This document shows positions 1 through 64,000 of a stretch of 64,000 nt of DNA, one piece after another. How positions within the stretch are numbered: the stretch's first letter is position 1; each line of letters opens with the position of its first letter. Under the pieces are notes generated by a model that did not search any database, had not been told where the DNA came from, and saw only the letters and a program-made list of their open reading frames with translations. Origin of the DNA: Bryobacterales bacterium F-183 (GTDB taxonomy: Bacteria; Acidobacteriota; Terriglobia; Bryobacterales; Bryobacteraceae); contig AP025252.1 of NCBI GenBank assembly GCA_016865505.2, forward strand, positions 4,154,001-4,218,000, read 5' to 3'. The position numbers and the translations under genes are program-made.

Positions 1-2052
1 GCAAGGTTCCTCAATTCGCAGTCCGCGGCCAACGCCGGTCTTGGCGCCGCCCCAGAACATCAGTACAGAATGCGTAGAGATGCGAAAGAAACTTCCATGA
101 TTCCCGCCAGGGTTGAAACTACGTACATTGAAATTCCAATGATTGTTGGCATGGATGAGGACGTCGGCTCGGGCTAAGTCCCGTTGCTTGGTGAGAGGCT
201 TCTCAAAGTGATCCAAAATCCCGATCACACCGTTGGAGTAACGGGTACGATGTACGGCACGCATCCACTCACGCTCGGAATGCGGCTCAGCCAGCCACTC
301 CTGGCCGCCATGAAACTCCGGATCTTCGAGGATGCGCAATGGCAGCCCGGGCTTCCAACCGTCCAGGGCTTCGTATCGAATCATTCCCTTGCTATCCCGA
401 GACACTCGCACCCGGCGGTTCGGCGCGGCATACAAAAGCACGGATCGATCATCCAGCTCGGGCATCGCAACGAAGTCTACTGGCTCCTTCGCCACCTGTT
501 TCTGAGGTTGGTTTTTTGTCGTCAGTTCGGTGAGCGCCCGCAGATAATCAACGGTTCGAAAGGTGCCGTCCTCGCGCAGTTCTACCGCGTAATTCTCCAG
601 GTCTCCGGGACCATTTCGCTCGCCCATCGCGCCAGGGGGAATCAGTTCCTCGATGGCAAACTTCTTGCCGGTTAGCATCTGCCGATCCAGAGCCAATACT
701 TTCTCCAACGACATCGCGTACTCGGCGTATTTCGTGCGTGTCGTGCCCCACCAGCGGATCTGTGCAGCCGCACGCCGGTCGTCTTCCGTCTTGACGTCCT
801 CAGGCGAAATCGCTCGTGCCAACTTGCCGTCCAGCCGCACGATCTCTACGCGCAACTCCGCTAGGGCCTTGGACCACCGTTCACGTTGAGAGTCGATGAT
901 CGACAATGCCAAGTCCCACTTCTCACGCAGTAGCGCCATGTGCAGCCGGTTGAGGTGGTTGTTGCGGAAGTACACCGATGCACGCTCGTTCCCATCCAGG
1001 TCCAACATCACCGTGGGGTACTGCTTGTGCCGGCCCGCCAGGTAAACCGACGCGTCACTCGCAGTCGTCACGCGGTAAACCATAGGGTCCAACCCCATCA
1101 CCTTGTACTCTTGCATCGCGTGCCGGTTGGTCACCACATGGTGCCCGCCGCCAGACGCGCTGGTGAAGTAATCGATCAGGTTGTACCCCTGGCTGTAAAT
1201 ACCGTCCACCGTGTTCATGCCATGATCGGACACCACCGCCAGTAGCGTTTCATCGGCCAGCGGAGACTTCTGAATTGCGGTAAAGATCCGGCCAACTGTT
1301 CGGTCCAGCTTCTCAAACACTGCGGCATGGCTGAACTTGTCCATGGTCAAGTGACCTTGATGGTCAAAGTCTCCGGAGAAAAAGTCCAGGTATCGGACAC
1401 TCGGGTCCTCGAGCTTTTCCAGCAGTTCCCGTTCCATTTCTTCATACACACCTTGCCCGAAGCTAAATCCCGCTTGCCACTCGTCCATCAACTGACGCGC
1501 CGGACGCCCGCTCAAGCGTGTCGTCAGGACCCTGGGCAACGTCCGAAACCGGACCGCGCGCTGATTCAGTTGAAACGCCTGATACCGCTCGGGGCGCCGG
1601 AACCAATCGAGCAGCATCGGCACGCCGGCTTCGTCGGACACTTGTACGCTGGGCATATCCGCCAGCTTGCCCCGCGAGTAGTTGATGTAAAACGGAATGA
1701 AATTGAGATAGTCGTAAACGTGCGACGTGTACCTGTCAAACTCCGCGTTGCCGTGGATCTGTGTATGCTGGCCCGTATCAAGAACCTGCCAGGACGGCAC
1801 CGATAGGCTGATACCTCGCGTGTAAAAGTTGAGGAATCGCACGCCCTGCCGTTCGAAGATGTGCTCCATCCATGGTGCGCGACTCTTGCCTGTGGCAGGA
1901 TTCTTCTCGGCGAGCGCCTTCTCGACGTACCACCCAGGCAGTCCGTCGAGCTTAATAACCACAACGCGCTTCGCAACCTGGGCGTCCACGCAACAGCACG
2001 TGGCAAGGAACGCGAAGAGCGCGGTGAGCCTACTCTTCTTCGGGGCTTCCAC
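1..2052 (-). CDS. Exported alkaline-phosphatase-superfamily phosphodiesterase (C-terminus cut by window edge)
   Basis: The reading frame enters from position 2052 (GTG) and runs off the left edge, so at least 684 residues are present. A hydrophobic N-terminus ending near CVDA looks like a signal peptide. Motifs of the type I phosphodiesterase/nucleotide pyrophosphatase fold are visible: VVVIKLDG near residue 28 (first metal Asp), a SVPSWQVLDTG segment near residue 85 where the nucleophile is expected, VSDHGM near 275 and GGNHGSF near 652 (metal His). Roughly 350 residues separate the last two motifs, longer than usual, so a large insert is likely. It overlaps the 3' end of the upstream gene by 23 nt, suggesting translational coupling. 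The ATG inside the first 60 codons would remove the signal peptide, so the GTG is preferred. The substrate cannot be told from sequence. Confidence 0.85.
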   Translation of the reverse strand, partial: MEAPKKSRLTALFAFLATCCCVDAQVAKRVVVIKLDGLPGWYVEKALAEKNPATGKSRAPWMEHIFERQGVRFLNFYTRGISLSVPSWQVLDTGQHTQIHGNAEFDRYTSHVYDYLNFIPFYINYSRGKLADMPSVQVSDEAGVPMLLDWFRRPERYQAFQLNQRAVRFRTLPRVLTTRLSGRPARQLMDEWQAGFSFGQGVYEEMERELLEKLEDPSVRYLDFFSGDFDHQGHLTMDKFSHAAVFEKLDRTVGRIFTAIQKSPLADETLLAVVSDHGMNTVDGIYSQGYNLIDYFTSASGGGHHVVTNRHAMQEYKVMGLDPMVYRVTTASDASVYLAGRHKQYPTVMLDLDGNERASVYFRNNHLNRLHMALLREKWDLALSIIDSQRERWSKALAELRVEIVRLDGKLARAISPEDVKTEDDRRAAAQIRWWGTTRTKYAEYAMSLEKVLALDRQMLTGKKFAIEELIPPGAMGERNGPGDLENYAVELREDGTFRTVDYLRALTELTTKNQPQKQVAKEPVDFVAMPELDDRSVLLYAAPNRRVRVSRDSKGMIRYEALDGWKPGLPLRILEDPEFHGGQEWLAEPHSEREWMRAVHRTRYSNGVIGILDHFEKPLTKQRDLARADVLIHANNHWNFNVRSFNPGGNHGSFFRISTHSVLMFWGGAKTGVGRGLRIEEPC

Positions 2053-3700
2053 CAGGGCCATCCACCGCCGCTACCGGCGCTGGACCCACAGGTACCGCGC
2101 TTTCGCTCGAATGACGAGCCGCGCGTGCAAGCAACTGCGTCACTGCCGGATCTTTGGACTCGAGTCGCGTCAGTTCCCGAATGGAGTTCCGAATAGCGGC
2201 TGCGTCGCTGGCCGTTTCGATCGCCGGCGTATCCAATAGCGCCTGTTCCAACAACCGCGTGTGCGTCGAGATCTTGCGGCGCCGGTCCACTTCGGCAAGC
2301 ATCACCGGCGTGGTGGCGACATGGCGCTTGTATAGACCCAGCGTTGCCCACCGCAAGGCTTCCACTGCCGCACGGCGCTTTGGCCCTCGCGAAAACAAAG
2401 CAGCTTCATCTTGGCGGCCACGCTCCAGCAGCAGAGCCATCCCGCGCGGATTCTCGGCGTAGCGTTGCAACGCTGCATGCTGGAGTGTGGCGATCTCGCC
2501 CCCAAGCCCAACTCGATCATCGAGAGGATTCATGGAGAGCGTCCGTGTACGCTTCAGCAACTCATCACGCAAACCCGGTTCTAAAGTGGTATCGGCCGTC
2601 AGGCGCTGCCGCAGTTCAGCGTAGCTTCGCATGCGCCATGCACGGTTATTCGCTGCACCACGCCGGCTGGTGACAAAATCCCAGGTCCAGGAGGCGGCAA
2701 AATAATGGAAACTCGCAAACCGCGACACACCGAGTACACCAACGGTGGCATCTTGGACACTTCTCCGGAACATCTCGCGGCGCCGGGGCTTCAAAGTGTC
2801 GCGCATATCCGCAAGTAGCAACGGTGCCTTCGGATGCTCCAGGGAATAAAGGGCCAACGGCATCACTTCCTCTTCGCTACGCCGAAGCGACGCATCTGTC
2901 CACGGATTCGAGATTCCCAAAAAACGCCCATGAAAACGGGTGTCTCCAGAAGTGGCGGCTTGTTGCAGGTCTTCGCGAGTCACCGACAACAACACGTGTG
3001 ACGGTGGACCCCCAGCTAGGCGCAACGGCTCAAAGTGCAGGTTGTTGCGCTCCGCCTGTTGCCGCAAAAGCTCCCAGTTGCGCCCCCGCATCTCTTCCGC
3101 GCGAATTTGTTCCTTCTCGTCCACCAAATCAAGGCTGTTGTCGGAAACCAAACCGCCGAGCAACCGCGAAGACAAAATCAGACGCGACCGGACCGCCCGT
3201 ACCTCGGCATCATCGCTCATCGCGAGCGCCGTCGCTGCCTCCGCCACCCGTACGTCGCGCTGCAATGCACGATTCTGACGGTAGGACCTGGTTGCCGATC
3301 GATAAGGCATGCCAAGCGGGTCTAGCGTCGTCACTTGCAGAATCTGCTGCGCAAGGCCGCTCATCGTGCTGTGGTACGGCTTGCTCATGTCCAGCATCAC
3401 CGGAGGCATCCTACCCTCGGGAGGAGCAGACGATGGCATGCGGAAGTACAAAAACGGGATCGCTGCCAGAACGTGCCGGACGGGCGATTGCCGCTTGTGC
3501 GCTAGAACCCAGACCTGTCGGAGCTTGTCGTTCGCCGGGTCGCTATCGCCCATCGTGTCTTTCAGGTAAGAGACCACGGGCACGCGCTTGCCGCTGGCGG
3601 TCGTGTACACCGTCACGAACTCGCCGCCATTTGGAACCGCGATGCGCACCACATCGGCGTGGATAGTGAGTGCTGCCAAAACTGCGCTTACAAACGTCAC
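2030..3700 (-). CDS. Exported hypothetical protein
   Basis: A 556-residue protein that I do not recognise. The first 16 residues (MTFVSAVLAALTIHAD) read as a short signal peptide, and the body is largely charged and helical, with an acidic Glu-rich tail (GGSPEEE). A segment near residues 30-90 (SGKRVPVVSYLKD, then a Pro-rich stretch with PPVMLDMSKPYH) looks like a small beta domain. No catalytic motif stands out. It is the first gene of a two-gene minus-strand unit: its last codons overlap the start of the phosphodiesterase-like gene. It diverges from the MarR gene across about 90 bp that include the marR promoter. A periplasmic or surface partner of the downstream phosphodiesterase is a reasonable guess, no more. 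Confidence 0.75.
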   Translation of the reverse strand: MTFVSAVLAALTIHADVVRIAVPNGGEFVTVYTTASGKRVPVVSYLKDTMGDSDPANDKLRQVWVLAHKRQSPVRHVLAAIPFLYFRMPSSAPPEGRMPPVMLDMSKPYHSTMSGLAQQILQVTTLDPLGMPYRSATRSYRQNRALQRDVRVAEAATALAMSDDAEVRAVRSRLILSSRLLGGLVSDNSLDLVDEKEQIRAEEMRGRNWELLRQQAERNNLHFEPLRLAGGPPSHVLLSVTREDLQQAATSGDTRFHGRFLGISNPWTDASLRRSEEEVMPLALYSLEHPKAPLLLADMRDTLKPRRREMFRRSVQDATVGVLGVSRFASFHYFAASWTWDFVTSRRGAANNRAWRMRSYAELRQRLTADTTLEPGLRDELLKRTRTLSMNPLDDRVGLGGEIATLQHAALQRYAENPRGMALLLERGRQDEAALFSRGPKRRAAVEALRWATLGLYKRHVATTPVMLAEVDRRRKISTHTRLLEQALLDTPAIETASDAAAIRNSIRELTRLESKDPAVTQLLARAARHSSESAVPVGPAPVAAVDGPGGSPEEE

Positions 3701-3757
3701 GTCACCTCATTTTAACGAAACTGAGACTGGGCTCACACACTCCGCCCAGTTATCCTC

Positions 3758-3786
3758 TTGACGATAGTTGTTGCAACGAGTATTAT
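3758..3786 (+). promoter_or_regulatory. Sigma-70 promoter with embedded palindrome for marR-yceI
   Basis: TTGACG (3758-3763), a 17-nt spacer and TATTAT (3781-3786) form a near-consensus promoter. The perfect 8-bp palindrome GTTGCAAC (3770-3777) lies in the spacer, a typical place for a MarR-type repressor to bind, so autoregulation is likely. The predicted transcription start, 6-8 nt after the -10 box, falls on the GTG at 3793. Confidence 0.75.
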
Positions 3787-3792
3787 GAATCT

Positions 3793-4254
3793 GTGGCCGG
3801 CAAACTTCTCGAAGAGCTCAAACAAACCAAGCCGTTTGAATCCCTTGAGACCGAGGCGTACCTCAACGTCGTCAAAACCGCGGACGTACTGCATCAGCGT
3901 GCCGCCACTGTTCTAAAGGAGTCCAGCCTTTCTGAAACTCAGTACAACGTACTGCGGATACTCAGAGGCGCCGGCGCTGCAGGACTCAAGTGCAGCGAGG
4001 TGGGTGAGCGCATGGTTACCCGCGACCCCGACATCACGCGCCTGCTGGACCGTCTGGAAAAGCAACAACTCATTGAACGGCATCGCAGCCAAACCGATCG
4101 TCGCGTTGTTACAACCCGCATCACAGCGGCGGGCCTGCGCCTGATCGACGACCTCGATGCCCCTCTCAAAAATGCTCTGCACGCCATGTTCGCGAGTTTG
4201 AGTCCTGCACAACTACGGGATCTGATTCACGCCCTGGAGGCGATTCGGTCCTAA
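3793..4254 (+). CDS. MarR-family transcriptional regulator
   Basis: 153 residues from a GTG start. The winged-helix core is clear: a helix with SETQYNVLRILRGAG (residues 44-58), the recognition region GERMVTRDPDITRLLDRLEKQQLIERHRS (roughly 68-98) and the wing QTDRRVVTTRITAAG. Family members bind as dimers and are released by small phenolic or oxidant ligands. The longer frame upstream (to 3670) is rejected because it would run through a strong promoter whose -10 box is at 3781-3786; the GTG at 3793 falls on the predicted transcription start, so the mRNA should be leaderless. A yceI gene follows 31 bp downstream with its own ribosome site, a common pairing in which MarR represses itself and yceI. 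Confidence 0.9.
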   Translation: MAGKLLEELKQTKPFESLETEAYLNVVKTADVLHQRAATVLKESSLSETQYNVLRILRGAGAAGLKCSEVGERMVTRDPDITRLLDRLEKQQLIERHRSQTDRRVVTTRITAAGLRLIDDLDAPLKNALHAMFASLSPAQLRDLIHALEAIRS

Positions 4255-4285
4255 ACGAAAACCCAAGCAAGGAGACCCAACTACT

Positions 4286-4867
4286 ATGAAAACCTTCGCA
4301 CTCTTCACCCTCGCCGCCGCGGCCGTTGTTTCCGCCAGCGCGGCCACCTACACCATCGACACGTCCCACAGCTCGGCCGGGTTCAAGGTTCGCCATCTCA
4401 TGATTTCGAACGTCAAGGGCGAATTCACCAAGACTACCGGCACCGTCACCTTCGACCCCAAGAATCTCGCTGCTTCGAGCGTCGACGCAACCATCGACGT
4501 CAGCACCATCAGCACTCGCGAAGAGCGCCGCGACGCCCACCTCAAGAGCCCGGACTTTTTCGACGTCGCCAAGTTCCCGACCATGACTTTCAAGTCCACC
4601 AAGTTTGAAGCCGCAGGCGCAGGTAAGTACAAGGTCACCGGCAATCTCACGCTCCATGGCGTCACCAAGCCCGTCGTACTCGAACTCTCCAACGTCACCC
4701 CCGAAACCAAAGGCATGCAGGGCGAAACCCGCATCGGCGGCCAGGCGACCACCAAGATCAATCGCAAGGACTTCGGTCTGACCTGGTCCAAGACCATGGA
4801 CGGTGGTGGCGCAGTAGTCGGTGACGAAGTCGACATCACGCTCGACCTCGAACTCGTAAAGAAGTAA
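4286..4867 (+). CDS. YceI-family periplasmic protein
   Basis: 193 residues with a clean Sec signal peptide (about residues 1-19, ending ASA). The rest matches the YceI lipocalin-like fold: TYTIDTSHSSAGFKVRH at the start of the mature protein, the TREERRDAHLKSPDFFD signature near residue 75, TGNLTLHGVTKPVVLE near 120 and the closing DEVDITLDLELVKK. YceI proteins are beta barrels that bind isoprenoid or lipid-like ligands, often induced by stress. AAGGAG lies about 11 nt before the ATG. It is the second gene of the marR-yceI unit and is probably controlled by the palindromic operator at 3770-3777. Confidence 0.93.
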   Translation: MKTFALFTLAAAAVVSASAATYTIDTSHSSAGFKVRHLMISNVKGEFTKTTGTVTFDPKNLAASSVDATIDVSTISTREERRDAHLKSPDFFDVAKFPTMTFKSTKFEAAGAGKYKVTGNLTLHGVTKPVVLELSNVTPETKGMQGETRIGGQATTKINRKDFGLTWSKTMDGGGAVVGDEVDITLDLELVKK

Positions 4868-4884
4868 GCGCGGACCCCAGCGGA

Positions 4885-7500
4885 CTACGTCCCGCTTTGT
4901 TGAATCAGCTTCGCAACCAGGCCGGTCCATCCGGTCTGGTGCGAGGCTCCCAGACCTTCGCCAGTCTCCCCGTGGAAGTACTCGTAGAACAGAATGTAGT
5001 CGCGGAAGTGCGGATCGTTCTGCAACTTCGGATGGGCTCCGTTGAACACTCGCTTGCCTTCCGCATCCCGCAGGAACGTACGCGATAGCCGTCGCGACAA
5101 CTCCGCTGCGACATCCCACAGGTTCATCCGGTTGCCCGAACCCGTCGGGAACTCCACCTTCAATTCATCGCCATAGTAGTGGTGGAACTTCTGCAGGGAC
5201 TCGATCAGCAGATAGTTCACCGGGAACCACACCGGGCCGCGCCAGTTCGAGTTCCCACCAAACATCCCTGTAGTAGACTCCGCCGGCTCATAATCCACCC
5301 GGTACACTGTGCCGTCTACCGGCAGCACAAACGGATTGTCGCGATGGAACCGCGATAGCGACCGGATCCCCGTCGGCGCCAGAAACTCCGCTTCGTCCAA
5401 CATCCTTTGCAGAATCGGAGCCAACCTCGTACGCCCGACGATCGAGAGCAATCGCCGCTCGCCCACACCAGACTTACTCAATCCCGAGGACACATTGCCG
5501 CAAAGGTCCGGCCGGTGCTTCATAAACCATTCCATACGGCGCTTGAAGCCGGGCAGGGCATTGATGATCTCAGGCTCCAACGTATCCACCGCGAACACCG
5601 GAATCAGCCCCACCATCGATCGGATCTTGATCGCTTTGCGAACTCCACGTGGCAGGTTCAGGATGTCGTAGTAGAAGCCATCCTGCGGGTCCCACAGGCC
5701 TTCGCCGCCAATGGTGTTGATGGCCGTACCAATGTACAGGAAGTGCTCAAAGAACTTGCTGGCAATGTCTTCGTAGGCATTGTTGTGCCGTGCCAGTTCC
5801 AGCGCCATACGCAGCATGTTCAGGCAGAACATGGCCATCCAACTGGTTCCATCGCTCTGCTCGAGCCGCCCGCCAGTAGGCAGTGGTTTGGACCGGTCAA
5901 ACACCCCAATGTTATCGAGGCCGAGAAAGCCGCCCTCAAAGATGTTGTTGCCGCGCGAGTCTTTGCGATTGACCCACCAGGTGAAGTTCATCAGCAGCTT
6001 GTGAAAACAGCGTTCCAGGAACCCGACATCTGGCTTGCCCTGCAACTTCGAATCGATCTTGTACACGCGCCAGCAGGCCCAGGCATGCACCGGCGGGTTC
6101 ACGTCGTCAAACGCCCACTCGTACGCGGGTAACTGCCCGTTCGGATGCATGTACCACTCGCGCAGAAACAAATGCAGTTGATGCTTGGCAAAGTCCGGAT
6201 CGATCAACGCATACGGAATCATGTGGAACGCAGTGTCCCAAGCCGCGTACCAAGGGTATTCCCACTTGTCCGGCATCGAGATGATGTCGTCGTTGTGCAA
6301 GTGACCCCATTGCCGGTTGCGACCCCACTTGCGTCCCGGTGGTGGCGCCGGTTGACCTACATCGCCTTGCAGCCAATCCTCGACCACGTAGTGGTAATAC
6401 TGCTTTGACCACAACATGCCCGCAAAAGCCTGCCGCTGTACATTCCGTGAGTCGCCGTCTCCAATATGCGGGCAGAACGAGTAGAACTGATCTGCCTCCG
6501 CGATCCGCTGCAGGAACACGCCCTGATAGTCCACCTGCGAATCGCTTTTGTCGGAGAGTCGCAAGCGAATCTGATAGCTGCCTCCGGCCGGCACATCGCA
6601 CACGTACACGCCGCAGGCCTTCGTACCAATGCGCTCGGCGTTCACCGCGTCCTTCCGGCCGTGGATCACATACTCGTGGAACGCATCTTTGAAGTATCGT
6701 TTGCCGTCGCTGCCCAGATTCCAAAGCCGTTCGTGATTGGTGTCATTTTCGGTGAACAGCAACTCCGGTTCGCCATGCAACGTCAGCACCATATCGCCGA
6801 CTTCAGAGTTCTCCACCGCAATGTGATGCGCGTCAACCTGTCTCAACCGGGGTTTGACCGCCCCTGGCGTCCACGCCCAAATGTTGCGGAACCAAAGCGT
6901 CGGCATCACATGCAAGCGCGCCGCCTCCGGACCCCGATTCACAATGTTGATGCGAACCAGAATGTCGTTGACATCAGCCTTGGCGTACTCAACGAAGACG
7001 TCAAAGTATCGATCGTCGTCAAAGATGCCTGTGTCGATGAGTTCAAACTCCCGATCCGCTTTTGTCCGCCGCCGTGCTTCGGATAGCAACCACTCGTACG
7101 GATACGGACGCTGCGGATACTTGTACAGACACTTCATGTACGAATGCGTCGGCGTCGAGTCCAAGTAGTAGTACAACTCCTTGACGTCCTCGGCATGGTT
7201 GCCTTCATTGCCCGTGAGGCCGTACAACCGCTCCTTCAGAATGGGGTCTTTTCCATTCCAAAGCGCCAACCCAAAGCAAAGGCGCTGATGATTGTCAGAG
7301 ATCCCGCAAAGGCCATCCTCAGACCAACGAAACGCACGGGATCGCGCATGATCGTGCGGAAAGTACTCCCAGGCAGTGCCATTCGGAGAATAGTCCTCGC
7401 GCACCGTTCCCCAGGCGCGTTCGGAAAGATACGGACCCCAGCGCTTCCAGTGTTTCTTCTTGGCGGCGGCTTCTTCCAACCTCTGACGTTCGGCAGTCAC
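4885..7500 (-). CDS. GH63-like glucosidase / mannosylglycerate hydrolase-type glycoside hydrolase
   Basis: A large cytosolic glycoside hydrolase of the GH63/MGH1 type, 871 residues from the GTG at 7500. The start region [20 protein letters not shown] followed by [17 protein letters not shown] is the usual N-terminus of this family. Further blocks are [59 protein letters not shown] and [19 protein letters not shown], spread over the (alpha/alpha)6 domain. No signal peptide is seen. A GTG at 7587 would add 29 residues that do not resemble the family, and neither start has a well-placed ribosome site. It is the last gene of the minus-strand run after ATP-grasp, GCS2-like and M29 genes. Natural substrate unknown; release of glucose or mannose from a small glycoside is plausible. 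Confidence 0.87.
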
Positions 7501-7619
7501 CCTTTCATTGTGCGGGAAACCGGAACGGATTGGGACAAATCCGACGGTCAATTCGCCGGGCTCGAATGAGCCTCGGCGGGTGACCACAATCGGTGAAACG
7601 AAGCGGGAGTAGCTTGGGT

Positions 7620-8645
7620 CTAAACCAGAAACCGGCCGCTATCCATAATCTGGCGGTCATCCGCCCAGATGCTGAACTTCCGTCCGACCACGTCAATATG
7701 GGTGGACGAATACCAGTCTGCGCCGGTATGAAAGCCGTACGGATTGCCAAATGCGATGTGAACTCCAGGCAGTTTTTCATCCTGTAGGATGTTGCCGATC
7801 ACATCCTGCAGCCCAATGTTGGTTCCGATGGCGAACTCACCCACGCGATCCGAATTCTCATCGCGATGGCAGTACTCCCAAAACTCAGCTTCCAAGGCTT
7901 TATTCGAGGACACAGCGCTTTTCAGGCGATTCCCAACAATCTCAATCGTCAGCGGGGTCGATCCGATGTCGCCGTACTTGGCGCAAAGATAGTCGCCCAC
8001 AACGCCGTCGATCACAAACACCCCATTCACTTCGCCCGGTGTGGTAAAAATTTCGCCGCCTGGCAGATTGCCCCACTTCATTGGGGAAATGATGCCGCTC
8101 GTCTTGATCCACCGGTAGTTCGGGTTCAGATCCGCCACAATGTCGGTGCCCGCCGGTGTAGTCGCGCGAATCTTCTTGGCATTCACCACGATGTCCATCA
8201 CACGCTTCGAAAGGTCATCTACCTGTTCGAAGTCCGCCCGCATACCTTCCAGCATGATCCGAGCTTCGATGTTCACCATATGCCCATGCCGGATCTTCTG
8301 CCGGTTGACGACGTCCGTCATCTGCATGCGCGTCTTCAACTCGTTCTGCTGCGCGTACACGGAAAAGATCGAAACCTGCGAGGTCTCCAGATCTTCCAGC
8401 ACCTCGCGAGGCATGTCCACCAACGGCCGCGGAGCCATGTCTTCCAGAACAAAACTCTTGTACGGGCAGCCTAGACTTTCCAGCTCTACAACAATGCTCG
8501 CCGCGATCTCTTGCGACGCGCGATCCGCAATCACCGTCACCTTCTCGTGCTTCTGCACACGAAGACAAACATGAATTGCATTATGCGCCCCCTTGCTGAA
8601 CTCCGGGTTGAAGGGCAGCGTGCGCAAATCCGTGACGGTCGTCAT
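7620..8645 (-). CDS. M29-family aminopeptidase (aminopeptidase T/PepS type)
   Basis: 341 residues, the usual size for the M29 thermophilic aminopeptidase family. These are cytosolic dimetal exopeptidases that take single residues from peptide N-termini. The C-terminal metal site is recognisable: a Glu in GEFAIGTN, then HIAFGNPY giving the His and, seven residues on, the Tyr, and finally STHIDVV giving the His-x-Asp pair, followed by [11 protein letters not shown] at the end. No export signal. It starts 22 bp after the stop of the GCS2-like ligase and lies in the same run as the ATP-grasp gene, so a peptide or amide made by the ligases may be its substrate; this is inference from context. Shine-Dalgarno support is weak (AGGAG about 12 nt before the ATG). 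Confidence 0.92.
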
Positions 8646-8667
8646 GAAAACGTAAAACTCCTAACTC

Positions 8668-9780
8668 CTAGTCGAACACACCCGCTTCCGTTTCGGAAAC
8701 GATGTAGTCGACAACCTTCACCAGGTCACCGTTGGTCTCCCGGTACACCTTTAACTGGCGATCCGCACCAGTACCGCGCTCCAGAATCGTGTGAATGTAG
8801 TTGATCTCGTTCCGGCACCCCAACTCATCCACGACATCGTCAACAAACGCCAGATACTCGTAGATTAAGTCGCGCACTGGCACTTCAATGCGCTTGCCGA
8901 AGTCGATGATTTTGCCATCCAGTCCGTACCGCAAGGCGCGCCACTTGTTCTCCATAATCAGAGCACGCCGGTACAACCGGAACCCTTGATTCTGCGAGTG
9001 CAGCTTATACAGCTTGGCTACCGTCGCCTGGATCAACGCAGCGATCGCGATAGTCTCATCCAGGCGCATGGGCAGGTCGCACACGCGGAACTCGAGCGTG
9101 TCAAAGAACGGATGTGGACGAATGTCCCACCAGATCTTCTTCGCATTGTCGATGCAGCCCGTTTTGATCAGCAGGTTGATAAAGCTCTCGTACTCGCCGT
9201 AGCTCGGAAAGTAGTCCGGGATGTTGGTTCGCGGGAACTTATCGAACACCTTACAGCGATACGACTTCAAGCCGGTCTCATCGCCCAGCCAGAATGGCGA
9301 GTTCGTCGACAGCGCCAGGATGTGCGGCACAAAGTACCGTGCGGCATTCATGATGTGAATGGCCGTTTCTTTGTCCTCGATGCCAACGTGCACGTGCAGC
9401 CCGAAGATCAGGTTGGCGCGAGCCACCTGCTTCATGTTCTCGACGATCGCTTCATACCGCTCGTCGGGATAAATGCCTTGGTTACGCCAGTTCGAAAACG
9501 GATGCGTGGCCGCCGCAGCGACCTTCAAGCCATTCTCACGCGCCAGCCCGATAATCCCTTGCCGGAGCAACTTCAACTCCGCCCGGGCCTCCGCCATGTT
9601 CTTGCAAACCGCCGTCCCTACCTCGACGACGGATTGGTGCATTTCCGCCTTTACCCGTTCCTGCAGCCGAAGTTTACCCTTCTGGATAATCTCCGCCTCA
9701 ATGTGTGACCGCAGGTCGCGGGTCACCGGGTCAATCGTCTGGTACTCTTCCTCGATGCCGACAGTAAAGCTGGGCCGCAT
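8668..9780 (-). CDS. GCS2-family carboxylate-amine ligase (YbdK type)
   Basis: 370 residues of the glutamate-cysteine ligase 2 fold. The N-terminal TVGIEEEYQTIDP is the family signature (acidic residues that bind metal-ATP); EMHQSVVEVGT, FGLHVHVGIED (His pair), THPFSNWRNQGIYPDERY and DIRPHPFFDTLEFRVCDLP follow in the expected order. The family joins a carboxylate to an amine with ATP hydrolysis; many members have weak gamma-glutamylcysteine ligase activity but unknown natural products. It sits 43 bp after the ATP-grasp gene and 22 bp before the M29 aminopeptidase. A GCS2 ligase, an ATP-grasp ligase and a peptidase together suggest synthesis and turnover of an amide or short peptide. Confidence 0.9.
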   Translation of the reverse strand: MRPSFTVGIEEEYQTIDPVTRDLRSHIEAEIIQKGKLRLQERVKAEMHQSVVEVGTAVCKNMAEARAELKLLRQGIIGLARENGLKVAAAATHPFSNWRNQGIYPDERYEAIVENMKQVARANLIFGLHVHVGIEDKETAIHIMNAARYFVPHILALSTNSPFWLGDETGLKSYRCKVFDKFPRTNIPDYFPSYGEYESFINLLIKTGCIDNAKKIWWDIRPHPFFDTLEFRVCDLPMRLDETIAIAALIQATVAKLYKLHSQNQGFRLYRRALIMENKWRALRYGLDGKIIDFGKRIEVPVRDLIYEYLAFVDDVVDELGCRNEINYIHTILERGTGADRQLKVYRETNGDLVKVVDYIVSETEAGVFD

Positions 9781-9823
9781 GTTGTTCGCAACTTTCGTGG
9801 TAAAGCGCTAAGAGAATTCAGAG

Positions 9824-10753
9824 CTAGCTGTTCAGGAAGTGTGCCCAGCGGTATTCGAGCGGCTTCGGCTCTTCCTGTGCCTTGGCAATCGCCATTTCCG
9901 CCACCGCGTTCACGATCCATTCAAAGTTCTCAGGACCCACCGAGTAGTAATCGGCATCCGGCGCCGGGTTCAAAAAGTCAATAGCGTACGGGATGCCGTC
10001 GCGGCACGCGAACTCAACTGTATTCAGGTCGTACCCCAGGGCACGGCAGATCTTCAAGCAGTCCCCGACCACACGCTCATGCATCGCCGGGTCGATTGCC
10101 GGACCGTTCTTCACATACCGGTGATCATGCGGCTGACGCGGGTCGTACCGCATCACGTGGACCTTCTCCTGTCCCACCACATAGCACCGGAAGTAGTCGT
10201 CAAACTCGATGCCTTCCTGCAAGGTCATGCACAGATCGCCAGTATCGTCGTAGGCCTTGAAAAAGTCCTCGGGCGACGTCACCTTGTAGACGCTCTTCCA
10301 ACCGCCGCCAGAAAAGGGTTTGAGAAAGGCAGGGAACCCAACATAGGCGAAAATCTCATCCCAGTTCAGCGGGTAGAGCAAGTTGCGCATGGACTGCGCT
10401 GTCGTCCCAGGCGGGTACGACTTGTGCGGCAGTACCACGGTCCGCGGAATCGCCACGCCCAGTTGCGACGCCAGAGCGTAGTTAAAGAATTTGTCGTCTG
10501 CGCCCCACCAGAACGGATTATTGATCACAGTGGTGCCGCTCAGTACGGCATTCTTCAGAAATGCTCGATAGAACGGAATATCGTGCGAAATACGGTCGAC
10601 GATCACGGCATAGCCGGACGGTTCCGCCATCTTCACACCGCCGATCTTGATGTGCTCTGCGACGACCCCTGGAACCTTCAGGCTGTTGATCTTATCCACC
10701 AGCGCCGGAGGAAAGGTATTCTCCATCCCGTACAAAATGCCGATCTTCTTCAT
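9824..10753 (-). CDS. ATP-grasp ligase of unknown product
   Basis: 309 residues. The N-terminus MKKIGILYGMENTFP is the Rossmann-like preATP-grasp domain. The nucleotide-binding part has FLKPFSGGGWKSVYKV near residue 150 (phosphate-binding Lys and Gly loop) and a metal site in NTVEFACRDGIPYAIDFLNPAPD near residue 265, where the Glu and Asp bind magnesium. WWGADDKFFNYALASQLGV matches the region just before the ATP-grasp core. Members form amide or thioester bonds through acyl phosphates. This is the first gene of the minus-strand cluster with GCS2-like ligase, M29 aminopeptidase and GH63-like genes. It starts with ATG at 10753; the 246 bp upstream are shared with the divergent caspase-module genes. 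Confidence 0.9.
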   Translation of the reverse strand: MKKIGILYGMENTFPPALVDKINSLKVPGVVAEHIKIGGVKMAEPSGYAVIVDRISHDIPFYRAFLKNAVLSGTTVINNPFWWGADDKFFNYALASQLGVAIPRTVVLPHKSYPPGTTAQSMRNLLYPLNWDEIFAYVGFPAFLKPFSGGGWKSVYKVTSPEDFFKAYDDTGDLCMTLQEGIEFDDYFRCYVVGQEKVHVMRYDPRQPHDHRYVKNGPAIDPAMHERVVGDCLKICRALGYDLNTVEFACRDGIPYAIDFLNPAPDADYYSVGPENFEWIVNAVAEMAIAKAQEEPKPLEYRWAHFLNS

Positions 10754-10999
10754 TTGATTGCCCTACTTTCAGCAGATTGTAGCGTGTTCCTGCACATTTT
10801 GAGAAGAATTAGACGCTTACTCCTATGACAGGCGAACGCTTTTGGTTTCCGTTTGCGCGTGTCCAGATGGAGAGGCGTGATCGGCAACCCGATAAGGTAG
10901 CCAGGCGTCCTAGCTGACAGGAATGTCGCGCCGGGCATCGACGCCGCCATCGTGAAATGTTAAGTTGATGAGAAACAAGGAGATTCGGAGAGGCCCATT

Positions 11000-11917
11000 A
11001 TGCAAAAAAAGAAACTGGTAGCCTTCTGTCTGGGAATCGGCGCCGCCATGGGTGCCGAATCGCCGGACCTGGCGGCCCGCAAGCTGTTCTATCAGGACAA
11101 CCAACCGGAGCTGGTGTTCAAAGCCGTCGCCGTGTCCGCTAAAGCAACTCTGGTCGCAACTGCCGCACCCGCGCCGCGGCCCGCAGCCCTCAAGCCGGTT
11201 CCGCCAGCGAAGCTTCCGCCGAGCGCCAACATGTTGGCAGCAAAGGCAAAAGAAGCTCTTGCGCAGGCCGTTGCCGCCTACACCCCGGACGGTACCCCGG
11301 TCCGCAAGGCGCAGAACATGGGCGTCCGCTACAACGTCCTAAAGGTGAATCCGGAAACCGCGGACATCCAGGCCGTACCCGCCGACACCAACTTCAAGAA
11401 GGGTGACTGTTTGGCCATTCGCCTGTCTCCCAACCGCGGCGGCTTCCTCTACGTGTTCAACCAGGGTACGTCCGGCAAGTGGCAGCCGCTGCTCCCGTCG
11501 GAAGATCTGCCCGGCGAGCCCTCCACTGTGCGCGCGTATCAGGTGGTTACGATCCCCGGACAGAACTGCTTCGAGATGGATGACCCTGCCGGTGAAGAAC
11601 GCCTGTTCGTGATGATCACCGAAAAGCCGGAAGACGTGAAGAACATCGAAGAGATGCTGCAGATGATGAACAAGCCGGCCCAGCAGCCTGCTCCTGGAGC
11701 CCAGCCCCAGCGCAGCGAAGCGATGGTCCTCGCGATGAACAAGCTGTCGGACACCATCCAGGGCTTCCAAAACCAGCTCGCCAGCCGCGACATCAAAATC
11801 ACCCGCGTCAATCAACCCGCGTCCAAGACGGAACTGCCCTACACGGTGTATCTCACCAACACGGCAGCCTCGGCGAGCGACCGCTTGATTATGGAAATCA
11901 AGCTGAAGCACAACTAA
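11000..11917 (+). CDS. Exported DUF4384-like protein, first gene of caspase module
   Basis: 305 residues with a signal peptide of about 19 residues (KKLVAFCLGIGAAMGA), then an Ala/Pro-rich stretch (45-75). Residues about 95-210 look like a DUF4384-type beta domain: FKKGDCLAIRLSPNRGGFLY, then GKWQPLLPS and a Pro-Gly-containing strand region. Proteins of this type often sit beside caspase-like peptidases or Ser/Thr kinases and are thought to be extracytoplasmic sensor or structural parts. Near the C-terminus, residues 262-270 read SRDIKITRV, a motif that recurs in the next two proteins. GGAG lies about 9 nt before the ATG. The next gene begins 19 bp downstream, so the three genes are probably one operon. 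Confidence 0.82.
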   Translation: MQKKKLVAFCLGIGAAMGAESPDLAARKLFYQDNQPELVFKAVAVSAKATLVATAAPAPRPAALKPVPPAKLPPSANMLAAKAKEALAQAVAAYTPDGTPVRKAQNMGVRYNVLKVNPETADIQAVPADTNFKKGDCLAIRLSPNRGGFLYVFNQGTSGKWQPLLPSEDLPGEPSTVRAYQVVTIPGQNCFEMDDPAGEERLFVMITEKPEDVKNIEEMLQMMNKPAQQPAPGAQPQRSEAMVLAMNKLSDTIQGFQNQLASRDIKITRVNQPASKTELPYTVYLTNTAASASDRLIMEIKLKHN

Positions 11918-11936
11918 CTTGCCCGGAACAACAGCC

Positions 11937-12575
11937 ATGCGCTATCTACTTCTCTTCTGCCTGGGCGTCGCCGCGTTTGCTACCGACCGCGAGAGCTACG
12001 TCCAGGTCACGATGGAACGCAAGGACGGCAACGAGTGGAAGTCGCTCGACCCTCGCACCGTTCTCAACGCCGCAGACCGTATCCGCTTCAAGTTCGAAGC
12101 GAACTACACCGGCTTTCTGTACGTTTACGACAAGGCGAGCGACGGCTCTACCGAACGGCTGTTTCCTGGCTCCGGTGCGGACAACCGCATCGAAGCGGGC
12201 AAGGCCTACATCGTTCCGACGGACGGCTCCTTTGTCATCGACGGCCCCCCTGGCTTCGACGTCACCTACTGGATCCTGAGCCCGGAACCGCTAGCCCGCA
12301 TCCCAATGTTTGACGATGCACCCAAGGTTGCCAATCTGCCCTCCACCATCGTTCCCCGGTGTAAGGAAGGGCTCGTCGCCCGCGGGAGCAGCGGTTGCCT
12401 TGATGATCGCGCCGGCGCCCAGCAAACCAAGGACGCCTCAAAAATCGTTCCCAAAGCGGAATCCACACTCCGCGCTCGCAACATCAAGGTGGAAAAGGCC
12501 GGCGAAACTCGCATCGCCGCTCCTTCCTCCAAGTCTGCTCCCCTGATTTACGAATTCCGGGTGGCCCACAAATGA
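11937..12575 (+). CDS. Exported DUF4384-like protein, second gene of caspase module
   Basis: 212 residues from ATG 11937; an upstream in-frame TTG at 11919 would put six residues before the signal peptide and is less likely. The signal peptide MRYLLLFCLGVAAFA is clear. The mature protein carries the same type of domain as its neighbour: ADRIRFKFEANYTGFLYVYD, SGADNRIEAGKAYIVP and DGPPGFDVTYWILSPEP, the last resembling the end of DUF4384 domains. A linker with two Cys residues follows, then ARNIKVEKAGETR at residue 180, related to the SRDIKI motif of the other two proteins, and a final beta strand LIYEFRVAHK. The stop overlaps the ATG of the caspase gene (ATGA), which indicates translational coupling. 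Confidence 0.82.
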   Translation: MRYLLLFCLGVAAFATDRESYVQVTMERKDGNEWKSLDPRTVLNAADRIRFKFEANYTGFLYVYDKASDGSTERLFPGSGADNRIEAGKAYIVPTDGSFVIDGPPGFDVTYWILSPEPLARIPMFDDAPKVANLPSTIVPRCKEGLVARGSSGCLDDRAGAQQTKDASKIVPKAESTLRARNIKVEKAGETRIAAPSSKSAPLIYEFRVAHK

Positions 12576-14647
12576 GAACCCTCTCACTCGCCCTACTTGC
12601 CGGCCTGGCAGCGTTCGGACAGCAAGTCGCCGATCCTCTCGGTTCGCGGGACATCAAGATCAAGCGTGTTGCCTCGCCTACGGAACTTGGTCAGCAAGTG
12701 CGCACCCCACGTGGCTACGCTTTGGTCGTCGGCATCGGCAACTACAAGAACCTGCCGAATGACGAGTCGCTCAAATTCGCAGAGAGTGATGCCGAAGCCG
12801 TCTACCGTGTCTTAATCAGCCCGGACGGCGGTCGGATGGAACCCGAGAACGTCAAGAAACTGATCGGTTCCAAAGCCACCCTGGCCAACATCAAGGACGC
12901 CCTCGAAAACTGGCTCGTCAAAACAGCCAAAGAAGAAGACCGTGTCATTGTCTACTTCGCCGGACACGGCTTGGTTGACAAGAGCCGCGGCTACCTCGCC
13001 CCCTACGACGTCAGCAAAACCGACATCGCCAGCACTGGCTACCCCATGGACAAGCTCGGCTCCGTCCTGGGTCGTGACGTAAAGGCGGCCTGGAAGGTAC
13101 TCCTCACGGACGCCTGCCACTCCGGCAAGATCACGCCGGAAACCTCGCAGGAAGCCGTGTACGAGGGCCTGCAGAAGCTCCCCAAGAACTTCCTGACGTT
13201 GACCTCCAGCCGCGAATCCGAAGTCAGCTACGAAGATCCCAAACTCTCCACCGGTTTCGGTCTCTTCTCGTACTACCTCGTACAAGGCTGGCAGGGCCAG
13301 GCCGACGTCGATCCTCGCGACGGGATCATCACCGCAGACGAATTGATCGACTACGTTCGCAACGAAGTTCGCGCCTACGCTCGCACCAAAGGCGTCCGCC
13401 AGACCCCCACCGAACGTGGCGACTTCCCCTCCGAAATGTGGCTGGGCTTCAGTTCCGATCGTCGTGCCAAGCTGGTCAACGCATCCGCGCCGCAACTCAA
13501 CAATGGCGGCCTGATCGTTGAAGTGAACCTCGACGAAGTGGAAGTTTACATCGACGAAAAGCTGATCGGCAAAGCGTCGCCCGGCAAGGAACTCCGAGTC
13601 CCCGGCCTTTCTGCCGGACCTCACGTCGTCAAAGGCGTGCGCATGGGATACGACCCCGCGAGCAAAGAAGTCCTCGTCGTACCCGGCCAGGACGCCACCG
13701 TCTCCCTCCGCATCCAGTACAAGCGCAACATCAAGAAGACCGCCCAGGACTTCTACGACAAAGGCATGGAAATCTACGGCCGCCGCAAGAGCGAATCCGA
13801 TCTCAAGCAGGCCGCCGATTTCTTCAACAAAGCACTGAAAGAGGAGCCGCGCTACTCAGCCGCGGCCCTCGGTCTTTGCCTGACGCAGCAGATCTTGCAG
13901 GACACCGAAGGCGGCAAGAAGTCCTGCAAAAAGGCCCTCGACATCGACCCGGATTACGTTGAAGCTCGCGTCCAGTACGGCGCGTTGCTTGTCGAATCCG
14001 GTGACACCAGCGAGGCCATCCGTCAGCTTTCGGAAGCCACCGCGCGTGACACCAAAAACTCCCAGGCGTTTTCACACCTCGCCGAAGCCTTCCTCCTGGC
14101 CAAGTCGTACGACAAGGCCGAAGAAGCCGCCAACAAGTCGATTGAACTCAACCCGCGCAACTCCCAGGGATTCCTCTTCCGTGGCGACGCCCGCCGCATG
14201 CAGAAGAAGTTCCAGCCGGCGCTCGACGACTACAAAAAGTACCTCGAGATCGACAACTTCATCGCCCCCGTCTACCAAAAGGTCGGCGTAGCCCTGATCG
14301 GCTTTGGCCTCTCCCACCGCAATGCCGGACAGAAGCGAGTTTTCGCCACCCAGCGCTCCAGCGCGTACTTCGGCATGTGCGGCTGCGAAGCCGAACTCCA
14401 GAACTTCCTCCGCGCCCGCGAGTACTGCGAAAAAGCCATCAGCAACGACAAGAACGACGCCACCAGCTTCTATATGCTCGGCACCGTCTTCATGGACCTC
14501 TTCAATCGCGACAACCGCCGGGACTATCTGGTCCGTGCCCAGGAAAGCATCCAGCAGGCTCTCAGCATCAACCCCGATGCCGAGTTCGCCAAAGATGCCA
14601 AGCAGAATCTCGTACAGATTCGCGAGTTCCTGCCCCTCGTCCGCTAG
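12572..14647 (+). CDS. Exported caspase-like (C14) protein with PEGA and TPR domains
   Basis: 691 residues. A signal peptide (about 1-17) is followed by GSRDIKIKRV at 24-33 and then a caspase-fold peptidase (about 45-285). The catalytic His is in VYFAGHG near residue 132 and the catalytic Cys in LLTDACHSGK near residue 182; both are intact, so the enzyme should be active. Bacterial members of this family commonly cut after basic residues. Residues about 310-375 form a PEGA-type beta domain (VEVYIDEKLIGKASPG), and 385-680 are a run of tetratricopeptide repeats (YVEARVQYGALLVESGD and similar), a likely protein-binding arm. Export points to periplasmic or surface action. It overlaps the previous gene by 4 nt and closes the three-gene operon. 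Confidence 0.92.
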   Translation: MRTLSLALLAGLAAFGQQVADPLGSRDIKIKRVASPTELGQQVRTPRGYALVVGIGNYKNLPNDESLKFAESDAEAVYRVLISPDGGRMEPENVKKLIGSKATLANIKDALENWLVKTAKEEDRVIVYFAGHGLVDKSRGYLAPYDVSKTDIASTGYPMDKLGSVLGRDVKAAWKVLLTDACHSGKITPETSQEAVYEGLQKLPKNFLTLTSSRESEVSYEDPKLSTGFGLFSYYLVQGWQGQADVDPRDGIITADELIDYVRNEVRAYARTKGVRQTPTERGDFPSEMWLGFSSDRRAKLVNASAPQLNNGGLIVEVNLDEVEVYIDEKLIGKASPGKELRVPGLSAGPHVVKGVRMGYDPASKEVLVVPGQDATVSLRIQYKRNIKKTAQDFYDKGMEIYGRRKSESDLKQAADFFNKALKEEPRYSAAALGLCLTQQILQDTEGGKKSCKKALDIDPDYVEARVQYGALLVESGDTSEAIRQLSEATARDTKNSQAFSHLAEAFLLAKSYDKAEEAANKSIELNPRNSQGFLFRGDARRMQKKFQPALDDYKKYLEIDNFIAPVYQKVGVALIGFGLSHRNAGQKRVFATQRSSAYFGMCGCEAELQNFLRAREYCEKAISNDKNDATSFYMLGTVFMDLFNRDNRRDYLVRAQESIQQALSINPDAEFAKDAKQNLVQIREFLPLVR

Positions 14648-14672
14648 TGATTACAATTGAATAGGGGACTCT

Positions 14673-14969
14673 TTGCCTGTGGAACGCAAAACCAAGCGCC
14701 TTAGTGCCGCGATCAAGCGTGTTCAAGCGTTACCTCCCGAACGTCAGAACGCCATAGCGGAAGTCATCTTGGCAGAATTGCAGAACGAGCCCGATCCCGC
14801 CACCCTGCGCTTTCAGCAACTGATCCAAACGAAGTACACCAAAGGCTTAACCGCTCACGAAGTGGACGAGTTGAAGAGGATCGAAGCTTCGTTCTACGCG
14901 ACAGATGAGTTGTTCTACCGTCCCATCATTGAACGTGTCGAACGCAAGCTAGCCAGCGAAAAGAGATAG
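14673..14969 (+). CDS. Small antitoxin-like hypothetical protein
   Basis: 98 residues, strongly charged and helical. The segment VQALPPERQNAIAEVILAEL near residues 17-36 resembles the N-terminal helices of small antitoxin-like proteins found next to toxins; the second half (TAHEVDELKRIEASFY) is also helical. AGGGG precedes a TTG at 14673; a GTG at 14679 is a second possible start. The gene ends 10 bp before an HNH nuclease gene, and the two are probably co-transcribed. An antitoxin or accessory role for the nuclease is inference from size and position; a free-standing regulator is equally possible. Confidence 0.65.
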   Translation: MPVERKTKRLSAAIKRVQALPPERQNAIAEVILAELQNEPDPATLRFQQLIQTKYTKGLTAHEVDELKRIEASFYATDELFYRPIIERVERKLASEKR

Positions 14970-14979
14970 CTTCAGGACA

Positions 14980-15435
14980 GTGGTAAAACCCCACTTTGTA
15001 CGTCGTCGGCTGGCTCCAGTGGCTGACGCGCGGGGCTACCGGGCCTTCCGCGAAAACGTGCGACGCGACTTTCGCAGGACCTGTGCCTATTGCCTGCTCG
15101 AAGAGATCTGGGCCGCCGGACTTGAGAACTTCGAGATCGACCATTTCCGCCCGAAGTCTCTTTTTCCCCGGCTCGAGAACAGCTACTACAACCTGTACTG
15201 GGCCTGTCACGTCTGCAATCGTCTGAAGCGTAATCACTGGCCATTGCCGGAATTGGCCGAACAAGGCTACATGTTCGTCGACCTGTGCGAATCAACCTTC
15301 GAGGAACACTTTGCACTGTTGGAAACTGGTGAGTGGCAGGCCAAAACCAAAGCGGCTGAATACACACTGGATTTGCTGCGGCTCAACCGTCCACACCTGG
15401 TTGCTTTGCGATTGCTCCTGGCGGAACTCCATTAA
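14980..15435 (+). CDS. HNH endonuclease
   Basis: 151 residues from a GTG start. The HNH fold is clear: CAYC near residue 36 and CHVC near 72 are the zinc-binding cysteine pairs, and FEIDHFRPKS near 50-59 supplies the catalytic His. YYNLYWACHVCNRLKRNHW is the typical downstream half of the motif. The N-terminus is basic (KPHFVRRRLAPV), suited to DNA binding. Such small HNH proteins include homing-like, McrA-like and defence nucleases; the sequence alone does not decide. It follows the small antitoxin-like gene by 10 bp and converges with the Ser/Thr kinase gene, whose stop codon is 3 bp away. Confidence 0.85.
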   Translation: MVKPHFVRRRLAPVADARGYRAFRENVRRDFRRTCAYCLLEEIWAAGLENFEIDHFRPKSLFPRLENSYYNLYWACHVCNRLKRNHWPLPELAEQGYMFVDLCESTFEEHFALLETGEWQAKTKAAEYTLDLLRLNRPHLVALRLLLAELH

Positions 15436-15438
15436 ATA

Positions 15439-18132
15439 CTAGACATCCAGCGCGTTCTCGCTGATCAACTTCCGCCCGCCTAACGCCCAGCGGAACGCCA
15501 GCAGACTCAGTACACCTAGCGCCGCAATCGCCACCAGACCGGACTCGCCATACCAAGCCCCCGGCTCAAACGCCATGTAGCAGCGCCGTGCTGTACCCGT
15601 CACCATCGACATCGTCACCAGCGCCAACAGCCCAAACCGCAATAGCACCACCACCACCGCGACGATGGACGCAAAGGAACTGATCAGGTTTAATCCCGTC
15701 GCCCCAGGCTCCAGCAGCGACGCGACCACCGTCACCACCAGCACCACCGCCGCCGCTATCCAATCCCGCCGGAAGACGATCTTTGCCAAGAACAACGCAA
15801 AGAAGTGCAGCATGGAGAACGACGCCGAGTTGATCGCATTCGCGAGCAAAGCGGCAATCGCGTACCGCATCCCCAACGTAGTCTTCAGATCAATGTTCGT
15901 CGGATCGTCGCCGCGCGTCAGCGCCGCCAGCGTGACACCAAAGTGGATCGCCGTCAGCAGCATTCCGATTCCCAGCCCAGCAAGTACATGTCCGCCAACG
16001 ACAGGGTTTCGAATCTGCCCTGCAAGCACCCGGCTCCAGGACACCAACGTTTGCGGCCACCGCCGCCGTACCGGAGGTTCCAGCGCCAGGTACAGCAGCC
16101 AGCACACCACACCAAAGATCACCGCGTGATGCGCGGCAATAAAGAACACAACAAACTCATCACCGGACGGTACATGATGCCCACCGATCAGTTGGATGCA
16201 TAAGTACGCCAGCACTACCGAAATACCCAGACGGAACGCCCCCGCGCGATCCCCACGATTGCGCTTCAGGTTGAACCGGGCAAAGAATACGACCGCGCCG
16301 ATAATGATCGAGATCAGCGCGCCGAACAAGTACCTCGCAGCCGGTGGCGGTCCTTCACTCGGACCTGGAGCCTCCATGCGAAACGCTCGGGTCCAAGGTC
16401 CAACGACGTCAAAGTACACCGGCTTGCCCCGCCACGATGCCGCCTCAACGCGCACTGGAACAGGCGGAGTACCGGCAAACTGCCCCTCCCACGCGACCCT
16501 CGCATCGAACCCTGCCAGTGGTTGCCATTTCGGTTCCACGGGTCGGAACTGAGTCATCTCAAGCCCGGCAAACCGGAAGAAGGGCGTCCAGTCCACCGGC
16601 GTAGTCACAGGAGGTGTCTCGTCCACCTGCGGCGGTACGATCTCCAGGGCCGTCAACCGTCCCTTCATGTCCAACTGGACCGTGGCCATATTCGTGATGT
16701 TCTGTGGCGGGTCCATCAATCCAACCAACCCGTCACTCATCACGTTATGAGCCACCATCATTCGTGGACTCTCGCGATACCAGAAGAACAACGCGCCCGG
16801 CCTCGCCTGATCCAAACCCGTCCAGCGCGTCTCCGGCGGCGTCGTTTCGTAACGATACCGAAGGTAATCGTGGTCCATGTAGATGCCCTGCGCCGTATCG
16901 ACGGGCTTATTCTGCAAGCCCGCACGCCTTACGATTCGCATGGCCCGCTCCTGGATCAACTCAGGGCTCATCTCCGGCTTGCTCAACCCGAAGTACGTCA
17001 CCTGCGGCGATAGCCAAACCACCAGGGCGAGGCTCGCAAAGAACAACACCAGCAATCCAACCGTCCAGGGAACCGGCAAGGACTCGGTCTCCCCGGCAGC
17101 CGCAACTAACTCTGGAGAAGGTGTTTCTCCAGCAGCCATCGCGGCGCCCAACGCATCACCCCCCGGCAACGCGCTGGCAATTGCCTTCGCCGATGCCGGA
17201 CGATCTTTTGGATCCGGCGCCAGGCAGCGCAAAATCACCCGCTCCACAGCTGGATGCAAATCGGCAATCTGCGTCGCCATCGAATCCGGCGCGCTGCTCA
17301 TCTGCTGCTCCCGTAACTCTTCCAGGCTCGCCGCCTCGAACGGCCGCTTGCCCGTGAAAATCTCGTACAGCACCAGCCCCAGCGAATACAAATCGCTCTT
17401 GACCGTAACCTCTTGCCCCGACAACTGCTCCGGCGCCATATACGCCGGTGTTCCACTGCGGATATCTGCGATCTGATCCGTGATCCCGGCCAAACCGAAA
17501 TCCATGATCCGCAGCGATCCCTTCTCGTCCAACATGATGTTGGCCGGCTTCAGGTCTCGATGCAGTACGCCGAGTTCATGCGCGGCCGCCAGACCCGCAC
17601 ACAACTGTCGGGACATTTCCGTTGCCTTAGTAGCTGGAATTCGCCCAATGCGCCGCAGCAGGGAATTCAAATCCTCCCCGCTGATGAACTCCATCGAGAT
17701 ATACGGTTGTCCGTTCAGATCGCCGATGTCGTACACCCGGCAAACATTCGGATGCGCAATCTGCCGCGCAATCTTGACTTCGTTCAAAAAGCGCGACATC
17801 GCCTTTTGATCTCCGGCCATCGATTCTGGCAGGAACTTCAACGCAACTGGCTGATTCAGCTTCAGGTCCGTGGCGCGATACACCTCGCCCATGCCGCCAC
17901 GACCCAGAATCGAGATAATGCGATAGCGCTGGCCCAGAATCGCGCCGGGCACAAACCGGCCCTCGTCCGCCGTGGTCGTGTTGGGGTCCCAGGAAACTCG
18001 CGTATCCGGTACAGAAACGGCCTGTGTGGGAGCTTCTGACGACGGCGTTTGTGAACTCGACACGCTGGTGCCGCAGGCCGGGCAAAAGCGGCTGGATTCC
18101 GGTACCTCGGCCGAGCACTTCGGGCAAACCAT
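15439..18132 (-). CDS. Membrane-bound Ser/Thr protein kinase with zinc ribbon
   Basis: 897 residues. A zinc ribbon opens the protein (CPKC at 3-6, CPAC at 17-20), followed by a low-complexity Ser/Thr linker. The Hanks-type kinase domain covers about 65-325: GRGGMGEVYRA (P-loop, near 76), VALKF (catalytic Lys), HRDLKPANIM (catalytic loop, near 195), DFGLAG (metal site) and GTPAYMAPEQ. One membrane segment lies near 360-380 (VGLLVLFFASLALVVWL). An extracytoplasmic part of about 250 residues follows, then seven or eight more membrane segments (for example LISIIIGAVVFFARF and FVVFFIAAHHAVIFGVV). The many C-terminal segments are unusual for this class and suggest a sensor or transport module. It diverges from a small membrane protein across 27 bp. 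Confidence 0.92.
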   Translation of the reverse strand: MVCPKCSAEVPESSRFCPACGTSVSSSQTPSSEAPTQAVSVPDTRVSWDPNTTTADEGRFVPGAILGQRYRIISILGRGGMGEVYRATDLKLNQPVALKFLPESMAGDQKAMSRFLNEVKIARQIAHPNVCRVYDIGDLNGQPYISMEFISGEDLNSLLRRIGRIPATKATEMSRQLCAGLAAAHELGVLHRDLKPANIMLDEKGSLRIMDFGLAGITDQIADIRSGTPAYMAPEQLSGQEVTVKSDLYSLGLVLYEIFTGKRPFEAASLEELREQQMSSAPDSMATQIADLHPAVERVILRCLAPDPKDRPASAKAIASALPGGDALGAAMAAGETPSPELVAAAGETESLPVPWTVGLLVLFFASLALVVWLSPQVTYFGLSKPEMSPELIQERAMRIVRRAGLQNKPVDTAQGIYMDHDYLRYRYETTPPETRWTGLDQARPGALFFWYRESPRMMVAHNVMSDGLVGLMDPPQNITNMATVQLDMKGRLTALEIVPPQVDETPPVTTPVDWTPFFRFAGLEMTQFRPVEPKWQPLAGFDARVAWEGQFAGTPPVPVRVEAASWRGKPVYFDVVGPWTRAFRMEAPGPSEGPPPAARYLFGALISIIIGAVVFFARFNLKRNRGDRAGAFRLGISVVLAYLCIQLIGGHHVPSGDEFVVFFIAAHHAVIFGVVCWLLYLALEPPVRRRWPQTLVSWSRVLAGQIRNPVVGGHVLAGLGIGMLLTAIHFGVTLAALTRGDDPTNIDLKTTLGMRYAIAALLANAINSASFSMLHFFALFLAKIVFRRDWIAAAVVLVVTVVASLLEPGATGLNLISSFASIVAVVVVLLRFGLLALVTMSMVTGTARRCYMAFEPGAWYGESGLVAIAALGVLSLLAFRWALGGRKLISENALDV

Positions 18133-18159
18133 CAGTGCAAATGTACCATTAGCATAGCT

Positions 18160-18474
18160 ATGGTTTTCGCTTTCGTCGCCGTGTCCTTAATCTTGTGGGG
18201 CGCGTGCTTCCTCGCCGCCGTGGTGCTCGCCATCTTCCGGCGCTTCCGCGTACTGGCACTCAGCCTCGCCCTGGGCTCTACCTTGGCCATTGCCCTGGCG
18301 ATCGCACTCCCCTTGGTGGTCGATCGTTGGATCCCCACCGAGCCTGGCTACAACGGCAACACGGCGTACGTTATCAGCTTCGTCGCAGGCGCCATCATCG
18401 GCGCGGGCACTGGCGTACAACTGGCGCGCAAGGTCAGCGGGTCACTACTATCGGCGCCGCAACGTCCCTCGTAA
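18160..18474 (+). CDS. Small membrane protein
   Basis: 104 residues, unrecognised. Two adjacent hydrophobic helices at 1-24 and 32-54 are separated by a short basic loop (RRFR), and a third Gly/Ala-rich helix (ISFVAGAIIGAGTGVQLA) lies near 70-90. The topology suggests an inner-membrane protein with a short basic cytoplasmic tail. It diverges from the kinase gene, with the start codons 27 bp apart and no clear ribosome site before the ATG. Its last 41 bp overlap the convergent D-apionate-lactonase-like gene. A role with the kinase is possible from position only. Confidence 0.6.
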   Translation: MVFAFVAVSLILWGACFLAAVVLAIFRRFRVLALSLALGSTLAIALAIALPLVVDRWIPTEPGYNGNTAYVISFVAGAIIGAGTGVQLARKVSGSLLSAPQRPS

Positions 18475-20356
18475 GCACAGCCGTCGCGTAAGGCAGCAAC
18501 GGAAGCTCACGTCGCGACCCTCCCAGTACCCGCCAGTCGAACTCCTTCCAAAATGCCAGCGGGTTGCTCGTGGCAGTCACCAGGGACTCTTCGTCCAACA
18601 CCCGGACCCGCCATTCGGATCCCAGAAAGGCCCTATCCAATCGCACTCGCTGCAGCGCTGCCGTCAGGTTCACCATCACCAGACGCTCCTGCCTATCGGC
18701 GGACAGGTTTAGCACCGCCAAGGACTCCGGTTCGGACACCCGCGGCGCGCTCCACAGCTTGGACCCAGTAACAACCGCAAATGCCTGGTACATCGGGTTA
18801 CCCACCACCCCTGCCGGACCATGCGTTTCAAAATAGGTGACGCTGTTCGCGCCGGAAGCCAACATTTGCGTCAGGCTCCCCATCGCCCAGGCCGCGCCGA
18901 ACAGCGTCGCCTGCCGAGGATCCGGCACCGCCGCCGTCCGTACCTTCGCCTGCGGGTTGTACCTCGGTCGCAGTGTTACCGGTGTCACAGCCAGCGGCTT
19001 GCGCCAAAAGCTACGCGCCGTCCGTACGGTGTCTCTCTGCGGCATCAGATTCTCCATCAGGCTCTCATCGTCAAACGCATGCACCTGAGGATTGAACGAA
19101 TACGCCACCAAATCGGCGTACGCCGCCGACGCTGGACGATTCCGATTGAGTTCCGTGAAGTATTGATCCGTACCCCCGCCCACCGGCGTACCTTTCAGAT
19201 GCTTGCGTGCGATTTCGATCCACTTGCCGTTGGTCGCCTGCGTCCCATCGTGGAACACCAGCCATCGCGCGATCTTCCAGCCCTTGGCCGCTACCGCCTT
19301 TGCAATCGCCGCAAGCTGTTCTTCCTCACCGCCATCCACGAGCGACACCGCAGCCTCTATTGGGATGCCGGCCACCGCCTGCAGTCCCTCCACATTCGAC
19401 GCCCGCAAATCCATCCGGATATGGGCCGGACGCAGAGCCTGCAACTGTACCAACTGTTCCGGCGTGACCCCCGGTGCATAGCCGAACCCCAGGGAAGGCA
19501 CAGGCTGCATCATGCCGATCTCATCCTTGGACACCACAATCGCCGTAGGACGCTTATACCGCTGGGGCAGGGGATTCGGCTTTCCGCGCAGACGCAACAC
19601 CACAGCCTGCCCGATCTTCTCGCCGGCCTTTACGGTCACCGGACGCGGCTTGTCCAGCGGCGTACAGTACGTCTTAAAATTGCCGTCGGTCCAGTTGCGG
19701 TGATCCTCCATCTCAAAGACATCGCCGACAAACTCAAGCTCCGCCCAGAACCCCGGATAGAACTCATGGTGAAAGCCCGACATGTTCACATACGGCTGAT
19801 GTGGCGAGATCGCCTCCGGCAGCACACCTGTGATCTCCCGCCGCTTATCGGCCGGAATGATCTTGCAAGCCTTGCCAACGGCACTCAACGGATGCAGGAT
19901 GCAGAAGCCGATCCGATTCTTCTGGAACGTCGTCTTGGCAACGCCATCCATCGTGAACGTCAACTGCTGGGGCGCGCCGGTAATCGACCCGTTCCATTGA
20001 AAGTCAATATCGCCCTGCTGACAGTTGGCCTCAAAGACGATCTTGAACTCCTCCGCCTCCGTCTGCACGATGACGTTCGAAATACGCGCTGGCACCGTAC
20101 CCCAAACCGAATCGCGTACCGCCGCGTACATTCCGTTCAGGATTTCGACGCCATTCCATCGCACATGCCGTACAAACCCCAGTTGCGGCACAAAGGTGAA
20201 CGTCAACTCCCCGCAGCGGATCTCAACCGGATGCTCTGACGCTGCCGGACCCTGGCCTTGCAACTCGCTACCGGCAATTGCCGCCGCAGCGCCCGCCAAC
20301 CGAAACGTATCGCGACGGGTGAAACTGGTGGAAATGGGCTTCATTCTCTCAGTCAT
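18434..20356 (-). CDS. Tat-exported D-apionate-lactonase-like protein
   Basis: 640 residues, or 636 from a second ATG at 20344. The N-terminus contains a twin-arginine signal (TSFTRRDTFRLAGAAAAIAG), so the folded enzyme should be exported. The N-terminal 250 residues match what I recall of the D-apionate lactonase family: YAAVRDSVWGTVPARIS, NRIGFCILHP near 155, EAISPHQPYVNMSG near 190 and MEDHRNWTDGNFKTYCTPL near 230. The second half, about 280-540, looks like a TIM barrel and is followed by a small beta domain. The reference enzymes open the lactone of apionate, a branched pentose acid from plant apiose. Export is unusual for a lactonase, so a polysaccharide-related substrate is possible. 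Its 5' end overlaps the start of the divergent phosphodiesterase gene. Confidence 0.75.
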   Translation of the reverse strand: MTERMKPISTSFTRRDTFRLAGAAAAIAGSELQGQGPAASEHPVEIRCGELTFTFVPQLGFVRHVRWNGVEILNGMYAAVRDSVWGTVPARISNVIVQTEAEEFKIVFEANCQQGDIDFQWNGSITGAPQQLTFTMDGVAKTTFQKNRIGFCILHPLSAVGKACKIIPADKRREITGVLPEAISPHQPYVNMSGFHHEFYPGFWAELEFVGDVFEMEDHRNWTDGNFKTYCTPLDKPRPVTVKAGEKIGQAVVLRLRGKPNPLPQRYKRPTAIVVSKDEIGMMQPVPSLGFGYAPGVTPEQLVQLQALRPAHIRMDLRASNVEGLQAVAGIPIEAAVSLVDGGEEEQLAAIAKAVAAKGWKIARWLVFHDGTQATNGKWIEIARKHLKGTPVGGGTDQYFTELNRNRPASAAYADLVAYSFNPQVHAFDDESLMENLMPQRDTVRTARSFWRKPLAVTPVTLRPRYNPQAKVRTAAVPDPRQATLFGAAWAMGSLTQMLASGANSVTYFETHGPAGVVGNPMYQAFAVVTGSKLWSAPRVSEPESLAVLNLSADRQERLVMVNLTAALQRVRLDRAFLGSEWRVRVLDEESLVTATSNPLAFWKEFDWRVLGGSRRELPLLPYATAVLTRDVAAPIVVTR

Positions 20357-22076
20357 AGTATCCGCTACGCTCCTTGCCGAAACACCTCAACCCGCACAGC
20401 GTCGCGTACTCATGATCAGCCTGGACGGCCTCGGGTATCAGAACCTCACCCAGAACGCCGTCACTAGGCGGGAAATGAAGACCCTTCATCGCCTCGCCAA
20501 GCGCGGCTTTGTCGCGCCTCTCCAAACCACCTTCCCCTCCAAAACCGCCGCGGGGCATGCCGCCCTTTTCACCGGTGCCTGGGGCAGCGTCAACGGCATC
20601 TACTCGAACACCAACCCAAGGCCTGGCTACGCCCTCGCCGACACGATCTCCGGTTACCGCTCAGAATCCCTCGCCGCCGATCCCATCTGGACCACCGCAT
20701 CGAGCCAAGGCATCTCCTCTGTGGTTTACCAGGCCACCCAGATGTATCCATTCAGCGAGCGCAGCACAGGCAAGGCAGTCACCATCAACGGCTACCAATC
20801 CTGGACCATCGCCCCCGCCCGCGTCATCTCCGCCAAGGACTTGAAGAGCTCCAGCGAGTGGGTGGACGGGCCCCTCCGCTTCACCATCCAGCGCGAGCCG
20901 CAAGGCTTACGCGTCGGCTTTGGCACGCAAACCGTGCTCGTCCGTCACGTCCCGACAGAAACCAAAGGACCTCGCAATCGCGAACTCGCTCGCCATTTCT
21001 CGGCGCCTTTACCCGTAGAGGCAAATGGCATCCGTACCGCTGTGTACTTCCGCCTCTTCGAGTACTCGCCAACCGATTTCCTGCTCTACCGCACACCGGC
21101 CCAGGAAGCGGCCGCCCAAGGCCTCACCTTCGACCTGGCGACAGAAACCGGCCCCTTCGTACCCAATTCCGCCACTTCCCTCTACACCCGCTCCGCCTTC
21201 GGCAAGCTCATTCATGAAGGTGGCGACGGCACCGCAGAACGTCGCTATCTCGAAACCTTTGAACTCGTCGTGCGCCAGGAAACCCGTCAGATGCTCGCGC
21301 TAAACAGGCATTTCAATCCGCGTCTCTTCATCGGCTACTACCCGGTTGTCGACGACATGGAGCACACCTGGTACGGTCTATCGGCCACCGGTTTCAAGGC
21401 AATCGATCCCTACCGGGCTTGGGCCTTTGCCGCGCTCGATGAAGGTCTCGCCCAACTAACCGCCCCCTTCGCCAATCGTCGCGACGCCATTGTCTTTGCT
21501 AGCGACCACGGCATGTCCGCCAACACCCACGAGATCCGCATGCCCGTCCTCTTGAAGCAACTCGGCTTCGACCCGGAAACGGTTGTGCCCAACGCCACCT
21601 GTTTTTTCCTCAACACCACCCGTTGGAAGCAAGGCACCCTGGACCCTGCCGCCACCTCCACCCTGCTACGGTCCCTAGAAGAAAAGCTCGCGGCCACCGG
21701 CTACTTCACCCGGTTCTATTCGGCGGCTGAGATGTCCGCCAGATATGGTCATAAGGGACAGGCATCGCCGGAGCTATGCTTCGATCTTAAGCCTGGGTAT
21801 TACTTCTCGGAGAGCGCCAGGGCTACCGAAGCGGTCCTCCAATACCCCCATCCGAGGGGTGAACACGGCTTCGACCCCCTTCGTCCCGAAATGCAATCCT
21901 TTGTTCTCGTTTCAGGCATCACCCCGCGTAAACAGTTGATGGCCCGGCAGGTCGATGTCGCGCCCACCGTAGCCGAACTCCTCCAGATCGCGCCTGCGGC
22001 GACCACCCAGGGAGTTTCATTGCTGCACACCCGCTCGGCCACCTCGCCGAGTCCGTATACCCCCCCAGTACCTTAG
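20334..22076 (+). CDS. Exported alkaline-phosphatase-superfamily phosphodiesterase (NPP-like)
   Basis: 580 residues from ATG 20334, which gives a sound signal peptide (GFILSVIVSATLLAE); the frame is open further upstream but that part is antisense to the neighbouring gene. Motifs: RRVLMISLDGLGYQ near 26 (metal Asp), TTFPSKTAAGHAALFTGAW near 62-80 (nucleophile region), FASDHGMSANTHEI near 389 and GEHGFDP near 508 (metal His). The order matches nucleotide pyrophosphatase/phosphodiesterases, which cleave phosphodiester or phosphate groups in the periplasm using two zinc ions. It differs from the protein cut by the left window edge in lacking a very large insert. It is divergent from the apionate-lactonase-like gene, and its start codon lies inside the other gene's first codons. 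Confidence 0.88.
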   Translation: MGFILSVIVSATLLAETPQPAQRRVLMISLDGLGYQNLTQNAVTRREMKTLHRLAKRGFVAPLQTTFPSKTAAGHAALFTGAWGSVNGIYSNTNPRPGYALADTISGYRSESLAADPIWTTASSQGISSVVYQATQMYPFSERSTGKAVTINGYQSWTIAPARVISAKDLKSSSEWVDGPLRFTIQREPQGLRVGFGTQTVLVRHVPTETKGPRNRELARHFSAPLPVEANGIRTAVYFRLFEYSPTDFLLYRTPAQEAAAQGLTFDLATETGPFVPNSATSLYTRSAFGKLIHEGGDGTAERRYLETFELVVRQETRQMLALNRHFNPRLFIGYYPVVDDMEHTWYGLSATGFKAIDPYRAWAFAALDEGLAQLTAPFANRRDAIVFASDHGMSANTHEIRMPVLLKQLGFDPETVVPNATCFFLNTTRWKQGTLDPAATSTLLRSLEEKLAATGYFTRFYSAAEMSARYGHKGQASPELCFDLKPGYYFSESARATEAVLQYPHPRGEHGFDPLRPEMQSFVLVSGITPRKQLMARQVDVAPTVAELLQIAPAATTQGVSLLHTRSATSPSPYTPPVP

Positions 22077-22532
22077 ATCCTTAGACCGCCGGTCCTTAAG
22101 CACCTACGATTTCATCCGTCATATTCTCAGGTGTCTGCCCAAGGTACTTCTGCCTTCCCGGCCTTTAATCTCCAAATATAGAGCCAGTCGGTACACGAGT
22201 CCGGTGCCTTTATGGGACTCAAGTTTCAAAACGGTACTCGGCATAGTACTAGCCGAGTTTCAGTTCGGGACTTGACCTCATTTCTTTAGGGTGCCCACGC
22301 ACTTCGTGTGTCCGCCTTCCAATCGACGTAAGTTGTTGTCGCATTGGACACTAGCGGCGCGCCTGATACAGGGGATGGTGCGTCTGCCGCCGAGTGGCAA
22401 ATTTTGGTCACGCCATTGCCTTAAGAAAGGCGTACCGAACAAGCCGAACGACCGGGAATACCGGGCGCGGGACCGAAGAGAGAGCGGCCCGCAGCAGAGC
22501 AGCAGATGAAGGATTGAGGGGGCAGTTTCAAA
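22077..22532 (+). other. 456-bp intergenic region with several hairpins, leader of sigma factor gene
   Basis: No convincing protein gene on either strand. It holds a 7-bp stem with a 9-nt loop at 22236-22258 (ACTCGGC/GCCGAGT), a 9-bp stem with one bulge at 22319-22347 (CCAATCGAC pairing with GTCG and ATTGG), and TGGCAAATTTTGGTCAC at 22395-22411, whose near-copy lies at 39951-39967. The part from about 22280 to the ATG at 22533 could be a long structured 5' leader of the sigma factor gene. No known riboswitch class fits by eye. Confidence 0.5.
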
Positions 22533-23549
22533 ATGAGAAAGTCCGCAGCAGCAGTAGCCATCGCCAAAGTCGCAGTCACGATCACCAGCACCGGCAGCAG
22601 TGCAAAGCCACGCCGCACACCGGCAACTGGCCGCCAAAACGGCAAAGCCACTGCCGATAAGAAGAAGGTGCATGTGCTAGCCGCACCTGTCTTTGAGGAT
22701 GAGCCGGTCGAGATCCTTGACCTTGACGACGATTGCGATGTGCAGGCGATGGGCGACGCCTTGGATTGTGCGCCCGTCGAAATGTACGCGACGGCCCCCG
22801 TCATCGACATTGCGGAAGTCAAAGAATCGCGCCAGGCCCGCCGCGATCGTGTCGTGCTCGAACATCTGCCGCTGGTTCGCGCCATCGCCGTCCGCGTTCA
22901 CGAAAATCTCCCCGTACACGTCGACCTCGACGATCTCATTCACGCCGGCATCCTCGGCTTGTTCGATGCCGCCAGCAAGTTCAATCCGGAAAAGCAGGTG
23001 GTGTTTTCGAGCTACGCCAAGCACCGCATCAAGGGCGCGATCCTCGACAGCCTCCGCCAGCTCGACTGGGCCAGCCGTGACCTTCGCCGCCGTCACAAGC
23101 AGGTCGAAGCCGTCACCCGCGATCTCGCTGCGGAACTCCAGCGCAACCCCACCGAAGCGGAAATCGCCGCCAAGCTCGGTGTCGAAGTGGACCGTTGGCG
23201 CCAGATGATGATCGACCTTCGCAACGTCGGCCTCATCTCCGCCTCCACCCGCGCGAACGACCAGGAAGAGCTTCCGGCTCCGGACTTCCCGTCGAAGCCC
23301 GAGACCCAGCCCGACAACATGTGCTCGCAGGAGCAACTCCGCTCCGCCCTCGGCATCGCCATGAAGACCCTGCCCGAGCGCTACCAGAAAGTCGTCATGC
23401 TCTACTACACGAACGAAATGACGATGAAGGAAATCGGCGGCGTCCTCGGCATCAACGAAAGCCGCGTCTCCCAGATCCACAAAGCCGCCCTCGAAAAGAT
23501 GCAGGTCGTTCTGCAGTCCAACGGCATCAGCGGCTCGATGGCCTTCTAA
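22533..23549 (+). CDS. Sigma-70 family factor of FliA/WhiG type
   Basis: 338 residues. The first 100 residues are a basic, then acidic, low-complexity extension (EDEPVEILDLDDDCD) not found in ordinary FliA. From residue 103 the sigma core is clear: region 2 with VVLEHLPLVRAIAVRVHENLP, DLIHAGILGLFDAASKFNPEK and FSSYAKHRIKGAILDSLRQLDW; region 3 with ELQRNPTEAEIAAKLGVE; region 4 with LPERYQKVVMLYYTNEMTMKEIGGVLGINESRVSQIHKAAL. SYAKHRIKGAILDSLR is typical of the sigma-28/FliA and WhiG branch. Region 1.1 is absent, as in alternative sigma factors. GAGGGGG lies about 12 nt before the ATG. The long structured leader and acidic extension suggest control after transcription or by a binding partner. No flagellar genes are near, so the regulon is unknown. 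Confidence 0.9.
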   Translation: MRKSAAAVAIAKVAVTITSTGSSAKPRRTPATGRQNGKATADKKKVHVLAAPVFEDEPVEILDLDDDCDVQAMGDALDCAPVEMYATAPVIDIAEVKESRQARRDRVVLEHLPLVRAIAVRVHENLPVHVDLDDLIHAGILGLFDAASKFNPEKQVVFSSYAKHRIKGAILDSLRQLDWASRDLRRRHKQVEAVTRDLAAELQRNPTEAEIAAKLGVEVDRWRQMMIDLRNVGLISASTRANDQEELPAPDFPSKPETQPDNMCSQEQLRSALGIAMKTLPERYQKVVMLYYTNEMTMKEIGGVLGINESRVSQIHKAALEKMQVVLQSNGISGSMAF

Positions 23550-23606
23550 GCCACCCCCACTCCCCTCTTTCTTTCGCCCGGCGGCTGTGTCACAACTAAG
23601 GAAGAC

Positions 23607-24040
23607 ATGGCCGCCACTGGCGAACACCCCACCTCGTAGCCTTTACGGACAACTGCGAGCGGAACTTCGCCCTCCTCCGGCAACTCACCACCTCAGATCT
23701 CCAACTTCCCTGCAAAGTTCAGGATGCGCAAAGCGACATCGCCCATGCCCTCTTGTCGCTGCTCGCCTTTCGCGCCGGCTGGATCGTCAACATATCTCCC
23801 AAACTCGCGGCCTCCATTCCCAAAGCCTTCGAAGCGGGTACATCGCTGGTAGCATTTGCTGCGTCGCTACGATCCGCCGACCAGGCCGCTATCTCCGCGG
23901 TCAAAAGCCTGCTGCAGCAGAAGCCCAAGTTCAACCCAGTCCTGCGCACTGGCCCCACCGAACTCCTGCTCCGCACCACAATTCATGACTACGGCATTCG
24001 TGACAGTATCGCGGCAGCACTCGACAGAAAACCCAAATAA
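23607..24040 (+). pseudogene. Hypothetical protein interrupted by a -1 frameshift
   Basis: An ATG at 23607 has a very good ribosome site (AAGGAAG a few nt before it) but its frame stops after ten codons at 23637-23639. The -1 frame is open from just upstream to the stop at 24038-24040 and reads as a real protein (FTDNCERNFALLRQL, then LLSLLAFRAGWIVNIS, closing TTIHDYGIRDSIAAALDRKPK), yet has no start codon before the TTG at 23753. A slip in the CCCC run at 23626-23630 would join MAATGEHP to the open frame and give about 145 residues. It could be a recent mutation, a sequencing error or a programmed slip. The protein is mostly helical and I do not recognise it. The DinB gene begins 2 bp after its stop. 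Confidence 0.55.
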
Positions 24041-24042
24041 AC

Positions 24043-24549
24043 ATGCCCGATCTCGATCCCTTACTGCTCGAATGGTTCCGCCGCAACGCCACCGCCAACG
24101 CAAACCTACTGCAACTTCTCACGCCGGCGGACTTCAGCCTTCCCTTCAATCCGGGCAGCCGCACCATTGGCGACCTTCTGGCGCACATGGTCTTCAGCCG
24201 TACCGGCTGGCTAAGGCAAATCTCGCCTCCCCACGCCGAGGGCATCCCGCAGGTGTCCGAACTCGGCTGGCAAGGCGGACCTCTGCTCGTTCACTCCACC
24301 GCTGAGTTCGCGCAAGCATTGCAACTTGCCGATGCCGCAGCGCTCGCTGCCGTCCAGGATGCTCTGGCAGATCGGCGCCTCTTCCCTCGCGAATTTCATT
24401 CGCACCCGGCGCACTTCCTCCAATTGATGATCATTCACGACGCCAGCCACCGCTCCCAAATCTTGGCTGCCCTACGCCTGGCCGCAAACCGTACCCCGGA
24501 ACAGACCCAAGCTCTAGAAGACGCCGTCTGGGACCCCTGGTTTACCTAA
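24043..24549 (+). CDS. DinB-family protein
   Basis: 168 residues of the DinB/YfiT-like four-helix bundle. The metal-site pattern is visible: a first His in TIGDLLAHMVFSRTGW near residue 48, and IIHDASHRSQILAALR near 127-142, whose HDxxH pair completes the three-His site. Family members include bacillithiol or mycothiol transferases and other thiol-dependent enzymes; the name comes from DNA-damage induction in Bacillus. It follows the frameshifted gene by 2 bp and is probably co-transcribed with it. The specific reaction is unknown. Confidence 0.85.
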   Translation: MPDLDPLLLEWFRRNATANANLLQLLTPADFSLPFNPGSRTIGDLLAHMVFSRTGWLRQISPPHAEGIPQVSELGWQGGPLLVHSTAEFAQALQLADAAALAAVQDALADRRLFPREFHSHPAHFLQLMIIHDASHRSQILAALRLAANRTPEQTQALEDAVWDPWFT

Positions 24550-24614
24550 CCCCCCATTCCTCCGGTAGAAATGCCATTCACCGGCTGAATTTCGCTACTC
24601 GCCGATCCTGGCGG

Positions 24615-24659
24615 TGAACAGTGTTCATTTTTCTTGCATCGAACACTGAACACTGTTCA
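24615..24659. promoter_or_regulatory. Twin palindromic operator upstream of the efflux operon
   Basis: TGAACAGTGTTCA (24615-24627) and TGAACACTGTTCA (24647-24659) are two 13-bp palindromes with the same 6-bp arms and opposite centre base. Centres are 32 bp apart, about three helix turns, and an extra half-site GAACACT starts at 24641. The pair lies 24 bp before the TTG start of the ABC permease gene. The layout fits a dimeric repressor of TetR type; no such gene is adjacent. Confidence 0.75.
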
Positions 24660-24683
24660 TCATAGTCTCAAGAGGACAGCACA

Positions 24684-25808
24684 TTGGCGAATCTAGCCTG
24701 GAAAAATCTCGTATACGACAAGGTCCGGTTGAGTGTCACACTTACCGGCATTGTGTTCGCTCTGGTCTTAGTTCTCATACAGTTCGGGCTGTTCCTCGGC
24801 TTTCTCGACACCACTGCCAACATCGTCGCAGAATCCGGTGCCGACCTCTGGATCACCGCCCCAGGCATTCCCCACGTGAACGGTGCTACCCCCATTCCGG
24901 AAGCCCGCCGCTACAAGGCACTATCGGTGGCTGGCGTCGAGCGCGCCGAAAAGTACAACATCCAGTTCGTGAATTGGAAACTTCCCAGCGGGGCCCAGGA
25001 AGCCGTCCAGATCGTCGGCTTCGACCTGAACTCCGGCCTCGGCGGACCTTGGAACATCGTGCAAGGCTCCATCGACGATCTCCGCGGCGAAGATACCGTC
25101 ATGGTCGACGAACTCTACAAAGAAAAGCTCGGCGTCACCAACCTCGGGCACGTCGCCGAGATCCAGGGCAAGCGGGCGCGCGTGGTCGGCTTCACCCGGG
25201 CCATCCGCTCGTTCACAACCTCGCCGTACGTCTTCACATCCTTCAAGAACTCGCAAAACTACACCGGGACCGCAGTAGACGAGATGTTCTTCCTCCTCGT
25301 CAAAGCCGCACCCGGCGCAAGCATCGCAGCCGTACAGAAGGGCCTGAAGGCGACCATTCCCGGCGTCGACGTTTACACCAACACCGAAATGCAGAAGAAG
25401 ACTCAGAACTACTGGCTCTTCAGCACGGGCGCCGGTGTCACCACGCTTATGGGCGCCGCACTTGGCCTCCTGGTCGGCATGGTCGTTGTCGCCCAAACCA
25501 TCTACGCCTCAACCGTCGATCACATCCGCGAATTTGGCACGCTCAAGGCCATGGGTGCCGGCAACAGCTACGTGTACAAGGTCATCATCCAACAGGCGCT
25601 GATTAGTGCCGGCTTCGGGTACGTGCTCGCCATCGGCGTCGGCTACCTCGTGGCCAAGGGCAGTGAAGCCGGCAACGCCGCCATCCTGCTACCCCCGGAA
25701 ATGGCCGTGGGAACTCTGATCCTCGCCGGCATCATGTGTATCGGTGCCTCCGTCATCTCCATCCGCAAAGCAACCACCATCGACCCCGCACTAGTTTTCA
25801 AAGGCTGA
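24684..25808 (+). CDS. ABC transporter permease of DevC/FtsX type
   Basis: 374 residues from a TTG with AGAGGA about 8 nt upstream. Topology is that of FtsX/MacB-like permeases: one membrane helix near the N-terminus (LSVTLTGIVFALVLVLIQFG), a large periplasmic domain (about 45-250, with ESGADLWITAPGIPHVNG), then three C-terminal helices (TLMGAALGLLVGMVVVAQT, ALISAGFGYVLAIGVGYLV, AVGTLILAGIMCIGASVIS). The AWKNLVYDKVRLSVTLTG start is typical of DevC proteins, which work with a DevA ATPase and a DevB membrane-fusion protein to push substrates across the periplasm. The following genes supply these partners and a TolC channel. The twin palindromes at 24615-24659 sit just upstream and probably control the operon. 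Confidence 0.9.
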   Translation: MANLAWKNLVYDKVRLSVTLTGIVFALVLVLIQFGLFLGFLDTTANIVAESGADLWITAPGIPHVNGATPIPEARRYKALSVAGVERAEKYNIQFVNWKLPSGAQEAVQIVGFDLNSGLGGPWNIVQGSIDDLRGEDTVMVDELYKEKLGVTNLGHVAEIQGKRARVVGFTRAIRSFTTSPYVFTSFKNSQNYTGTAVDEMFFLLVKAAPGASIAAVQKGLKATIPGVDVYTNTEMQKKTQNYWLFSTGAGVTTLMGAALGLLVGMVVVAQTIYASTVDHIREFGTLKAMGAGNSYVYKVIIQQALISAGFGYVLAIGVGYLVAKGSEAGNAAILLPPEMAVGTLILAGIMCIGASVISIRKATTIDPALVFKG

Positions 25809-25815
25809 TTGAAAC

Positions 25816-26508
25816 ATGCGAAATCTCATCGAAATTCGAAACTTGTCCAAGGTCTACGGCGAAGGTTCCGCCGCCGTCAAGGCTCTCGACGGCATCTCGC
25901 TCGACGTACACCAGGGCGAAATGATCATGATGCTCGGCCCCTCGGGCTCCGGCAAAACCACCCTGCTATCCGTGATGGGCGGCATCCTCCGTCCGACCTC
26001 AGGCAGCGTCAAGGTCAACGGCATTGAGATCTCGAATCTCAACGAAACCAAGCTCCCCAAGGTACGCCTGGACAACATTGGGTTCATCTTTCAGGGCTTC
26101 AACTTGTTCCCAGCCTTGACCACCCTTGAAAACGTCGAGATCGCCATCGAACTCCGCGGCCGTGCGATCCCCAAAAGCCGTGCCAGGGAACTGCTGGAAG
26201 CGGTAGGCTTGGGCGACAAGCTCAACGCCTATCCCGCCAATCTCAGCGGAGGCCAGAAGCAGCGTGTCGCCATCGCGCGCGCCCTCGCTGGCAACCCGCC
26301 CATCATCCTCGCAGACGAGCCAACCGCTGCCCTCGATTCCACCAGCGGCCAGATCGTCATGGATCTTCTTTCCAACCTTGCTCGCCAGCAGGGACGCGCG
26401 GTAGTCATCGTCACTCACGATGCCCGCGTCCTCCACTACGGCGACCGTACCGTCCACATTGCGGACGGCAGAATGACCGACAACCACCACATGCCGGAGG
26501 CAGCGTAA
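25816..26508 (+). CDS. ABC transporter ATP-binding protein of DevA/LolD type
   Basis: 230 residues with all ATPase motifs: Walker A GPSGSGKTTLL near 40, Q-loop in FIFQGFNLFPALT near 90, signature LSGGQKQRVAIARAL near 140, Walker B IILADEPTAALDS near 163 and the switch His in VVIVTHDARV near 200. The sequence is of the MacB/LolD/DevA class that powers FtsX-like permeases by mechanotransmission. It begins 7 bp after the permease gene and ends 5 bp before the membrane-fusion gene. Confidence 0.95.
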   Translation: MRNLIEIRNLSKVYGEGSAAVKALDGISLDVHQGEMIMMLGPSGSGKTTLLSVMGGILRPTSGSVKVNGIEISNLNETKLPKVRLDNIGFIFQGFNLFPALTTLENVEIAIELRGRAIPKSRARELLEAVGLGDKLNAYPANLSGGQKQRVAIARALAGNPPIILADEPTAALDSTSGQIVMDLLSNLARQQGRAVVIVTHDARVLHYGDRTVHIADGRMTDNHHMPEAA

Positions 26509-26513
26509 ACACC

Positions 26514-27563
26514 ATGAAACTCTCCCGTTCGATCTTCGTTACCGGCGCTGCCGTAGCCATCGCCGCCGCCGGAGCCGCCTGGTTCCTCGCTGGGCCACAA
26601 ACCACGCTCGCCAAAGACTCCGCCACCCCAGCCGTCGAAGCCGCTGCCGGTCAATCCGCCGTCGCTGGTGCGGGTCGCATCGAGCCTGCCTCGGAAGAGA
26701 TCCGCATCGGGTCGGAACTCGATGGGCGCCTCAAGCGCGTCGCCGTTGAAGAGGGCGACCGTGTCCAGGCTGGACAAGTTGTCGCCGAACTCGAAAATGG
26801 CGACTACATCGCTCGCGTCTCCTTGGCCAAGGCCAACATCGCCCAGCAGGAATCACTTATTGAACGCTTGGTGAACGGCTCCCGCAAGCAGGAACGCAGC
26901 GAATCCTCCGCGGCCGTACGCGAGGCGCAAGCCGTCGTCGACAACGCACGCGTCGAACGCGACCGCCGCCGTACCCTACTCGAACGTGGCGCCATTTCCC
27001 GTACCGAACTCGACACCGCGGAACGTGAATTCCGTGTCGCCCAGGCTCGTTTGGAAGCCGTAGAAGAACGCCGCGCCCTTGTCGACGACCAGACGCGCCC
27101 CGAAGATCTCACCCGCGCCCGTGCCGAACTCGATGCCGCCCGCGCCCGCCTCTACGAATCGGAAGCGATGCTCGCCAAGACCATCATTCGTTCACCCATC
27201 GCCGGCACCGTACTCCGCAAGAAGCTTAAAACCGGTGAAAGCGTATCCAACAATGGCTCCTCGCCGATCGTCACTCTCGGCGACACCTCACGCCTCCGGG
27301 TCCGCATGGATGTCGACGAAAACGACATCGCCCGCATCGCTGTCGGACGCTCCGCCTGGGTGATTGCTCCCGCCTACGGCGCAACCCGCAAGTTCACCGG
27401 CAAGGTCGTCGAAATCGGTCAGGCATTGGGTCGCAAGAACGTCCGCACCGACGAGCCGACCGAACGCGTCGACGTCAAAATCCTCGAAACGCTCATCGAA
27501 CTCGACCCCGGCCAGACCCTGCCCGTCGGTCTCCGCGTAGACGCATACATCGCACAGAAATAG
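26514..27563 (+). CDS. HlyD/DevB-type periplasmic adaptor (membrane-fusion) protein
   Basis: 349 residues. One N-terminal membrane anchor (IFVTGAAVAIAAAGAAWFLAG), a lipoyl half-motif (SELDGRLKRVAVEEGDRVQAGQVVAELE near 65-92), a long alpha-helical hairpin from about 105 to 225 rich in Arg, Glu and Ala, the second lipoyl half (IIRSPIAGTVLRKKLKTGESV near 223-243) and a beta-barrel end (ETLIELDPGQTLPVGLRVDAYI). It should bridge the inner-membrane ABC complex and the TolC-like protein encoded next. The DevB assignment rests on order with DevC and DevA. Confidence 0.92.
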   Translation: MKLSRSIFVTGAAVAIAAAGAAWFLAGPQTTLAKDSATPAVEAAAGQSAVAGAGRIEPASEEIRIGSELDGRLKRVAVEEGDRVQAGQVVAELENGDYIARVSLAKANIAQQESLIERLVNGSRKQERSESSAAVREAQAVVDNARVERDRRRTLLERGAISRTELDTAEREFRVAQARLEAVEERRALVDDQTRPEDLTRARAELDAARARLYESEAMLAKTIIRSPIAGTVLRKKLKTGESVSNNGSSPIVTLGDTSRLRVRMDVDENDIARIAVGRSAWVIAPAYGATRKFTGKVVEIGQALGRKNVRTDEPTERVDVKILETLIELDPGQTLPVGLRVDAYIAQK

Positions 27564-27570
27564 GCCCGCC

Positions 27571-28830
27571 ATGAGACTCCTACTCCCAGTAGTCGCAGGA
27601 CACGTGTGCCTGCTCATCGCCGCCAGCGCGCAGCCGCTCACCTTGAAGGAGGCAGTAGCCCGCATCGAGACCCTCAATCCCGATACGGCAACAGCCCGCC
27701 TGCAAGTGCTGGAACGCCAAGCCCAGGCGGAAGCCGTCAAGTCCGGCTACCAGCCCCAGGCGAACCTCACCGTCCAGACCGCGTACCAAACCAGCAATCT
27801 GCAAGGCATCGGCCTAGTCTTCCCGGGCTTCCCATCGCGCATCGGCGGCTTCCGTACCTTCAACGCCCGTCCCCAGGTCACGCAAACCGTTCTGGACCTC
27901 AGCCTGCTCTCCCAGATCCGCGCCGCCCGAGCCAACACCCGTGTGGCGGAAGCCCAACAGCGCACGGTACGCGACGATCTCGCTATTGCAGTCGTCACGT
28001 TGTATCTGCAGACCCTGCAAGCCGACAGCCGCATCGCCGCCTCCGACGCTCGGCTCCGCACCGCGGAAACCATCGTCACGCAGGCCAAAGATCGCGAATC
28101 GGTCGGCACCGGCAGCAAACTCGATGTCGCCCGCGCCGTCGAGCAACTGGAGAACGAACGCATCGTCCGTACCAACGCCGCCCGCGACGCTGCCGTACTA
28201 CGGACTCTGCTCGCCCAAGCCATCGGCACGGACCAGGCTCCCGCAGCGCTCGAGCGACCAGCCTTTGCGACGATCGCCGAACCGCAGACCCGTCCGGAAC
28301 TTCTAGTACTCGAAGAGCGTGCCCGCGCCGCCCAACTCGAAACCGAAGCGGCCCGCCGCCAGAAGTATCCCAAGATCTCCGCCTTCGCCGACTGGGGCGT
28401 CCTCGGTGCCGGACCTGACCGAGCCATCGGTACCTACACCGTGGGAGCGTCGTTTACCGTTCCACTCTGGACCGGACGCCGCATCGAAAACGAGATCGCC
28501 GCCGCACGCGTCCGCGAAGATCAAATTCGCGTGGACCAAAAACGGACCCAACTGCGCATTACTCAAGAGAGGACTGCTGCAGATGCAGAACTAACGGCCG
28601 CGCGCGACGCTTTCGCCGCATCCGTCCGGGCTGCTCAGGCATCCAAGGAAACGTTGGAACTCGCCACGCTCCGCTACCAGGGCGGCTTGGCATCCAGCGT
28701 AGACGTGCAGATTGCGCAGGGCGCGTTCGCCGTGTCAGAAGACCAGCGGATTCGTTCGGAGTATGAAGTAATGCTCGCGGAGGCCAAAGCAGCCAAAGCC
28801 AGCGGAAACATTCTAGCCGCAATCCGTTAA
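27571..28830 (+). CDS. TolC-family outer-membrane efflux protein
   Basis: 419 residues with a signal peptide ending SAQP near residue 18. Two repeated halves each carry long helices (ETLNPDTATARLQVLERQAQAEAVKSG and LRIT..AADAELTAARDAF-type) and beta strands, as in TolC channels. The second half includes KISAFADWGVLGAGPD and ASFTVPLWTGRRIENEI, a common family signature. It closes the permease-ATPase-adaptor-channel operon, 7 bp after the adaptor, so the operon encodes a complete envelope-spanning exporter. A strong hairpin begins 17 bp after its stop codon. Confidence 0.93.
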   Translation: MRLLLPVVAGHVCLLIAASAQPLTLKEAVARIETLNPDTATARLQVLERQAQAEAVKSGYQPQANLTVQTAYQTSNLQGIGLVFPGFPSRIGGFRTFNARPQVTQTVLDLSLLSQIRAARANTRVAEAQQRTVRDDLAIAVVTLYLQTLQADSRIAASDARLRTAETIVTQAKDRESVGTGSKLDVARAVEQLENERIVRTNAARDAAVLRTLLAQAIGTDQAPAALERPAFATIAEPQTRPELLVLEERARAAQLETEAARRQKYPKISAFADWGVLGAGPDRAIGTYTVGASFTVPLWTGRRIENEIAAARVREDQIRVDQKRTQLRITQERTAADAELTAARDAFAASVRAAQASKETLELATLRYQGGLASSVDVQIAQGAFAVSEDQRIRSEYEVMLAEAKAAKASGNILAAIR

Positions 28831-28846
28831 TTGTGAGCCACTTACG

Positions 28847-28873
28847 ACACCTGTGTCGTCTTGACACAGGTGT
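28847..28873. promoter_or_regulatory. 11-bp inverted repeat overlapping a promoter -35 box
   Basis: ACACCTGTGTC (28847-28857) and GACACAGGTGT (28863-28873) form a perfect 11-bp stem with a 5-nt loop. The right arm overlaps TTGACA (28861-28866), which with TATCCT (28885-28890, spacer 18) makes a good sigma-70 promoter for the peptidase gene at 29038. With no T run after it, it could serve both as end of the efflux operon and as operator. Confidence 0.65.
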
Positions 28874-28884
28874 GCGTCTTCCGC

Positions 28885-29037
28885 TATCCTGGGTATTCGT
28901 TTCAATCGCGTTGCGGCTTTGGGGACAACCCTTCCCGAGCAGGCACCTTGAAACGCGGGCTTGGCGGCCAGCGCCTGCGTTACCGGCACCGGTAGCGATT
29001 TCGCGGTCTCCGTCCGATACCTTCTAAGGAGAACCGG
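28885..29037 (+). other. About 140-nt leader of the M23 peptidase gene
   Basis: From the predicted promoter to the ATG at 29038 there is no gene. It contains a near-perfect inverted repeat CGTTACCGG/CCGGTAGCG (about 28978-28997) and ends in TCTCC, then CCTT, then AAGGAGA at the ribosome site, so pairing could hide the Shine-Dalgarno. A leader of this size before a cell-wall hydrolase gene invites comparison with the c-di-AMP riboswitch, but I could not match its consensus by eye. Confidence 0.35.
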
Positions 29038-29937
29038 ATGCGGCAAGGCTATTTCATTGTTGTATTAGCCCACTCGATTCACGGTAGACTTCGTAGAGTT
29101 CACATCCCCCATCAGTTCGTCTATGTCATTCTCGCGCTTGCGTTTTTCGGCGCGATCTCACTGTTCGGCATGGCATCCAGCTACATTCGGATGTCCTGGA
29201 AGGTTTCAAACTACAACGCCCTGCGCGACGAGATGAACACCCTCCGCGCCCGTTACCAGGACCTGCAGACGGAAGCCAAAGAGAAGGATCAAAATCTCGC
29301 CTCTCTTCAGTTGCTCGCCACCGAAGTCAGCTTCGCACTTGGCGTAAAGCGGCAGATTGAAGGCCCGGCCGATATGGCGTTTGAAGCGCCCCTCCTTCCC
29401 ACCTTTAAAGAGAGCCTCCAGCAGTACAACTTCCTCAAGTCCGCCAGCTTTTCCCGTACCCACCGTTCCTTTGCCAACCAGTTCATGAGCAACAACCGTC
29501 CCAGCCTCTGGCCGGTGAATGGTCGCATCAATAGCTCGTTTGGCCGCCGGTCCGATCCGTTCTCCGGTGAAGGTGCGTACCACCCGGGTATCGACCTCCA
29601 GGCCGCTCATGGCACCCCTGTACGAGCCACTGCCGACGGTGTGGTTCGAGGCGCGGAATGGATGGGAGCCTACGGCCAGGCCGTCATGATCGATCACGGC
29701 GGCGGCCTGCAAACCCTGTACGCTCACTTGTCGCGTTACTCCGTCATCGCTGGCCAGCCCATTCGCCGTGGCGAAGTCATCGGTTATTCGGGCAGCACCG
29801 GCCGCGCCTCTGGCGCCCACCTGCATTACGAAGTCCGCGTTGGTGGACACCCGGTCAACCCCTACACCTACTTGGCCGAATCGTCCCGCAACGTGCAGGT
29901 TGCGCAAAAGAAGGTTTCCTCCGAATTGCCGTTCTAA
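29038..29937 (+). CDS. Membrane-anchored M23 (LytM) peptidoglycan endopeptidase
   Basis: 299 residues with TAAGGAGA just before the ATG. One membrane helix (HQFVYVILALAFFGAISLFGMA, about 24-45) anchors the protein, followed by a coiled coil (NALRDEMNTLRARYQDLQTEAKEKD, about 60-95). The C-terminal peptidase domain (about 160-290) has the zinc ligands of active LytM enzymes: the HxxxD motif in AYHPGIDL, and HLHYEVRV with the HxH pair. It should cut peptide cross-links in peptidoglycan, facing the periplasm, as in other coiled-coil M23 proteins tied to cell division or shape. It ends with a strong terminator at 29962-29989. Confidence 0.94.
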   Translation: MRQGYFIVVLAHSIHGRLRRVHIPHQFVYVILALAFFGAISLFGMASSYIRMSWKVSNYNALRDEMNTLRARYQDLQTEAKEKDQNLASLQLLATEVSFALGVKRQIEGPADMAFEAPLLPTFKESLQQYNFLKSASFSRTHRSFANQFMSNNRPSLWPVNGRINSSFGRRSDPFSGEGAYHPGIDLQAAHGTPVRATADGVVRGAEWMGAYGQAVMIDHGGGLQTLYAHLSRYSVIAGQPIRRGEVIGYSGSTGRASGAHLHYEVRVGGHPVNPYTYLAESSRNVQVAQKKVSSELPF

Positions 29938-29961
29938 ACGGCGAATCAATTCTGATATATT

Positions 29962-29989
29962 GGGGCGGACTCTACAGTCCGCCCCTTTT
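29962..29989 (+). terminator. Rho-independent terminator of the M23 gene
   Basis: GGGGCGGACT (29962-29971), loop CTAC, AGTCCGCCCC (29976-29985) and TTTT: a perfect 10-bp GC-rich stem with a T run. An extended -10 like box (TGATATATT, 29953-29961) lies directly before it, and the next ATG is only 11 nt after it, so the hairpin may also sit at the 5' end of the next transcript. Confidence 0.85.
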
Positions 29990-29999
29990 GCGTCTGCTT

Positions 30000-31016
30000 A
30001 TGACTAAGTCCACCTATATCCGCCTGGCGCTGGCCGCCTCGGCCGTCCTCACCCTTACAGCCGCCTACCAACGCATCAACACCACGCGTTCGATGACCAC
30101 GGCTGCCAAGGAACTGCTCCGCGCCCTTACCCCCGAACAGCGCTCCAAGATCCAGTTCAAGTTCGACGACAAGGAACGCTTCACCTGGGACTTCCGTCCC
30201 GTGCCGCGCAACGGCCTGGCCGTACGCGAAATGCAGCCGTACCAGAAGCCTCTCGCGCATGCCTTGTTGAACGCCTCGCTCAGCCAGCAGGGCTACAACA
30301 AAGCCACCACCATCATGTCGCTCGAAGAAGTGCTACGCGTCCAGGAAAAGGACTCCGGCGAGCGTCGTAACCCCGAAAAATACTACTTCAGCATCTTCGG
30401 CGAACCGAGCGACACCGGCATGTGGGCACTCCGCGTCGACGGTCACCACCTGAGCGTCAACTTCACCATCGTTAACGGCAAAGTCACGGCCGCCCCCACC
30501 TTCTTCGGCTCCAACCCGCATGAGGTACGCGAGATCGCCGAACGCAAAGGCCTCCGCCCCCTCTCCCGTGAAGAGGACCTCGGCCGCGAACTCGTGATGT
30601 CCCTCACCCCGGATCAGTTGAAGATCGCGATCGTCGACCAGAAGGCCTACGCCGACATCCTGTCCGACAACAAGAACCCGGCCATGATCAAGGACTCGAA
30701 GCCCGGCCTCGCCGTCTCCAAGTTCAACGCCAAGCAGAAGGCCCTGCTCGATGAACTAGTTGCCGAGTACGCCAACAACGTACCGTCAGACCTCGCCGCC
30801 GCGCGCCTCGAGCAGTACAAGAAGATGGCCGGCCAAATCAACTTCGCCTGGGCCGGTGGCGTCAAGAAGGGCGAGTTCCACTACTACCGCATCCAGAGCC
30901 CCACGTTCCTCATCGAGTACGACAACACGCAGAATGAAGGCAACCACGTCCATTCCGTGTGGCGCGACTTCAAGAGCGACTTCGGCCTCGACCAGATCCC
31001 TGGCGGCAAGTTTTAA
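30000..31016 (+). CDS. DUF3500-family exported protein
   Basis: 338 residues from the ATG at 30000; the frame stays open far upstream, but that part is antisense-like and crosses the peptidase gene and its terminator. A signal peptide (STYIRLALAASAVLTLTAA) begins it. The body matches the DUF3500 family: KIQFKFDDKERFTWDFRPVPR near 41-60, GLAVREMQPYQKPLAHALL near 65, FSIFGEPSDTGMWALRVDGHH near 120-140, TAAPTFFGSNPHEV near 155 and HYYRIQSPTFLIEYDNTQNEGNHVHSVWRDF near the end. The function of the family is unknown; conserved His and Asp residues suggest an enzyme or binding protein. Confidence 0.9.
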   Translation: MTKSTYIRLALAASAVLTLTAAYQRINTTRSMTTAAKELLRALTPEQRSKIQFKFDDKERFTWDFRPVPRNGLAVREMQPYQKPLAHALLNASLSQQGYNKATTIMSLEEVLRVQEKDSGERRNPEKYYFSIFGEPSDTGMWALRVDGHHLSVNFTIVNGKVTAAPTFFGSNPHEVREIAERKGLRPLSREEDLGRELVMSLTPDQLKIAIVDQKAYADILSDNKNPAMIKDSKPGLAVSKFNAKQKALLDELVAEYANNVPSDLAAARLEQYKKMAGQINFAWAGGVKKGEFHYYRIQSPTFLIEYDNTQNEGNHVHSVWRDFKSDFGLDQIPGGKF

Positions 31017-31025
31017 GAACCCGAG

Positions 31026-31059
31026 TGCCCCCAGTGTAACGTCTGTTATGCTGGGGGCA
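31026..31059 (+). repeat. Inverted repeat with a start codon in its loop
   Basis: TGCCCCCAG (31026-31034) and CTGGGGGCA (31051-31059) form a perfect 9-bp stem with a 16-nt loop. The stop of the DUF3500 gene lies 10 nt before it, and the ATG at 31048 is the last codon of the loop. No T run follows. It may end the upstream transcript, or shut off the ATG so that the TTG at 31063 is used. Confidence 0.6.
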
Positions 31060-31062
31060 AGC

Positions 31063-32181
31063 TTGCTCAAATCCAGGCGGCAGTTTCTTACCAACACACT
31101 TCTCGCATCCGCGACGGTCGCACATCAGGCGACCGCCCAATCCCGCCGCACCCTCCCCGCGGAAGTCGCCCGCTTTGCCGATCCCATAACGGAATTCCCC
31201 GTCCTCCGCTTTACGGACCCAGCCATTTGCGACGCTCGCTTGCCCGCCGTTCACAACCGTTTCCTGGCCCGCCGCGGTAACTCGCTCCTGTACACTCGCG
31301 ACAAGAGCCTGGTCTGCCGTGTGGACACCAAGACCGGCGTATCCCAGGAACTTTGCGAAGCCAAAGGCATTGACCCGCTCACCCTCACTGCCACCGCCGA
31401 CGAGCGCGCCGCCTTCTGGATCGAGGAAAACCGCCGCGTCGTCCAAGGCACCCTCGGCTCCGGCCGTACCCGCACCGTTTACGAAGCACCGTCGGGCTGG
31501 GAGTTCGCCGGAGGCATGAGCGCGTCAGAAGACGGTCTCTTCGTCGCGCTGGTAGAACAGAACCCCAGTTCCGGCGCCTATCGCATTCGCCTCATCGCCA
31601 CTACCCGAGGCCTGCCCACCACGCCTGTCGAATCCCCCTCGGAACCTCTATCCACCCCAGTCATCCGGCCCAAGCGTGCTGGCTTTTTCTACATCCGCAA
31701 CCGCACCAATCTGTACCTCGCCACTTTCGACGGTGCTCGCAAGATCCGCCTCAAAACCCCGGAACCCGGCGCGGGACTAAGAAGCGCACACTGGTCGCTC
31801 GATGGGACAGCGGTCGATTATCTGTTCCAGGTGGAAGGCGCCAAGCTCCCCGGAATTCGCGAGATCCAGCCCGACACCAACACCGATGACCGCTTGATCG
31901 CGCCCACTTCCCAGTTCGCCGCCGTACATCGCAACGCAGACGCATCTGTCTTCGTAGGTGCCAGCGCCAGCAACGCCTCGCCCCATGTCCTGTTGCTGCT
32001 CCGCGCCACCAAACGCGAGTTCACCCTCGCCGAACACAAAGCGTCGGACCCGTCGCTTGTGACCCCCGTTTTCTCCTCCAACAGCCAGCGCATTTTCTTC
32101 CAGACGGACCGCGGCACCGGAGGCAACTGGGCGATCTACGGTATGCAGGTGGAAAAGATCGTAGAAGAGACAGACGGATAG
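31063..32181 (+). CDS. Tat-exported beta-propeller protein (oligogalacturonate-lyase-like)
   Basis: 372 residues from TTG 31063; ATG 31048 would add five residues but lies in the loop of a strong hairpin. Both starts keep a twin-arginine signal (KSRRQFLTNTLLASATVA). The rest reads as a WD40/TolB-like beta propeller of about seven blades: GNSLLYTRDKSLVCRVDTKTG, TADERAAFWIEENRRV, RAGFFYIRNRTNLYLATFDG, RSAHWSLDGTAVDYLFQ and NSQRIFFQTDRGTGGNWAIYGM. This pattern, with exported siting, resembles oligogalacturonate lyase-like propellers that act on pectin fragments, but the catalytic His and metal ligands cannot be assigned with certainty. Confidence 0.78.
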   Translation: MLKSRRQFLTNTLLASATVAHQATAQSRRTLPAEVARFADPITEFPVLRFTDPAICDARLPAVHNRFLARRGNSLLYTRDKSLVCRVDTKTGVSQELCEAKGIDPLTLTATADERAAFWIEENRRVVQGTLGSGRTRTVYEAPSGWEFAGGMSASEDGLFVALVEQNPSSGAYRIRLIATTRGLPTTPVESPSEPLSTPVIRPKRAGFFYIRNRTNLYLATFDGARKIRLKTPEPGAGLRSAHWSLDGTAVDYLFQVEGAKLPGIREIQPDTNTDDRLIAPTSQFAAVHRNADASVFVGASASNASPHVLLLLRATKREFTLAEHKASDPSLVTPVFSSNSQRIFFQTDRGTGGNWAIYGMQVEKIVEETDG

Positions 32182-32570
32182 CGGATCACTGCCGACTGCG
32201 CTGCAACTAGCCGCCTTTACAAACAACGGTCGATCCAATGCGATGGGGTACTAAGCCCGCACTCCGCAGAAGTACTTTACATCCCCTCAACGATATGTCC
32301 CCGATTACCGCAGGGTTCAACGTGGGGCACGACAAACTCCTCCAGAGGCTGGCGCTTTCAGTTCAACGACGATATCGTCATTACCGAACTGGGAGCCTTT
32401 ACCCCACACCCATTGGGACACACGTTCAGTGCAATGCTCTGGGACTTCTCTTCGCAGGCCAAGCTGGCTCAACTGAATTTCGTCAGCGATGGCAGCAACA
32501 ACTGGCATACGCGGTATTAACGCTTGGTGCTGCTGGCTTGCTGCTCTTCCGCCGCCGCCCGAACCGCTAA
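32182..32570 (+). pseudogene. Remnant of a PEP-CTERM surface protein
   Basis: Two pieces in different frames. One frame, open from the stop of the previous gene to TAA 32518-32520, encodes a DUF4082-like beta segment (GWRFQFNDDIVITELGAF, then AMLWDFSSQAKLAQLNFVS) but has no start codon. Another frame ends at 32570 with [21 protein letters not shown], which looks like the transmembrane and Arg-rich end of a PEP-CTERM sorting signal. The two are joined by a frameshift and most of a normal protein is missing. A complete ORF from 32238 exists in the second frame, but its first 80 residues look antisense-like. This is a decayed exosortase substrate. Confidence 0.55.
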
Positions 32571-33934
32571 AGGCCCAAACCCGGACCGGCCAGCGCGGAG
32601 GTTTTGAGCGTCCCATCGCGAATCACGAACAGCCCTGGAAACTTCTTCTTCCAGGGCTCGTTCGCCGCAGGCAGGTATTGCCGGGAGTTGGCCTCGATTC
32701 CAGAAACTCCCGGCACGTGTGACGCGATGCTTGCCGAATGGATCAACGACGCACCCGGGCACGTCAAATCCTGCACGCACAAAAACATCTTGTACTTCTG
32801 CCCCGCCGCCGCCATCAACATGGCCTGCGACTGGCCCTTGCAAGCCTTCAACGCGACCCCCGTGTACCCTAGATCGCGAGCCATCAGCAATGACTCCAGG
32901 TCTGTAAGTGACTCATCGATCACAACCGGCCGAAGCTTAGCCGCTTCGTGCATAACATTGGTACGATCTGCCTTCAAGTCCCGCTTCGTCGGCTGCTCAA
33001 TGTACTCGATCCGCTCAAACCCACGCGGCGTCTTCTCCTTCACCTGCCGCAAAAATCCCAGCAGATAATCGACATTCGGACATCGCTCGTTAAAGTCCAC
33101 ACAGTACTTCCAAGCCACATCCGGCCGCGTCTCCTGTGCGATTCGGTCAATGCCCACCACACGGTCGATATCCCAGTTCAAATCGTCGCCCTGCAGCTTG
33201 ATCTTGATGTGATGCAGCCCGTTGTACCGTATCCACTCTGGCAAGGTCTCCGGCAGTCCATCGCCCACCTTCTTCACGACATCCGCCGCGGTTAACGGAT
33301 CCGCCCCGCCAACAGAATGATACAGATTCACCGCCGCACGAGGCTTCCGCAGGACATACCGGTCCAGATACTCGCCCGCAAAATCCTTACCCAAATACGC
33401 CGACGAATCGCGACCCATCATCGCGGACCCGTAGGTGTCGTAACAGCTCACCCCGTGCAGCTTCCCAAAAGCATCATGAATCGCCGCATCAAAAGGACTC
33501 GCCGTCACCAGTACGGCCAACTTCGGAACTTCACCAGCAGCCTTCAGATACTCGGGCTCCAGCGTCGTATTGATGTCGATCGGGTGCCCGTATTCCCTAT
33601 ACTTCGCCGTAATCTCGCGGACCTTCGCCGCAAGCTCGCGCATCATCCCCAGAGTCTGGTCGTACGTCAGCGTGCGGGAAGGGAAGCTCCACACATTCCC
33701 CAGCGGCATCGACCCGACCCCGGTCGCTGATTTACCAGCCTTATTCTGAACCGTACACCGGACATTCAGCACCGTCGCGCGATCCACTGCCACGCCGCCA
33801 AACTTGTACGGCGCGCGATATCGAAAGTCCTCAAACTCCATCTGGACGTCCACAATCCGCACGCCTTCCGGACGTGCCTTTGCAAACATCGCCGCTCCTG
33901 CCAGTATTCCCATCGCCTCGCGCCGGTTTGTCAT
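32567..33934 (-). CDS. Tat-exported enolase-superfamily (mandelate racemase-like) enzyme
   Basis: 455 residues from ATG 33934; an upstream ATG at 33967 adds eleven residues before the signal. The signal is Tat-like ([17 protein letters not shown]). The capping domain follows ([21 protein letters not shown]), then the barrel: [18 protein letters not shown] near 240-257 (the KxK catalytic lysines, here IKIKL), VDFNERC near 287 (first metal Asp), YIEQPTKRD near 320 (metal Glu), VVIDESLTD near 347 (third metal Asp/Glu) and [13 protein letters not shown] near 370. The layout matches muconate-lactonizing/dipeptide-epimerase subgroups. An exported member suggests sugar-acid or peptide substrates outside the cytoplasm. 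Divergent from the TonB receptor gene by 53 bp. Confidence 0.87.
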
Positions 33935-33987
33935 GTCTGTGACCGATAATACCCTGAACAAATTCACCCCTGGCGGATTATTCTCAT

Positions 33988-36624
33988 GTGCAAGCGCTCT
34001 CCGCTCTGCTGTACCTCGCCCTCGCTTTTGAACAACTGACCATTCAGGACCCGTCGGGCGCTCCTGTACCCAACGCTGCCTGCCGCGTGGAAGGAACCGC
34101 CGTAGAGGTCCGCTCCAATGCCTCCGGCGTCTGCGACATCGCCGCCACCACTGGCAAAGTCCGTGTCACCCGTCCCGGCTTCCGTCCTGTCACAGTCGAT
34201 GTCAAGACTGGCCAGCCCGCCAAGATCACCCTTGAGCTAGACCCCATGCGTTACTCCGCCGACGTCATCGGCTCCACGCCGCTACCTGGCGCCGAGATCA
34301 CCGCCAACGACGTTCCGGCACCCGTCCAAACCGCCAACGCCGCCGACATCGAACGCAGCGGCGCGCTCGACCTTTCAGATCTTATGAACCGCCGCCTCAA
34401 CGGCGTCTACTTCAACGAAATTCAGAACAACCCGTATCAGCCCGACGTGAACTACCGTGGCTACACCGCCTCGCCGCTCCTCGGAACGCCCCAGGGCCTT
34501 TCCGTCTACATGGACGGCGTCCGCCTCAACGAACCCTTTGGCGACATCGTCAGCTGGGACCTCATCCCTCGCGCCGCAATCTCTGAGGTCGCGCTCATGC
34601 CCGGCTCCAACCCCATCTTCGGCCTCAATACCCTGGGCGGCGCGCTCTCGATTCAGACCAAAGACGGCTTCACCGCGCCCCGATCCTCCATCACCGGCTA
34701 CTTCGGCAAGTTTGGCCGCAAGGCTGGTGAGTTCGAACACGGCGGTTCACACATCAACACCGGCTACCACTGGTACGCGACGGGCAATCTCTTCGGTGAG
34801 GATGGCTGGCGCGACGCGTCGCCCTCCACCGTACGCCAGATCTTCGGCAAGTTTGGCCGCCAGATGCAAAACACCTCCTGGTCGCTCTCCCTCGCCCACG
34901 CCAACAACGCCCTGATCGGCAATGGACTCCAGGAAAAAACCTTCCTCGAACGCGACTACGCAAGCATCCACACCAAGCCTGACGCGACCAATCACAAAGC
35001 GCAGTTCCTCAACTTCCAGCTACGCCACAACTTCACCAGTCGGTTTACGGCCAGCGGCAACGCCTACTACCGCCGCATCCGTACCTCCACCCTGAATGGC
35101 GACATCAACGAGGACTCCCTCGATCAATCGGTCTACCAGCCGAACGCCGCGGAACGAGCCGCCCTTGCGGCCGCAGGCTACACCGGCTTTCCGACCTCCG
35201 GCGAGAATGCGTCGAACACCCCATTCCCGTTCTGGCGCTGCCTCGCCCAGGTCCTGCTGCGTGACGAACCGGCTGAAAAGTGCAACGGCCTTCTCAACCG
35301 TACCGGCAACATCCAGCACAACAGCGGTGTCTCCGGCCAAGCCACCTGGTTCAGCAGCCGCAACCAGTTGACCATCGGAGCCGCCTACGACCACAGCCGC
35401 TCCAGCTTCACCCAACTCGCTCAACTCGGCTACCTGACCCCCGACCGCGGCGTCGTCGGCGTACCCGCATTCGGCGATGGCGTCACGGGTGGTGACGTCG
35501 ATGGCGAACCCTTCGACACCCGCGTCGACCTCAACGGCCGCCTCCGCACCAGCAGTGTCTACGCCTCCAACCTCTTCCGCGCTGCTCCCGGCCTCAACAT
35601 CACTCTCGCCGGACGCTTCAACACCACCAACATCCTCAACCGCGACCGTATCCTCCCCCTCGGCGGACCCGGCTCGCTCAACGGTGACCATACCTTCACC
35701 CGCTTCAACCCTTCAGTCGGCCTCACATACACCGCTGCGGAACTCGTCAACGTCTACTTCAGCTACAGCGAAGGCAGCCGCTCCCCAACCTCCATCGAAC
35801 TCGGTTGCGCCGACCCCGAACAGCCCTGCAAGCTTCCCAATGCGATGGCCGCCGATCCGCCGCTCAACCAAGTCGTCACCCGTACGCTTGAAGGTGGCGT
35901 CCGTGGCGGCACCAGCGCGTCGCTACTCAACTGGAACGCCGGCTGGTTCCGCGCCGCCAACCGCGACGACATCCTGTTCGTTGCCGCCCCCCAAACTGGC
36001 TACGGCTACTTCCGCAACTTCGGCCAGACGCTTCGCCAAGGTGCCCAGTTCGACGCGCGCCTCCGCTTCCGCCGTCTGCTCGCCGGCTTCGGCTACACCT
36101 TCCTCGATGCCCAGTTCCGCAGCGAAGAGACGGTCAACGGCGAAAGCAACAGTTCCGCGGACGACGAGTTGATCGAAATCGAGCCCGGCGCACGCATGCC
36201 GCTTACCCCGCGCCACATCGGCAAGTTCTACGCAGACATCCTGGTCACCAACCGCCTCACCCTGGACCTCGGCTTCCAGGCCGCGTCCAGCTCCATCGCT
36301 CGTGGCAACGAGAATAACGAACATCGTCCCGACGGAGTGTTCTACCTCGGTGACGGTCGCGCTGCCGGCTACGGCGTCGCCAGCCTCGGAGCCAGGTTCA
36401 AGATCCTTAACTCGATCGAGTGGTTCGGACAAATCAACAACTTGTTCGATAAACAGTACGTTACGGCCGCTCAGCTCGGACCCTTCGGCTTCAATCCCAC
36501 CACCCAGGCCTTTGTGGCTCGCCCGTTCCCCCAGCAGGACGGCGAGTTCCCCATCCGCAACAGCACGTTCTACGCGCCCGGTATGCCCAGGATGTTGTGG
36601 ACGGGATTGAAGATACGCTTTTAG
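33988..36624 (+). CDS. TonB-dependent receptor with N-terminal carboxypeptidase-like domain
   Basis: 878 residues from a GTG. After a short signal ([10 protein letters not shown]), residues 18-90 form a carboxypeptidase regulatory-like beta domain ([20 protein letters not shown]) found in Oar/SusC-like receptors. The plug domain includes [30 protein letters not shown] near 155-185 and a second half ending [19 protein letters not shown]. The barrel runs from about 230 to the end, with the C-terminal strand [17 protein letters not shown] ending in Phe as BAM substrates do. Such receptors take up siderophores, oligosaccharides or other large ligands using TonB; a TonB gene lies at 60783-61793. 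Substrate unknown. Confidence 0.92.
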
Positions 36625-36664
36625 TGGAAGAAACCCTCAGCCGCTCGAACGCGTCGCTATACGC

Positions 36665-39600
36665 ATGAGAGTAGCCGCAGTGGTTCTGCTGGCGGCGGCC
36701 ATCGTTTTGCCCGCCGCTCCCCGACCGGATCGTTGGATCGTCATCCTGAATGACCCTCCGGCAGCCAAAGCAGAGCGTTCGAGCCGGCTCTCCGTCGCCT
36801 CCCGCCTCCACAACCAGCAGCGTACCTTCGAAGCACAACTTAGTCGCCGCAAGGGCGTCCAGGTCGTCGGCCGCAGCCAGCAGTTGATCAACGCCGTGTA
36901 CGTCACTGGCACCCGTGAAGATGCCGACGCCATCCGCCAGATGTCCGGCGTACAGCGCGTCGTCAAGCAGCGTTACTACAAGCGCCAGGACATCCAGGCC
37001 GCCGAACAGGTCCGCGCGATCTTCGCCTGGGACGCTGTTGGTGGCGAACAGAACGCCGGCGCAGGCATCAAAATCGCCGTCATCGACTCCGGCGTCGACA
37101 ACCAGCACCCCTCGCTGCAGGATCCCTCCCTGCAAATGCCCTCCGGCTTCCCCAAGTGCGACCCCGAGTACTGCGACGCTTTCACCAACACCAAAGTCAT
37201 CGCTGCCCGCAGCTTCGTCAAGACGCAAGCCATCCCCGACGACCCCAAGTCCTCGCGCCCTGACGATTACTCGCCCCGCGATCGCGTTGGCCACGGCACC
37301 GCAGTCGCCAGCCTCGCCGCCGGACTCCGTACCCAGGGTCCAGCAGGCGTCATCCAAGGCGTCGCACCAAAGGCCTGGATCGGCAACTACAAGATCTTTG
37401 GCTCCCCCGGCGTGAACGATCTCGTGTCGGACGACACGCTCATCGAGGCTCTGGAAGCGGCGTACAACGACGGCATGGACATCGCCGTCATCGCTCTCGG
37501 CGCGCCCGCGCTCTGGTCGCCCGATGATTCGGGCAGCGTATGTGGCTTCAACACGGGCGTATATTGCGACGTTCAGGTGGACATCGTAGAACAAGCCATC
37601 GAAGCCGGCATGATCGTCGTGGTCGACGCCGGCAATTCGGCTGGCAATGCGCTCAACGCTCCTGGCCTCAACACCATCAACACTCCGGGTACCTCGCCCA
37701 GCGCGATCACCGTCGGGGCTGTTACAAACGCGCACCGCTACGTCGCATCCGTACGCGCCAAAGGTCCTGGCGACGTTCCGGCGGAAGTGCGCGAAATCGA
37801 CGCCCAGCTCACTAGCGGTCTCCGCCCCCCGTCACCCGCTACATCCCGGCGTGCAGTCGACGTCGGCCGTCTTCAGGAATCGAATCAGGCCTGCACCGAA
37901 CTCCCCGCCAATTCGCTCGACGGTGCCATTGCGCTCATCCAGCGCGGCGGCTGTGAGTTCCTCATCAAGCTCGCGTTCGCCCAAAGGGCTGGAGCGAGCG
38001 CCGTCATCTTCTACCAGGCAGAAGGCGTGGACAGCCTCTTCCCCATCACCTCCATTGCCGAAGCTGGCATCCCAGCCGTCCTGATCTCCAACACCAGCGG
38101 CAAGGCGCTCAAGTCGTGGATCGCCGCCAACGCCGACAGTGCCCAGATCGAAATCGACCCCACCCTGCGCGAACTCGACAACGCCGCCAACAACAACCAG
38201 GTCTCGTACTTCAGCTCCCGCGGTCCAACGATTGGCCGCAACGCCATGAAGCCGGACCTCGTTGCCGTAGGCCAGGGCCTCTATCTCGCCACCCAGCGTT
38301 TTGACCCCAACGGCGACATGTACAATCCCGAAGGCTACACCACGGCCCAAGGCACTAGTTTCGCCGCCGCCCAAGTCGCCGGAGCCGCCGCGTTGCTGCT
38401 GCAAAAGCACCCCGAAGCGATTCCCGTGGACATCAAGTCCGCCCTCATCAACACGGCCAACAACACCGTTGTCGATCCCGGTCGTGATGGCAACGCTCGC
38501 GTCAAGGCAGTCGGCGCCGGCAAGCTCGATGTCGAAAACGCGCTCCGCACCAACGTCACCGTCGACCCGCCGACCATCTCCTTCGGGCTTCCCAACCGCA
38601 ATGGCTACCCGTCAGGCGCCCTCGAATTCTACAACTGGGGCACCACTTCGGTAACCCTCAGCTTGAGCATCGAGCGCCGCGACACTGACTCTCGTGCCAC
38701 CGTTGCCCTCAGCAGCACAAGCCTGACCCTCGCTCCCGACCGTGTCGGTAGCGTCAACGTCGGCATCAACCTAAACAGCGCCCCCTTGGCAGGCTCGTAC
38801 GAAGGTGCCATCATCGTCCGCGGCGCTGGCACAACCCTCCGCATCCCGTACCTCTACCTGATGGACGCTGCCACGCCGCAAATCGCCAACTTCGTACCTG
38901 TCACAGGCGACGGCTTCGTCGTCGAGCCCAACTCCCGTGTCGACATCAACTTCCTCGCCAGCGACGGAGTCGGCATACCCGTGCCGAATGCTCCCATCAC
39001 AATTACCCCCGTCACCGGCGGCGGCCGCATCGCCGACAAGCTGAACTCGACAGACGTCTACGGCATGGGCCTCGGCGTAGCCTTCACAGGAGACACCGTC
39101 GGACCTCAGGAATACAAAGTGGAAATCGGCAGCGGCACCAACAAAGTCGAATACCTCTTCGCCGGCCGTACCCGCCCCACCCCCACCATCGCGGAAGGCG
39201 GCATTACCAGCGCCATCGGCGGCGCCACCACCATCTCCCCAGGCTCCTTCGTACGCATCCGCGGCACCGGCCTCGCAGAATCGACTCTGAGCCGCTTCAC
39301 CCCGTACCTGCCCCTTGCTCTAGGCGGCGTCAGCGTCAGTTTTGACGACACTGCGAACAAAACCAGCTACCCTGGCCGCCTGGTCCGCGTCAGTCCGGAA
39401 GAAATCATCGTGCAGGCCCCCTGGGAACTCCAGGATCTGCAGAACGTGCAACTCAAGGTCAGCATCGGCTACACTAGCCAGTCGGCTCTGGTCACCGCCA
39501 CCATAGCCCGCTTCGCGCCGGCGTTCTTTGAAAGCGCCGCGCGCTTCGCCATTGCCAGCACGCTCGACGGCACAGCCATCACCCCGGACCAGGGCGCAAC

Positions 39601-39886
39601 CGCCGGCTCCGAAATCCGCTTCGACGTCAGCGGTCTAGGACCCGTCAACAACCGCCCGGCAAGCGGCGAGGCTCCGTCCGGCCGTGACTCCACCACCCAC
39701 GCCGTACCTGTCGTCACCGTCGGCGGACGCCGTGCCGATGTGTCCTACACAGGACTCAAGCCCGGCGACCCCGGCGTTTACCAGGTAGGCGTGCTACTCC
39801 CGTCAGATCTAGCACCGGGTACGTATCCGGTCTCACTGTCTATCGACGGAATTTCGGCCAGGGAATCCCGCATCGTCGTCCGCTAA
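36665..39886 (+). CDS. Large exported subtilisin-like (S8) protease with PA domain and Solibacter-type C-terminal domain
   Basis: 1073 residues. The signal peptide ends near residue 18, and a propeptide follows (about 20-105, with RWIVILNDPPAAKAERSSR and a RVVKQ end). Catalytic triad: Asp in IAVIDSGVDNQHPSL near 140, His in DRVGHGTAVASLAAG near 212 and Ser in AQGTSFAAAQVAGAAALL near 565. A protease-associated domain is inserted between His and Ser (GAIALIQRGGCEFLIKLAFA near 420). A beta domain follows, and the last 230 residues (GSFVRIRGTGLAES, VSPEEIIVQAPWELQ, APAFFESAARFAIAS, GLGPV, LKPGDPGVYQVGVLLP) match the TIGR03437-type domain of Solibacter-like proteins. It is probably secreted and degrades extracellular protein. 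Confidence 0.94.
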   Translation: MRVAAVVLLAAAIVLPAAPRPDRWIVILNDPPAAKAERSSRLSVASRLHNQQRTFEAQLSRRKGVQVVGRSQQLINAVYVTGTREDADAIRQMSGVQRVVKQRYYKRQDIQAAEQVRAIFAWDAVGGEQNAGAGIKIAVIDSGVDNQHPSLQDPSLQMPSGFPKCDPEYCDAFTNTKVIAARSFVKTQAIPDDPKSSRPDDYSPRDRVGHGTAVASLAAGLRTQGPAGVIQGVAPKAWIGNYKIFGSPGVNDLVSDDTLIEALEAAYNDGMDIAVIALGAPALWSPDDSGSVCGFNTGVYCDVQVDIVEQAIEAGMIVVVDAGNSAGNALNAPGLNTINTPGTSPSAITVGAVTNAHRYVASVRAKGPGDVPAEVREIDAQLTSGLRPPSPATSRRAVDVGRLQESNQACTELPANSLDGAIALIQRGGCEFLIKLAFAQRAGASAVIFYQAEGVDSLFPITSIAEAGIPAVLISNTSGKALKSWIAANADSAQIEIDPTLRELDNAANNNQVSYFSSRGPTIGRNAMKPDLVAVGQGLYLATQRFDPNGDMYNPEGYTTAQGTSFAAAQVAGAAALLLQKHPEAIPVDIKSALINTANNTVVDPGRDGNARVKAVGAGKLDVENALRTNVTVDPPTISFGLPNRNGYPSGALEFYNWGTTSVTLSLSIERRDTDSRATVALSSTSLTLAPDRVGSVNVGINLNSAPLAGSYEGAIIVRGAGTTLRIPYLYLMDAATPQIANFVPVTGDGFVVEPNSRVDINFLASDGVGIPVPNAPITITPVTGGGRIADKLNSTDVYGMGLGVAFTGDTVGPQEYKVEIGSGTNKVEYLFAGRTRPTPTIAEGGITSAIGGATTISPGSFVRIRGTGLAESTLSRFTPYLPLALGGVSVSFDDTANKTSYPGRLVRVSPEEIIVQAPWELQDLQNVQLKVSIGYTSQSALVTATIARFAPAFFESAARFAIASTLDGTAITPDQGATAGSEIRFDVSGLGPVNNRPASGEAPSGRDSTTHAVPVVTVGGRRADVSYTGLKPGDPGVYQVGVLLPSDLAPGTYPVSLSIDGISARESRIVVR

Positions 39887-39942
39887 CCCACGGGCTACTG
39901 GATGACGATTTGGTTTCAATAACATAGCTGACATTCTCACCC

Positions 39943-39976
39943 ATGCCGGGTGGCAAACTTTGGTAACACCCGGCAT
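39943..39976 (+). promoter_or_regulatory. 10-bp hairpin containing a motif shared with the sigma factor leader
   Basis: ATGCCGGGTG (39943-39952) and CACCCGGCAT (39967-39976) form a perfect 10-bp stem with a 14-nt loop. The stretch TGGCAAACTTTGGTAAC (39951-39967) differs at only two positions from 22395-22411. It lies 57 bp after the protease gene and about 95 bp before the receiver gene. No T run follows, so a plain terminator is unlikely. Confidence 0.6.
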
Positions 39977-40071
39977 CCGCCCAATTTCACCACGCTTACC
40001 AGCCCAAAACGGCCCAAACTAGGGTTTCTACTTATGTCTATCAGTCGCGAGTCCAGCCACAATAGAGAGGA

Positions 40072-41058
40072 ATGGACGTCTCGGCAGCACTGTGCGAAGC
40101 AGTCACAGCCATCAAGCTCGGCGAACGCGAGCTGGCTCGTGACCTGATCTCCGCCATTCTTGTCGAAAAGCCGGACCATGAACAGGCGTTGCTCTGGTTC
40201 GCCGCCCTCGCCGAAACCCCGCAGGAAGGCATCCGGATCCTCGAGCGCCTGCTCGAGGTGAACCCCAACAACATCCAGGCCCGCGAGACACTGTCCATGG
40301 TGAGGCTCACTCTGGCCGCTCGCGAACAGGAAGCACTGGAAGAACACCCGGCCCGCGCCATCACGGAAAAAGCACTGGTCTGCGGCCTCTGCAACCATCA
40401 GGACACAGGCAGTCCGGAACGCTGCGCCAAATGCGGCGCGATCTTCGACTTTTCGAACCTCGCCGCGGTTTCCGAAAATGACTCGGCCAACGAGCAGATG
40501 CTCCTCGCCGCCGTACAGAAGTGGGAACAGGCCGAGCGCCACTCCCGCACCTTCGACGGACAGATCAATCTCGCCCGCGCGTACCTGAACCTTCGCCGCT
40601 CGAACGACGCGCTGCCTCATCTCCGCCGCGCCATCGAGATCCGTCCCGACGAACACAAAGTCCGCCGCGTGCTGGAACAACTCCGCGCCCGCAAGCTCAT
40701 CCTCGCCGTCGACGACTCGATGACCGTCCGCCGCCTCGTCTCGGTCGTGCTCGAACGCTCGGGGTATCGCGCGGCAGTGGCCTGCGATGGCGATGACGCC
40801 ATGGTCAAGATCCGCGAAGAGCTGCCCGACCTCGTCCTGCTCGACGTCATGATGCCCGGCCTCAACGGCTACCAGGTCTGCCGCCTCATCCGCCAGGACG
40901 AGCGCTCCTCCCGCGTCCCCGTCGTCATCCTTTCCTCCAGCCTCCTGGACCGCATCAAGGGCCGCCTCGCCGGCGTCAACGACTATCTGGCCAAGCCCTT
41001 CGAACCGGAGCGCTTAGTCCACACCATCCAACGCCACTTGACCCCCGTCGAAGCCTAA
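40072..41058 (+). CDS. TPR/zinc-finger protein with C-terminal receiver domain
   Basis: 328 residues. Residues about 1-95 are tetratricopeptide-like helices (LWFAALAETPQEGIRILERLLEVNPNN). A four-Cys zinc finger sits at about 103-123 (CGLC...CAKCG), followed by a second TPR pair (GQINLARAYLNLRRSNDALPHLRRAIEIRPDE). The receiver domain fills about 205-325: ILAVDDSMTVRRLVSVVL with the acidic pair, phosphorylated Asp in DLVLLDVMMPGLNGY, VVILSSS with the switch Ser, and the Lys in LAKPFEPERL. The receiver resembles those of PilG/PilH or CheY types, but an N-terminal TPR-zinc finger arm is unusual and suggests a scaffold for protein contacts. No output domain is present. Confidence 0.87.
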   Translation: MDVSAALCEAVTAIKLGERELARDLISAILVEKPDHEQALLWFAALAETPQEGIRILERLLEVNPNNIQARETLSMVRLTLAAREQEALEEHPARAITEKALVCGLCNHQDTGSPERCAKCGAIFDFSNLAAVSENDSANEQMLLAAVQKWEQAERHSRTFDGQINLARAYLNLRRSNDALPHLRRAIEIRPDEHKVRRVLEQLRARKLILAVDDSMTVRRLVSVVLERSGYRAAVACDGDDAMVKIREELPDLVLLDVMMPGLNGYQVCRLIRQDERSSRVPVVILSSSLLDRIKGRLAGVNDYLAKPFEPERLVHTIQRHLTPVEA

Positions 41059-41132
41059 CCGTTCGGGTTAGTACTGTTCTGGGAGTCCTAGGCTTTTCAC
41101 CCTAGGTAACTGTACCTGCTGCCCATGTACAG
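41055..41132 (+). other. Three consecutive hairpins downstream of the receiver gene
   Basis: CTAACC/GGTTAG (41055-41071, loop 5, overlapping the stop codon), CCTAGG/CCTAGG (41087-41106, loop 8) and CTGTAC/GTACAG (41110-41132, loop 11) follow each other closely. None has a proper T run. They could stabilise the receiver mRNA 3' end or form part of a leader for the small membrane protein gene. Confidence 0.45.
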
Positions 41133-41182
41133 GTTTCCACGTGACCTCTTACATTGGAAGTCACTTGGACGACCGCCACCGC

Positions 41183-41485
41183 ATGAATCAGCTACTCGTG
41201 CAGTACTCCTACCTTCAAATCCTCGACTTCCTCACCACCGTTGCGTTCCTACTCAACGGTATTCAGGAAGGCAATCCACTCGTACGTATGGCGATGGTCG
41301 TCTCCCCCCATCCGGTTTGGGGCCTGATCATGGTCAAAGTTGCTGCCGTCTGCCTCGGCGTCTTCTGCTGGAAGCAGGGTCGCAACCAGGTACTCACCCG
41401 AATCAATTTGCTATTTGCCGCCGTCGTCGCCTGGAACCTCACGGCCCTCATCGCAGGAATGGTGCAGGACCGTGCTGGAGTCTAA
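41183..41485 (+). CDS. Small DUF5658-like membrane protein
   Basis: 100 residues from ATG 41183; a GTG at 41141 would add 14 residues that are charged and less typical, and neither has a strong ribosome site. Three membrane helices are seen: YLQILDFLTTVAFLLNGIQEGNP, PVWGLIMVKVAAVCLGVFCW and LLFAAVVAWNLTALIAGMV. LQILDFLTT followed by EGNPLVR is the pattern of DUF5658-type membrane proteins of unknown function. Its last codons lie just before the start of another small gene 5 bp downstream. Confidence 0.72.
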   Translation: MNQLLVQYSYLQILDFLTTVAFLLNGIQEGNPLVRMAMVVSPHPVWGLIMVKVAAVCLGVFCWKQGRNQVLTRINLLFAAVVAWNLTALIAGMVQDRAGV

Positions 41486-41489
41486 CCCC

Positions 41490-41723
41490 GTGGCCGTCAC
41501 TCGCGCGGTAACCGGCACCGTACGCACCACCACCGGAGTCCCCATCGAAGGCGTCATCGTCATGGGTTCGGACCTCAACTACGCCGAAACCGACAAAGAA
41601 GGCCACTTCGAAATCAAGAACCCCGAAGGTGCCCTCATCTTCTGGTGTACCGGCTTCGTACCCCGTCCCCAAGCCATCACCGGCTCTGCCGAAGCTCTGG
41701 ACGTGGTTCTGAACGCGCTATAG
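41490..41723 (+). CDS. Small carboxypeptidase-regulatory-like protein
   Basis: 77 residues from GTG 41490, chosen because GGAG lies 9 nt upstream; a GTG at 41472 would add six residues. The whole protein is one small beta domain of the carboxypeptidase regulatory-like type: VTGTVRTTTGVPIEGVIVMGSDLN, TDKEGHFEI and a closing hydrophobic strand. Stand-alone cytoplasmic copies are uncommon; no signal peptide is present. It follows the small membrane protein gene by 4 bp, and its 3' end overlaps the convergent amidase gene by 47 bp. Confidence 0.6.
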   Translation: MAVTRAVTGTVRTTTGVPIEGVIVMGSDLNYAETDKEGHFEIKNPEGALIFWCTGFVPRPQAITGSAEALDVVLNAL

Positions 41724-43248
41724 CCTGTCGCGGTGCGGCAGGCGCCGCAATCAATTCTGGCGGACGCCGATGCCGCGTCGCCTGCTCGTACGCATAACCT
41801 AACCGGATCAAGGTGGCCTCGGCCCAAGCACGCCCAAAGAACGTCATCCCCGCCGGCAGCGTACCCCCGCGCGTATACCCCATCGGCACCGTCATCGCCG
41901 GGAACCCGGTGACAGGCGAAAAGAACTGGCTGTTATCGCCATGCGGCGTATTCAGGTCGCCAATCAGCCGCGGCGGATTGCTCCAAGTCGGGTACACAAA
42001 CGCATCCAGCTTCAACCGGTCCATCGTCGCCGTAACCGCATCGCGTACCTTCTGCCGGTACTCACGGTCCGCCACACAAGCCTCGGTCTCCGGCCCATTC
42101 GCCGGACCCTTCGCCGCGTTCTCCAACTGCCGCAACACCGAAGGATGCACCTTGCCGGATTTCACAATCGCATCCAGGTCTTTCATCGGAACCTTGCCAG
42201 CACGCTCGCCCAAAAACCGGTTGATCGCATAATGGAACGCCATGCAGGACCCTCGCGGCCGCTGCAAGGCGTCAAGCCCCTCAACCTTTGCCGGATCCAC
42301 AATCACGGCGCCGGCACGACGCAAATCCTGTACGGCCCGCTCAAACACCCGAACCACCTCGGCATCGGTCGTATCCCGCTCATAAGCCTGCCGCAGGATG
42401 CCAATCCTGGCACCCTTTAGTCCATCGGCTTTCAAGCTCTGCGAGTAGTCAGGCACCGGGTGATCCTTTGCCGCTGCCGTAACTCCGTCCTCCGCATCAA
42501 AGCCCACCACAAACTGAAAGATCCGCGCCGCATCTTCGACAGTCCTCGCCATAGGCCCCGCAATGTCCGCGACATCCGACAGCGGAAACACCCCGGCCCT
42601 ACTGGTCAACCCCATCGTCGACCGAATGCCCACCAAAGCCTGATGCGCCGAAGGACCCCGAATGGAGTTCCCCGTATCGGACCCCAAGCCTACAAGACCA
42701 AAGTTCGCCGCAATCGCCGCCGCCGTACCCCCGCTCGACCCCGCCGACACCCGCGCCGTATCGTAAGGATTCCGCGTGTACCCGGGCAGAATCGAGCTCA
42801 CGGTCTCGTAAGGACTAAACGCCCACTCCGCCATATTGGACTTGGCCAACACCAAAGCCCCGGCAGCCTTCAACTGCCGTACCTGAAACGCGTCTTTCTC
42901 CGGCACATACCCAGCCAGTGACAGCGACCCATTGGCGGTCTGCAACCCGGCGGTCTCGATGTTGTCCTTCACGATGAGGGGGACACAATGCAAAGGCTTC
43001 CGCTGCGCCAAAGGCACACCATCCAAAGCCTTAGCCTCCCGCAAGACCTCAGGATTCACCACCACAATGGCATTGATCGCGGACCCCTGCTTGTCGTACA
43101 TCCGGATCCGCTCCAGGTAGCCCTGCACCAAAGCAGTACAAGTCAACCTGCCCGCCCGCATTTGTGCGTGCACTTTGGCGATGGTAAGTTCGCCTTCGGT
43201 CATTTGCGCGACCATCAGAACGGCCGGCAGAATTTGCGGAAAGCCCAT
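41677..43248 (-). CDS. Amidase-signature enzyme
   Basis: 523 residues from ATG 43248 (an upstream GTG-type extension to 43293 lies over the HepT gene and is less likely). The amidase-signature core is clear: VPLIVKDNIETAGL near 100 (catalytic Lys), SAGSSGGTAAAIAANFGLVGLGSDTGNSIRGPS near 175-205 (Ser-cisSer and nucleophile Ser), and STMGLTSRAGVFP. A hydrophobic N-terminus (FPQILPAVLMVAQ) could be a weak signal peptide, so the enzyme may be periplasmic. Family members hydrolyse carboxamides of many kinds. It lies downstream of, and nearly abuts, the HepT gene. Confidence 0.88.
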   Translation of the reverse strand: MGFPQILPAVLMVAQMTEGELTIAKVHAQMRAGRLTCTALVQGYLERIRMYDKQGSAINAIVVVNPEVLREAKALDGVPLAQRKPLHCVPLIVKDNIETAGLQTANGSLSLAGYVPEKDAFQVRQLKAAGALVLAKSNMAEWAFSPYETVSSILPGYTRNPYDTARVSAGSSGGTAAAIAANFGLVGLGSDTGNSIRGPSAHQALVGIRSTMGLTSRAGVFPLSDVADIAGPMARTVEDAARIFQFVVGFDAEDGVTAAAKDHPVPDYSQSLKADGLKGARIGILRQAYERDTTDAEVVRVFERAVQDLRRAGAVIVDPAKVEGLDALQRPRGSCMAFHYAINRFLGERAGKVPMKDLDAIVKSGKVHPSVLRQLENAAKGPANGPETEACVADREYRQKVRDAVTATMDRLKLDAFVYPTWSNPPRLIGDLNTPHGDNSQFFSPVTGFPAMTVPMGYTRGGTLPAGMTFFGRAWAEATLIRLGYAYEQATRHRRPPELIAAPAAPRQAIARSEPRPELRQSR

Positions 43249-43253
43249 TGGGC

Positions 43254-43607
43254 TTATTGTAGGGTGTCTAAGCGCGCGATACTGTCCTGGCAAGCCTCAA
43301 CCAGAGGCGGCAAACTCTGCTGGACGATATGCCAAAGGTGCGCCGGATCGATTTCGTCGTACTCGTGCCGCAATACGTTGCCAAATGCGCGGATCTTGTA
43401 CCAGGGCTGCCCAGGCAACAGTACTGCAGCATCTTCACCGAGTTTCGCCACGGCTTCGCAAATCCGTTGTAGGCATCGCTCAACGGCATCGATCACCATT
43501 CGATTCCCGGCAAACTCCTCAAACACCATACCTCGGGTGTAATCAGCGATAGCCGCGGCATTCTGCAGCACATCCCGCAGGCGCCGGATCGGCAGTTCAG
43601 AAGACAA
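43254..43607 (-). CDS. hepT: HepT-like ribonuclease toxin
   Basis: 117 residues from a TTG at 43607, preceded by GGA about 8 nt upstream and overlapping the end of the mntA-like gene by 11 nt. The HEPN fold of HepT (DUF86) is recognisable: ELPIRRLRDVLQNAAAIADYTRGM near 3-26, RMVIDAVERCLQRICEAVAKL near 37-57 and IRAFGNVLRHEYDEID near 75-90, where the RxxxxH motif (RHEYDE) carries the ribonuclease active site or AMPylated Tyr. HepT cuts RNA until MntA adds AMP groups to its Tyr. Toxin and antitoxin order (mntA then hepT) is the usual one. Confidence 0.88.
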   Translation of the reverse strand: MSSELPIRRLRDVLQNAAAIADYTRGMVFEEFAGNRMVIDAVERCLQRICEAVAKLGEDAAVLLPGQPWYKIRAFGNVLRHEYDEIDPAHLWHIVQQSLPPLVEACQDSIARLDTLQ

Positions 43608-43908
43608 GGACCCGATCCCGGTCGATTTCCTGTTGCAGGCTACCTTTGCGCGCCGGTTCTGCAACTATGTCTACGGGGCAACCCAGCAATGCGCCAAGCT
43701 TCGCACGCAGTTGCTCTTTGCGCCAGAAGTAGTCGAGCCCGCCGTCAGAAAAGCGCTCGGAAAGCCGCACTGCCAAATCGACATCCTTCGGTGCCACTTC
43801 ACCGCGCGCCATCGATCCAAACAGAGACGCGCTCGTTACGCCCTCCGATTGCAACTCGGCAGCGTGGCTTCGCAGGATCTCCAGCACCTCTTCGCGCCTC
43901 ATGTCCAC
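43597..43908 (-). CDS. mntA: MntA-like nucleotidyltransferase antitoxin
   Basis: 103 residues. The minimal nucleotidyltransferase motif is complete: SASLFGSMARGEVAPKDVDLAV near 26-47, with the GSx10DxD catalytic pattern (GSMARG and DVD). Proteins of this group AMPylate and so silence HepT toxins (type VII toxin-antitoxin systems). AGGTAGGA precedes the start; a GTG at 43908 and an ATG at 43902 are both possible. The pair lies between the amidase and the PQQ dehydrogenase genes on the same strand. Confidence 0.88.
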   Translation of the reverse strand: MDMRREEVLEILRSHAAELQSEGVTSASLFGSMARGEVAPKDVDLAVRLSERFSDGGLDYFWRKEQLRAKLGALLGCPVDIVAEPARKGSLQQEIDRDRVLVF

Positions 43909-43916
43909 ATCCTACC

Positions 43917-45719
43917 TCAGGGCAGCGTAAATGCAATCAACGAATCCCCCATCGTCGTCTTCAGCTTCCCATGCCCGCCAGCGGCAATCACCACGTACTG
44001 CTTCCCATTCACGCTATACGTCATCGGCGTCGCCTGCGCCCCCGCCGGCAGTCTATACGTCCACAACTCCTTCCCACTCTGTACATCAAAAGCGCGAATG
44101 TAGTTATCCATCGCCGCACCAATAAACACTAGCCCTCCCGCCGTCACCATCGGACCTCCCAGGTTCGGCGTCCCCGTCGCGAACGACACCGGCACCGGCG
44201 CGATGTCCCTCGTCGTACCCAGCGGCACCTGCCACTTGATCTCGCCCTTATTCAGATCAATCGCCGACAGCGCGCCCCAAGGCGGCTCCGTACACGGCAT
44301 CCCAATCGCAGACTTGATCACTTGCCGCATCATTCCGTACGGCGCTCCACGCATCCGGTTGAACTCCGCCTCCGGAAACTGCTTCCGCATCTCATCCCAC
44401 TTCGCGCGATCCACCAACTGCAGCCGGAAGATAAAGTGATTCGTATTCGCGTACACCATCCCGCTCGCGTTATCGTACGCGACGCTCCCCCAGTTGCTCC
44501 CGCCCACGATGCTCGGCCCCATTACCGTACCCTGCAGGCTCGGCGGCGTATAAATGCCCTCATTCCGCAGCCCCTGCATCCGGCTCTCACATCCCGAACG
44601 GTCAAACGGCGTCACTCCCCAGGCCTTGGCCGGTTGGATGCTCACCAGAGGCGGTGGCGACACCGGAAACGGCTGGGTCGGCGACGTCCACTCGCCCGGC
44701 ACATCGGATTTCGGCACCGGTCTCTCCTCCACCGGAATCAGCGGCTTCCCCGTCAGCCTATCCAGGACGAACAGCAGCCCCATTTTGGTCGCCTGCAGGA
44801 CCGCAGGCTTCCCTTTGTACTCAATCAACACCGGTTGCGACGCGATATCGTAGTCCCAGAGATCATGGTGCGTCGTCTGAAATCCCCACAAGAACTCGCC
44901 CGTGGACGCCCGCAGCGCCACCACCGAGTTCGCCCAGCGATTCTCCCCCGGCCGCTCGCCACCCCAATGGTCCGGCGATGCCGACCCCGTCGGGATAAAC
45001 ACCATATCTCGACCCGGATCCGCGCTCAGCGTCGACCATGCATTCGCGGCCCCGGCATTCTTCTCCCCGGGAATCGGCTCCCACCGCCACAACAGCTTCC
45101 CGGTCCGCACATCGTACCCGCGAACCGCCCCCGACGACATCTTGGTCCGCGTATTGTCATCAATGGCCGACCCCGTGACCACCACATCATTCACCACCGT
45201 CGGCGCCGACGTCACGTGATACTCGCCGTTGTACTGTGCCCCCACATCTTCGCCCAGCGATACCTGGAACCGCTGCTGGCCACTCGCCGCATCCACCGCG
45301 ATCAGCCGCGCATCCACCGTACACAGCAGAATCCGCGCCTCCCCGGTCTTGCGATCCTTCCAGTACGCCACCCCGCGCGAGACAAATCCGTCGCCGGCCT
45401 CATTCTTCTGGTTCGTCTTGGGATCGTAAATCCACTTCACCTTGCCGCTCACCGGGTCCACCGCGAACACCCGGTTGAACGGGGTAGGGAAGTACAGCGT
45501 ACCGTCCACCACCAACGGCGTCGCTTGAAACGCCGACGGACTCTTGAAGTCCTTGAAGTGCCGCACGTCCCCGTGGTGTACCGTCCAAGCCTCCTTTAAC
45601 CGCCCGACATTCGTCCGGTCAATCTGCTGCAACGGTGAGAATCTCGTACCCTCAGGCCCGCCGCCATACGCAGTCCAATCCGTCAAAGCCAGCGCACTCA
45701 GCGCCACAATCGCAAACAT
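43917..45719 (-). CDS. PQQ-dependent quinoprotein dehydrogenase (glucose/quinate type)
   Basis: 600 residues, an eight-bladed propeller. A short hydrophobic N-terminus (FAIVALSALALTDW) may be a signal peptide, and the multi-helix N-terminal domain of membrane-bound glucose dehydrogenase is absent. Family blocks are GGGPEGTRFSPLQQI near 18-32, TSAPTVVNDVVVTGSAIDDNT near 170, THHDLWDYDIASQPVLIEY near 280 and WGVTPFDRSGCESR near 370, then the propeller closing strand near 560-600. Such enzymes oxidise sugars or quinate in the periplasm and pass electrons to a quinone or cytochrome. Diverges from the TolB/TPR gene by 66 bp. Confidence 0.9.
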   Translation of the reverse strand: MFAIVALSALALTDWTAYGGGPEGTRFSPLQQIDRTNVGRLKEAWTVHHGDVRHFKDFKSPSAFQATPLVVDGTLYFPTPFNRVFAVDPVSGKVKWIYDPKTNQKNEAGDGFVSRGVAYWKDRKTGEARILLCTVDARLIAVDAASGQQRFQVSLGEDVGAQYNGEYHVTSAPTVVNDVVVTGSAIDDNTRTKMSSGAVRGYDVRTGKLLWRWEPIPGEKNAGAANAWSTLSADPGRDMVFIPTGSASPDHWGGERPGENRWANSVVALRASTGEFLWGFQTTHHDLWDYDIASQPVLIEYKGKPAVLQATKMGLLFVLDRLTGKPLIPVEERPVPKSDVPGEWTSPTQPFPVSPPPLVSIQPAKAWGVTPFDRSGCESRMQGLRNEGIYTPPSLQGTVMGPSIVGGSNWGSVAYDNASGMVYANTNHFIFRLQLVDRAKWDEMRKQFPEAEFNRMRGAPYGMMRQVIKSAIGMPCTEPPWGALSAIDLNKGEIKWQVPLGTTRDIAPVPVSFATGTPNLGGPMVTAGGLVFIGAAMDNYIRAFDVQSGKELWTYRLPAGAQATPMTYSVNGKQYVVIAAGGHGKLKTTMGDSLIAFTLP

Positions 45720-45785
45720 AAGTCCAGTAAACCCGAAACTCCCGGGAAAGGCGAGAAATTCGGGGTAAACTTAACGGTATACGCT

Positions 45786-47639
45786 TTGCAGGTGAATAAC
45801 TTAGACGCCGCGGCAATCCGCGCCCAACTCGACCGGATTCTCGCGAGCCCAGGCTTCCGCGACGCTGGCCGCATCGGTCCCTTGCTCGCCTACCTCGTCG
45901 ACAAGACCCTCGCCGGAGACACCGCCTCGCTCAAAGAAAGCGTTCTCGGTGTCGAAGTCTTCCAGCGCCCCGCCGGCTACGATCCGCGTACCGACCCCAT
46001 CGTTCGCGTCGATGCCCGCCGCCTTCGCTCCCGCCTCGAAGAGTTTTACAAAGCCAACCCCGCCGAACCGATCGTCATCGATCTACCCAAAGGCGGCTAC
46101 CAGCCGATGTTCCAGCAGCGTTCCGAGGCCCCACAACGAACAGCCGTACCCGAGCCCAAAGCCCGCCTCCGCATCAGCGGACCCGCGCTCGTCTTCATCT
46201 TCCTCACCATCGCGTCCTTCGGAATCATGGGCTTGATGTACCTCGGCCAGCGTGCCAAGAAAGCCGAAAAGCCCGCCATCGCCGTACTCCCGTTCCGCAA
46301 CCTCAGTTCCGATGCAGACAATCAGTATTTCAGCGACGGCCTCACCATAGAGCTCATCGATGCACTCTCCCGCATCGAGAATCTCCGCGTCATCAGTTGG
46401 AACACCGCCAACCTCTACCGCAGCAAAGCCGGCAACCTCGCCGAACTGCGTACCGAACTCAACGCCGCTGCCGTACTCGACGGCTCCGTCCGCAAACAAG
46501 GTAATCGTATCCGCGTCACCGCGCAACTTGTGGACACCGCCCGCGGCAACACCATGTGGTCCCAAACCTGGGAACCCGAATCGACAGACGTCTTCAAGAT
46601 CCAGGAAGCACTCGCCAAGTCCATCGTCTATGCTCTCCGCGTACAGATGAGCGCCGACCCCAGCCAATTGCTCATCCCGCAGCGCGCCGCCAATCTCGAC
46701 GCCTACAACGACTATCTGCGCGCCCGCTACCACCGCAACTCCATGTCGTTCGACGGCCTTCTGAAGAGCTCCGAGTACGCCCGAAAAGCCATCGAAGGCG
46801 ACCCCACCTACGCTCCGGCCTACGCTCTCCTCGCGTGGAACACCACCATGCTCGGCTACTACGGCCGCCTCCCCATGCGCGAAGCCGCTGCCGAAAGCCG
46901 CAAGCTCGCCCAAAAGGCCATCCAAATGGACCCCAGGTCTGCCGAAGCCCACGCCGCTCTAGGCACCGCGCTCGCCATCGGCGAATGGAAGTTTGCGGAG
47001 GCCCGCCAGTACACCCTCCGTGCCATCGACCTCAACCCCGGCTCCTCAGAGGCCCGCGTCGCGTACGTCCTCGCGTACCTCCTGCCCATGGCTCGTCTCG
47101 AAGAGGCGGAAATGGAAATGGACCGCGCCACCAAGGATGACCCGTTGTCGTTCTGGTCCAATTTCCTCGCCGGCTACGTCGCGCAGCAAACACCCGGGCA
47201 TGAGGCCAAGGCCGTCGCCTACTACGACAAAGCCATTGAGGTGTACCCCAGCTTCAACGATCTCCTCTGGGACCGAGGCATGGCGCTCGCCTACGCGGGC
47301 CGCAAGCAGGAAGCGCTGGCCGCCTTCCGCGCCTGTGGGGACGCCAAGAATGAAAAGGATTGGTCGCCAGGACCCGTGGAATACGCCCTACTCGGGGAAA
47401 AAGAAAAAGCAATCGCCGCAGCCAAGAAGCAGACCTGGCTGCGTCCCATCGAGCGGGCTCGCGCCTACGCTGTGGTGGGGGAAACCCAGTTGGCGCTCTC
47501 CGAACTCGATGCCGCGCTAGCCGCGTCCGAGCCGCAGTTGATGTTCATCAAGGTCGACCGCCGCCTCACCAGCCTTCGTCAGGACCCGCGCTTCCAAGCC
47601 CTGCTCCAAAAAATCGGCCTGACAGCTACTTCTCAGTAA
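45786..47639 (+). CDS. Membrane TolB-domain/TPR protein
   Basis: 617 residues from TTG 45786; GTG 45792 is two codons later. Residues 1-110 form a small domain (IRAQLDRILASPGF and DPIVRVDARRLRSRLEEFY) common in acidobacterial regulators and probably DNA-binding or dimerising. A membrane helix follows (LVFIFLTIASFGIMGLMYLG, about 134-153). Residues 160-300 are a TolB/FlgO-like domain (AIAVLPFRNLSSDADNQYFSDG), and 300-615 are TPR repeats (AEAHAALGTALAIGEWKFAEA). This layout resembles CadC-type one-component regulators with a cytoplasmic head and periplasmic sensing arm. The last residues overlap the 3' end of the convergent BON gene by 14 bp. Confidence 0.87.
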   Translation: MQVNNLDAAAIRAQLDRILASPGFRDAGRIGPLLAYLVDKTLAGDTASLKESVLGVEVFQRPAGYDPRTDPIVRVDARRLRSRLEEFYKANPAEPIVIDLPKGGYQPMFQQRSEAPQRTAVPEPKARLRISGPALVFIFLTIASFGIMGLMYLGQRAKKAEKPAIAVLPFRNLSSDADNQYFSDGLTIELIDALSRIENLRVISWNTANLYRSKAGNLAELRTELNAAAVLDGSVRKQGNRIRVTAQLVDTARGNTMWSQTWEPESTDVFKIQEALAKSIVYALRVQMSADPSQLLIPQRAANLDAYNDYLRARYHRNSMSFDGLLKSSEYARKAIEGDPTYAPAYALLAWNTTMLGYYGRLPMREAAAESRKLAQKAIQMDPRSAEAHAALGTALAIGEWKFAEARQYTLRAIDLNPGSSEARVAYVLAYLLPMARLEEAEMEMDRATKDDPLSFWSNFLAGYVAQQTPGHEAKAVAYYDKAIEVYPSFNDLLWDRGMALAYAGRKQEALAAFRACGDAKNEKDWSPGPVEYALLGEKEKAIAAAKKQTWLRPIERARAYAVVGETQLALSELDAALAASEPQLMFIKVDRRLTSLRQDPRFQALLQKIGLTATSQ

Positions 47640-47916
47640 TCACCAGTTGATTGGTGACGGACTTCACGCCCTTCACCTTCTTCGCCTGCTTTTCCGCCGC
47701 CGCCTTCTGCTTTTCGGACTCCACCGGACCCGTTAAGATCACAGCGCCGTTCTTTACCTCGACCTTGATCCGTCCCGCGCCACCCGTGTCGCGATTCCCC
47801 GCCAGCCGGATGCGTACCGCGTCCTCAATTCGCCCGTCTTCCGTTCCCGGCGCAGCCGTTCCCTGGCCAAACGCCGAAACGGCAAGCATAACGATGACCG
47901 CGATGCGATTTCTCAT
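47626..47916 (-). CDS. Exported BON-domain protein
   Basis: 96 residues from ATG 47916, which gives a signal peptide (NRIAVIVMLAVSAFGQG); a longer frame to 47952 adds twelve unconvincing residues. The mature part is one BON domain: DAVRIRLAGNRDTGGAGRIKVEVKNGAVILTGPVES and KKVKGVKSVTNQLVI. BON domains bind lipid or other envelope parts and protect against osmotic shock. It is convergent with the TolB/TPR gene and divergent from the ECF sigma gene. Confidence 0.87.
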   Translation of the reverse strand: MRNRIAVIVMLAVSAFGQGTAAPGTEDGRIEDAVRIRLAGNRDTGGAGRIKVEVKNGAVILTGPVESEKQKAAAEKQAKKVKGVKSVTNQLVITEK

Positions 47917-47969
47917 GGCTTTATGCTGGCACATCCAAAGGACTGCAAACAAGGATCTTATTTTGTTAA

Positions 47970-47993
47970 GCGGGTAAAGTCGAACTTACCCGC
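47970..47993 (+). promoter_or_regulatory. 8-bp inverted repeat upstream of the ECF sigma operon
   Basis: GCGGGTAA (47970-47977), an 8-nt loop and TTACCCGC (47986-47993) form a perfect stem about 65 bp before the ATG of the ECF gene. A smaller stem (CGGT/ACCG) follows at about 48000-48013. No T run of useful length follows. It may be an operator or a leader hairpin. Confidence 0.5.
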
Positions 47994-48057
47994 ATTTTAC
48001 GGTGTTTTAACCGCCAAATACAGACCGCAACTGTCATCAGAACGTACACTTCAATCA

Positions 48058-48687
48058 ATGGACGTGATTATGGCCAAAACAACGGCACTCGGCGTGGACG
48101 TCGAACTCGACGCCCAACTGATGATGAACATCAAGGAAGGGCAGGCGGAATGCTTCGAACAGCTCACCACCCGCCATCGCCGCCGTCTCATCCATTGGCT
48201 CTTCCGCATGGTGCAGGACCGCGCCATTGCCGAAGAACTCGCCCAGGAAGTCTTCCTCCGCGTTTACATGTCGCGCGAAAGCTACCAGCCCACCGCACGT
48301 TTCACCACCTGGCTCTATCGCATCGCTAACAACCGCGCCCTCAACTGGATTCGCGACCATTCCGGCGAAAGCCGCCGAGAAAGCCTCGACGCGATCCCAA
48401 CCCGTGGCGTCCGCCGCCAATACGCCGACGCTGCTGGAACCGTTGCCGAACGTCTCCTCACCGAGGAAGCGGAAACCGAGTTCCAGGCCACCGTACGCCG
48501 CGCCATCATGGGCCTTCCTGCCCGTCAGCGCGCCGCCGTCCTCATGCACAAGTACGAAAACATGGAATACGCCCAGATCGCGGAGGCTCTCGGATGCAAC
48601 GTCAGCACCGTGAAATCCATCCTCTGGCGGGCGTATACTACGCTTCGGACGCGTCTTGCTCCACTCTCCGCACGCCGGGCGCATTAA
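48058..48687 (+). CDS. ECF (group 4) sigma factor
   Basis: 209 residues; ATG 48058 preferred, ATG 48070 also possible. Region 2 spans GQAECFEQLTTRHRRRLIHWLFRMVQDRAIAEELAQEVFLRVYMSRESY (about 24-72) with TWLYRIANNRALNWIRDH (about 84-101). Region 4 is LPARQRAAVLMHKYENMEYAQIAEALGCNVSTVKSILWRAYTTLR (about 155-200). This is the ECF architecture with no region 3. The usual anti-sigma gene is absent; instead a histidine kinase gene starts 18 bp later and a response regulator follows. That arrangement links the sigma factor to two-component signalling. Confidence 0.93.
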   Translation: MDVIMAKTTALGVDVELDAQLMMNIKEGQAECFEQLTTRHRRRLIHWLFRMVQDRAIAEELAQEVFLRVYMSRESYQPTARFTTWLYRIANNRALNWIRDHSGESRRESLDAIPTRGVRRQYADAAGTVAERLLTEEAETEFQATVRRAIMGLPARQRAAVLMHKYENMEYAQIAEALGCNVSTVKSILWRAYTTLRTRLAPLSARRAH

Positions 48688-48705
48688 AACCAAAACGAAA
48701 CACAC

Positions 48706-50679
48706 ATGAGCCGCTGGATCGACAACCTCGCAGAGTATGGTGCCTCGCCTCGCACCGTACGGGTCATCGGCGTTCTACTTCTCGCCTCTTTGCTCGCCCT
48801 CGCCGCCCTGCAATACTATTGGATCGGCCAACTCAGCGAAGCGAAGAAAACCGAAATGGAGGCCGCTCTGCAAGCCTCTGCCGTACGCTTCACCGGCGAA
48901 TTCAACCGCGAAATCGGCCGCATGTTCGGCGCTCTCCTCATCGGTCGAAACTGGTCAGAAGCCGACGGCGGCATCGAGCGCTACGTCGACCGCTACCGTT
49001 TCTGGTCCTCGTCCACCGCTCACCCCAGAGTCGCCAAACGCTTCTTCGTCACCCGCGGCAAAGAGATTCTTCTCCTTGACACCGAAGAGATGGAGTTTGT
49101 CGAATCCTCCTGGCCCACCGAATGGGCCAGCCTCCGTGAAGACTTGGACACCATCGCCACCCGAGTCGCCAATCGCGGACCCGGACCCTTCCCCCGCCAA
49201 GCCCTCAACGGCGCAGCCGAAAAGCTCCCCGTCCTCATTTCCACGCGCTTCGAACGCGATCCCAGCGGCGAACCCCGCTTCGTCGGGTGGCTCCTCGTTG
49301 AACTCGACATCGAGTACTTTCAGAACGAACTGCTGCCCGAAATGGCCAAGCGCAACTTCGCCGCCAACTACAAAGTCCTCATCACCAGCCGTACCAACCA
49401 GGACCGCGTCATCTTCTCCACCGACGATCCCAACTCGTTCAAAGAGTCAGACTACGAAGTCACCATGTTCGACGTCATGCCCAATGAAGACCGTAACCGT
49501 CGATTCGGTGGCCGTGGCGGACCAGGTGGCGGCCCCGGCGGACCAGGTGGCGGCCCCGGCGGACCAGGTGGCGGACCTGGTGGAGGTCCTGGCGCTCCAG
49601 GAGGTGGTGGTCCAGGAGGCGGCGGCCCGCCCCCGCCCCCACGCGACGCAAACGGCGGAGGTCCCCCTCCCGGCTTCGGCCCAGGAGGCCCAGGAGGTCC
49701 AGGCGGCCCTGGTGGCGGACCGGGAGGACCGGGAGGTCCCGGAGGAGGCCCCGGAGGTCCCCAAGGCCGCTGGATTCTCAAGCTCAAACACTCCACGGGC
49801 TCACTCGAACAAGCCGTACAATCGCTGCGCTACAAGAACCTCGGCATCAGCACCGGCATCTTATTGCTGATGGCCATCTCCATCGGAGCCTTTGTGGATT
49901 CGGCTCGCCGCGCCCAACTCCTCGCTCGCCAGCAGATGGAATTCGTGGCCAGCATCTCGCATGAGCTCCGCACACCGCTCACCGTCATCTGCTCGGCAGG
50001 CGACAACCTTGCGGGAGGTGTTGTCAAGAGCGACGCTCAGGTCAAGCGTTACGGCAATCTCGTACGTTCCGAAGGCCGCCGCCTCGCCGACATGGTGGAA
50101 CAGATCTTGGGCTACGCAGGCATTCAGAAAGGCCGCCTGCCTGCACGCGAGCCCGTTGAGCTCGGCAACGTCGTAGACAGCGCCATACATGCCTCCTCGC
50201 AGATTCTGCAGAATAACGGCGTAACCGTCGTACGCGATGTTGAAGATGGCTTGCCACCCGTCTCAGGCGATGCGGCGTCGTTATCGCACACTGTGCAGAA
50301 TCTTCTCACCAACGCAGCCAAGTACGGAGGCGATTGGGTACGCGTCCAAGCGTCGAGCGCCGGCAACGGCAAGGTACGCATCGTTGTAGAAGACCGTGGC
50401 CCCGGCATCGAACCGGCTGAGCTACGTCACATCTTCGAACCGTTTTATCGTGGAAAGAAGGCGGTAGATGATCAGATCCACGGCACTGGCCTGGGCCTGA
50501 GCCTCGTCAAGCGCATCGTGGAAGCGCATTCCGGCAAAGTTTCCGCCGAAAGTACGCCGGGCAAGGGAACCCGCTTTATCCTCGAGTTGCCCGCACTCAC
50601 CAACATTGCGGCAGTGGCAGGAACAAGCGAAACAGAGGAGCAACCCATCCAGGCTGGCGCGCATCCTAGAGAATCATGA
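48706..50679 (+). CDS. Sensor histidine kinase with Gly/Pro-rich extracytoplasmic linker
   Basis: 657 residues. Membrane helix 1 (TVRVIGVLLLASLLALAALQYYW, about 17-39) and helix 2 (ISTGILLLMAISIGAFVDS, about 380-400) bracket a sensor region. Residues about 267-354 are almost only Gly and Pro (GGPGGGPGG-type repeats), encoded partly by a 21-bp tandem repeat. The kinase core is intact: H-box SISHELRTPLTVI near 418, N-box HTVQNLLTNAAKYGG near 525, G1 VVEDRGPGIEP near 562, F-box HIFEPFYRG and G2 GTGLGLSLVKRIV near 592. It should autophosphorylate on the H-box His and pass phosphate to the regulator encoded next, which it overlaps by 4 nt. Repeat length may vary between strains. Confidence 0.93.
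   Translation: MSRWIDNLAEYGASPRTVRVIGVLLLASLLALAALQYYWIGQLSEAKKTEMEAALQASAVRFTGEFNREIGRMFGALLIGRNWSEADGGIERYVDRYRFWSSSTAHPRVAKRFFVTRGKEILLLDTEEMEFVESSWPTEWASLREDLDTIATRVANRGPGPFPRQALNGAAEKLPVLISTRFERDPSGEPRFVGWLLVELDIEYFQNELLPEMAKRNFAANYKVLITSRTNQDRVIFSTDDPNSFKESDYEVTMFDVMPNEDRNRRFGGRGGPGGGPGGPGGGPGGPGGGPGGGPGAPGGGGPGGGGPPPPPRDANGGGPPPGFGPGGPGGPGGPGGGPGGPGGPGGGPGGPQGRWILKLKHSTGSLEQAVQSLRYKNLGISTGILLLMAISIGAFVDSARRAQLLARQQMEFVASISHELRTPLTVICSAGDNLAGGVVKSDAQVKRYGNLVRSEGRRLADMVEQILGYAGIQKGRLPAREPVELGNVVDSAIHASSQILQNNGVTVVRDVEDGLPPVSGDAASLSHTVQNLLTNAAKYGGDWVRVQASSAGNGKVRIVVEDRGPGIEPAELRHIFEPFYRGKKAVDDQIHGTGLGLSLVKRIVEAHSGKVSAESTPGKGTRFILELPALTNIAAVAGTSETEEQPIQAGAHPRES
49516..49578 (+). repeat. 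21-bp tandem repeat inside the histidine kinase gene
   Basis: GGCGGACCAGGTGGCGGCCCC occurs at 49516-49536 and 49537-49557, with a third copy at 49558-49578 that ends in ACCT. Each copy encodes seven residues of Gly-Gly-Pro type. Degenerate Gly/Pro codons continue to about 49767. In-frame length (21 bp, seven codons) means copy-number changes would lengthen or shorten the linker without frameshift. Confidence 0.9.
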
Positions 50680-51365
50680 AACCTCAAGTGTTACTGGTCG
50701 AAGACGAGCCCGGCATTCAGATGATCCTGGCAGATCGTTTGGATTTAGAGGGTTATGAGGTAGACACAGCAGAAGACGGCGACATCGGCCTGCAAAAAGC
50801 ACTAAACGGAAAGTACGACCTCATTATTCTGGACGTCATGCTCCCCAAGAAAAGCGGCTTTGAGGTTTGCCGCACCATGCGCCAGAACAACATCATGACC
50901 CCGGTCCTGATGCTCACGGCAAGGGGCAACGTAGTAGACAAAGTAACAGGACTCCAAATCGGCGCCGACGACTATCTGACCAAGCCGTTCGACACCATGG
51001 AACTAGTGGCCCGCCTGCAAGCCCTCCTCCGCCGTTCGCAGATCCCCGGAGCCCGCCTCTCGGACACCTACGAATTCGCCGACGTAAAAGTGGACTTCAA
51101 ACGCAGCGAAGTCACCCGAGCCGGAGCAGTAGTGCCCATGTCCGCCCGCGAATTCCAACTGCTTCGTTACCTGATCGAGCACCGCGACGAAACGATCTCC
51201 CGGGAAGAACTCCTCAAAGAGGTCTGGGGCTACGAAGCAACGCCGGAGACAAGAACAGTAGACGTCCACATGGCCTGGCTCCGCCAAAAGCTCGAAGAGA
51301 ACCAAAAGTTCCCCAAGCACTTCGTAACCGTAAGAGGCATGGGCTACCGCTTCTCAGAAGTATAA
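50676..51365 (+). CDS. OmpR/PhoB-family response regulator
   Basis: 229 residues. The receiver domain has LLVEDEPGIQM (acidic pair), the phosphorylation Asp in YDLIILDVMLPKKSGFEVC near 52, the switch Thr in VLMLTARG and the Lys in YLTKPFDTMEL near 103. The winged-helix output domain (about 130-228) has SAREFQLLRYLIEHRDETISREELLKEVWGYE and VDVHMAWLRQKLEE. It begins inside the last codons of the kinase gene (ATGA overlap) and completes the ECF-kinase-regulator operon. Confidence 0.95.
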   Translation: MKPQVLLVEDEPGIQMILADRLDLEGYEVDTAEDGDIGLQKALNGKYDLIILDVMLPKKSGFEVCRTMRQNNIMTPVLMLTARGNVVDKVTGLQIGADDYLTKPFDTMELVARLQALLRRSQIPGARLSDTYEFADVKVDFKRSEVTRAGAVVPMSAREFQLLRYLIEHRDETISREELLKEVWGYEATPETRTVDVHMAWLRQKLEENQKFPKHFVTVRGMGYRFSEV

Positions 51366-51540
51366 TCTGACCGATCGATAACAGAACGACGACACTCCAC
51401 CAAAGAGGAATTCATTTCTGAAACGCTATTCTTGTGTGCCGATGCGCCAAGAGTTAGCGCGAGTGTACCTACCCGAACTCGTAAATCACAGCGAGTGCTA
51501 CACTTCAGTACTCTAGCGTCTGGCATTGTGAAGAGGCCCA

Positions 51541-53502
51541 TTGTTAGTTCGAAAATTACGCTTGGAGAATGTTCGCAGCTTTCTGGATCCGAGAGAAATT
51601 ACCTTCGAGGGTGATATCTCAATACTCATCGGACCGAATGGTGGCGGCAAAACCAACCTGCTGGATACACTCGTTGGAGTTCTCAGGCGTTACGTCTTCA
51701 ATACTCCTTACTTCACTGCTGCTCCAACGGCGGAAGATCCTGATCTCTGGCATGCTCGTACAAATGACCTCCTTGGTGCGTTCACATTCCACAAGCACAG
51801 CGCAGGAAAGACAAGGAAGCAAAGGATAGAACTGGAGCTTGAGGTCGGTGCGGAGGATGTCCAGAACATGCGCACCATTCACAAAGAGACGGTCACGATT
51901 CGCGCCGAGTTAGCCATGCTTGGCAAAAGGATTAGCCCCGACCCTTGGGTTGGTGTTGAAGAATGGAGGTTGTCGGAAGTCGCCGCTGGCCAGCGTGTCA
52001 CGGTTGTTTGGGAAGAAGGCTCGCTGAAACAACCCCAAGATATTTGGGCACGGGACTTCCTTTCTTACCTTCATCTCTTTGAGTCGGACAATTTGCTCCG
52101 GGCCGAACTGAAACGCGCCCCACTTCAGCTACCTATGATCTATCTCCCAGTAAATCGAGCTGTGAATGGCTTCAACTCTCGTATTGATCTTGCTGGTTAC
52201 AACGATCATGAACAAAAGCGCAATTTGGACGCAACGTCTTCGCGCAATGCAGGAAGCTCGGTGGCGGTTGCGATCGGACGGTTGTCGCAACGCTTCCGAC
52301 TTTTGCTTGAGGAGTCGAACGCGGATGCGAAGTTAAGATTTTATGGCGAGCCAACCGTAAAAGAGCTCACCGAGCAACTAAAAGCTCTTGGATATGACTG
52401 GGAGCTTTTCACGGTCAATCCCATTACAAATTCATACGACGTGCGGCTTAGCAAGCAAGGCACTAGCTTCCTCGTAAGCGAAGCCTCATCCGGCGAACGC
52501 GAACTGCTAACCTACCTGTTCGCGATCTTCGCCTTGAATGTAAGAAACGCGGTGATCATCGTAGATGAACCCGAGTTACATCTCCACCCTCGGTGGCAAT
52601 CGTCGCTCCTAGCCCTTTTTGTAAAGTTGTCGAAATCGACCGGGAACCAGTTTATTTTTGCAACACATTCGCCTACATTCATCTCACCCAGATCGATTCA
52701 GTACGTTTCGCGCGTCTACAGCGAGCAACAACGCAGCAACATCGTTCGAATGAACTCGGCGGATTTGCCCAATATCAAACATCTTTTCAACATCGTGAAC
52801 AGCGAGAACAATCAGCGAATGCTTTTTTCGGACGCTGTAGTTCTGGTTGAGGGTCTACACGACCGGATGGTATTTGAACGCATCTTAAGCATCCTCGTCG
52901 AGCGGTCAACCGGTCCAACGCCCACACTTGAGGTTGTTAGCATTGGAGGCAAAGGACTCTTTCCTGCCTACCAGAAGCTGCTCGATGCCTGCAAAGTGCC
53001 CTGGTGGTCAGTCGCAGACCTTGACTATATTGAACAAATTGGTTCTCCTGACCTCAAGAGTCTCTTCGCCCAGAACAACGATTACATCAAAACAGATGTT
53101 TTCGAAAATATAAAAAGTCGCGACGGCGATACATTTGTTCGATTGGTGGAACAGGCTATGCAGTCGGGTGACTGGCACGATGCGCGCGACCTTTGGGCAT
53201 ATATAAAGTCGCGACGCCGAACGCTAAGAGACAGTCTCGATCCCGCTCAAGAGGCAGCACTGGCGGAGTTTATCGAGCAGTGTAAGACCCGGAGAATCTA
53301 TTTGCTGTCGCGCGGGGCCTTGGAGGACTATCTGCCGGTCGGCTATCGCTCCAAAGACACGGAGAAGCTTATCGAACTGATCGGATCCGACGACTTCTGG
53401 GACAAACTCGATCTGGAGGGCCGGCGAGAGCTCGAAAGTATGGCTCTAATCTTTCTCGAAACTGCCGCAGTACCTCCTCAAGCATCCCAACCCACCGAAT
53501 AA
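51541..53502 (+). CDS. OLD-family ATPase/TOPRIM nuclease
   Basis: 653 residues from a TTG with GAGG upstream. ATPase parts: LRLENVRSFLDPREITFEG near 6-24, Walker A LIGPNGGGKTNLLD near 31-44, signature-like VSEASSGERELLTYLFAIFA near 315, Walker B NAVIIVDEPELHLHPRW near 335-350 and the His switch ATHSP near 373. A TOPRIM domain follows: AVVLVEGLHDRMVFERIL near 430 (catalytic Glu) and WSVADLDYIEQIG near 490 (the DxD pair). This is the class 1 OLD layout, associated with phage defence and with Gabija-like systems. It stands alone, with no UvrD-like or other partner adjacent. Its codons use far more A/T in third positions than neighbours, a sign of transfer. Confidence 0.9.
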   Translation: MLVRKLRLENVRSFLDPREITFEGDISILIGPNGGGKTNLLDTLVGVLRRYVFNTPYFTAAPTAEDPDLWHARTNDLLGAFTFHKHSAGKTRKQRIELELEVGAEDVQNMRTIHKETVTIRAELAMLGKRISPDPWVGVEEWRLSEVAAGQRVTVVWEEGSLKQPQDIWARDFLSYLHLFESDNLLRAELKRAPLQLPMIYLPVNRAVNGFNSRIDLAGYNDHEQKRNLDATSSRNAGSSVAVAIGRLSQRFRLLLEESNADAKLRFYGEPTVKELTEQLKALGYDWELFTVNPITNSYDVRLSKQGTSFLVSEASSGERELLTYLFAIFALNVRNAVIIVDEPELHLHPRWQSSLLALFVKLSKSTGNQFIFATHSPTFISPRSIQYVSRVYSEQQRSNIVRMNSADLPNIKHLFNIVNSENNQRMLFSDAVVLVEGLHDRMVFERILSILVERSTGPTPTLEVVSIGGKGLFPAYQKLLDACKVPWWSVADLDYIEQIGSPDLKSLFAQNNDYIKTDVFENIKSRDGDTFVRLVEQAMQSGDWHDARDLWAYIKSRRRTLRDSLDPAQEAALAEFIEQCKTRRIYLLSRGALEDYLPVGYRSKDTEKLIELIGSDDFWDKLDLEGRRELESMALIFLETAAVPPQASQPTE

Positions 53503-53535
53503 CGAACCGGGATGCCTCTGCCCGATCCTCCCCGC

Positions 53536-54879
53536 CTAAATCTTCTTGTAATCCGGATGCACCCAAGGCGACCTGTACGGCCGCGTCAGCATCTTCGTCG
53601 CCTCGGCATCCCCCACCACGACCTTCTTCGCCGGATCGTACACCATCGTCCGACCCAACTTCTGGCTCATATTCGCCAAAATGCAGCTCGACGCCGACAT
53701 GTGGCCTTCCTCGATATCCGCCACCGGCCGCGACCTCTTATCAATCGCCTGCAAGAAGTTCTTCATCTGCCCGCGAATCGCTGGCGCGACATGACGCTCC
53801 AAATCCTTCTCCGTGCGATCCTCCGGGAACTGCTCAAGCTCGTACGTCACGTCCTTGTGGACCGCCTCGCCCTTCATCGGCATGTAGTCATAACTCATCA
53901 CCGATGCCTTCAGCGTGCCCTTATCCCCATAGAACGTCGCGCCCCACGGGTACTTCGGATCCGGCGGCGCACCATAGCTCCGGTGATTCCAAATCACCTT
54001 CACATCGCCAAAATCAAACGTCGCCGTCTGCGTATCCGTGATGTTCGCCTTGCTCGCCTTATCCACCAGAATCCCGCCGCTCGACGAAATCGACTTCGGC
54101 CAGCCCAGCCCCATCATCCATCGCGTCATGTCCAGCATGTGGACACACATGTCGCCCACAATCCCATTGCCGTACTCCATGAACGCACGCCAACGCCGCG
54201 GATGCGCCAACTCATTGTACGGACGCATCGGCGCAGGACCCGTCCACATCTCGTAATCTAAATTCGATGGCGGGGTCGAGTCCGGAGGATTCTGCGTCGC
54301 ACGCATGTGGTAGTAACAGTAAATCTCCACCACGCCAATCTTCCCCAACGCGCCGGACTGAATGTAACGTTCGCGTGCCTCCACCAGGTGCGGCGTACTC
54401 CGCCTCTGCATGCCCACCTGCACCACGCGGTTGTACTTTCGCGCCGCCGCAACCATCGCCTCGCACTCCATCACGTCCACGCCAATCGGCTTCTGCACCC
54501 ACACGTCCATGCCAGCCTTGCAGGCTTCAATCATGGGCAGCGCATGCCAATGGTCCGGCGTGTCGATGATTACGATGTCCAGATCTTTCTCGGCAATCAG
54601 CTTGCGGTAGTCGCTGAACAACCGCGGGCGCTTCTTCGACACCTGCCGCGACGCGACGATGTCCGCTGCTTCATTCAGCATCTTGGAATCGACATCGCAC
54701 ATCGAAACCACTTCCACCGGCGCCACCTGAATCAGGCGCAGCAGATCGCATTTGCCGTACCAGCCGGGACCGATAATCCCAACCCGGCGCTTCTTCTGTG
54801 TATCGAACTCTTGCGCGCTGGCAAGCGTAGACGAGGCGGCCGCTGCCGCGGCGGCGCTAAGGAACTGACGGCGGTCCAT
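53536..54879 (-). CDS. Tat-exported Gfo/Idh/MocA-family oxidoreductase
   Basis: 447 residues with a Tat signal (DRRQFLSAAAAAAASSTLASA). The Rossmann motif is VGIIGPGWYGKCDLLRL near 33-49, the expected x-K-P catalytic Lys is in VWVQKPIGVDVME near 127, and the sugar-binding C-terminal half includes YEMWTGPAPMRPYNELAHPRRWRAF and GNGIVGDMCVHMLDMTRWMMGLGWP, the latter with the conserved Asp-x-x-x-His pattern. Such exported members bind NAD(P) tightly before export and act on sugars or glycosides. It lies 10 bp downstream of murJ on the same strand. Confidence 0.9.
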   Translation of the reverse strand: MDRRQFLSAAAAAAASSTLASAQEFDTQKKRRVGIIGPGWYGKCDLLRLIQVAPVEVVSMCDVDSKMLNEAADIVASRQVSKKRPRLFSDYRKLIAEKDLDIVIIDTPDHWHALPMIEACKAGMDVWVQKPIGVDVMECEAMVAAARKYNRVVQVGMQRRSTPHLVEARERYIQSGALGKIGVVEIYCYYHMRATQNPPDSTPPSNLDYEMWTGPAPMRPYNELAHPRRWRAFMEYGNGIVGDMCVHMLDMTRWMMGLGWPKSISSSGGILVDKASKANITDTQTATFDFGDVKVIWNHRSYGAPPDPKYPWGATFYGDKGTLKASVMSYDYMPMKGEAVHKDVTYELEQFPEDRTEKDLERHVAPAIRGQMKNFLQAIDKRSRPVADIEEGHMSASSCILANMSQKLGRTMVYDPAKKVVVGDAEATKMLTRPYRSPWVHPDYKKI

Positions 54880-54889
54880 AGGACCTATC

Positions 54890-56584
54890 TTAGATCTTTA
54901 ATCGCCGTCGTATGGGACCGAGTACTGACCCGAAGGCAAGATCCAATTCCGACACCTTCAACATCCGGCACGCATAGTAAAACACTGCGATGCCAACAGG
55001 AATCGAAACCGCAATCGTGGACACATGTGCCAACTGCGTGGTGCCGAACCGCGCCTGCATCTCTTCACCCAGGAACCAGACCACCGCCCCCATCGCTGCG
55101 GATGCCGCCGATACCTGCACGACAGTGCGCATAAGATTGCGACCATACAACCCGCCGACGCGCCGGTACAGCGTCCCGTACAACACCAGGAACCCAACAA
55201 TCGCAACAGCGGACGTCGATAGCGCGAGCCCCGAATGTCCAAGCCCAGCCCACTTCGTAATACGCGAGGCAAACAGGTAGTTGGTGACAACCGAGAGCAG
55301 GCTGATCAACATTGGCGTACGCGAATCTTTCAACGCATAGTACGCCGGCGTCACCACTTTCAGTGCCGAGTATCCCGCCAGTCCAATCGCATAAAAGGAC
55401 AGCGCCGTCGCCGTACGCTGCGTGTCGTAATAGTTGAACGCCCCGCGCTGATAGATGGACCCGATGATCGCTTCACCCAGCACCGCCAACCCCACCGACG
55501 ACGGAATCGTCAACAAAAACACCATCGCCAACGACTTCGACATCGTTCGCCGAAAGTCGTCAAAATCCTCGCGAGCAATCGTACGCGAAATGGCCGGAAC
55601 CGTCGCCGAAGCGATCGCGACACCAAAGATCCCAATCGGCAGTTGCATGAACCGGAACGCATAACCCAGCCAGCTCACCGCGCCATTCGACCCACGCACC
55701 GGATCCGTCAACTGCGACGCAAAATCCGTGTTGATCATCACGTTGATCTGCACCGCCGCATTGCCCAAAATTGCCGGACCCATCAGCGCCAAAATACGTC
55801 GCATCCCAGGGTGTGACCAGTCGATCTCCGGCCAAAACCGGAAACCCATCTTGAACAACGAGGGCATCTGCCAAATCAGTTGCAGCGTACCGCCCAGCAC
55901 CACGCCCCACGCCATCCCCTCGATACGCGAGATTCCCAACGTCGGGCCCACCACAAACCCCAGCACAAATCCAAACGTCACAGACCCGATATTAAAGAAC
56001 GTCGAAGCCAGCGCCGGAACACCAAAGATATTACACGCGTTCAACACCCCCATCACCTGCGCCGCCAGCGCGACCACCAACAGGAACGGGAACATGATCC
56101 GCGTCATCCGAACAGCAAGCTCAAACTTGCCCGGCTCATTGTGGAACCCCGACGCGATGAGATTCACCAACTGCGGTGCAAAAATCACACCGGCCAGGCA
56201 CAGCGCACCCACCACAAGAATCAAAGCCGTCGCCACCAGATTCACCAGTCGCACAGCCTCTTCCTTGGGCTTATTCTGCAGATACTCAGTGAACGTGGGC
56301 ACAAACGCCGAAGACAGCGCGCCCTCGGCAAACAGATCGCGAGTCAGGTTCGGGATGCGGAACCCCAACATGAACGCGTCGTACTCCATGCTCGCGCCGA
56401 ACTTGCTCGCCATGAAGCTTTCGCGCAGCAGGCCCGTGACACGGCTTGCCATCACGGCCACGGACACAATGCCCGCCGACCGTGCGACGCTCTTCGTCTG
56501 TGATCCCAGACCGGGATCTACCGCCGGACCGTTACTGCTACCGGTCTCAGGAACGGGTTCCGTACTGGGTAAAGAACTCGGCAA
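54890..56584 (-). CDS. murJ: Lipid II flippase MurJ
   Basis: 564 residues with about fourteen membrane helices of the MVF/MurJ fold. The opening is typical: KSVARSAGIVSVAVMASRVTGLLRESFMAS near 31-60, then GASMEYDAFMLGFRIPNLTRDLFAEGALSSAFVPTF. The central helices include IFGVALASATVPAISRTIAREDFDDFRR-type residues (IFGVAIASATVPAISR near 325) and later AYYALKDSRTPM. MurJ flips lipid II for peptidoglycan synthesis. The ATG at 56584 overlaps the 3' end of the upstream M20 gene by 38 bp. The first 30 residues are polar and Pro/Ser-rich, so a start closer to KSVARS is possible. Confidence 0.94.
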   Translation of the reverse strand: MPSSLPSTEPVPETGSSNGPAVDPGLGSQTKSVARSAGIVSVAVMASRVTGLLRESFMASKFGASMEYDAFMLGFRIPNLTRDLFAEGALSSAFVPTFTEYLQNKPKEEAVRLVNLVATALILVVGALCLAGVIFAPQLVNLIASGFHNEPGKFELAVRMTRIMFPFLLVVALAAQVMGVLNACNIFGVPALASTFFNIGSVTFGFVLGFVVGPTLGISRIEGMAWGVVLGGTLQLIWQMPSLFKMGFRFWPEIDWSHPGMRRILALMGPAILGNAAVQINVMINTDFASQLTDPVRGSNGAVSWLGYAFRFMQLPIGIFGVAIASATVPAISRTIAREDFDDFRRTMSKSLAMVFLLTIPSSVGLAVLGEAIIGSIYQRGAFNYYDTQRTATALSFYAIGLAGYSALKVVTPAYYALKDSRTPMLISLLSVVTNYLFASRITKWAGLGHSGLALSTSAVAIVGFLVLYGTLYRRVGGLYGRNLMRTVVQVSAASAAMGAVVWFLGEEMQARFGTTQLAHVSTIAVSIPVGIAVFYYACRMLKVSELDLAFGSVLGPIRRRLKI

Positions 56585-57926
56585 TTGTGGAAATTCCTAG
56601 GAAATAGTTCTCGATCTTGTACTTCTCGTTCGGCGAATGCAAGCCATCATCGGGCAGCCCAAATCCCATCAGAATCGTGGGGATCTTCAAGTGCCGCGCG
56701 AAGTCGCCGACAATCGGAATCGACCCGCCACTCCGCGTAAACACGGTCGGCTTGCCCATCTTCGCCCCAAACACTTCGGCCGCCACTTGAATGGCCGGAT
56801 GGTCCGGATCCACCAGCAGCGGCTCGCCCGCGCTCAACACCCGTACCTTCACCCGAATTCCCGCCGGCGCGCTTTCTTCCACAAACTTCGTGTACGCCGC
56901 AACAACCTTCTCGGGATTCTGATTCGGCACCAACCGCATGGAAACCTTTGCGGTCGCCGATGCCGGAATCACCGTCTTCGCGCCCGCTCCAGTGAATCCA
57001 CCCGCGATCCCGTGTACCTCCAGCGTCGGACGCGACCACACCCGTTCCAAAACCGTCCGATCCGCCTCACCCGTCAACGCCGACGATCCCACTTCCTTCG
57101 CCAAAAACTCCGCCTCAGAGAAGGGAAGCGACGTCCAACTCGCCTTCTCCGCCGCAGCCGGCTCCGCGACATCGTCATAAAATCCAGGCACCTGCACAAC
57201 CCCATCGGCATTCTTCAGCTTGCCGAGTAGTTCCACCAGCCCAAACACCGCGTTCGGAGCCGCTCCGCCGTATAGCCCGGAGTGCAAATCCCGCATCGGA
57301 CCCGTCGCTTCAATCTCCGTGTACACCAGTCCGCGCAATCCGATGCACAACGTCGGAATCCCTTCGGCATACAAAGCCGTATCGGACACCAGCGCGACAT
57401 CCGCCTTCAGCTTTTCCGGGTTCTCCGCAACGTACTTTGTGATGGACGCCCCGCCAATCTCTTCCTCGCCTTCAATGAGGAATTTGAGGTTCAGCGGAAT
57501 CTCGCCCAACGACGCACGCAACGCTTCGACAGCTTTGACGTGCATGTACATCTGCCCTTTGTCGTCCGCCGACCCGCGCGCATACAAGTTTCCGTCGCGC
57601 TCCGTAGGCTCAAACGGCGGCGTATGCCAAAGCTCTAGCGGATCCGGCGGTTGCACATCGTAGTGCCCGTAACACAGAACAGTCGGCTTGCCCTCACCGG
57701 CGCGCAACCAATCGGCGTACACCAGCGGATGCCGCTCCGTGGGGATCACCTCGACATTCTCAAGCCCCGCATCCCGCAGCGATTGCGCTACAAACTCCGC
57801 CGCACGACCCACGTCGCCGGCGTGTTCCGGCAGCGTACTGATGCTTGGAATTCGCAGAAAATCCTTAAGTTCATCGAGCAAGCGGGCGCGGTTCGACTCC
57901 ACGTACTCAGACACCGAAGCGGGCAT
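56547..57926 (-). CDS. M20-family dipeptidase / deacylase
   Basis: 459 residues of the M20 fold. The first metal ligands are in KPTVLCYGHYDVQPPDPLELW near 80-100 (His and the Asp two residues on), the catalytic Glu pair in FLIEGEEEIGGAS near 150, a metal Asp/Glu in ALVSDTALYAEG near 178 and the last His near the C-terminus. A dimerisation domain with TLEVHGIAGGFTGAGAKTVIPASATAKVSMRLVPNQ near 300 is seen. Close relatives are cytosolic nonspecific dipeptidases or ArgE/DapE-like deacylases. It starts only 15 bp from the divergent small gene at 57942. Confidence 0.92.
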   Translation of the reverse strand: MPASVSEYVESNRARLLDELKDFLRIPSISTLPEHAGDVGRAAEFVAQSLRDAGLENVEVIPTERHPLVYADWLRAGEGKPTVLCYGHYDVQPPDPLELWHTPPFEPTERDGNLYARGSADDKGQMYMHVKAVEALRASLGEIPLNLKFLIEGEEEIGGASITKYVAENPEKLKADVALVSDTALYAEGIPTLCIGLRGLVYTEIEATGPMRDLHSGLYGGAAPNAVFGLVELLGKLKNADGVVQVPGFYDDVAEPAAAEKASWTSLPFSEAEFLAKEVGSSALTGEADRTVLERVWSRPTLEVHGIAGGFTGAGAKTVIPASATAKVSMRLVPNQNPEKVVAAYTKFVEESAPAGIRVKVRVLSAGEPLLVDPDHPAIQVAAEVFGAKMGKPTVFTRSGGSIPIVGDFARHLKIPTILMGFGLPDDGLHSPNEKYKIENYFLGISTIAEFFTQYGTRS

Positions 57927-57941
57927 GTTACTAGGATACCT

Positions 57942-58280
57942 ATGAAGCTCCGACTACAGGGTGACTCCGTTCGTCTCCGCCTCAGCCGCGTCGAAGTCGC
58001 AACTCTTGCAACAGGTGCCGATGTCGAAGCAGTTACGCGCTTCTTCTCCGGCGGCGAACTCCGCGTCCAACTCACCCCCGGCGACCAATGGCATACGAGT
58101 CTGGAGTCCGGCACCCTGCGTATCGCAGCCCCCGGTCTCACTGCCTGGGCCGCAACCGATGCAGAGGGACTCTATCACTTGAACGCCATCGCCATCGAGA
58201 AGGACTTCGCCTGTCTCCATCGCGACCCCACCGCAAACGAAGGAACCTTCCCGAATCCCGCCGCCATCGTGAAAGAATAG
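57942..58280 (+). CDS. Small hypothetical protein (DUF7009-like)
   Basis: 112 residues from ATG 57942 with AGGATA 5 nt upstream. It opens with MKLRLQGDSVRLRLSRVEV, a pattern I associate with a small family of unknown function whose members start with a Lys-Leu-Arg-Leu/Ile-x-Gly-Asn/Asp-Ser segment. The rest is a beta-rich domain (ELRVQLTPG, TLRIAAPGLTAWAATD). The C-terminal Cys and the KDFACLHRDPTANEGTFPNP segment are also family-like. The adjacent SDR gene begins 7 bp after its stop codon, so both are probably one transcript. Confidence 0.7.
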   Translation: MKLRLQGDSVRLRLSRVEVATLATGADVEAVTRFFSGGELRVQLTPGDQWHTSLESGTLRIAAPGLTAWAATDAEGLYHLNAIAIEKDFACLHRDPTANEGTFPNPAAIVKE

Positions 58281-58287
58281 CTAGCGC

Positions 58288-59037
58288 ATGTTTCTACAGG
58301 GCAAGACAGCTCTCATCACAGGTTCCAGCAACGGCATCGGCGCAGAAGCTGCCGTCAAGTTCGCGGCCGAAGGCGCAAAGGTTCTCATCCATTACCGCAG
58401 CCGCGAGGCCGACGCCCAGTCCGTCCTCGACCGTGTCCGCGCCGCAGGCGGCGACGGCGAAATCTTCTACGGCGACTTCTCCACCTCCCAAGGCGTCCAC
58501 ACCTTCCTGGACTCCCTCGGCGATCGCAAGGTCGACATCCTCATCAATAACGCCGGCTGGCTCGTCCAGCGGGCCCCGTTCCTGGACTTCTCCGAGGATC
58601 TGTGGAACAGCGTCGTGATGCTCAACTTCACGAGCGTCTTCCTCATCACCCAGCGCCTACTGCCCGGCATGGTCGAGCGCGGCGAAGGCTACGTCGTCAA
58701 CATTTCCTCAGTCGCCGCCCGCAACGGTGGAGGCATCGGCGCCATCGCGTACGCAAGTTCGAAAGCCGGCCTTTCCGCCATGACAAAAGGCCTCGCCAAG
58801 GAGTTCGCGCCCAAAGGCATCCGCGTCAACGGCGTATCCCCAGGCACCATCGACACCAACTTTCACAAGGTCTTCTCCACCGAGACCATGTTGAACAACG
58901 TCCGCAACGCGACCCCCGCTGGCCGCCTCGGCGATTCGGACGAGACCGCCGACGTCATCCTGTTCCTCTGCTCACCCGCCGCCCGCTTCATCCACGGCCA
59001 GATGATCGAGGTCAACGGCGGCTTCCTAATGGTCTAG
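58288..59037 (+). CDS. Short-chain dehydrogenase/reductase (SDR)
   Basis: 249 residues, classical SDR length. Cofactor motif TGSSNGIG near 11-18, structural NNAG near 88-91, catalytic Ser in VVNISSVAARNG near 136-142, and YxxxK in AYASSKAGL near 155-159. Asp/Arg choice after the first strand (HYRSREADAQS) favours NADP(H). The closing GQMIEVNGGFLMV is the typical end of 3-oxoacyl-ACP reductase-like and sugar dehydrogenase members. Substrate not identifiable. Confidence 0.93.
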   Translation: MFLQGKTALITGSSNGIGAEAAVKFAAEGAKVLIHYRSREADAQSVLDRVRAAGGDGEIFYGDFSTSQGVHTFLDSLGDRKVDILINNAGWLVQRAPFLDFSEDLWNSVVMLNFTSVFLITQRLLPGMVERGEGYVVNISSVAARNGGGIGAIAYASSKAGLSAMTKGLAKEFAPKGIRVNGVSPGTIDTNFHKVFSTETMLNNVRNATPAGRLGDSDETADVILFLCSPAARFIHGQMIEVNGGFLMV

Positions 59038-59071
59038 ACACAGCACAGCTACCAGCGACAAGCGGCCCGAC

Positions 59072-60682
59072 CTAGGGCCGCACCGTGACCTGCATCCAAG
59101 CCGTAGACTTCCGCCCGGTCGCGCCGTCCACCCAGAACGCATCCAACCGATGGTTGCCCGTGGACTCTTCCTCCACCTTCCAACTGCCCACCCAGGTATC
59201 GTCGGCAAGCCGATGCAGGAACACCGGCGTCCCCTTCGAGTCCATCAGGAACAGATTGCCACTTGCCAGCGTACGTCCGCACCCATCCCGTACTGCCGCC
59301 CGAATGTCGACAATCCCCCCGCGATACACAGCCGTATGTTCACCGGGGCTCTCAAAGAACACATGCGCCGGAGCTGCCTCACACGCACTCGCAGCCGGAC
59401 CCTGTGACAGCGTAATTAGATCCAGCTCCGCGTCATCAAATGCCACCACAAGGTTCGCGTGCCTCCACGCCGCTGTATCGTTCGCAGCAGCCGTAACGTG
59501 GATCGCCAACTCGTCATTGGGTGGAACGAAACCCTCGGTCACCGAAGCTTGAAAGTGCTCCTCATCGATCCGAAGATCAAAGTGTACGGGCTTGGCATTA
59601 GCGTTCCGCAACCGGATCGTACGCTGCGCGGTCGACGGCTCGAAATGCAGTGACTTCACATCCACCGACATCGGAAGCTTGCCGTCCACGATCCGCAATT
59701 GCACCACCGTTTCCGCAATCGCCTGCCCGCTCTGGTCATAGAACCGAACCGTACCGTCGTGCCGCCCCACCTCAAGCCCAGACGGATCTACGGTGATCTT
59801 CGTGAGGATCGACTGCCCAACCTGTCCACCCATCGGAAATGCGGCTTCCGACGGAGTGACAGCTAACCATGGCTGGTCAACAGCCGTAGCAAGCGTCACG
59901 CCCTGCCGCATGGCCTTGACGGTCACCTCTTTGCTGGCCGCAGGACTGTTCGCGCCTGCAACAAACTCTACGTACGGTAGCGAAGCGACAAGGCTCTTCG
60001 TGACAATCGCCGCCGCCGCTGGACCAGGCACAGTCTTCTCTTTCGGTTCCTCAAATCCACCCGGAGGGGGTGCAAAGTAGAGCCATAAAGTCTCAACAAT
60101 CCCTTTACCTGTGAGACCTGCACCAACAATCGAGCCCGAACCGCCATAGTTCTTGGATGGCTCGCTCACTTGGCCAACCAGAGTCGCGGTGACAACCGCC
60201 GGCGTGAGCACGAGAGGCCTTGATAGGCTGACGAAATCCCCGAGCGGAGCCAGCACCACCAGCTGACCCGACGGGATGGAATTCACCAGCAACTTTTGTT
60301 GGTTCGAACCGCCAGCGGCAAGCCCCATAAACTGCAATCTGCCCGGGCTCATCGGTACGTTGCTATAGACCTCCACGGTCTTCGACACGAAGTTGATCGT
60401 TCCCGCCTGGTCCTGTACCCAGAACGTGAGCTCCACACTCCGTGCGCGCAGGAAGCGCCCTTCGAGCCGATTCCCATTCAGCCCGGCGTCGGTTGGAATC
60501 TCGCCCGCCAAATGAAACTGGTACGGTGGCCTTCCGCCGGTTGGCTTCACCTCCCAGCTAAACTGATCCAGCACAGGAAACCGCGACGGGATTGCGCTCA
60601 GATCCATTCCCAACGGCTCGTCCGCGGCAAAGGCCGGCAGCCAGATCAGACAAGCCAGAATGAGCAGGGCAACGCCACGCAT
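59072..60682 (-). CDS. Exported BACON/Ig-like domain protein
   Basis: 536 residues with a signal peptide (VALLILACLIWLPAFA). The middle part reads as one or two BACON-like beta domains: VTVKAMRQGVTLATAVDQPW, LAVTPSEAAFPMGGQVGQS and VGRHDGTVRFYDQSGQA, and the end (YRGGIVDIRAAVRDGCGRTLASG, WVGSWKVEEES) is an Ig-like fold. Such proteins are abundant in acidobacteria and bind carbohydrate or act as adhesins. No enzyme motif. It is separated from the TonB gene on the same strand by 100 bp that contain a strong terminator. Confidence 0.78.
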   Translation of the reverse strand: MRGVALLILACLIWLPAFAADEPLGMDLSAIPSRFPVLDQFSWEVKPTGGRPPYQFHLAGEIPTDAGLNGNRLEGRFLRARSVELTFWVQDQAGTINFVSKTVEVYSNVPMSPGRLQFMGLAAGGSNQQKLLVNSIPSGQLVVLAPLGDFVSLSRPLVLTPAVVTATLVGQVSEPSKNYGGSGSIVGAGLTGKGIVETLWLYFAPPPGGFEEPKEKTVPGPAAAAIVTKSLVASLPYVEFVAGANSPAASKEVTVKAMRQGVTLATAVDQPWLAVTPSEAAFPMGGQVGQSILTKITVDPSGLEVGRHDGTVRFYDQSGQAIAETVVQLRIVDGKLPMSVDVKSLHFEPSTAQRTIRLRNANAKPVHFDLRIDEEHFQASVTEGFVPPNDELAIHVTAAANDTAAWRHANLVVAFDDAELDLITLSQGPAASACEAAPAHVFFESPGEHTAVYRGGIVDIRAAVRDGCGRTLASGNLFLMDSKGTPVFLHRLADDTWVGSWKVEEESTGNHRLDAFWVDGATGRKSTAWMQVTVRP

Positions 60683-60715
60683 TACAACCTATATCGGTGC
60701 AGAGGCGAAAATTAT

Positions 60716-60761
60716 GAGAAAAAAGAAAAGCCGCATTGGCCTGAGTGGCACAACGCGGCTT
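60716..60761 (-). terminator. Rho-independent terminator of the TonB-like gene
   Basis: Read on the minus strand, AAGCCGC and GCGGCTT (60728-60761) close a stem that continues through paired bases to about 14 bp with one bulge, around loop ACTCA. It is followed by TTTTCTTTTTT (60727 down to 60716). This is the strongest intrinsic terminator in the window. Confidence 0.92.
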
Positions 60762-60782
60762 CACAATTAGGAGAGGAAAAAA

Positions 60783-61793
60783 CTAAAGCAGACGGAAATT
60801 CACTTCGATCGTGGCCTGCACCGGAACCGGCTTACCATCCTTCATGCCCGGCCGGAACCGCCACTTCTCTACGGCTTCCAGCGCCTTCTGATCCAGACCC
60901 AGCCCCAGCGGTCGGACCACACGCATCTCGCGCGGGTTGCCCTTCTCGTCCACGATCAGCGCGATCACAACCGTACCTTGAAACTTTGCCTTGCGGGCCT
61001 CTTCGGAATACTCCGGTTCGACACGATATAGTACGCCCGGCGCGGACACACCGCCACCAATGCGATACGCACCGCCACCCGTACCACCGCCCGATCCGGG
61101 ACCAAAACCACCGCCACGACCTGAACCGACGCCGCCACCCGAACCACTACCGATGCCACCGCCCGACCCCGTACCATTCGACGGAATGCCGTACTTGCTC
61201 AGCGGATCACCATAATTCTGCGCCTGCATCTGCGGCAGTACATCCGGAGGCGCAATGATCGTCGCCTCAACCGGCAACTTCGGATTCTCCGGCGGGGTCA
61301 CCGTCGGAGGCGTAAACTGCTTCGGAGCTGGCCGCGGCAACTTGCCCTTCGACGCAGGCAAAGGAGACCTGTCGCCACCACCGCCACCACCACCCGCAGC
61401 TTGTGCCTTGGGCGGAAGCTTCGGTGTGTACGCCGTCAGATCCGGTGCAATCAGCGTGACCTTTTCCTTCACCGCATCCTGCGCCGGCTTGTTCAAGCTG
61501 ATGAACAGCAACAGACCGATGATGCCGCCGTGAAACGCGAGAGAAACGATTCCAGCCTTACTTTCGTTACCGGCGTAGAATCCACCGATTTCCTGCACTT
61601 CTACAGGCTTCGACGAAATATCCAGGGGCGCTTGCTTTGGCGGATTGATGAACTCTTTGATGTTGCGAAGACGCACCTTCCACAGCGGCTCTTCGTCTAC
61701 AAACAGACGTGCCAGATGCGCGTCCGCGTCATCGGCCAGATGATGCTGCTGGTGATTCACTTGGGGTTGCTGTCCTAGCGTTGTCTGTTCCAT
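60783..61793 (-). CDS. TonB-family energy transducer with Gly-rich linker
   Basis: 336 residues from ATG 61793, with GAAGG 4-5 nt upstream; a GTG at 61808 would add five residues. A cytoplasmic N-terminal part (about 1-95) precedes the membrane helix (AGIVSLAFHGGIIGLLLFISLN, about 79-100). A Pro-rich spacer follows (LPRPAPKQFTPPTVTPPENP), then a Gly/Ser-rich stretch (GSGGGIGSGSGGG-type, about 205-240), and finally the TonB C-terminal domain: YRVEPEYSEEARKAKFQG, EKWRFRPGMKDGKPVPVQATIEVNF. TonB energises receptors such as that at 33988-36624. The cytoplasmic extension is longer than in Escherichia TonB. Confidence 0.93.
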   Translation of the reverse strand: MEQTTLGQQPQVNHQQHHLADDADAHLARLFVDEEPLWKVRLRNIKEFINPPKQAPLDISSKPVEVQEIGGFYAGNESKAGIVSLAFHGGIIGLLLFISLNKPAQDAVKEKVTLIAPDLTAYTPKLPPKAQAAGGGGGGGDRSPLPASKGKLPRPAPKQFTPPTVTPPENPKLPVEATIIAPPDVLPQMQAQNYGDPLSKYGIPSNGTGSGGGIGSGSGGGVGSGRGGGFGPGSGGGTGGGAYRIGGGVSAPGVLYRVEPEYSEEARKAKFQGTVVIALIVDEKGNPREMRVVRPLGLGLDQKALEAVEKWRFRPGMKDGKPVPVQATIEVNFRLL

Positions 61794-61841
61794 TTCGCCT
61801 TCACGCACTTACCGACGGCGCGCCTTCCCGTTTCCCTAGAC

Positions 61842-61864
61842 GCAACGGCTACCACGCCCGTTGC
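61842..61864. other. 7-bp inverted repeat between hpt and tonB-like genes
   Basis: GCAACGG (61842-61848), 9-nt loop, CCGTTGC (61858-61864). It lies in the 178-bp gap upstream of the TonB-like gene (minus strand). No T run follows on either strand; it could be an operator. Confidence 0.4.
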
Positions 61865-61971
61865 AGAAAAACAACTCCTGACAATCCTACTACGGAGTCT
61901 AACACCATCCGGCGCAACGCCTTACCCTCTAGACGCACGTCCTCGCCGTTTCGCTTCATCGTAAAACAATT

Positions 61972-62517
61972 TTAAGAGGACATGTTCTGGCTCAGCACCG
62001 CGATGCACCGCAGGTTCCGGTACAGCTGCTTATGGTCCAGCCCGTACCCCACCACAAACCGGTCCGGTATCTCAAAACACCGGAAATCCACAGGTATCTG
62101 TACAATCCGCCGCACCGTACGATCCAGTAACGTACAGATCGCTACCGAATTCGGCCCCCTCCCAGCCAAGGTCTGCAGCAGGTACCTCGTCGTGAACCCC
62201 GTATCGATGATGTCCTCCACCAGCAGGACATCCTCGCCTTCAATCGACTCGTCCAAGTCTTTCGAAATCCGAACCAGCCCCGATCCGCTCTTCTGCTGCG
62301 TCGAAAAACTGGAGATCCCCAAAAAGTCGATCTTCACCGGAATCGTCATCTCCTGCGCCAGCGACGTCAGAAAAAACACCGACCCCTTCAGCACCCCGAT
62401 CAGCTTCAACGTCCGCCCGGCATAGCGTGTGGAAATCTCCGCCGCCACTTCGCGAATCCGCTCCCGGACCTCGTCCTCGCTGTAAATCACCTTCTCAATC
62501 GCTGTGTTGCTGGACAT
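61972..62517 (-). CDS. hpt: Hypoxanthine phosphoribosyltransferase
   Basis: 181 residues, the normal length for Hpt. The PRPP loop is VLLVEDIIDTGFTTRYLLQTL near 98-118, with the acidic pair ED in VEDIIDTG; LIGVLKGSVFFLTSLAQEM near 39-57 carries the lysine of the LKGS motif, and the C-terminal FEIPDRFVVGYGLDHKQLYRNL is the substrate-specificity loop and end of the enzyme. The reaction joins hypoxanthine or guanine to PRPP in purine salvage. Its start overlaps the stop of the upstream fusion gene by 23 bp. Confidence 0.95.
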   Translation of the reverse strand: MSSNTAIEKVIYSEDEVRERIREVAAEISTRYAGRTLKLIGVLKGSVFFLTSLAQEMTIPVKIDFLGISSFSTQQKSGSGLVRISKDLDESIEGEDVLLVEDIIDTGFTTRYLLQTLAGRGPNSVAICTLLDRTVRRIVQIPVDFRCFEIPDRFVVGYGLDHKQLYRNLRCIAVLSQNMSS

Positions 62518-63442
62518 ACTTTCCGATCAGGTCCTGATAATCCTTCTGGTAAAAGATCTGGATGTTCACCTGCGGATAGATCGCCTTCAGCAGCTTCACC
62601 TTGCGATTCTTCCGCGTCACCAGCGCCTGCTTCATAGTGGTGAGCTCGACATACAAATCGAACTCCGGCAGATAAAAGTCCGGTGTAAACGCCTCCAGCA
62701 CCTTGCCATCTTTGTCCCACTGCAAAGGAAACGACTTCGGTTCGTAATCCCAAGCCACGCGATAGAAATCGAGCAGATTGGCAAAGGTCTCTTCGCTCGG
62801 ATGCCCAAACTCCTTCGTACGTCCGGGCAATGTCGCATTCCCCTTGGCCGTGATCCCGTGCGATGCCAACTGCAGCCGGCTCTGGAATCGCAAATGCGCC
62901 TCGGCCTGTTGCGAAATCAACTCCGGCGCGCCCTTCACTTCAACAACAGCAACCGCGCAAGCCGCCAACTGTTCCGGCGCCAGGTGGGACGCATTCAGTA
63001 CCGCATCCTGCAACCCATCCGGCGACCCCATCCGGCCGAACCGCTGCTTCCGCAACGTCCTCGCCGCCGCATCCAACTCACGCAACGCCGCCTTCGCTGC
63101 CGTACGATCCAGGCGCCGCTCCACCATCAGATTCCCGATTCGCCGGTTGTCGGACGCTCGCAAATGCACCCGCGTCGCCAGCGACAATCGGGGAAACAAC
63201 TGTTCGCATCCAGCAAAGCAGATCACCAGGTGATGCGCGGCCGCCAGCCTCGACAGCACGCTCTCAACCGCCGCCGCCCACGCCTTCGCGGGAATCTCCA
63301 ACCCCTCGCCAAACTCCTCGCTCAGCAGCGATTCCAGGCGATGCGATCCAACGTACTCAAACCCCAACCGTTGCGCGGCAATCCGGGCCACTTCCTCGGC
63401 GGGACATCCGGCATCGGCTCCAATCGTTAGGATGGACAACAA
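62495..63442 (-). CDS. Fusion of cytidylate-kinase-like domain and nuclease-like domain
   Basis: 315 residues from TTG 63442 (a GGAGGG lies upstream, and a TTG at 63439 or CTG at 63448 are alternatives). The N-terminal 200 residues resemble the cytidylate-kinase-like family: TIGADAGCPAEEVARIAAQRLGF, where the Gly-rich loop lacks the usual Lys, then helices ending RNARKQRF-type (RTLRKQRFGRMGSPDGL near 180). The C-terminal 120 residues look like a restriction-endonuclease fold: EAFTPDFYLPEFDLYVELTTMKQALVTRKNRKVKLLKAIYP, with the PD and E-x-T positions of the active site and a basic helix. The gene overlaps hpt by 23 bp, so both are translated together. The pairing with hpt is seen in other bacteria as far as I recall; the fusion is unusual. 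Confidence 0.68.
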   Translation of the reverse strand: MLSILTIGADAGCPAEEVARIAAQRLGFEYVGSHRLESLLSEEFGEGLEIPAKAWAAAVESVLSRLAAAHHLVICFAGCEQLFPRLSLATRVHLRASDNRRIGNLMVERRLDRTAAKAALRELDAAARTLRKQRFGRMGSPDGLQDAVLNASHLAPEQLAACAVAVVEVKGAPELISQQAEAHLRFQSRLQLASHGITAKGNATLPGRTKEFGHPSEETFANLLDFYRVAWDYEPKSFPLQWDKDGKVLEAFTPDFYLPEFDLYVELTTMKQALVTRKNRKVKLLKAIYPQVNIQIFYQKDYQDLIGKYVQQHSD

Positions 63443-63449
63443 TAACAGT

Positions 63450-64000
63450 ATGCCCTCCCGTCGAGCACTGCTGCTTGCCGCTGCCGCTCCTGTCTTTGGT
63501 GCCACCCGCGATCTCAATTGCGACATCGCCGTCATTGGCGCATCGTTCGGTGGCGTCGCCGCTGCCCTCGCCGCCCTGCGCAACGGCTACACCGTCGTCC
63601 TTACAGAAGAGACCGACTGGATCGGAGGCCAGGTCACCTCCCAGATGGTGCCCCCCGACGAACACCAGTGGATCGAACAGTTCGGCGGCACCCGCGCGTA
63701 TCGTGACTACCGCAACGGCGTCCGCGCGTACTACCACCGCAACTTCCCGCTCACAGAGGACGCTCGTGCTAAGCCATTCCTGAACCCCGGCGAAGGCTCC
63801 GTCTCCCGCATCACCCACGAACCTCGCGTCTCCCTCGAAGTTCTGGAATCGATGCTCCAGCCGTACATCAGCGGTGGCCGTCTTCGCCTCCTGCTCGAAC
63901 ACAAGCCAGTCTCCGCCTCCGTCGATCGGGACCGTGTACAAGCCGTCACCGTCGCCCGCGGCAACGTACAGCGCACCATCACCGCCAAGTACTTCATCGA
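63450..64000 (+). CDS. FAD-dependent oxidoreductase (N-terminal part, cut by window edge)
   Basis: At least 183 residues from ATG 63450. A short Tat-like signal (PSRRALLLAAAAPVFG) leads to a dinucleotide-binding motif, DIAVIGASFGGVAAALAALRNGYTVVLTEE near 24-53, with the GxGxxG pattern varied to GASFGG. GGQVTSQMVPPDEHQWIEQFGG is a family block of the FAD-dependent oxidoreductase group that includes xanthan-lyase-associated proteins. The gene starts 7 bp from the divergent kinase-like fusion gene. The C-terminus is outside the window. Confidence 0.85.
   Translation, partial: MPSRRALLLAAAAPVFGATRDLNCDIAVIGASFGGVAAALAALRNGYTVVLTEETDWIGGQVTSQMVPPDEHQWIEQFGGTRAYRDYRNGVRAYYHRNFPLTEDARAKPFLNPGEGSVSRITHEPRVSLEVLESMLQPYISGGRLRLLLEHKPVSASVDRDRVQAVTVARGNVQRTITAKYFI

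Follow-up and report, generated by a model that had tools for sequence, protein, structure and literature searches.

Strand of a DUF4384 protein and tail of its partner caspase probably fit the same docking site in some soil bacteria

Genes and domains at the locus

The analysed window comprises 64,000 nucleotides of the genome of Bryobacterales bacterium F-183 (contig AP025252.1, positions 4,154,001 to 4,218,000). It contains three consecutive genes, here called A, B and C, which code for two DUF4384 proteins and a protein with caspase, PEGA and TPR parts. Signal peptides were assigned by eye to all three products, which are hence predicted to be exported. A gap of 19 bp lies between A and B, and a 4-bp ATGA overlap joins B to C; both spacings, as well as the positions of the three motif copies discussed below, agree to the base with the original prediction for this locus. 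The features are as follows (window positions; residues counted within each protein).

11000-11917, + strand: gene A, DUF4384 protein, 305 aa (open reading frame)
11069-11092, + strand: LAARKLFY in A, conserved N-terminal motif 3' of the signal peptide (family consensus LTARELFY)
11393-11629, + strand: DUF4384 domain of A, residues 132-210 (Pfam)
11564-11566, + strand: Asn189 of A, column coupled to position +4 of the A and C motifs (coupling analyses)
11786-11809, + strand: RDIKITRV strand of A, with R263 as position 0, I267 as +4 and T268 as +5 (predicted strand 265-270)
11937-12575, + strand: gene B, DUF4384 protein, 212 aa (open reading frame, ATG start)
12225-12227, + strand: Gly97 of B, aligned with Asn189 of A (hhalign)
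12474-12500, + strand: ARNIKVEKA in B, looser third motif copy (family counts)
12572-14647, + strand: gene C, caspase-PEGA-TPR protein, 691 aa (open reading frame, Pfam)
12647-12670, + strand: RDIKIKRV tail of C, with R26 as position 0, I30 as +4 and K31 as +5 (conservation, model)
12710-13411, + strand: caspase domain of C, residues 47-280 (Pfam)
12965-12967 and 13115-13117, + strand: dyad His132 and Cys182 of C
13508-13717, + strand: PEGA beta-domain of C, residues 313-382 (Pfam, marginal)
13733-14641, + strand: TPR superhelix of C, about residues 388-690 (Pfam, model, fold matches)

The DUF4384 domain (PF14326) scores 42.2 bits in A and 42.1 bits in B, both above the gathering cut-off of 27. 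In C, Peptidase_C14 reaches 67.3 bits (cut-off 21.4) and PEGA a marginal 21.3 bits (cut-off 20.8); the dyad is invariant in all 37 aligned C rows. Near the N-terminus of A, R27 of LAARKLFY is present in 30/30 rows and F30 in at least 90% of them. Any relationship of this LTARELFY motif to the short motif treated below found no profile support (hhalign probabilities of 1.3 and 5.5%).

The short motif in the window and in related genomes

The shared segment reads SRDIKITRV (11783-11809) in A, ARNIKVEKA (12474-12500) in B and SRDIKIKRV (12644-12670) in C. Eight of nine residues agree in the best match between A and C, a value reached by none of 1000 residue shuffles (maximum 7). The best A-B match of 6/9 was equalled by 126 and the best B-C match of 5/9 by 999 of 1000 shuffles, so that, judged by this one genome, the copy in B lacks significance. 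It does occupy the equivalent place in an A-like tail according to the family alignment and hhalign (86%). Moreover, the description of A, B and C as three otherwise different proteins is inexact, because A and B share homologous DUF4384 domains (hhalign 99.7%).

Among 150 genomes of the order, C is found in 75, and A in all 75 of those. The expectation that the genes stay together in related genomes was borne out, since A and B lie just upstream of C at 64 of 84 C loci, a count that leaves out nine weaker C matches (6.6e-48 or weaker) and weaker A and B matches. First family alignments covered 36 of 39 C, 29 of 32 A and 27 of 28 B references listed. The family motif is R-D-L-x-Φ, located in the tail of A, just 3' of the signal peptide in C, and in looser form in B. 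RDL occurs in 99/105 A rows and 129/135 C rows, and Arg stands at position 0 in 104/105 A rows, the remaining one being a gap; in C, R26 and D27 are invariant (37/37 rows). The B copy is conserved mainly at Leu, and the Arg is missing from 22 of the 95 B rows.

The RDI of the window is hence a local variant of the usual RDL. It occurs in both proteins in the window and in L181, and at L110 in C and its convergent DUF4384 neighbour. The +2 pair ranks first only by the normalised MI measure and on three operons, is too invariant for scoring in the 104-operon set described below, and is regarded as a hint. A strict Leu/Ile co-variation at +2 was rejected: a sister genus is mixed, with RDI in A and RDL in C (L261), and in genome G124 an RDI protein (L172) coexists with an orphan C of the RDL type (L108).

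A-type proteins also occur without a C gene just downstream, and 13 of 19 such proteins retain R-D-[LMI], thus the strand of A is not dependent on this caspase. A different family of the phylum has a Ser/Thr kinase fused to the A-type domain, and at two loci (L152, L153) the gene of a kinase-DUF4384-RDL fusion precedes C and overlaps it by 4 bp. The 1135-aa caspase at L158, some 1 kb away from an RDL protein, lacks the tail motif.

Joint changes of strand and tail

Two sets of operons were compared. The first started from 126 C proteins, of which 105 remained after removal of identical ends and 78 had an A; caspases below 300 bits (including L154, L155, L158 and L159) were left out, and some of these carry other segments in this position. 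A later set held 60 C proteins, 30 of them already included. An A accompanied 27 of the 30 new ones, and 26 were kept after dropping L298 with its gap at the A motif; these later operons are not fully independent, since close relatives of the first set are among them. With APC-corrected mutual information (MI), the pairs +4/+4 and +5/+5 of A and C ranked 1 and 2 of 146,510 column pairs in 104 operons, and 24 and 20 of 150,396 in the 26 later operons alone.

The two copies change like-with-like and in register. At +4, both residues are aromatic in 51 of the 104 operons, only that of A in 7, only that of C in 1 and neither in 45; the 8 discordant operons include both kinase fusions. In L190 both copies are altered together, with RGIIRE in A and RGIVRE in C. 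For B the same-register coupling was never strong: the best corrected rank was 3,669 of 112,612 for pairs with C, and 1,319 of 47,616 for pairs with A. Hence, when homologous operons were aligned as originally proposed, the motif proved conserved in position, and co-variation was confined to A and C. B as an equal third member was rejected accordingly.

Such coupling could reflect shared ancestry or composition, both copies having drifted with the clade. The number of independent changes is indeed small, with an effective number of sequences of about 66; parsimony in the 78 operons assigns 4 changes at +4 to A and 7 to C with none on the same branch, and 2 changes on a shared branch at +5. Raw MI without APC gave unremarkable ranks for the two pairs (8,172 and 21,367 of 145,530), and entropy-normalised, corrected MI in the same comparison gave ranks 80 and 7. 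Furthermore, codons for the same residue are identical within operons in 262/452 cases, compared with a between-operon mean of 0.53 and a maximum of 0.575 in 200 shuffles, which fits shared codon bias or rare exchange. However, history is common to all column pairs, yet just these two lead the corrected ranking. The controls for tree-aware likelihood ratios (LR) were column pairs drawn at random outside the motif, each with a balanced two-way split. For +4 of A with +4 of C, the LR was 17.1 in 78 operons (reached by 0/160 controls), 17.0 in 104 operons (1/150) and 20.7 in the 89 operons with B (0/140), and we therefore consider a purely phylogenetic origin of the coupling unlikely. Scored as Thr, the +5 pair did no better than controls (79/150 reach it); in the 89-operon set, +5/+5 had a z of only 4.9.

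Two related ideas were rejected. Recent gene conversion does not agree with the window, where codons differ at four of the identical residues, nor with the only slightly higher codon identity within operons, although single events may have occurred. If tail and strand paired directly in register, 59 of the 78 operons would place Glu against Glu at +5, which makes such an arrangement unlikely.

The strongest column shared by both +4 positions is A189, inside the DUF4384 domain. In the 104 operons, A189 is Gly in 41/58 cases with an aromatic +4 in A and never aromatic there, whereas Tyr, Phe or His stands at A189 in 23 of the 46 operons with a non-aromatic +4. The aligned column B97 is Gly in 54/54 operons with an aromatic +4 in A versus 8/35 otherwise (89 operons). 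The LR was 14.6 for an aromatic A189 with +4 of C and 15.3 for Gly at B97 with +4 of A, each reached by 1/140 controls; Gly at A189 with +4 of C was reached by 22/150 and 12/140 controls, and Gly at B97 with +4 of C by 5/140, and B97 tracks +4 of A better than that of C. When all couplings between different proteins of the trio are ranked, A267-C30 comes first (z 7.8), A267-B97 fifth and A189-C30 eighth. Because +4 of A and +4 of C are so tightly linked, the data do not distinguish a direct coupling of either to A189 and B97 from an indirect one. Within C, C88 is the top shared column for +5 (z 5.7 and 4.5), and columns 201, 225 and 297 are weakly coupled to both +4 positions.

The tail of C and the strand of A probably fit the same docking site, as they changed together in evolution. 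Like-with-like co-variation needs just one shared site, which could also be provided by a third receptor, either another envelope protein or the PEGA or TPR parts of C, with A189 coupled only via the fold of A. TPR grooves often bind short peptides, and C88 as the leading +5 column would suit this explanation. We nevertheless think it unlikely, since the couplings of B97 and A189 stand near the top of the between-protein ranking.

The shared site could likewise be the active site of the caspase. C would then cut its own N-terminal tail and the tail of A after the invariant Arg, and the co-variation would reflect shared primed-side pockets, as expected for two substrates of one protease. This elaborates the cleavage or recognition site that was originally suggested. 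Every aligned A and C row that extends to the motif has Arg at position 0, the RGI variant included, and according to the portion of PMC5756287 available, non-metazoan C14 proteases favour basic P1 residues; the coupling of C201, C225 and C297 to both +4 positions and of C88 to both +5 positions points in the same direction. However, the segment of A begins a predicted strand inside a fold, the Arg is absent from many B rows, and the +4 residues follow A189 in DUF4384, with the B97 pattern left unexplained. Hence, we regard cleavage at the motif as improbable.

Predicted structure, known systems and a proposed docking

C and A were each modelled as a monomer on the basis of a shallow alignment, with 37 rows for C and 30 for A. 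The motif of A forms a predicted strand that finishes its DUF4384 domain (block-mean pLDDT of the A tail 74-92), and that of C lies in a predicted disordered tail (residues 15-41 with pLDDT below 50 in a model with 85.4 overall). The docking strand of the original prediction fits these models in a refined form, namely as a strand that is predicted to belong to the domain of A itself, and as a free tail in C. Residues of about 105-305 of A align weakly over Ig-like folds (Z up to 5.5), and the structure matches listed contain no convincing solved relative of A.

With its His132-Cys182 caspase domain and TPRs, C resembles orthocaspases and metacaspases (Peptidase C14), and differs from them in that its apparent signal peptide is followed by a conserved RDL tail and that it has two DUF4384 partner genes. 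According to the part of PMC3501461 available, Solibacter and Koribacter have a metacaspase of the Xanthomonas type, which often carries TPRs; no such module with DUF4384 partners is named there. Some pseudo-orthocaspases carry a C-terminal DUF4384, a domain reported to co-occur with N-terminal kinases (excerpt of PMC6426788) and present in cyanobacterial orthocaspases as well (excerpt of PMC7475262); here the domain resides in separate, putatively exported partners, and its C-terminal strand coevolves with the caspase tail. C misses the cut-off of the NCBIfam EACC1-associated caspase NF047832 (89.1 bits versus 140). When A, B and C alone were run against PADLOC models, C matched a generic caspase model at 1.6e-16, and A and B matched nothing up to 0.01. 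The paracaspase MALT1, a caspase followed by an Ig-like domain, is a fold match only (Foldseek E 1.6e-9 for 8v4x_C; for 3v4o_A, a chain with the caspase only, E 5.5e-8, TM 0.73 by target). C additionally has PEGA and TPR parts, and its arrangement differs, because the caspase-plus-Ig matches have an rmsd near 14.

In our estimation there is about an even chance that the three proteins make up an exported assembly with a signalling or protease role, in which the tail of C mimics the strand of A and docks on a DUF4384 acceptor. The acceptor site would be that used by A's own strand, on A and/or B, and docking could proceed by strand addition or a donor-strand-type exchange, thereby tethering the caspase and making its activity responsive to the cue, of whatever kind, that the DUF4384 proteins detect. 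Donor-strand complementation is the principle of chaperone-usher pili. By analogy, the free N-terminal extension of C would supply a strand to the Ig-like fold of another subunit, with the difference that the DUF4384 fold already owns a strand of the same sequence and docking is a proposal. More tentatively, the RDLxΦ tail might compete with or replace the matching strand of the DUF4384 partner, such that strand exchange transmits a signal outside the cytoplasm and the caspase is held or switched; the sensor in one lineage would be the outer domain of a kinase. In the kinase fusions, which takes the proposal a step further, the same docking might link the exported caspase to that domain.

Little is known of what exported bacterial caspases and DUF4384 do or how they are controlled; five papers in the limited literature collection searched mention DUF4384, and the titles, abstracts and passages covered describe neither the module nor the motif or the docking. 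The present analysis yields a concrete partner pair with a candidate docking element of about six residues, and this one element ties DUF4384 kinases to caspases. Swap pairs are available as Phe/Tyr with Gly and Ile/Val with Tyr/His.

The three-gene module and its distribution

The three genes, their spacing and three nine-residue segments lie exactly where the original prediction had placed them:

11000-11917, A: exported DUF4384 protein, segment SRDIKITRV
11937-12575, B: exported DUF4384 protein, segment ARNIKVEKA
12572-14647, C: exported caspase-PEGA-TPR protein, segment SRDIKIKRV

Pfam found DUF4384 in A and in B, and caspase, PEGA (at a marginal score) and TPR domains in C; all three signal peptides were assessed by eye. 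DUF4384 is reported from orthocaspases (PMC6426788, PMC7475262) and also together with kinases (PMC6426788). A survey of caspase homologues across prokaryotes and of the operons around them lists a TPR type for Acidobacteria (PMC3501461). Among the papers searched, we found no account of the A-B-C module.

In profile searches, the host genome (6.28 Mb) holds one strong copy each of A, B and C. C of a genus mate is 96% identical and has one internal stop. Among 304 named relatives found with the C profile, the titles of the best 80 are nearly all Acidobacteriota, many of them Bryobacterales or Bryobacteraceae. C occurs in 75 of 150 genomes of the order (E 1e-40 or better), in 127 of 257 in a larger sample of the order (cut-off 1e-100), and in 9 of 297 genomes of a phylum sample at 1e-60, including the window's own genome. 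Strong profile matches to A were present in all 75 genomes with C from the 150-genome set, and to B in 69. Among 84 C loci, A and B lie upstream on the same strand within 2.6 kb at 64, only A at 6, only B at 2 and neither at 12.

Downstream of the module two further genes were noted:

14980-15435: small HNH-endonuclease-like protein (Pfam 27 bits, cut-off 21.4)
15439-18132, minus strand: zinc-ribbon Ser/Thr kinase, for which Pfam up to E 1 lists no DUF4384

Conservation and predicted structure of the shared segment

The segments of A and C match in 8 of 9 residues, which was equalled in none of 1000 residue shuffles and is thus beyond chance; the matches of B to A and to C, each taken alone, were not beyond chance when the window's proteins were shuffled. 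The family motif reads R-D-L-x-Φ, with Arg as position 0. In the first aligned sets, A keeps R in 33/33, D in 32/33 and L in 32/33 sequences, C keeps R and D in 40/40 each and L in 38/40, and B keeps L in 28/29, R in 25/29 and E or D in 24/29. Over all loci, the 105 A rows comprise RDL (99), RDI (3), RNL, RGI and a gap (1 each), and the 135 C rows, in counts leaving out more distant caspases below 300 bits, comprise RDL (129), RDI (3), RGI (1) and two gaps (L156 and L157, both more distant caspases); B has the position-0 Arg in 73 of 95 rows and a gap in one further row. Four inspected caspases below 300 bits carry other segments at this place.

Orphan C proteins with a conserved RDLILAPN tail (L098, L099, L101, L184, L186, L187) have no adjoining A or B; in the genomes G018, G049 and G139 an A is located elsewhere. 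At L162, L165 and L170, RDL or RDM DUF4384 proteins lie near weak caspase-profile matches (3e-10, 4e-14 and 3e-6), which show no RDL among the N-terminal residues inspected.

The model of A (pLDDT 74.8) has predicted strands at residues 265-270, 282-287 and 295-304, the first within the motif; its fold alignments over Ig-like domains span about residues 105-305, with a weak best Z of 5.5. In the model of C (pLDDT 85.4) the caspase, beta-domain and TPR parts are ordered, and residues 15-41, motif included, fall below 50. The models thus place the segment inside the fold of A and in a free tail of C, and the docking strand originally proposed fits in refined form: a predicted strand in one protein, a tail in the other. 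In profile comparisons, the two DUF4384 domains scored 99.7% against each other, the tails of A and B 86%, and the A tail against the C N-terminus 80% over 15 columns.

Residues flanking the C motif vary widely, yet in the first set its R and D show the same invariance as the catalytic His and Cys. A caspase cleavage site would account for an invariant Arg, and a basic P1 preference is described for caspase homologues outside metazoa (PMC5756287); however, such a site does not account for the predicted strand in A, and we regard it as less likely.

Two Ser/Thr kinase-DUF4384 fusions from another family of the phylum (L152, 4152-5951; L153, 4162-5961) carry an RDL tail and overlap the C gene by 4 bp; a hydrophobic segment between kinase and DUF4384 is above threshold in L152 and below it in L153. 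At L192 and L194, the proteins encoded upstream (737 and 786 aa) have one hydrophobic segment each and a similar tail. The kinase preceding C at L179 lacks RDL, and its C-terminus matches the A profile (9e-13) and not Pfam DUF4384. Away from the position immediately preceding a C-family gene, 13 of 19 A-type proteins retain R-D-[LMI]; one truncated protein and another that does immediately precede a C are excluded from this count. Hence the strand is a property of the DUF4384 protein, and the C tail appears to be its copy.

Co-variation of A and C

Phe at +4 of A (A267) usually accompanies Tyr or Phe at +4 of C (C30), and Ile/Val accompanies Ile/Val. At L190 both copies have changed jointly (A SRGIIRETV, C QRGIVREG), and its B still has SREL. 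When mutual information is APC-corrected, +4/+4 and +5/+5 (A268-C31) rank 1 and 2 of 145,530 pairs in 78 operons; the raw measure puts them only at 8,172 and 21,367, and the normalised corrected measure at 80 and 7. With later-fetched loci added (104 operons) they again rank 1 and 2, of 146,510; the 26 new operons alone give 24 and 20 of 150,396, with the +4 class concordant in 25 of 26. Same-register pairs with B reach at best 3,669 of 112,612 (B-C) and 1,319 of 47,616 (A-B).

Parsimony on the 78 operons found few changes, and none at +4 on the same branch. On the same 78 operons, a Pagel-type test gave 17.1 for +4, where the highest of 160 controls was 15.9; +5 had a value of 15.8 when scored as Glu and 4.4 when scored as Thr, and +2 one of 9.5. 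With 104 operons, 1 of 150 controls matched the value for +4 (17.0), 1 that for +5 as Glu (16.3) and 79 that for +5 as Thr (4.3); in the 89 operons with B, +4 (20.7) was reached by none of 140. The A-C coupling thus exceeds clade structure, yet it is based on few events.

Genome G124 offers a single case, spotted post hoc: its orphan C (L108) reads RDLARD and a DUF4384 protein unlinked to it, on a different contig (L172), reads RDIKRD, so that both have Arg at +4 and Asp at +5.

A candidate acceptor site in DUF4384

The two +4 positions have their strongest shared partner column at A189, within DUF4384; z was 6.8 and 5.5 with 89 operons and 6.5 and 4.3 with 104. With an aromatic A+4, A189 is Gly in 41/58 and never aromatic; with a non-aromatic A+4, 23/46 have Tyr, Phe or His there, a sterically sensible pattern. 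Its equivalent in the A-B profile comparison, B97, is Gly in 54/54 with aromatic against 8/35 with non-aromatic A+4, and in 50/50 against 12/39 for C+4; B's own +4 shows no association with B97 (Fisher 0.29). Ranking all inter-protein pairs places A267-C30 first, A267-B97 fifth, A268-C88 seventh and A189-C30 eighth; the +5/+5 pair has z 4.9 in the 89-operon set.

Tree-aware tests on the 89 operons (controls reaching the value, of 140)
Trait: A+4; C+4; B+4
A189 aromatic: 18.2 (0); 14.6 (1)
A189 Gly: 17.3 (0); 8.6 (12)
B97 Gly: 15.3 (1); 10.6 (5); 7.0 (20)

Because A+4 and C+4 go so closely together, direct couplings of A189 and B97 cannot be separated from indirect ones; in the eight discordant operons A189, and B97 where present, resemble the class of A+4.

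Like-with-like change would also be expected from a cleavage site, which, however, leaves the A189/B97 pattern unexplained. Direct pairing of the A strand with the C tail is unlikely, since it would put Glu opposite Glu. The tail of C would instead mimic the strand of A and dock on a DUF4384 acceptor. We give this reading about an even chance; it accounts for the folds predicted in A and C as well as for their like-with-like changes and the A189/B97 pattern.

A second conserved segment of A follows its signal peptide (11069-11092, family LTARELFY); its residue A28 is coupled to A268, C31 and C88. In the family alignment of B (11937-12575), cysteines C142 and C154 are invariant and perhaps form a disulphide.
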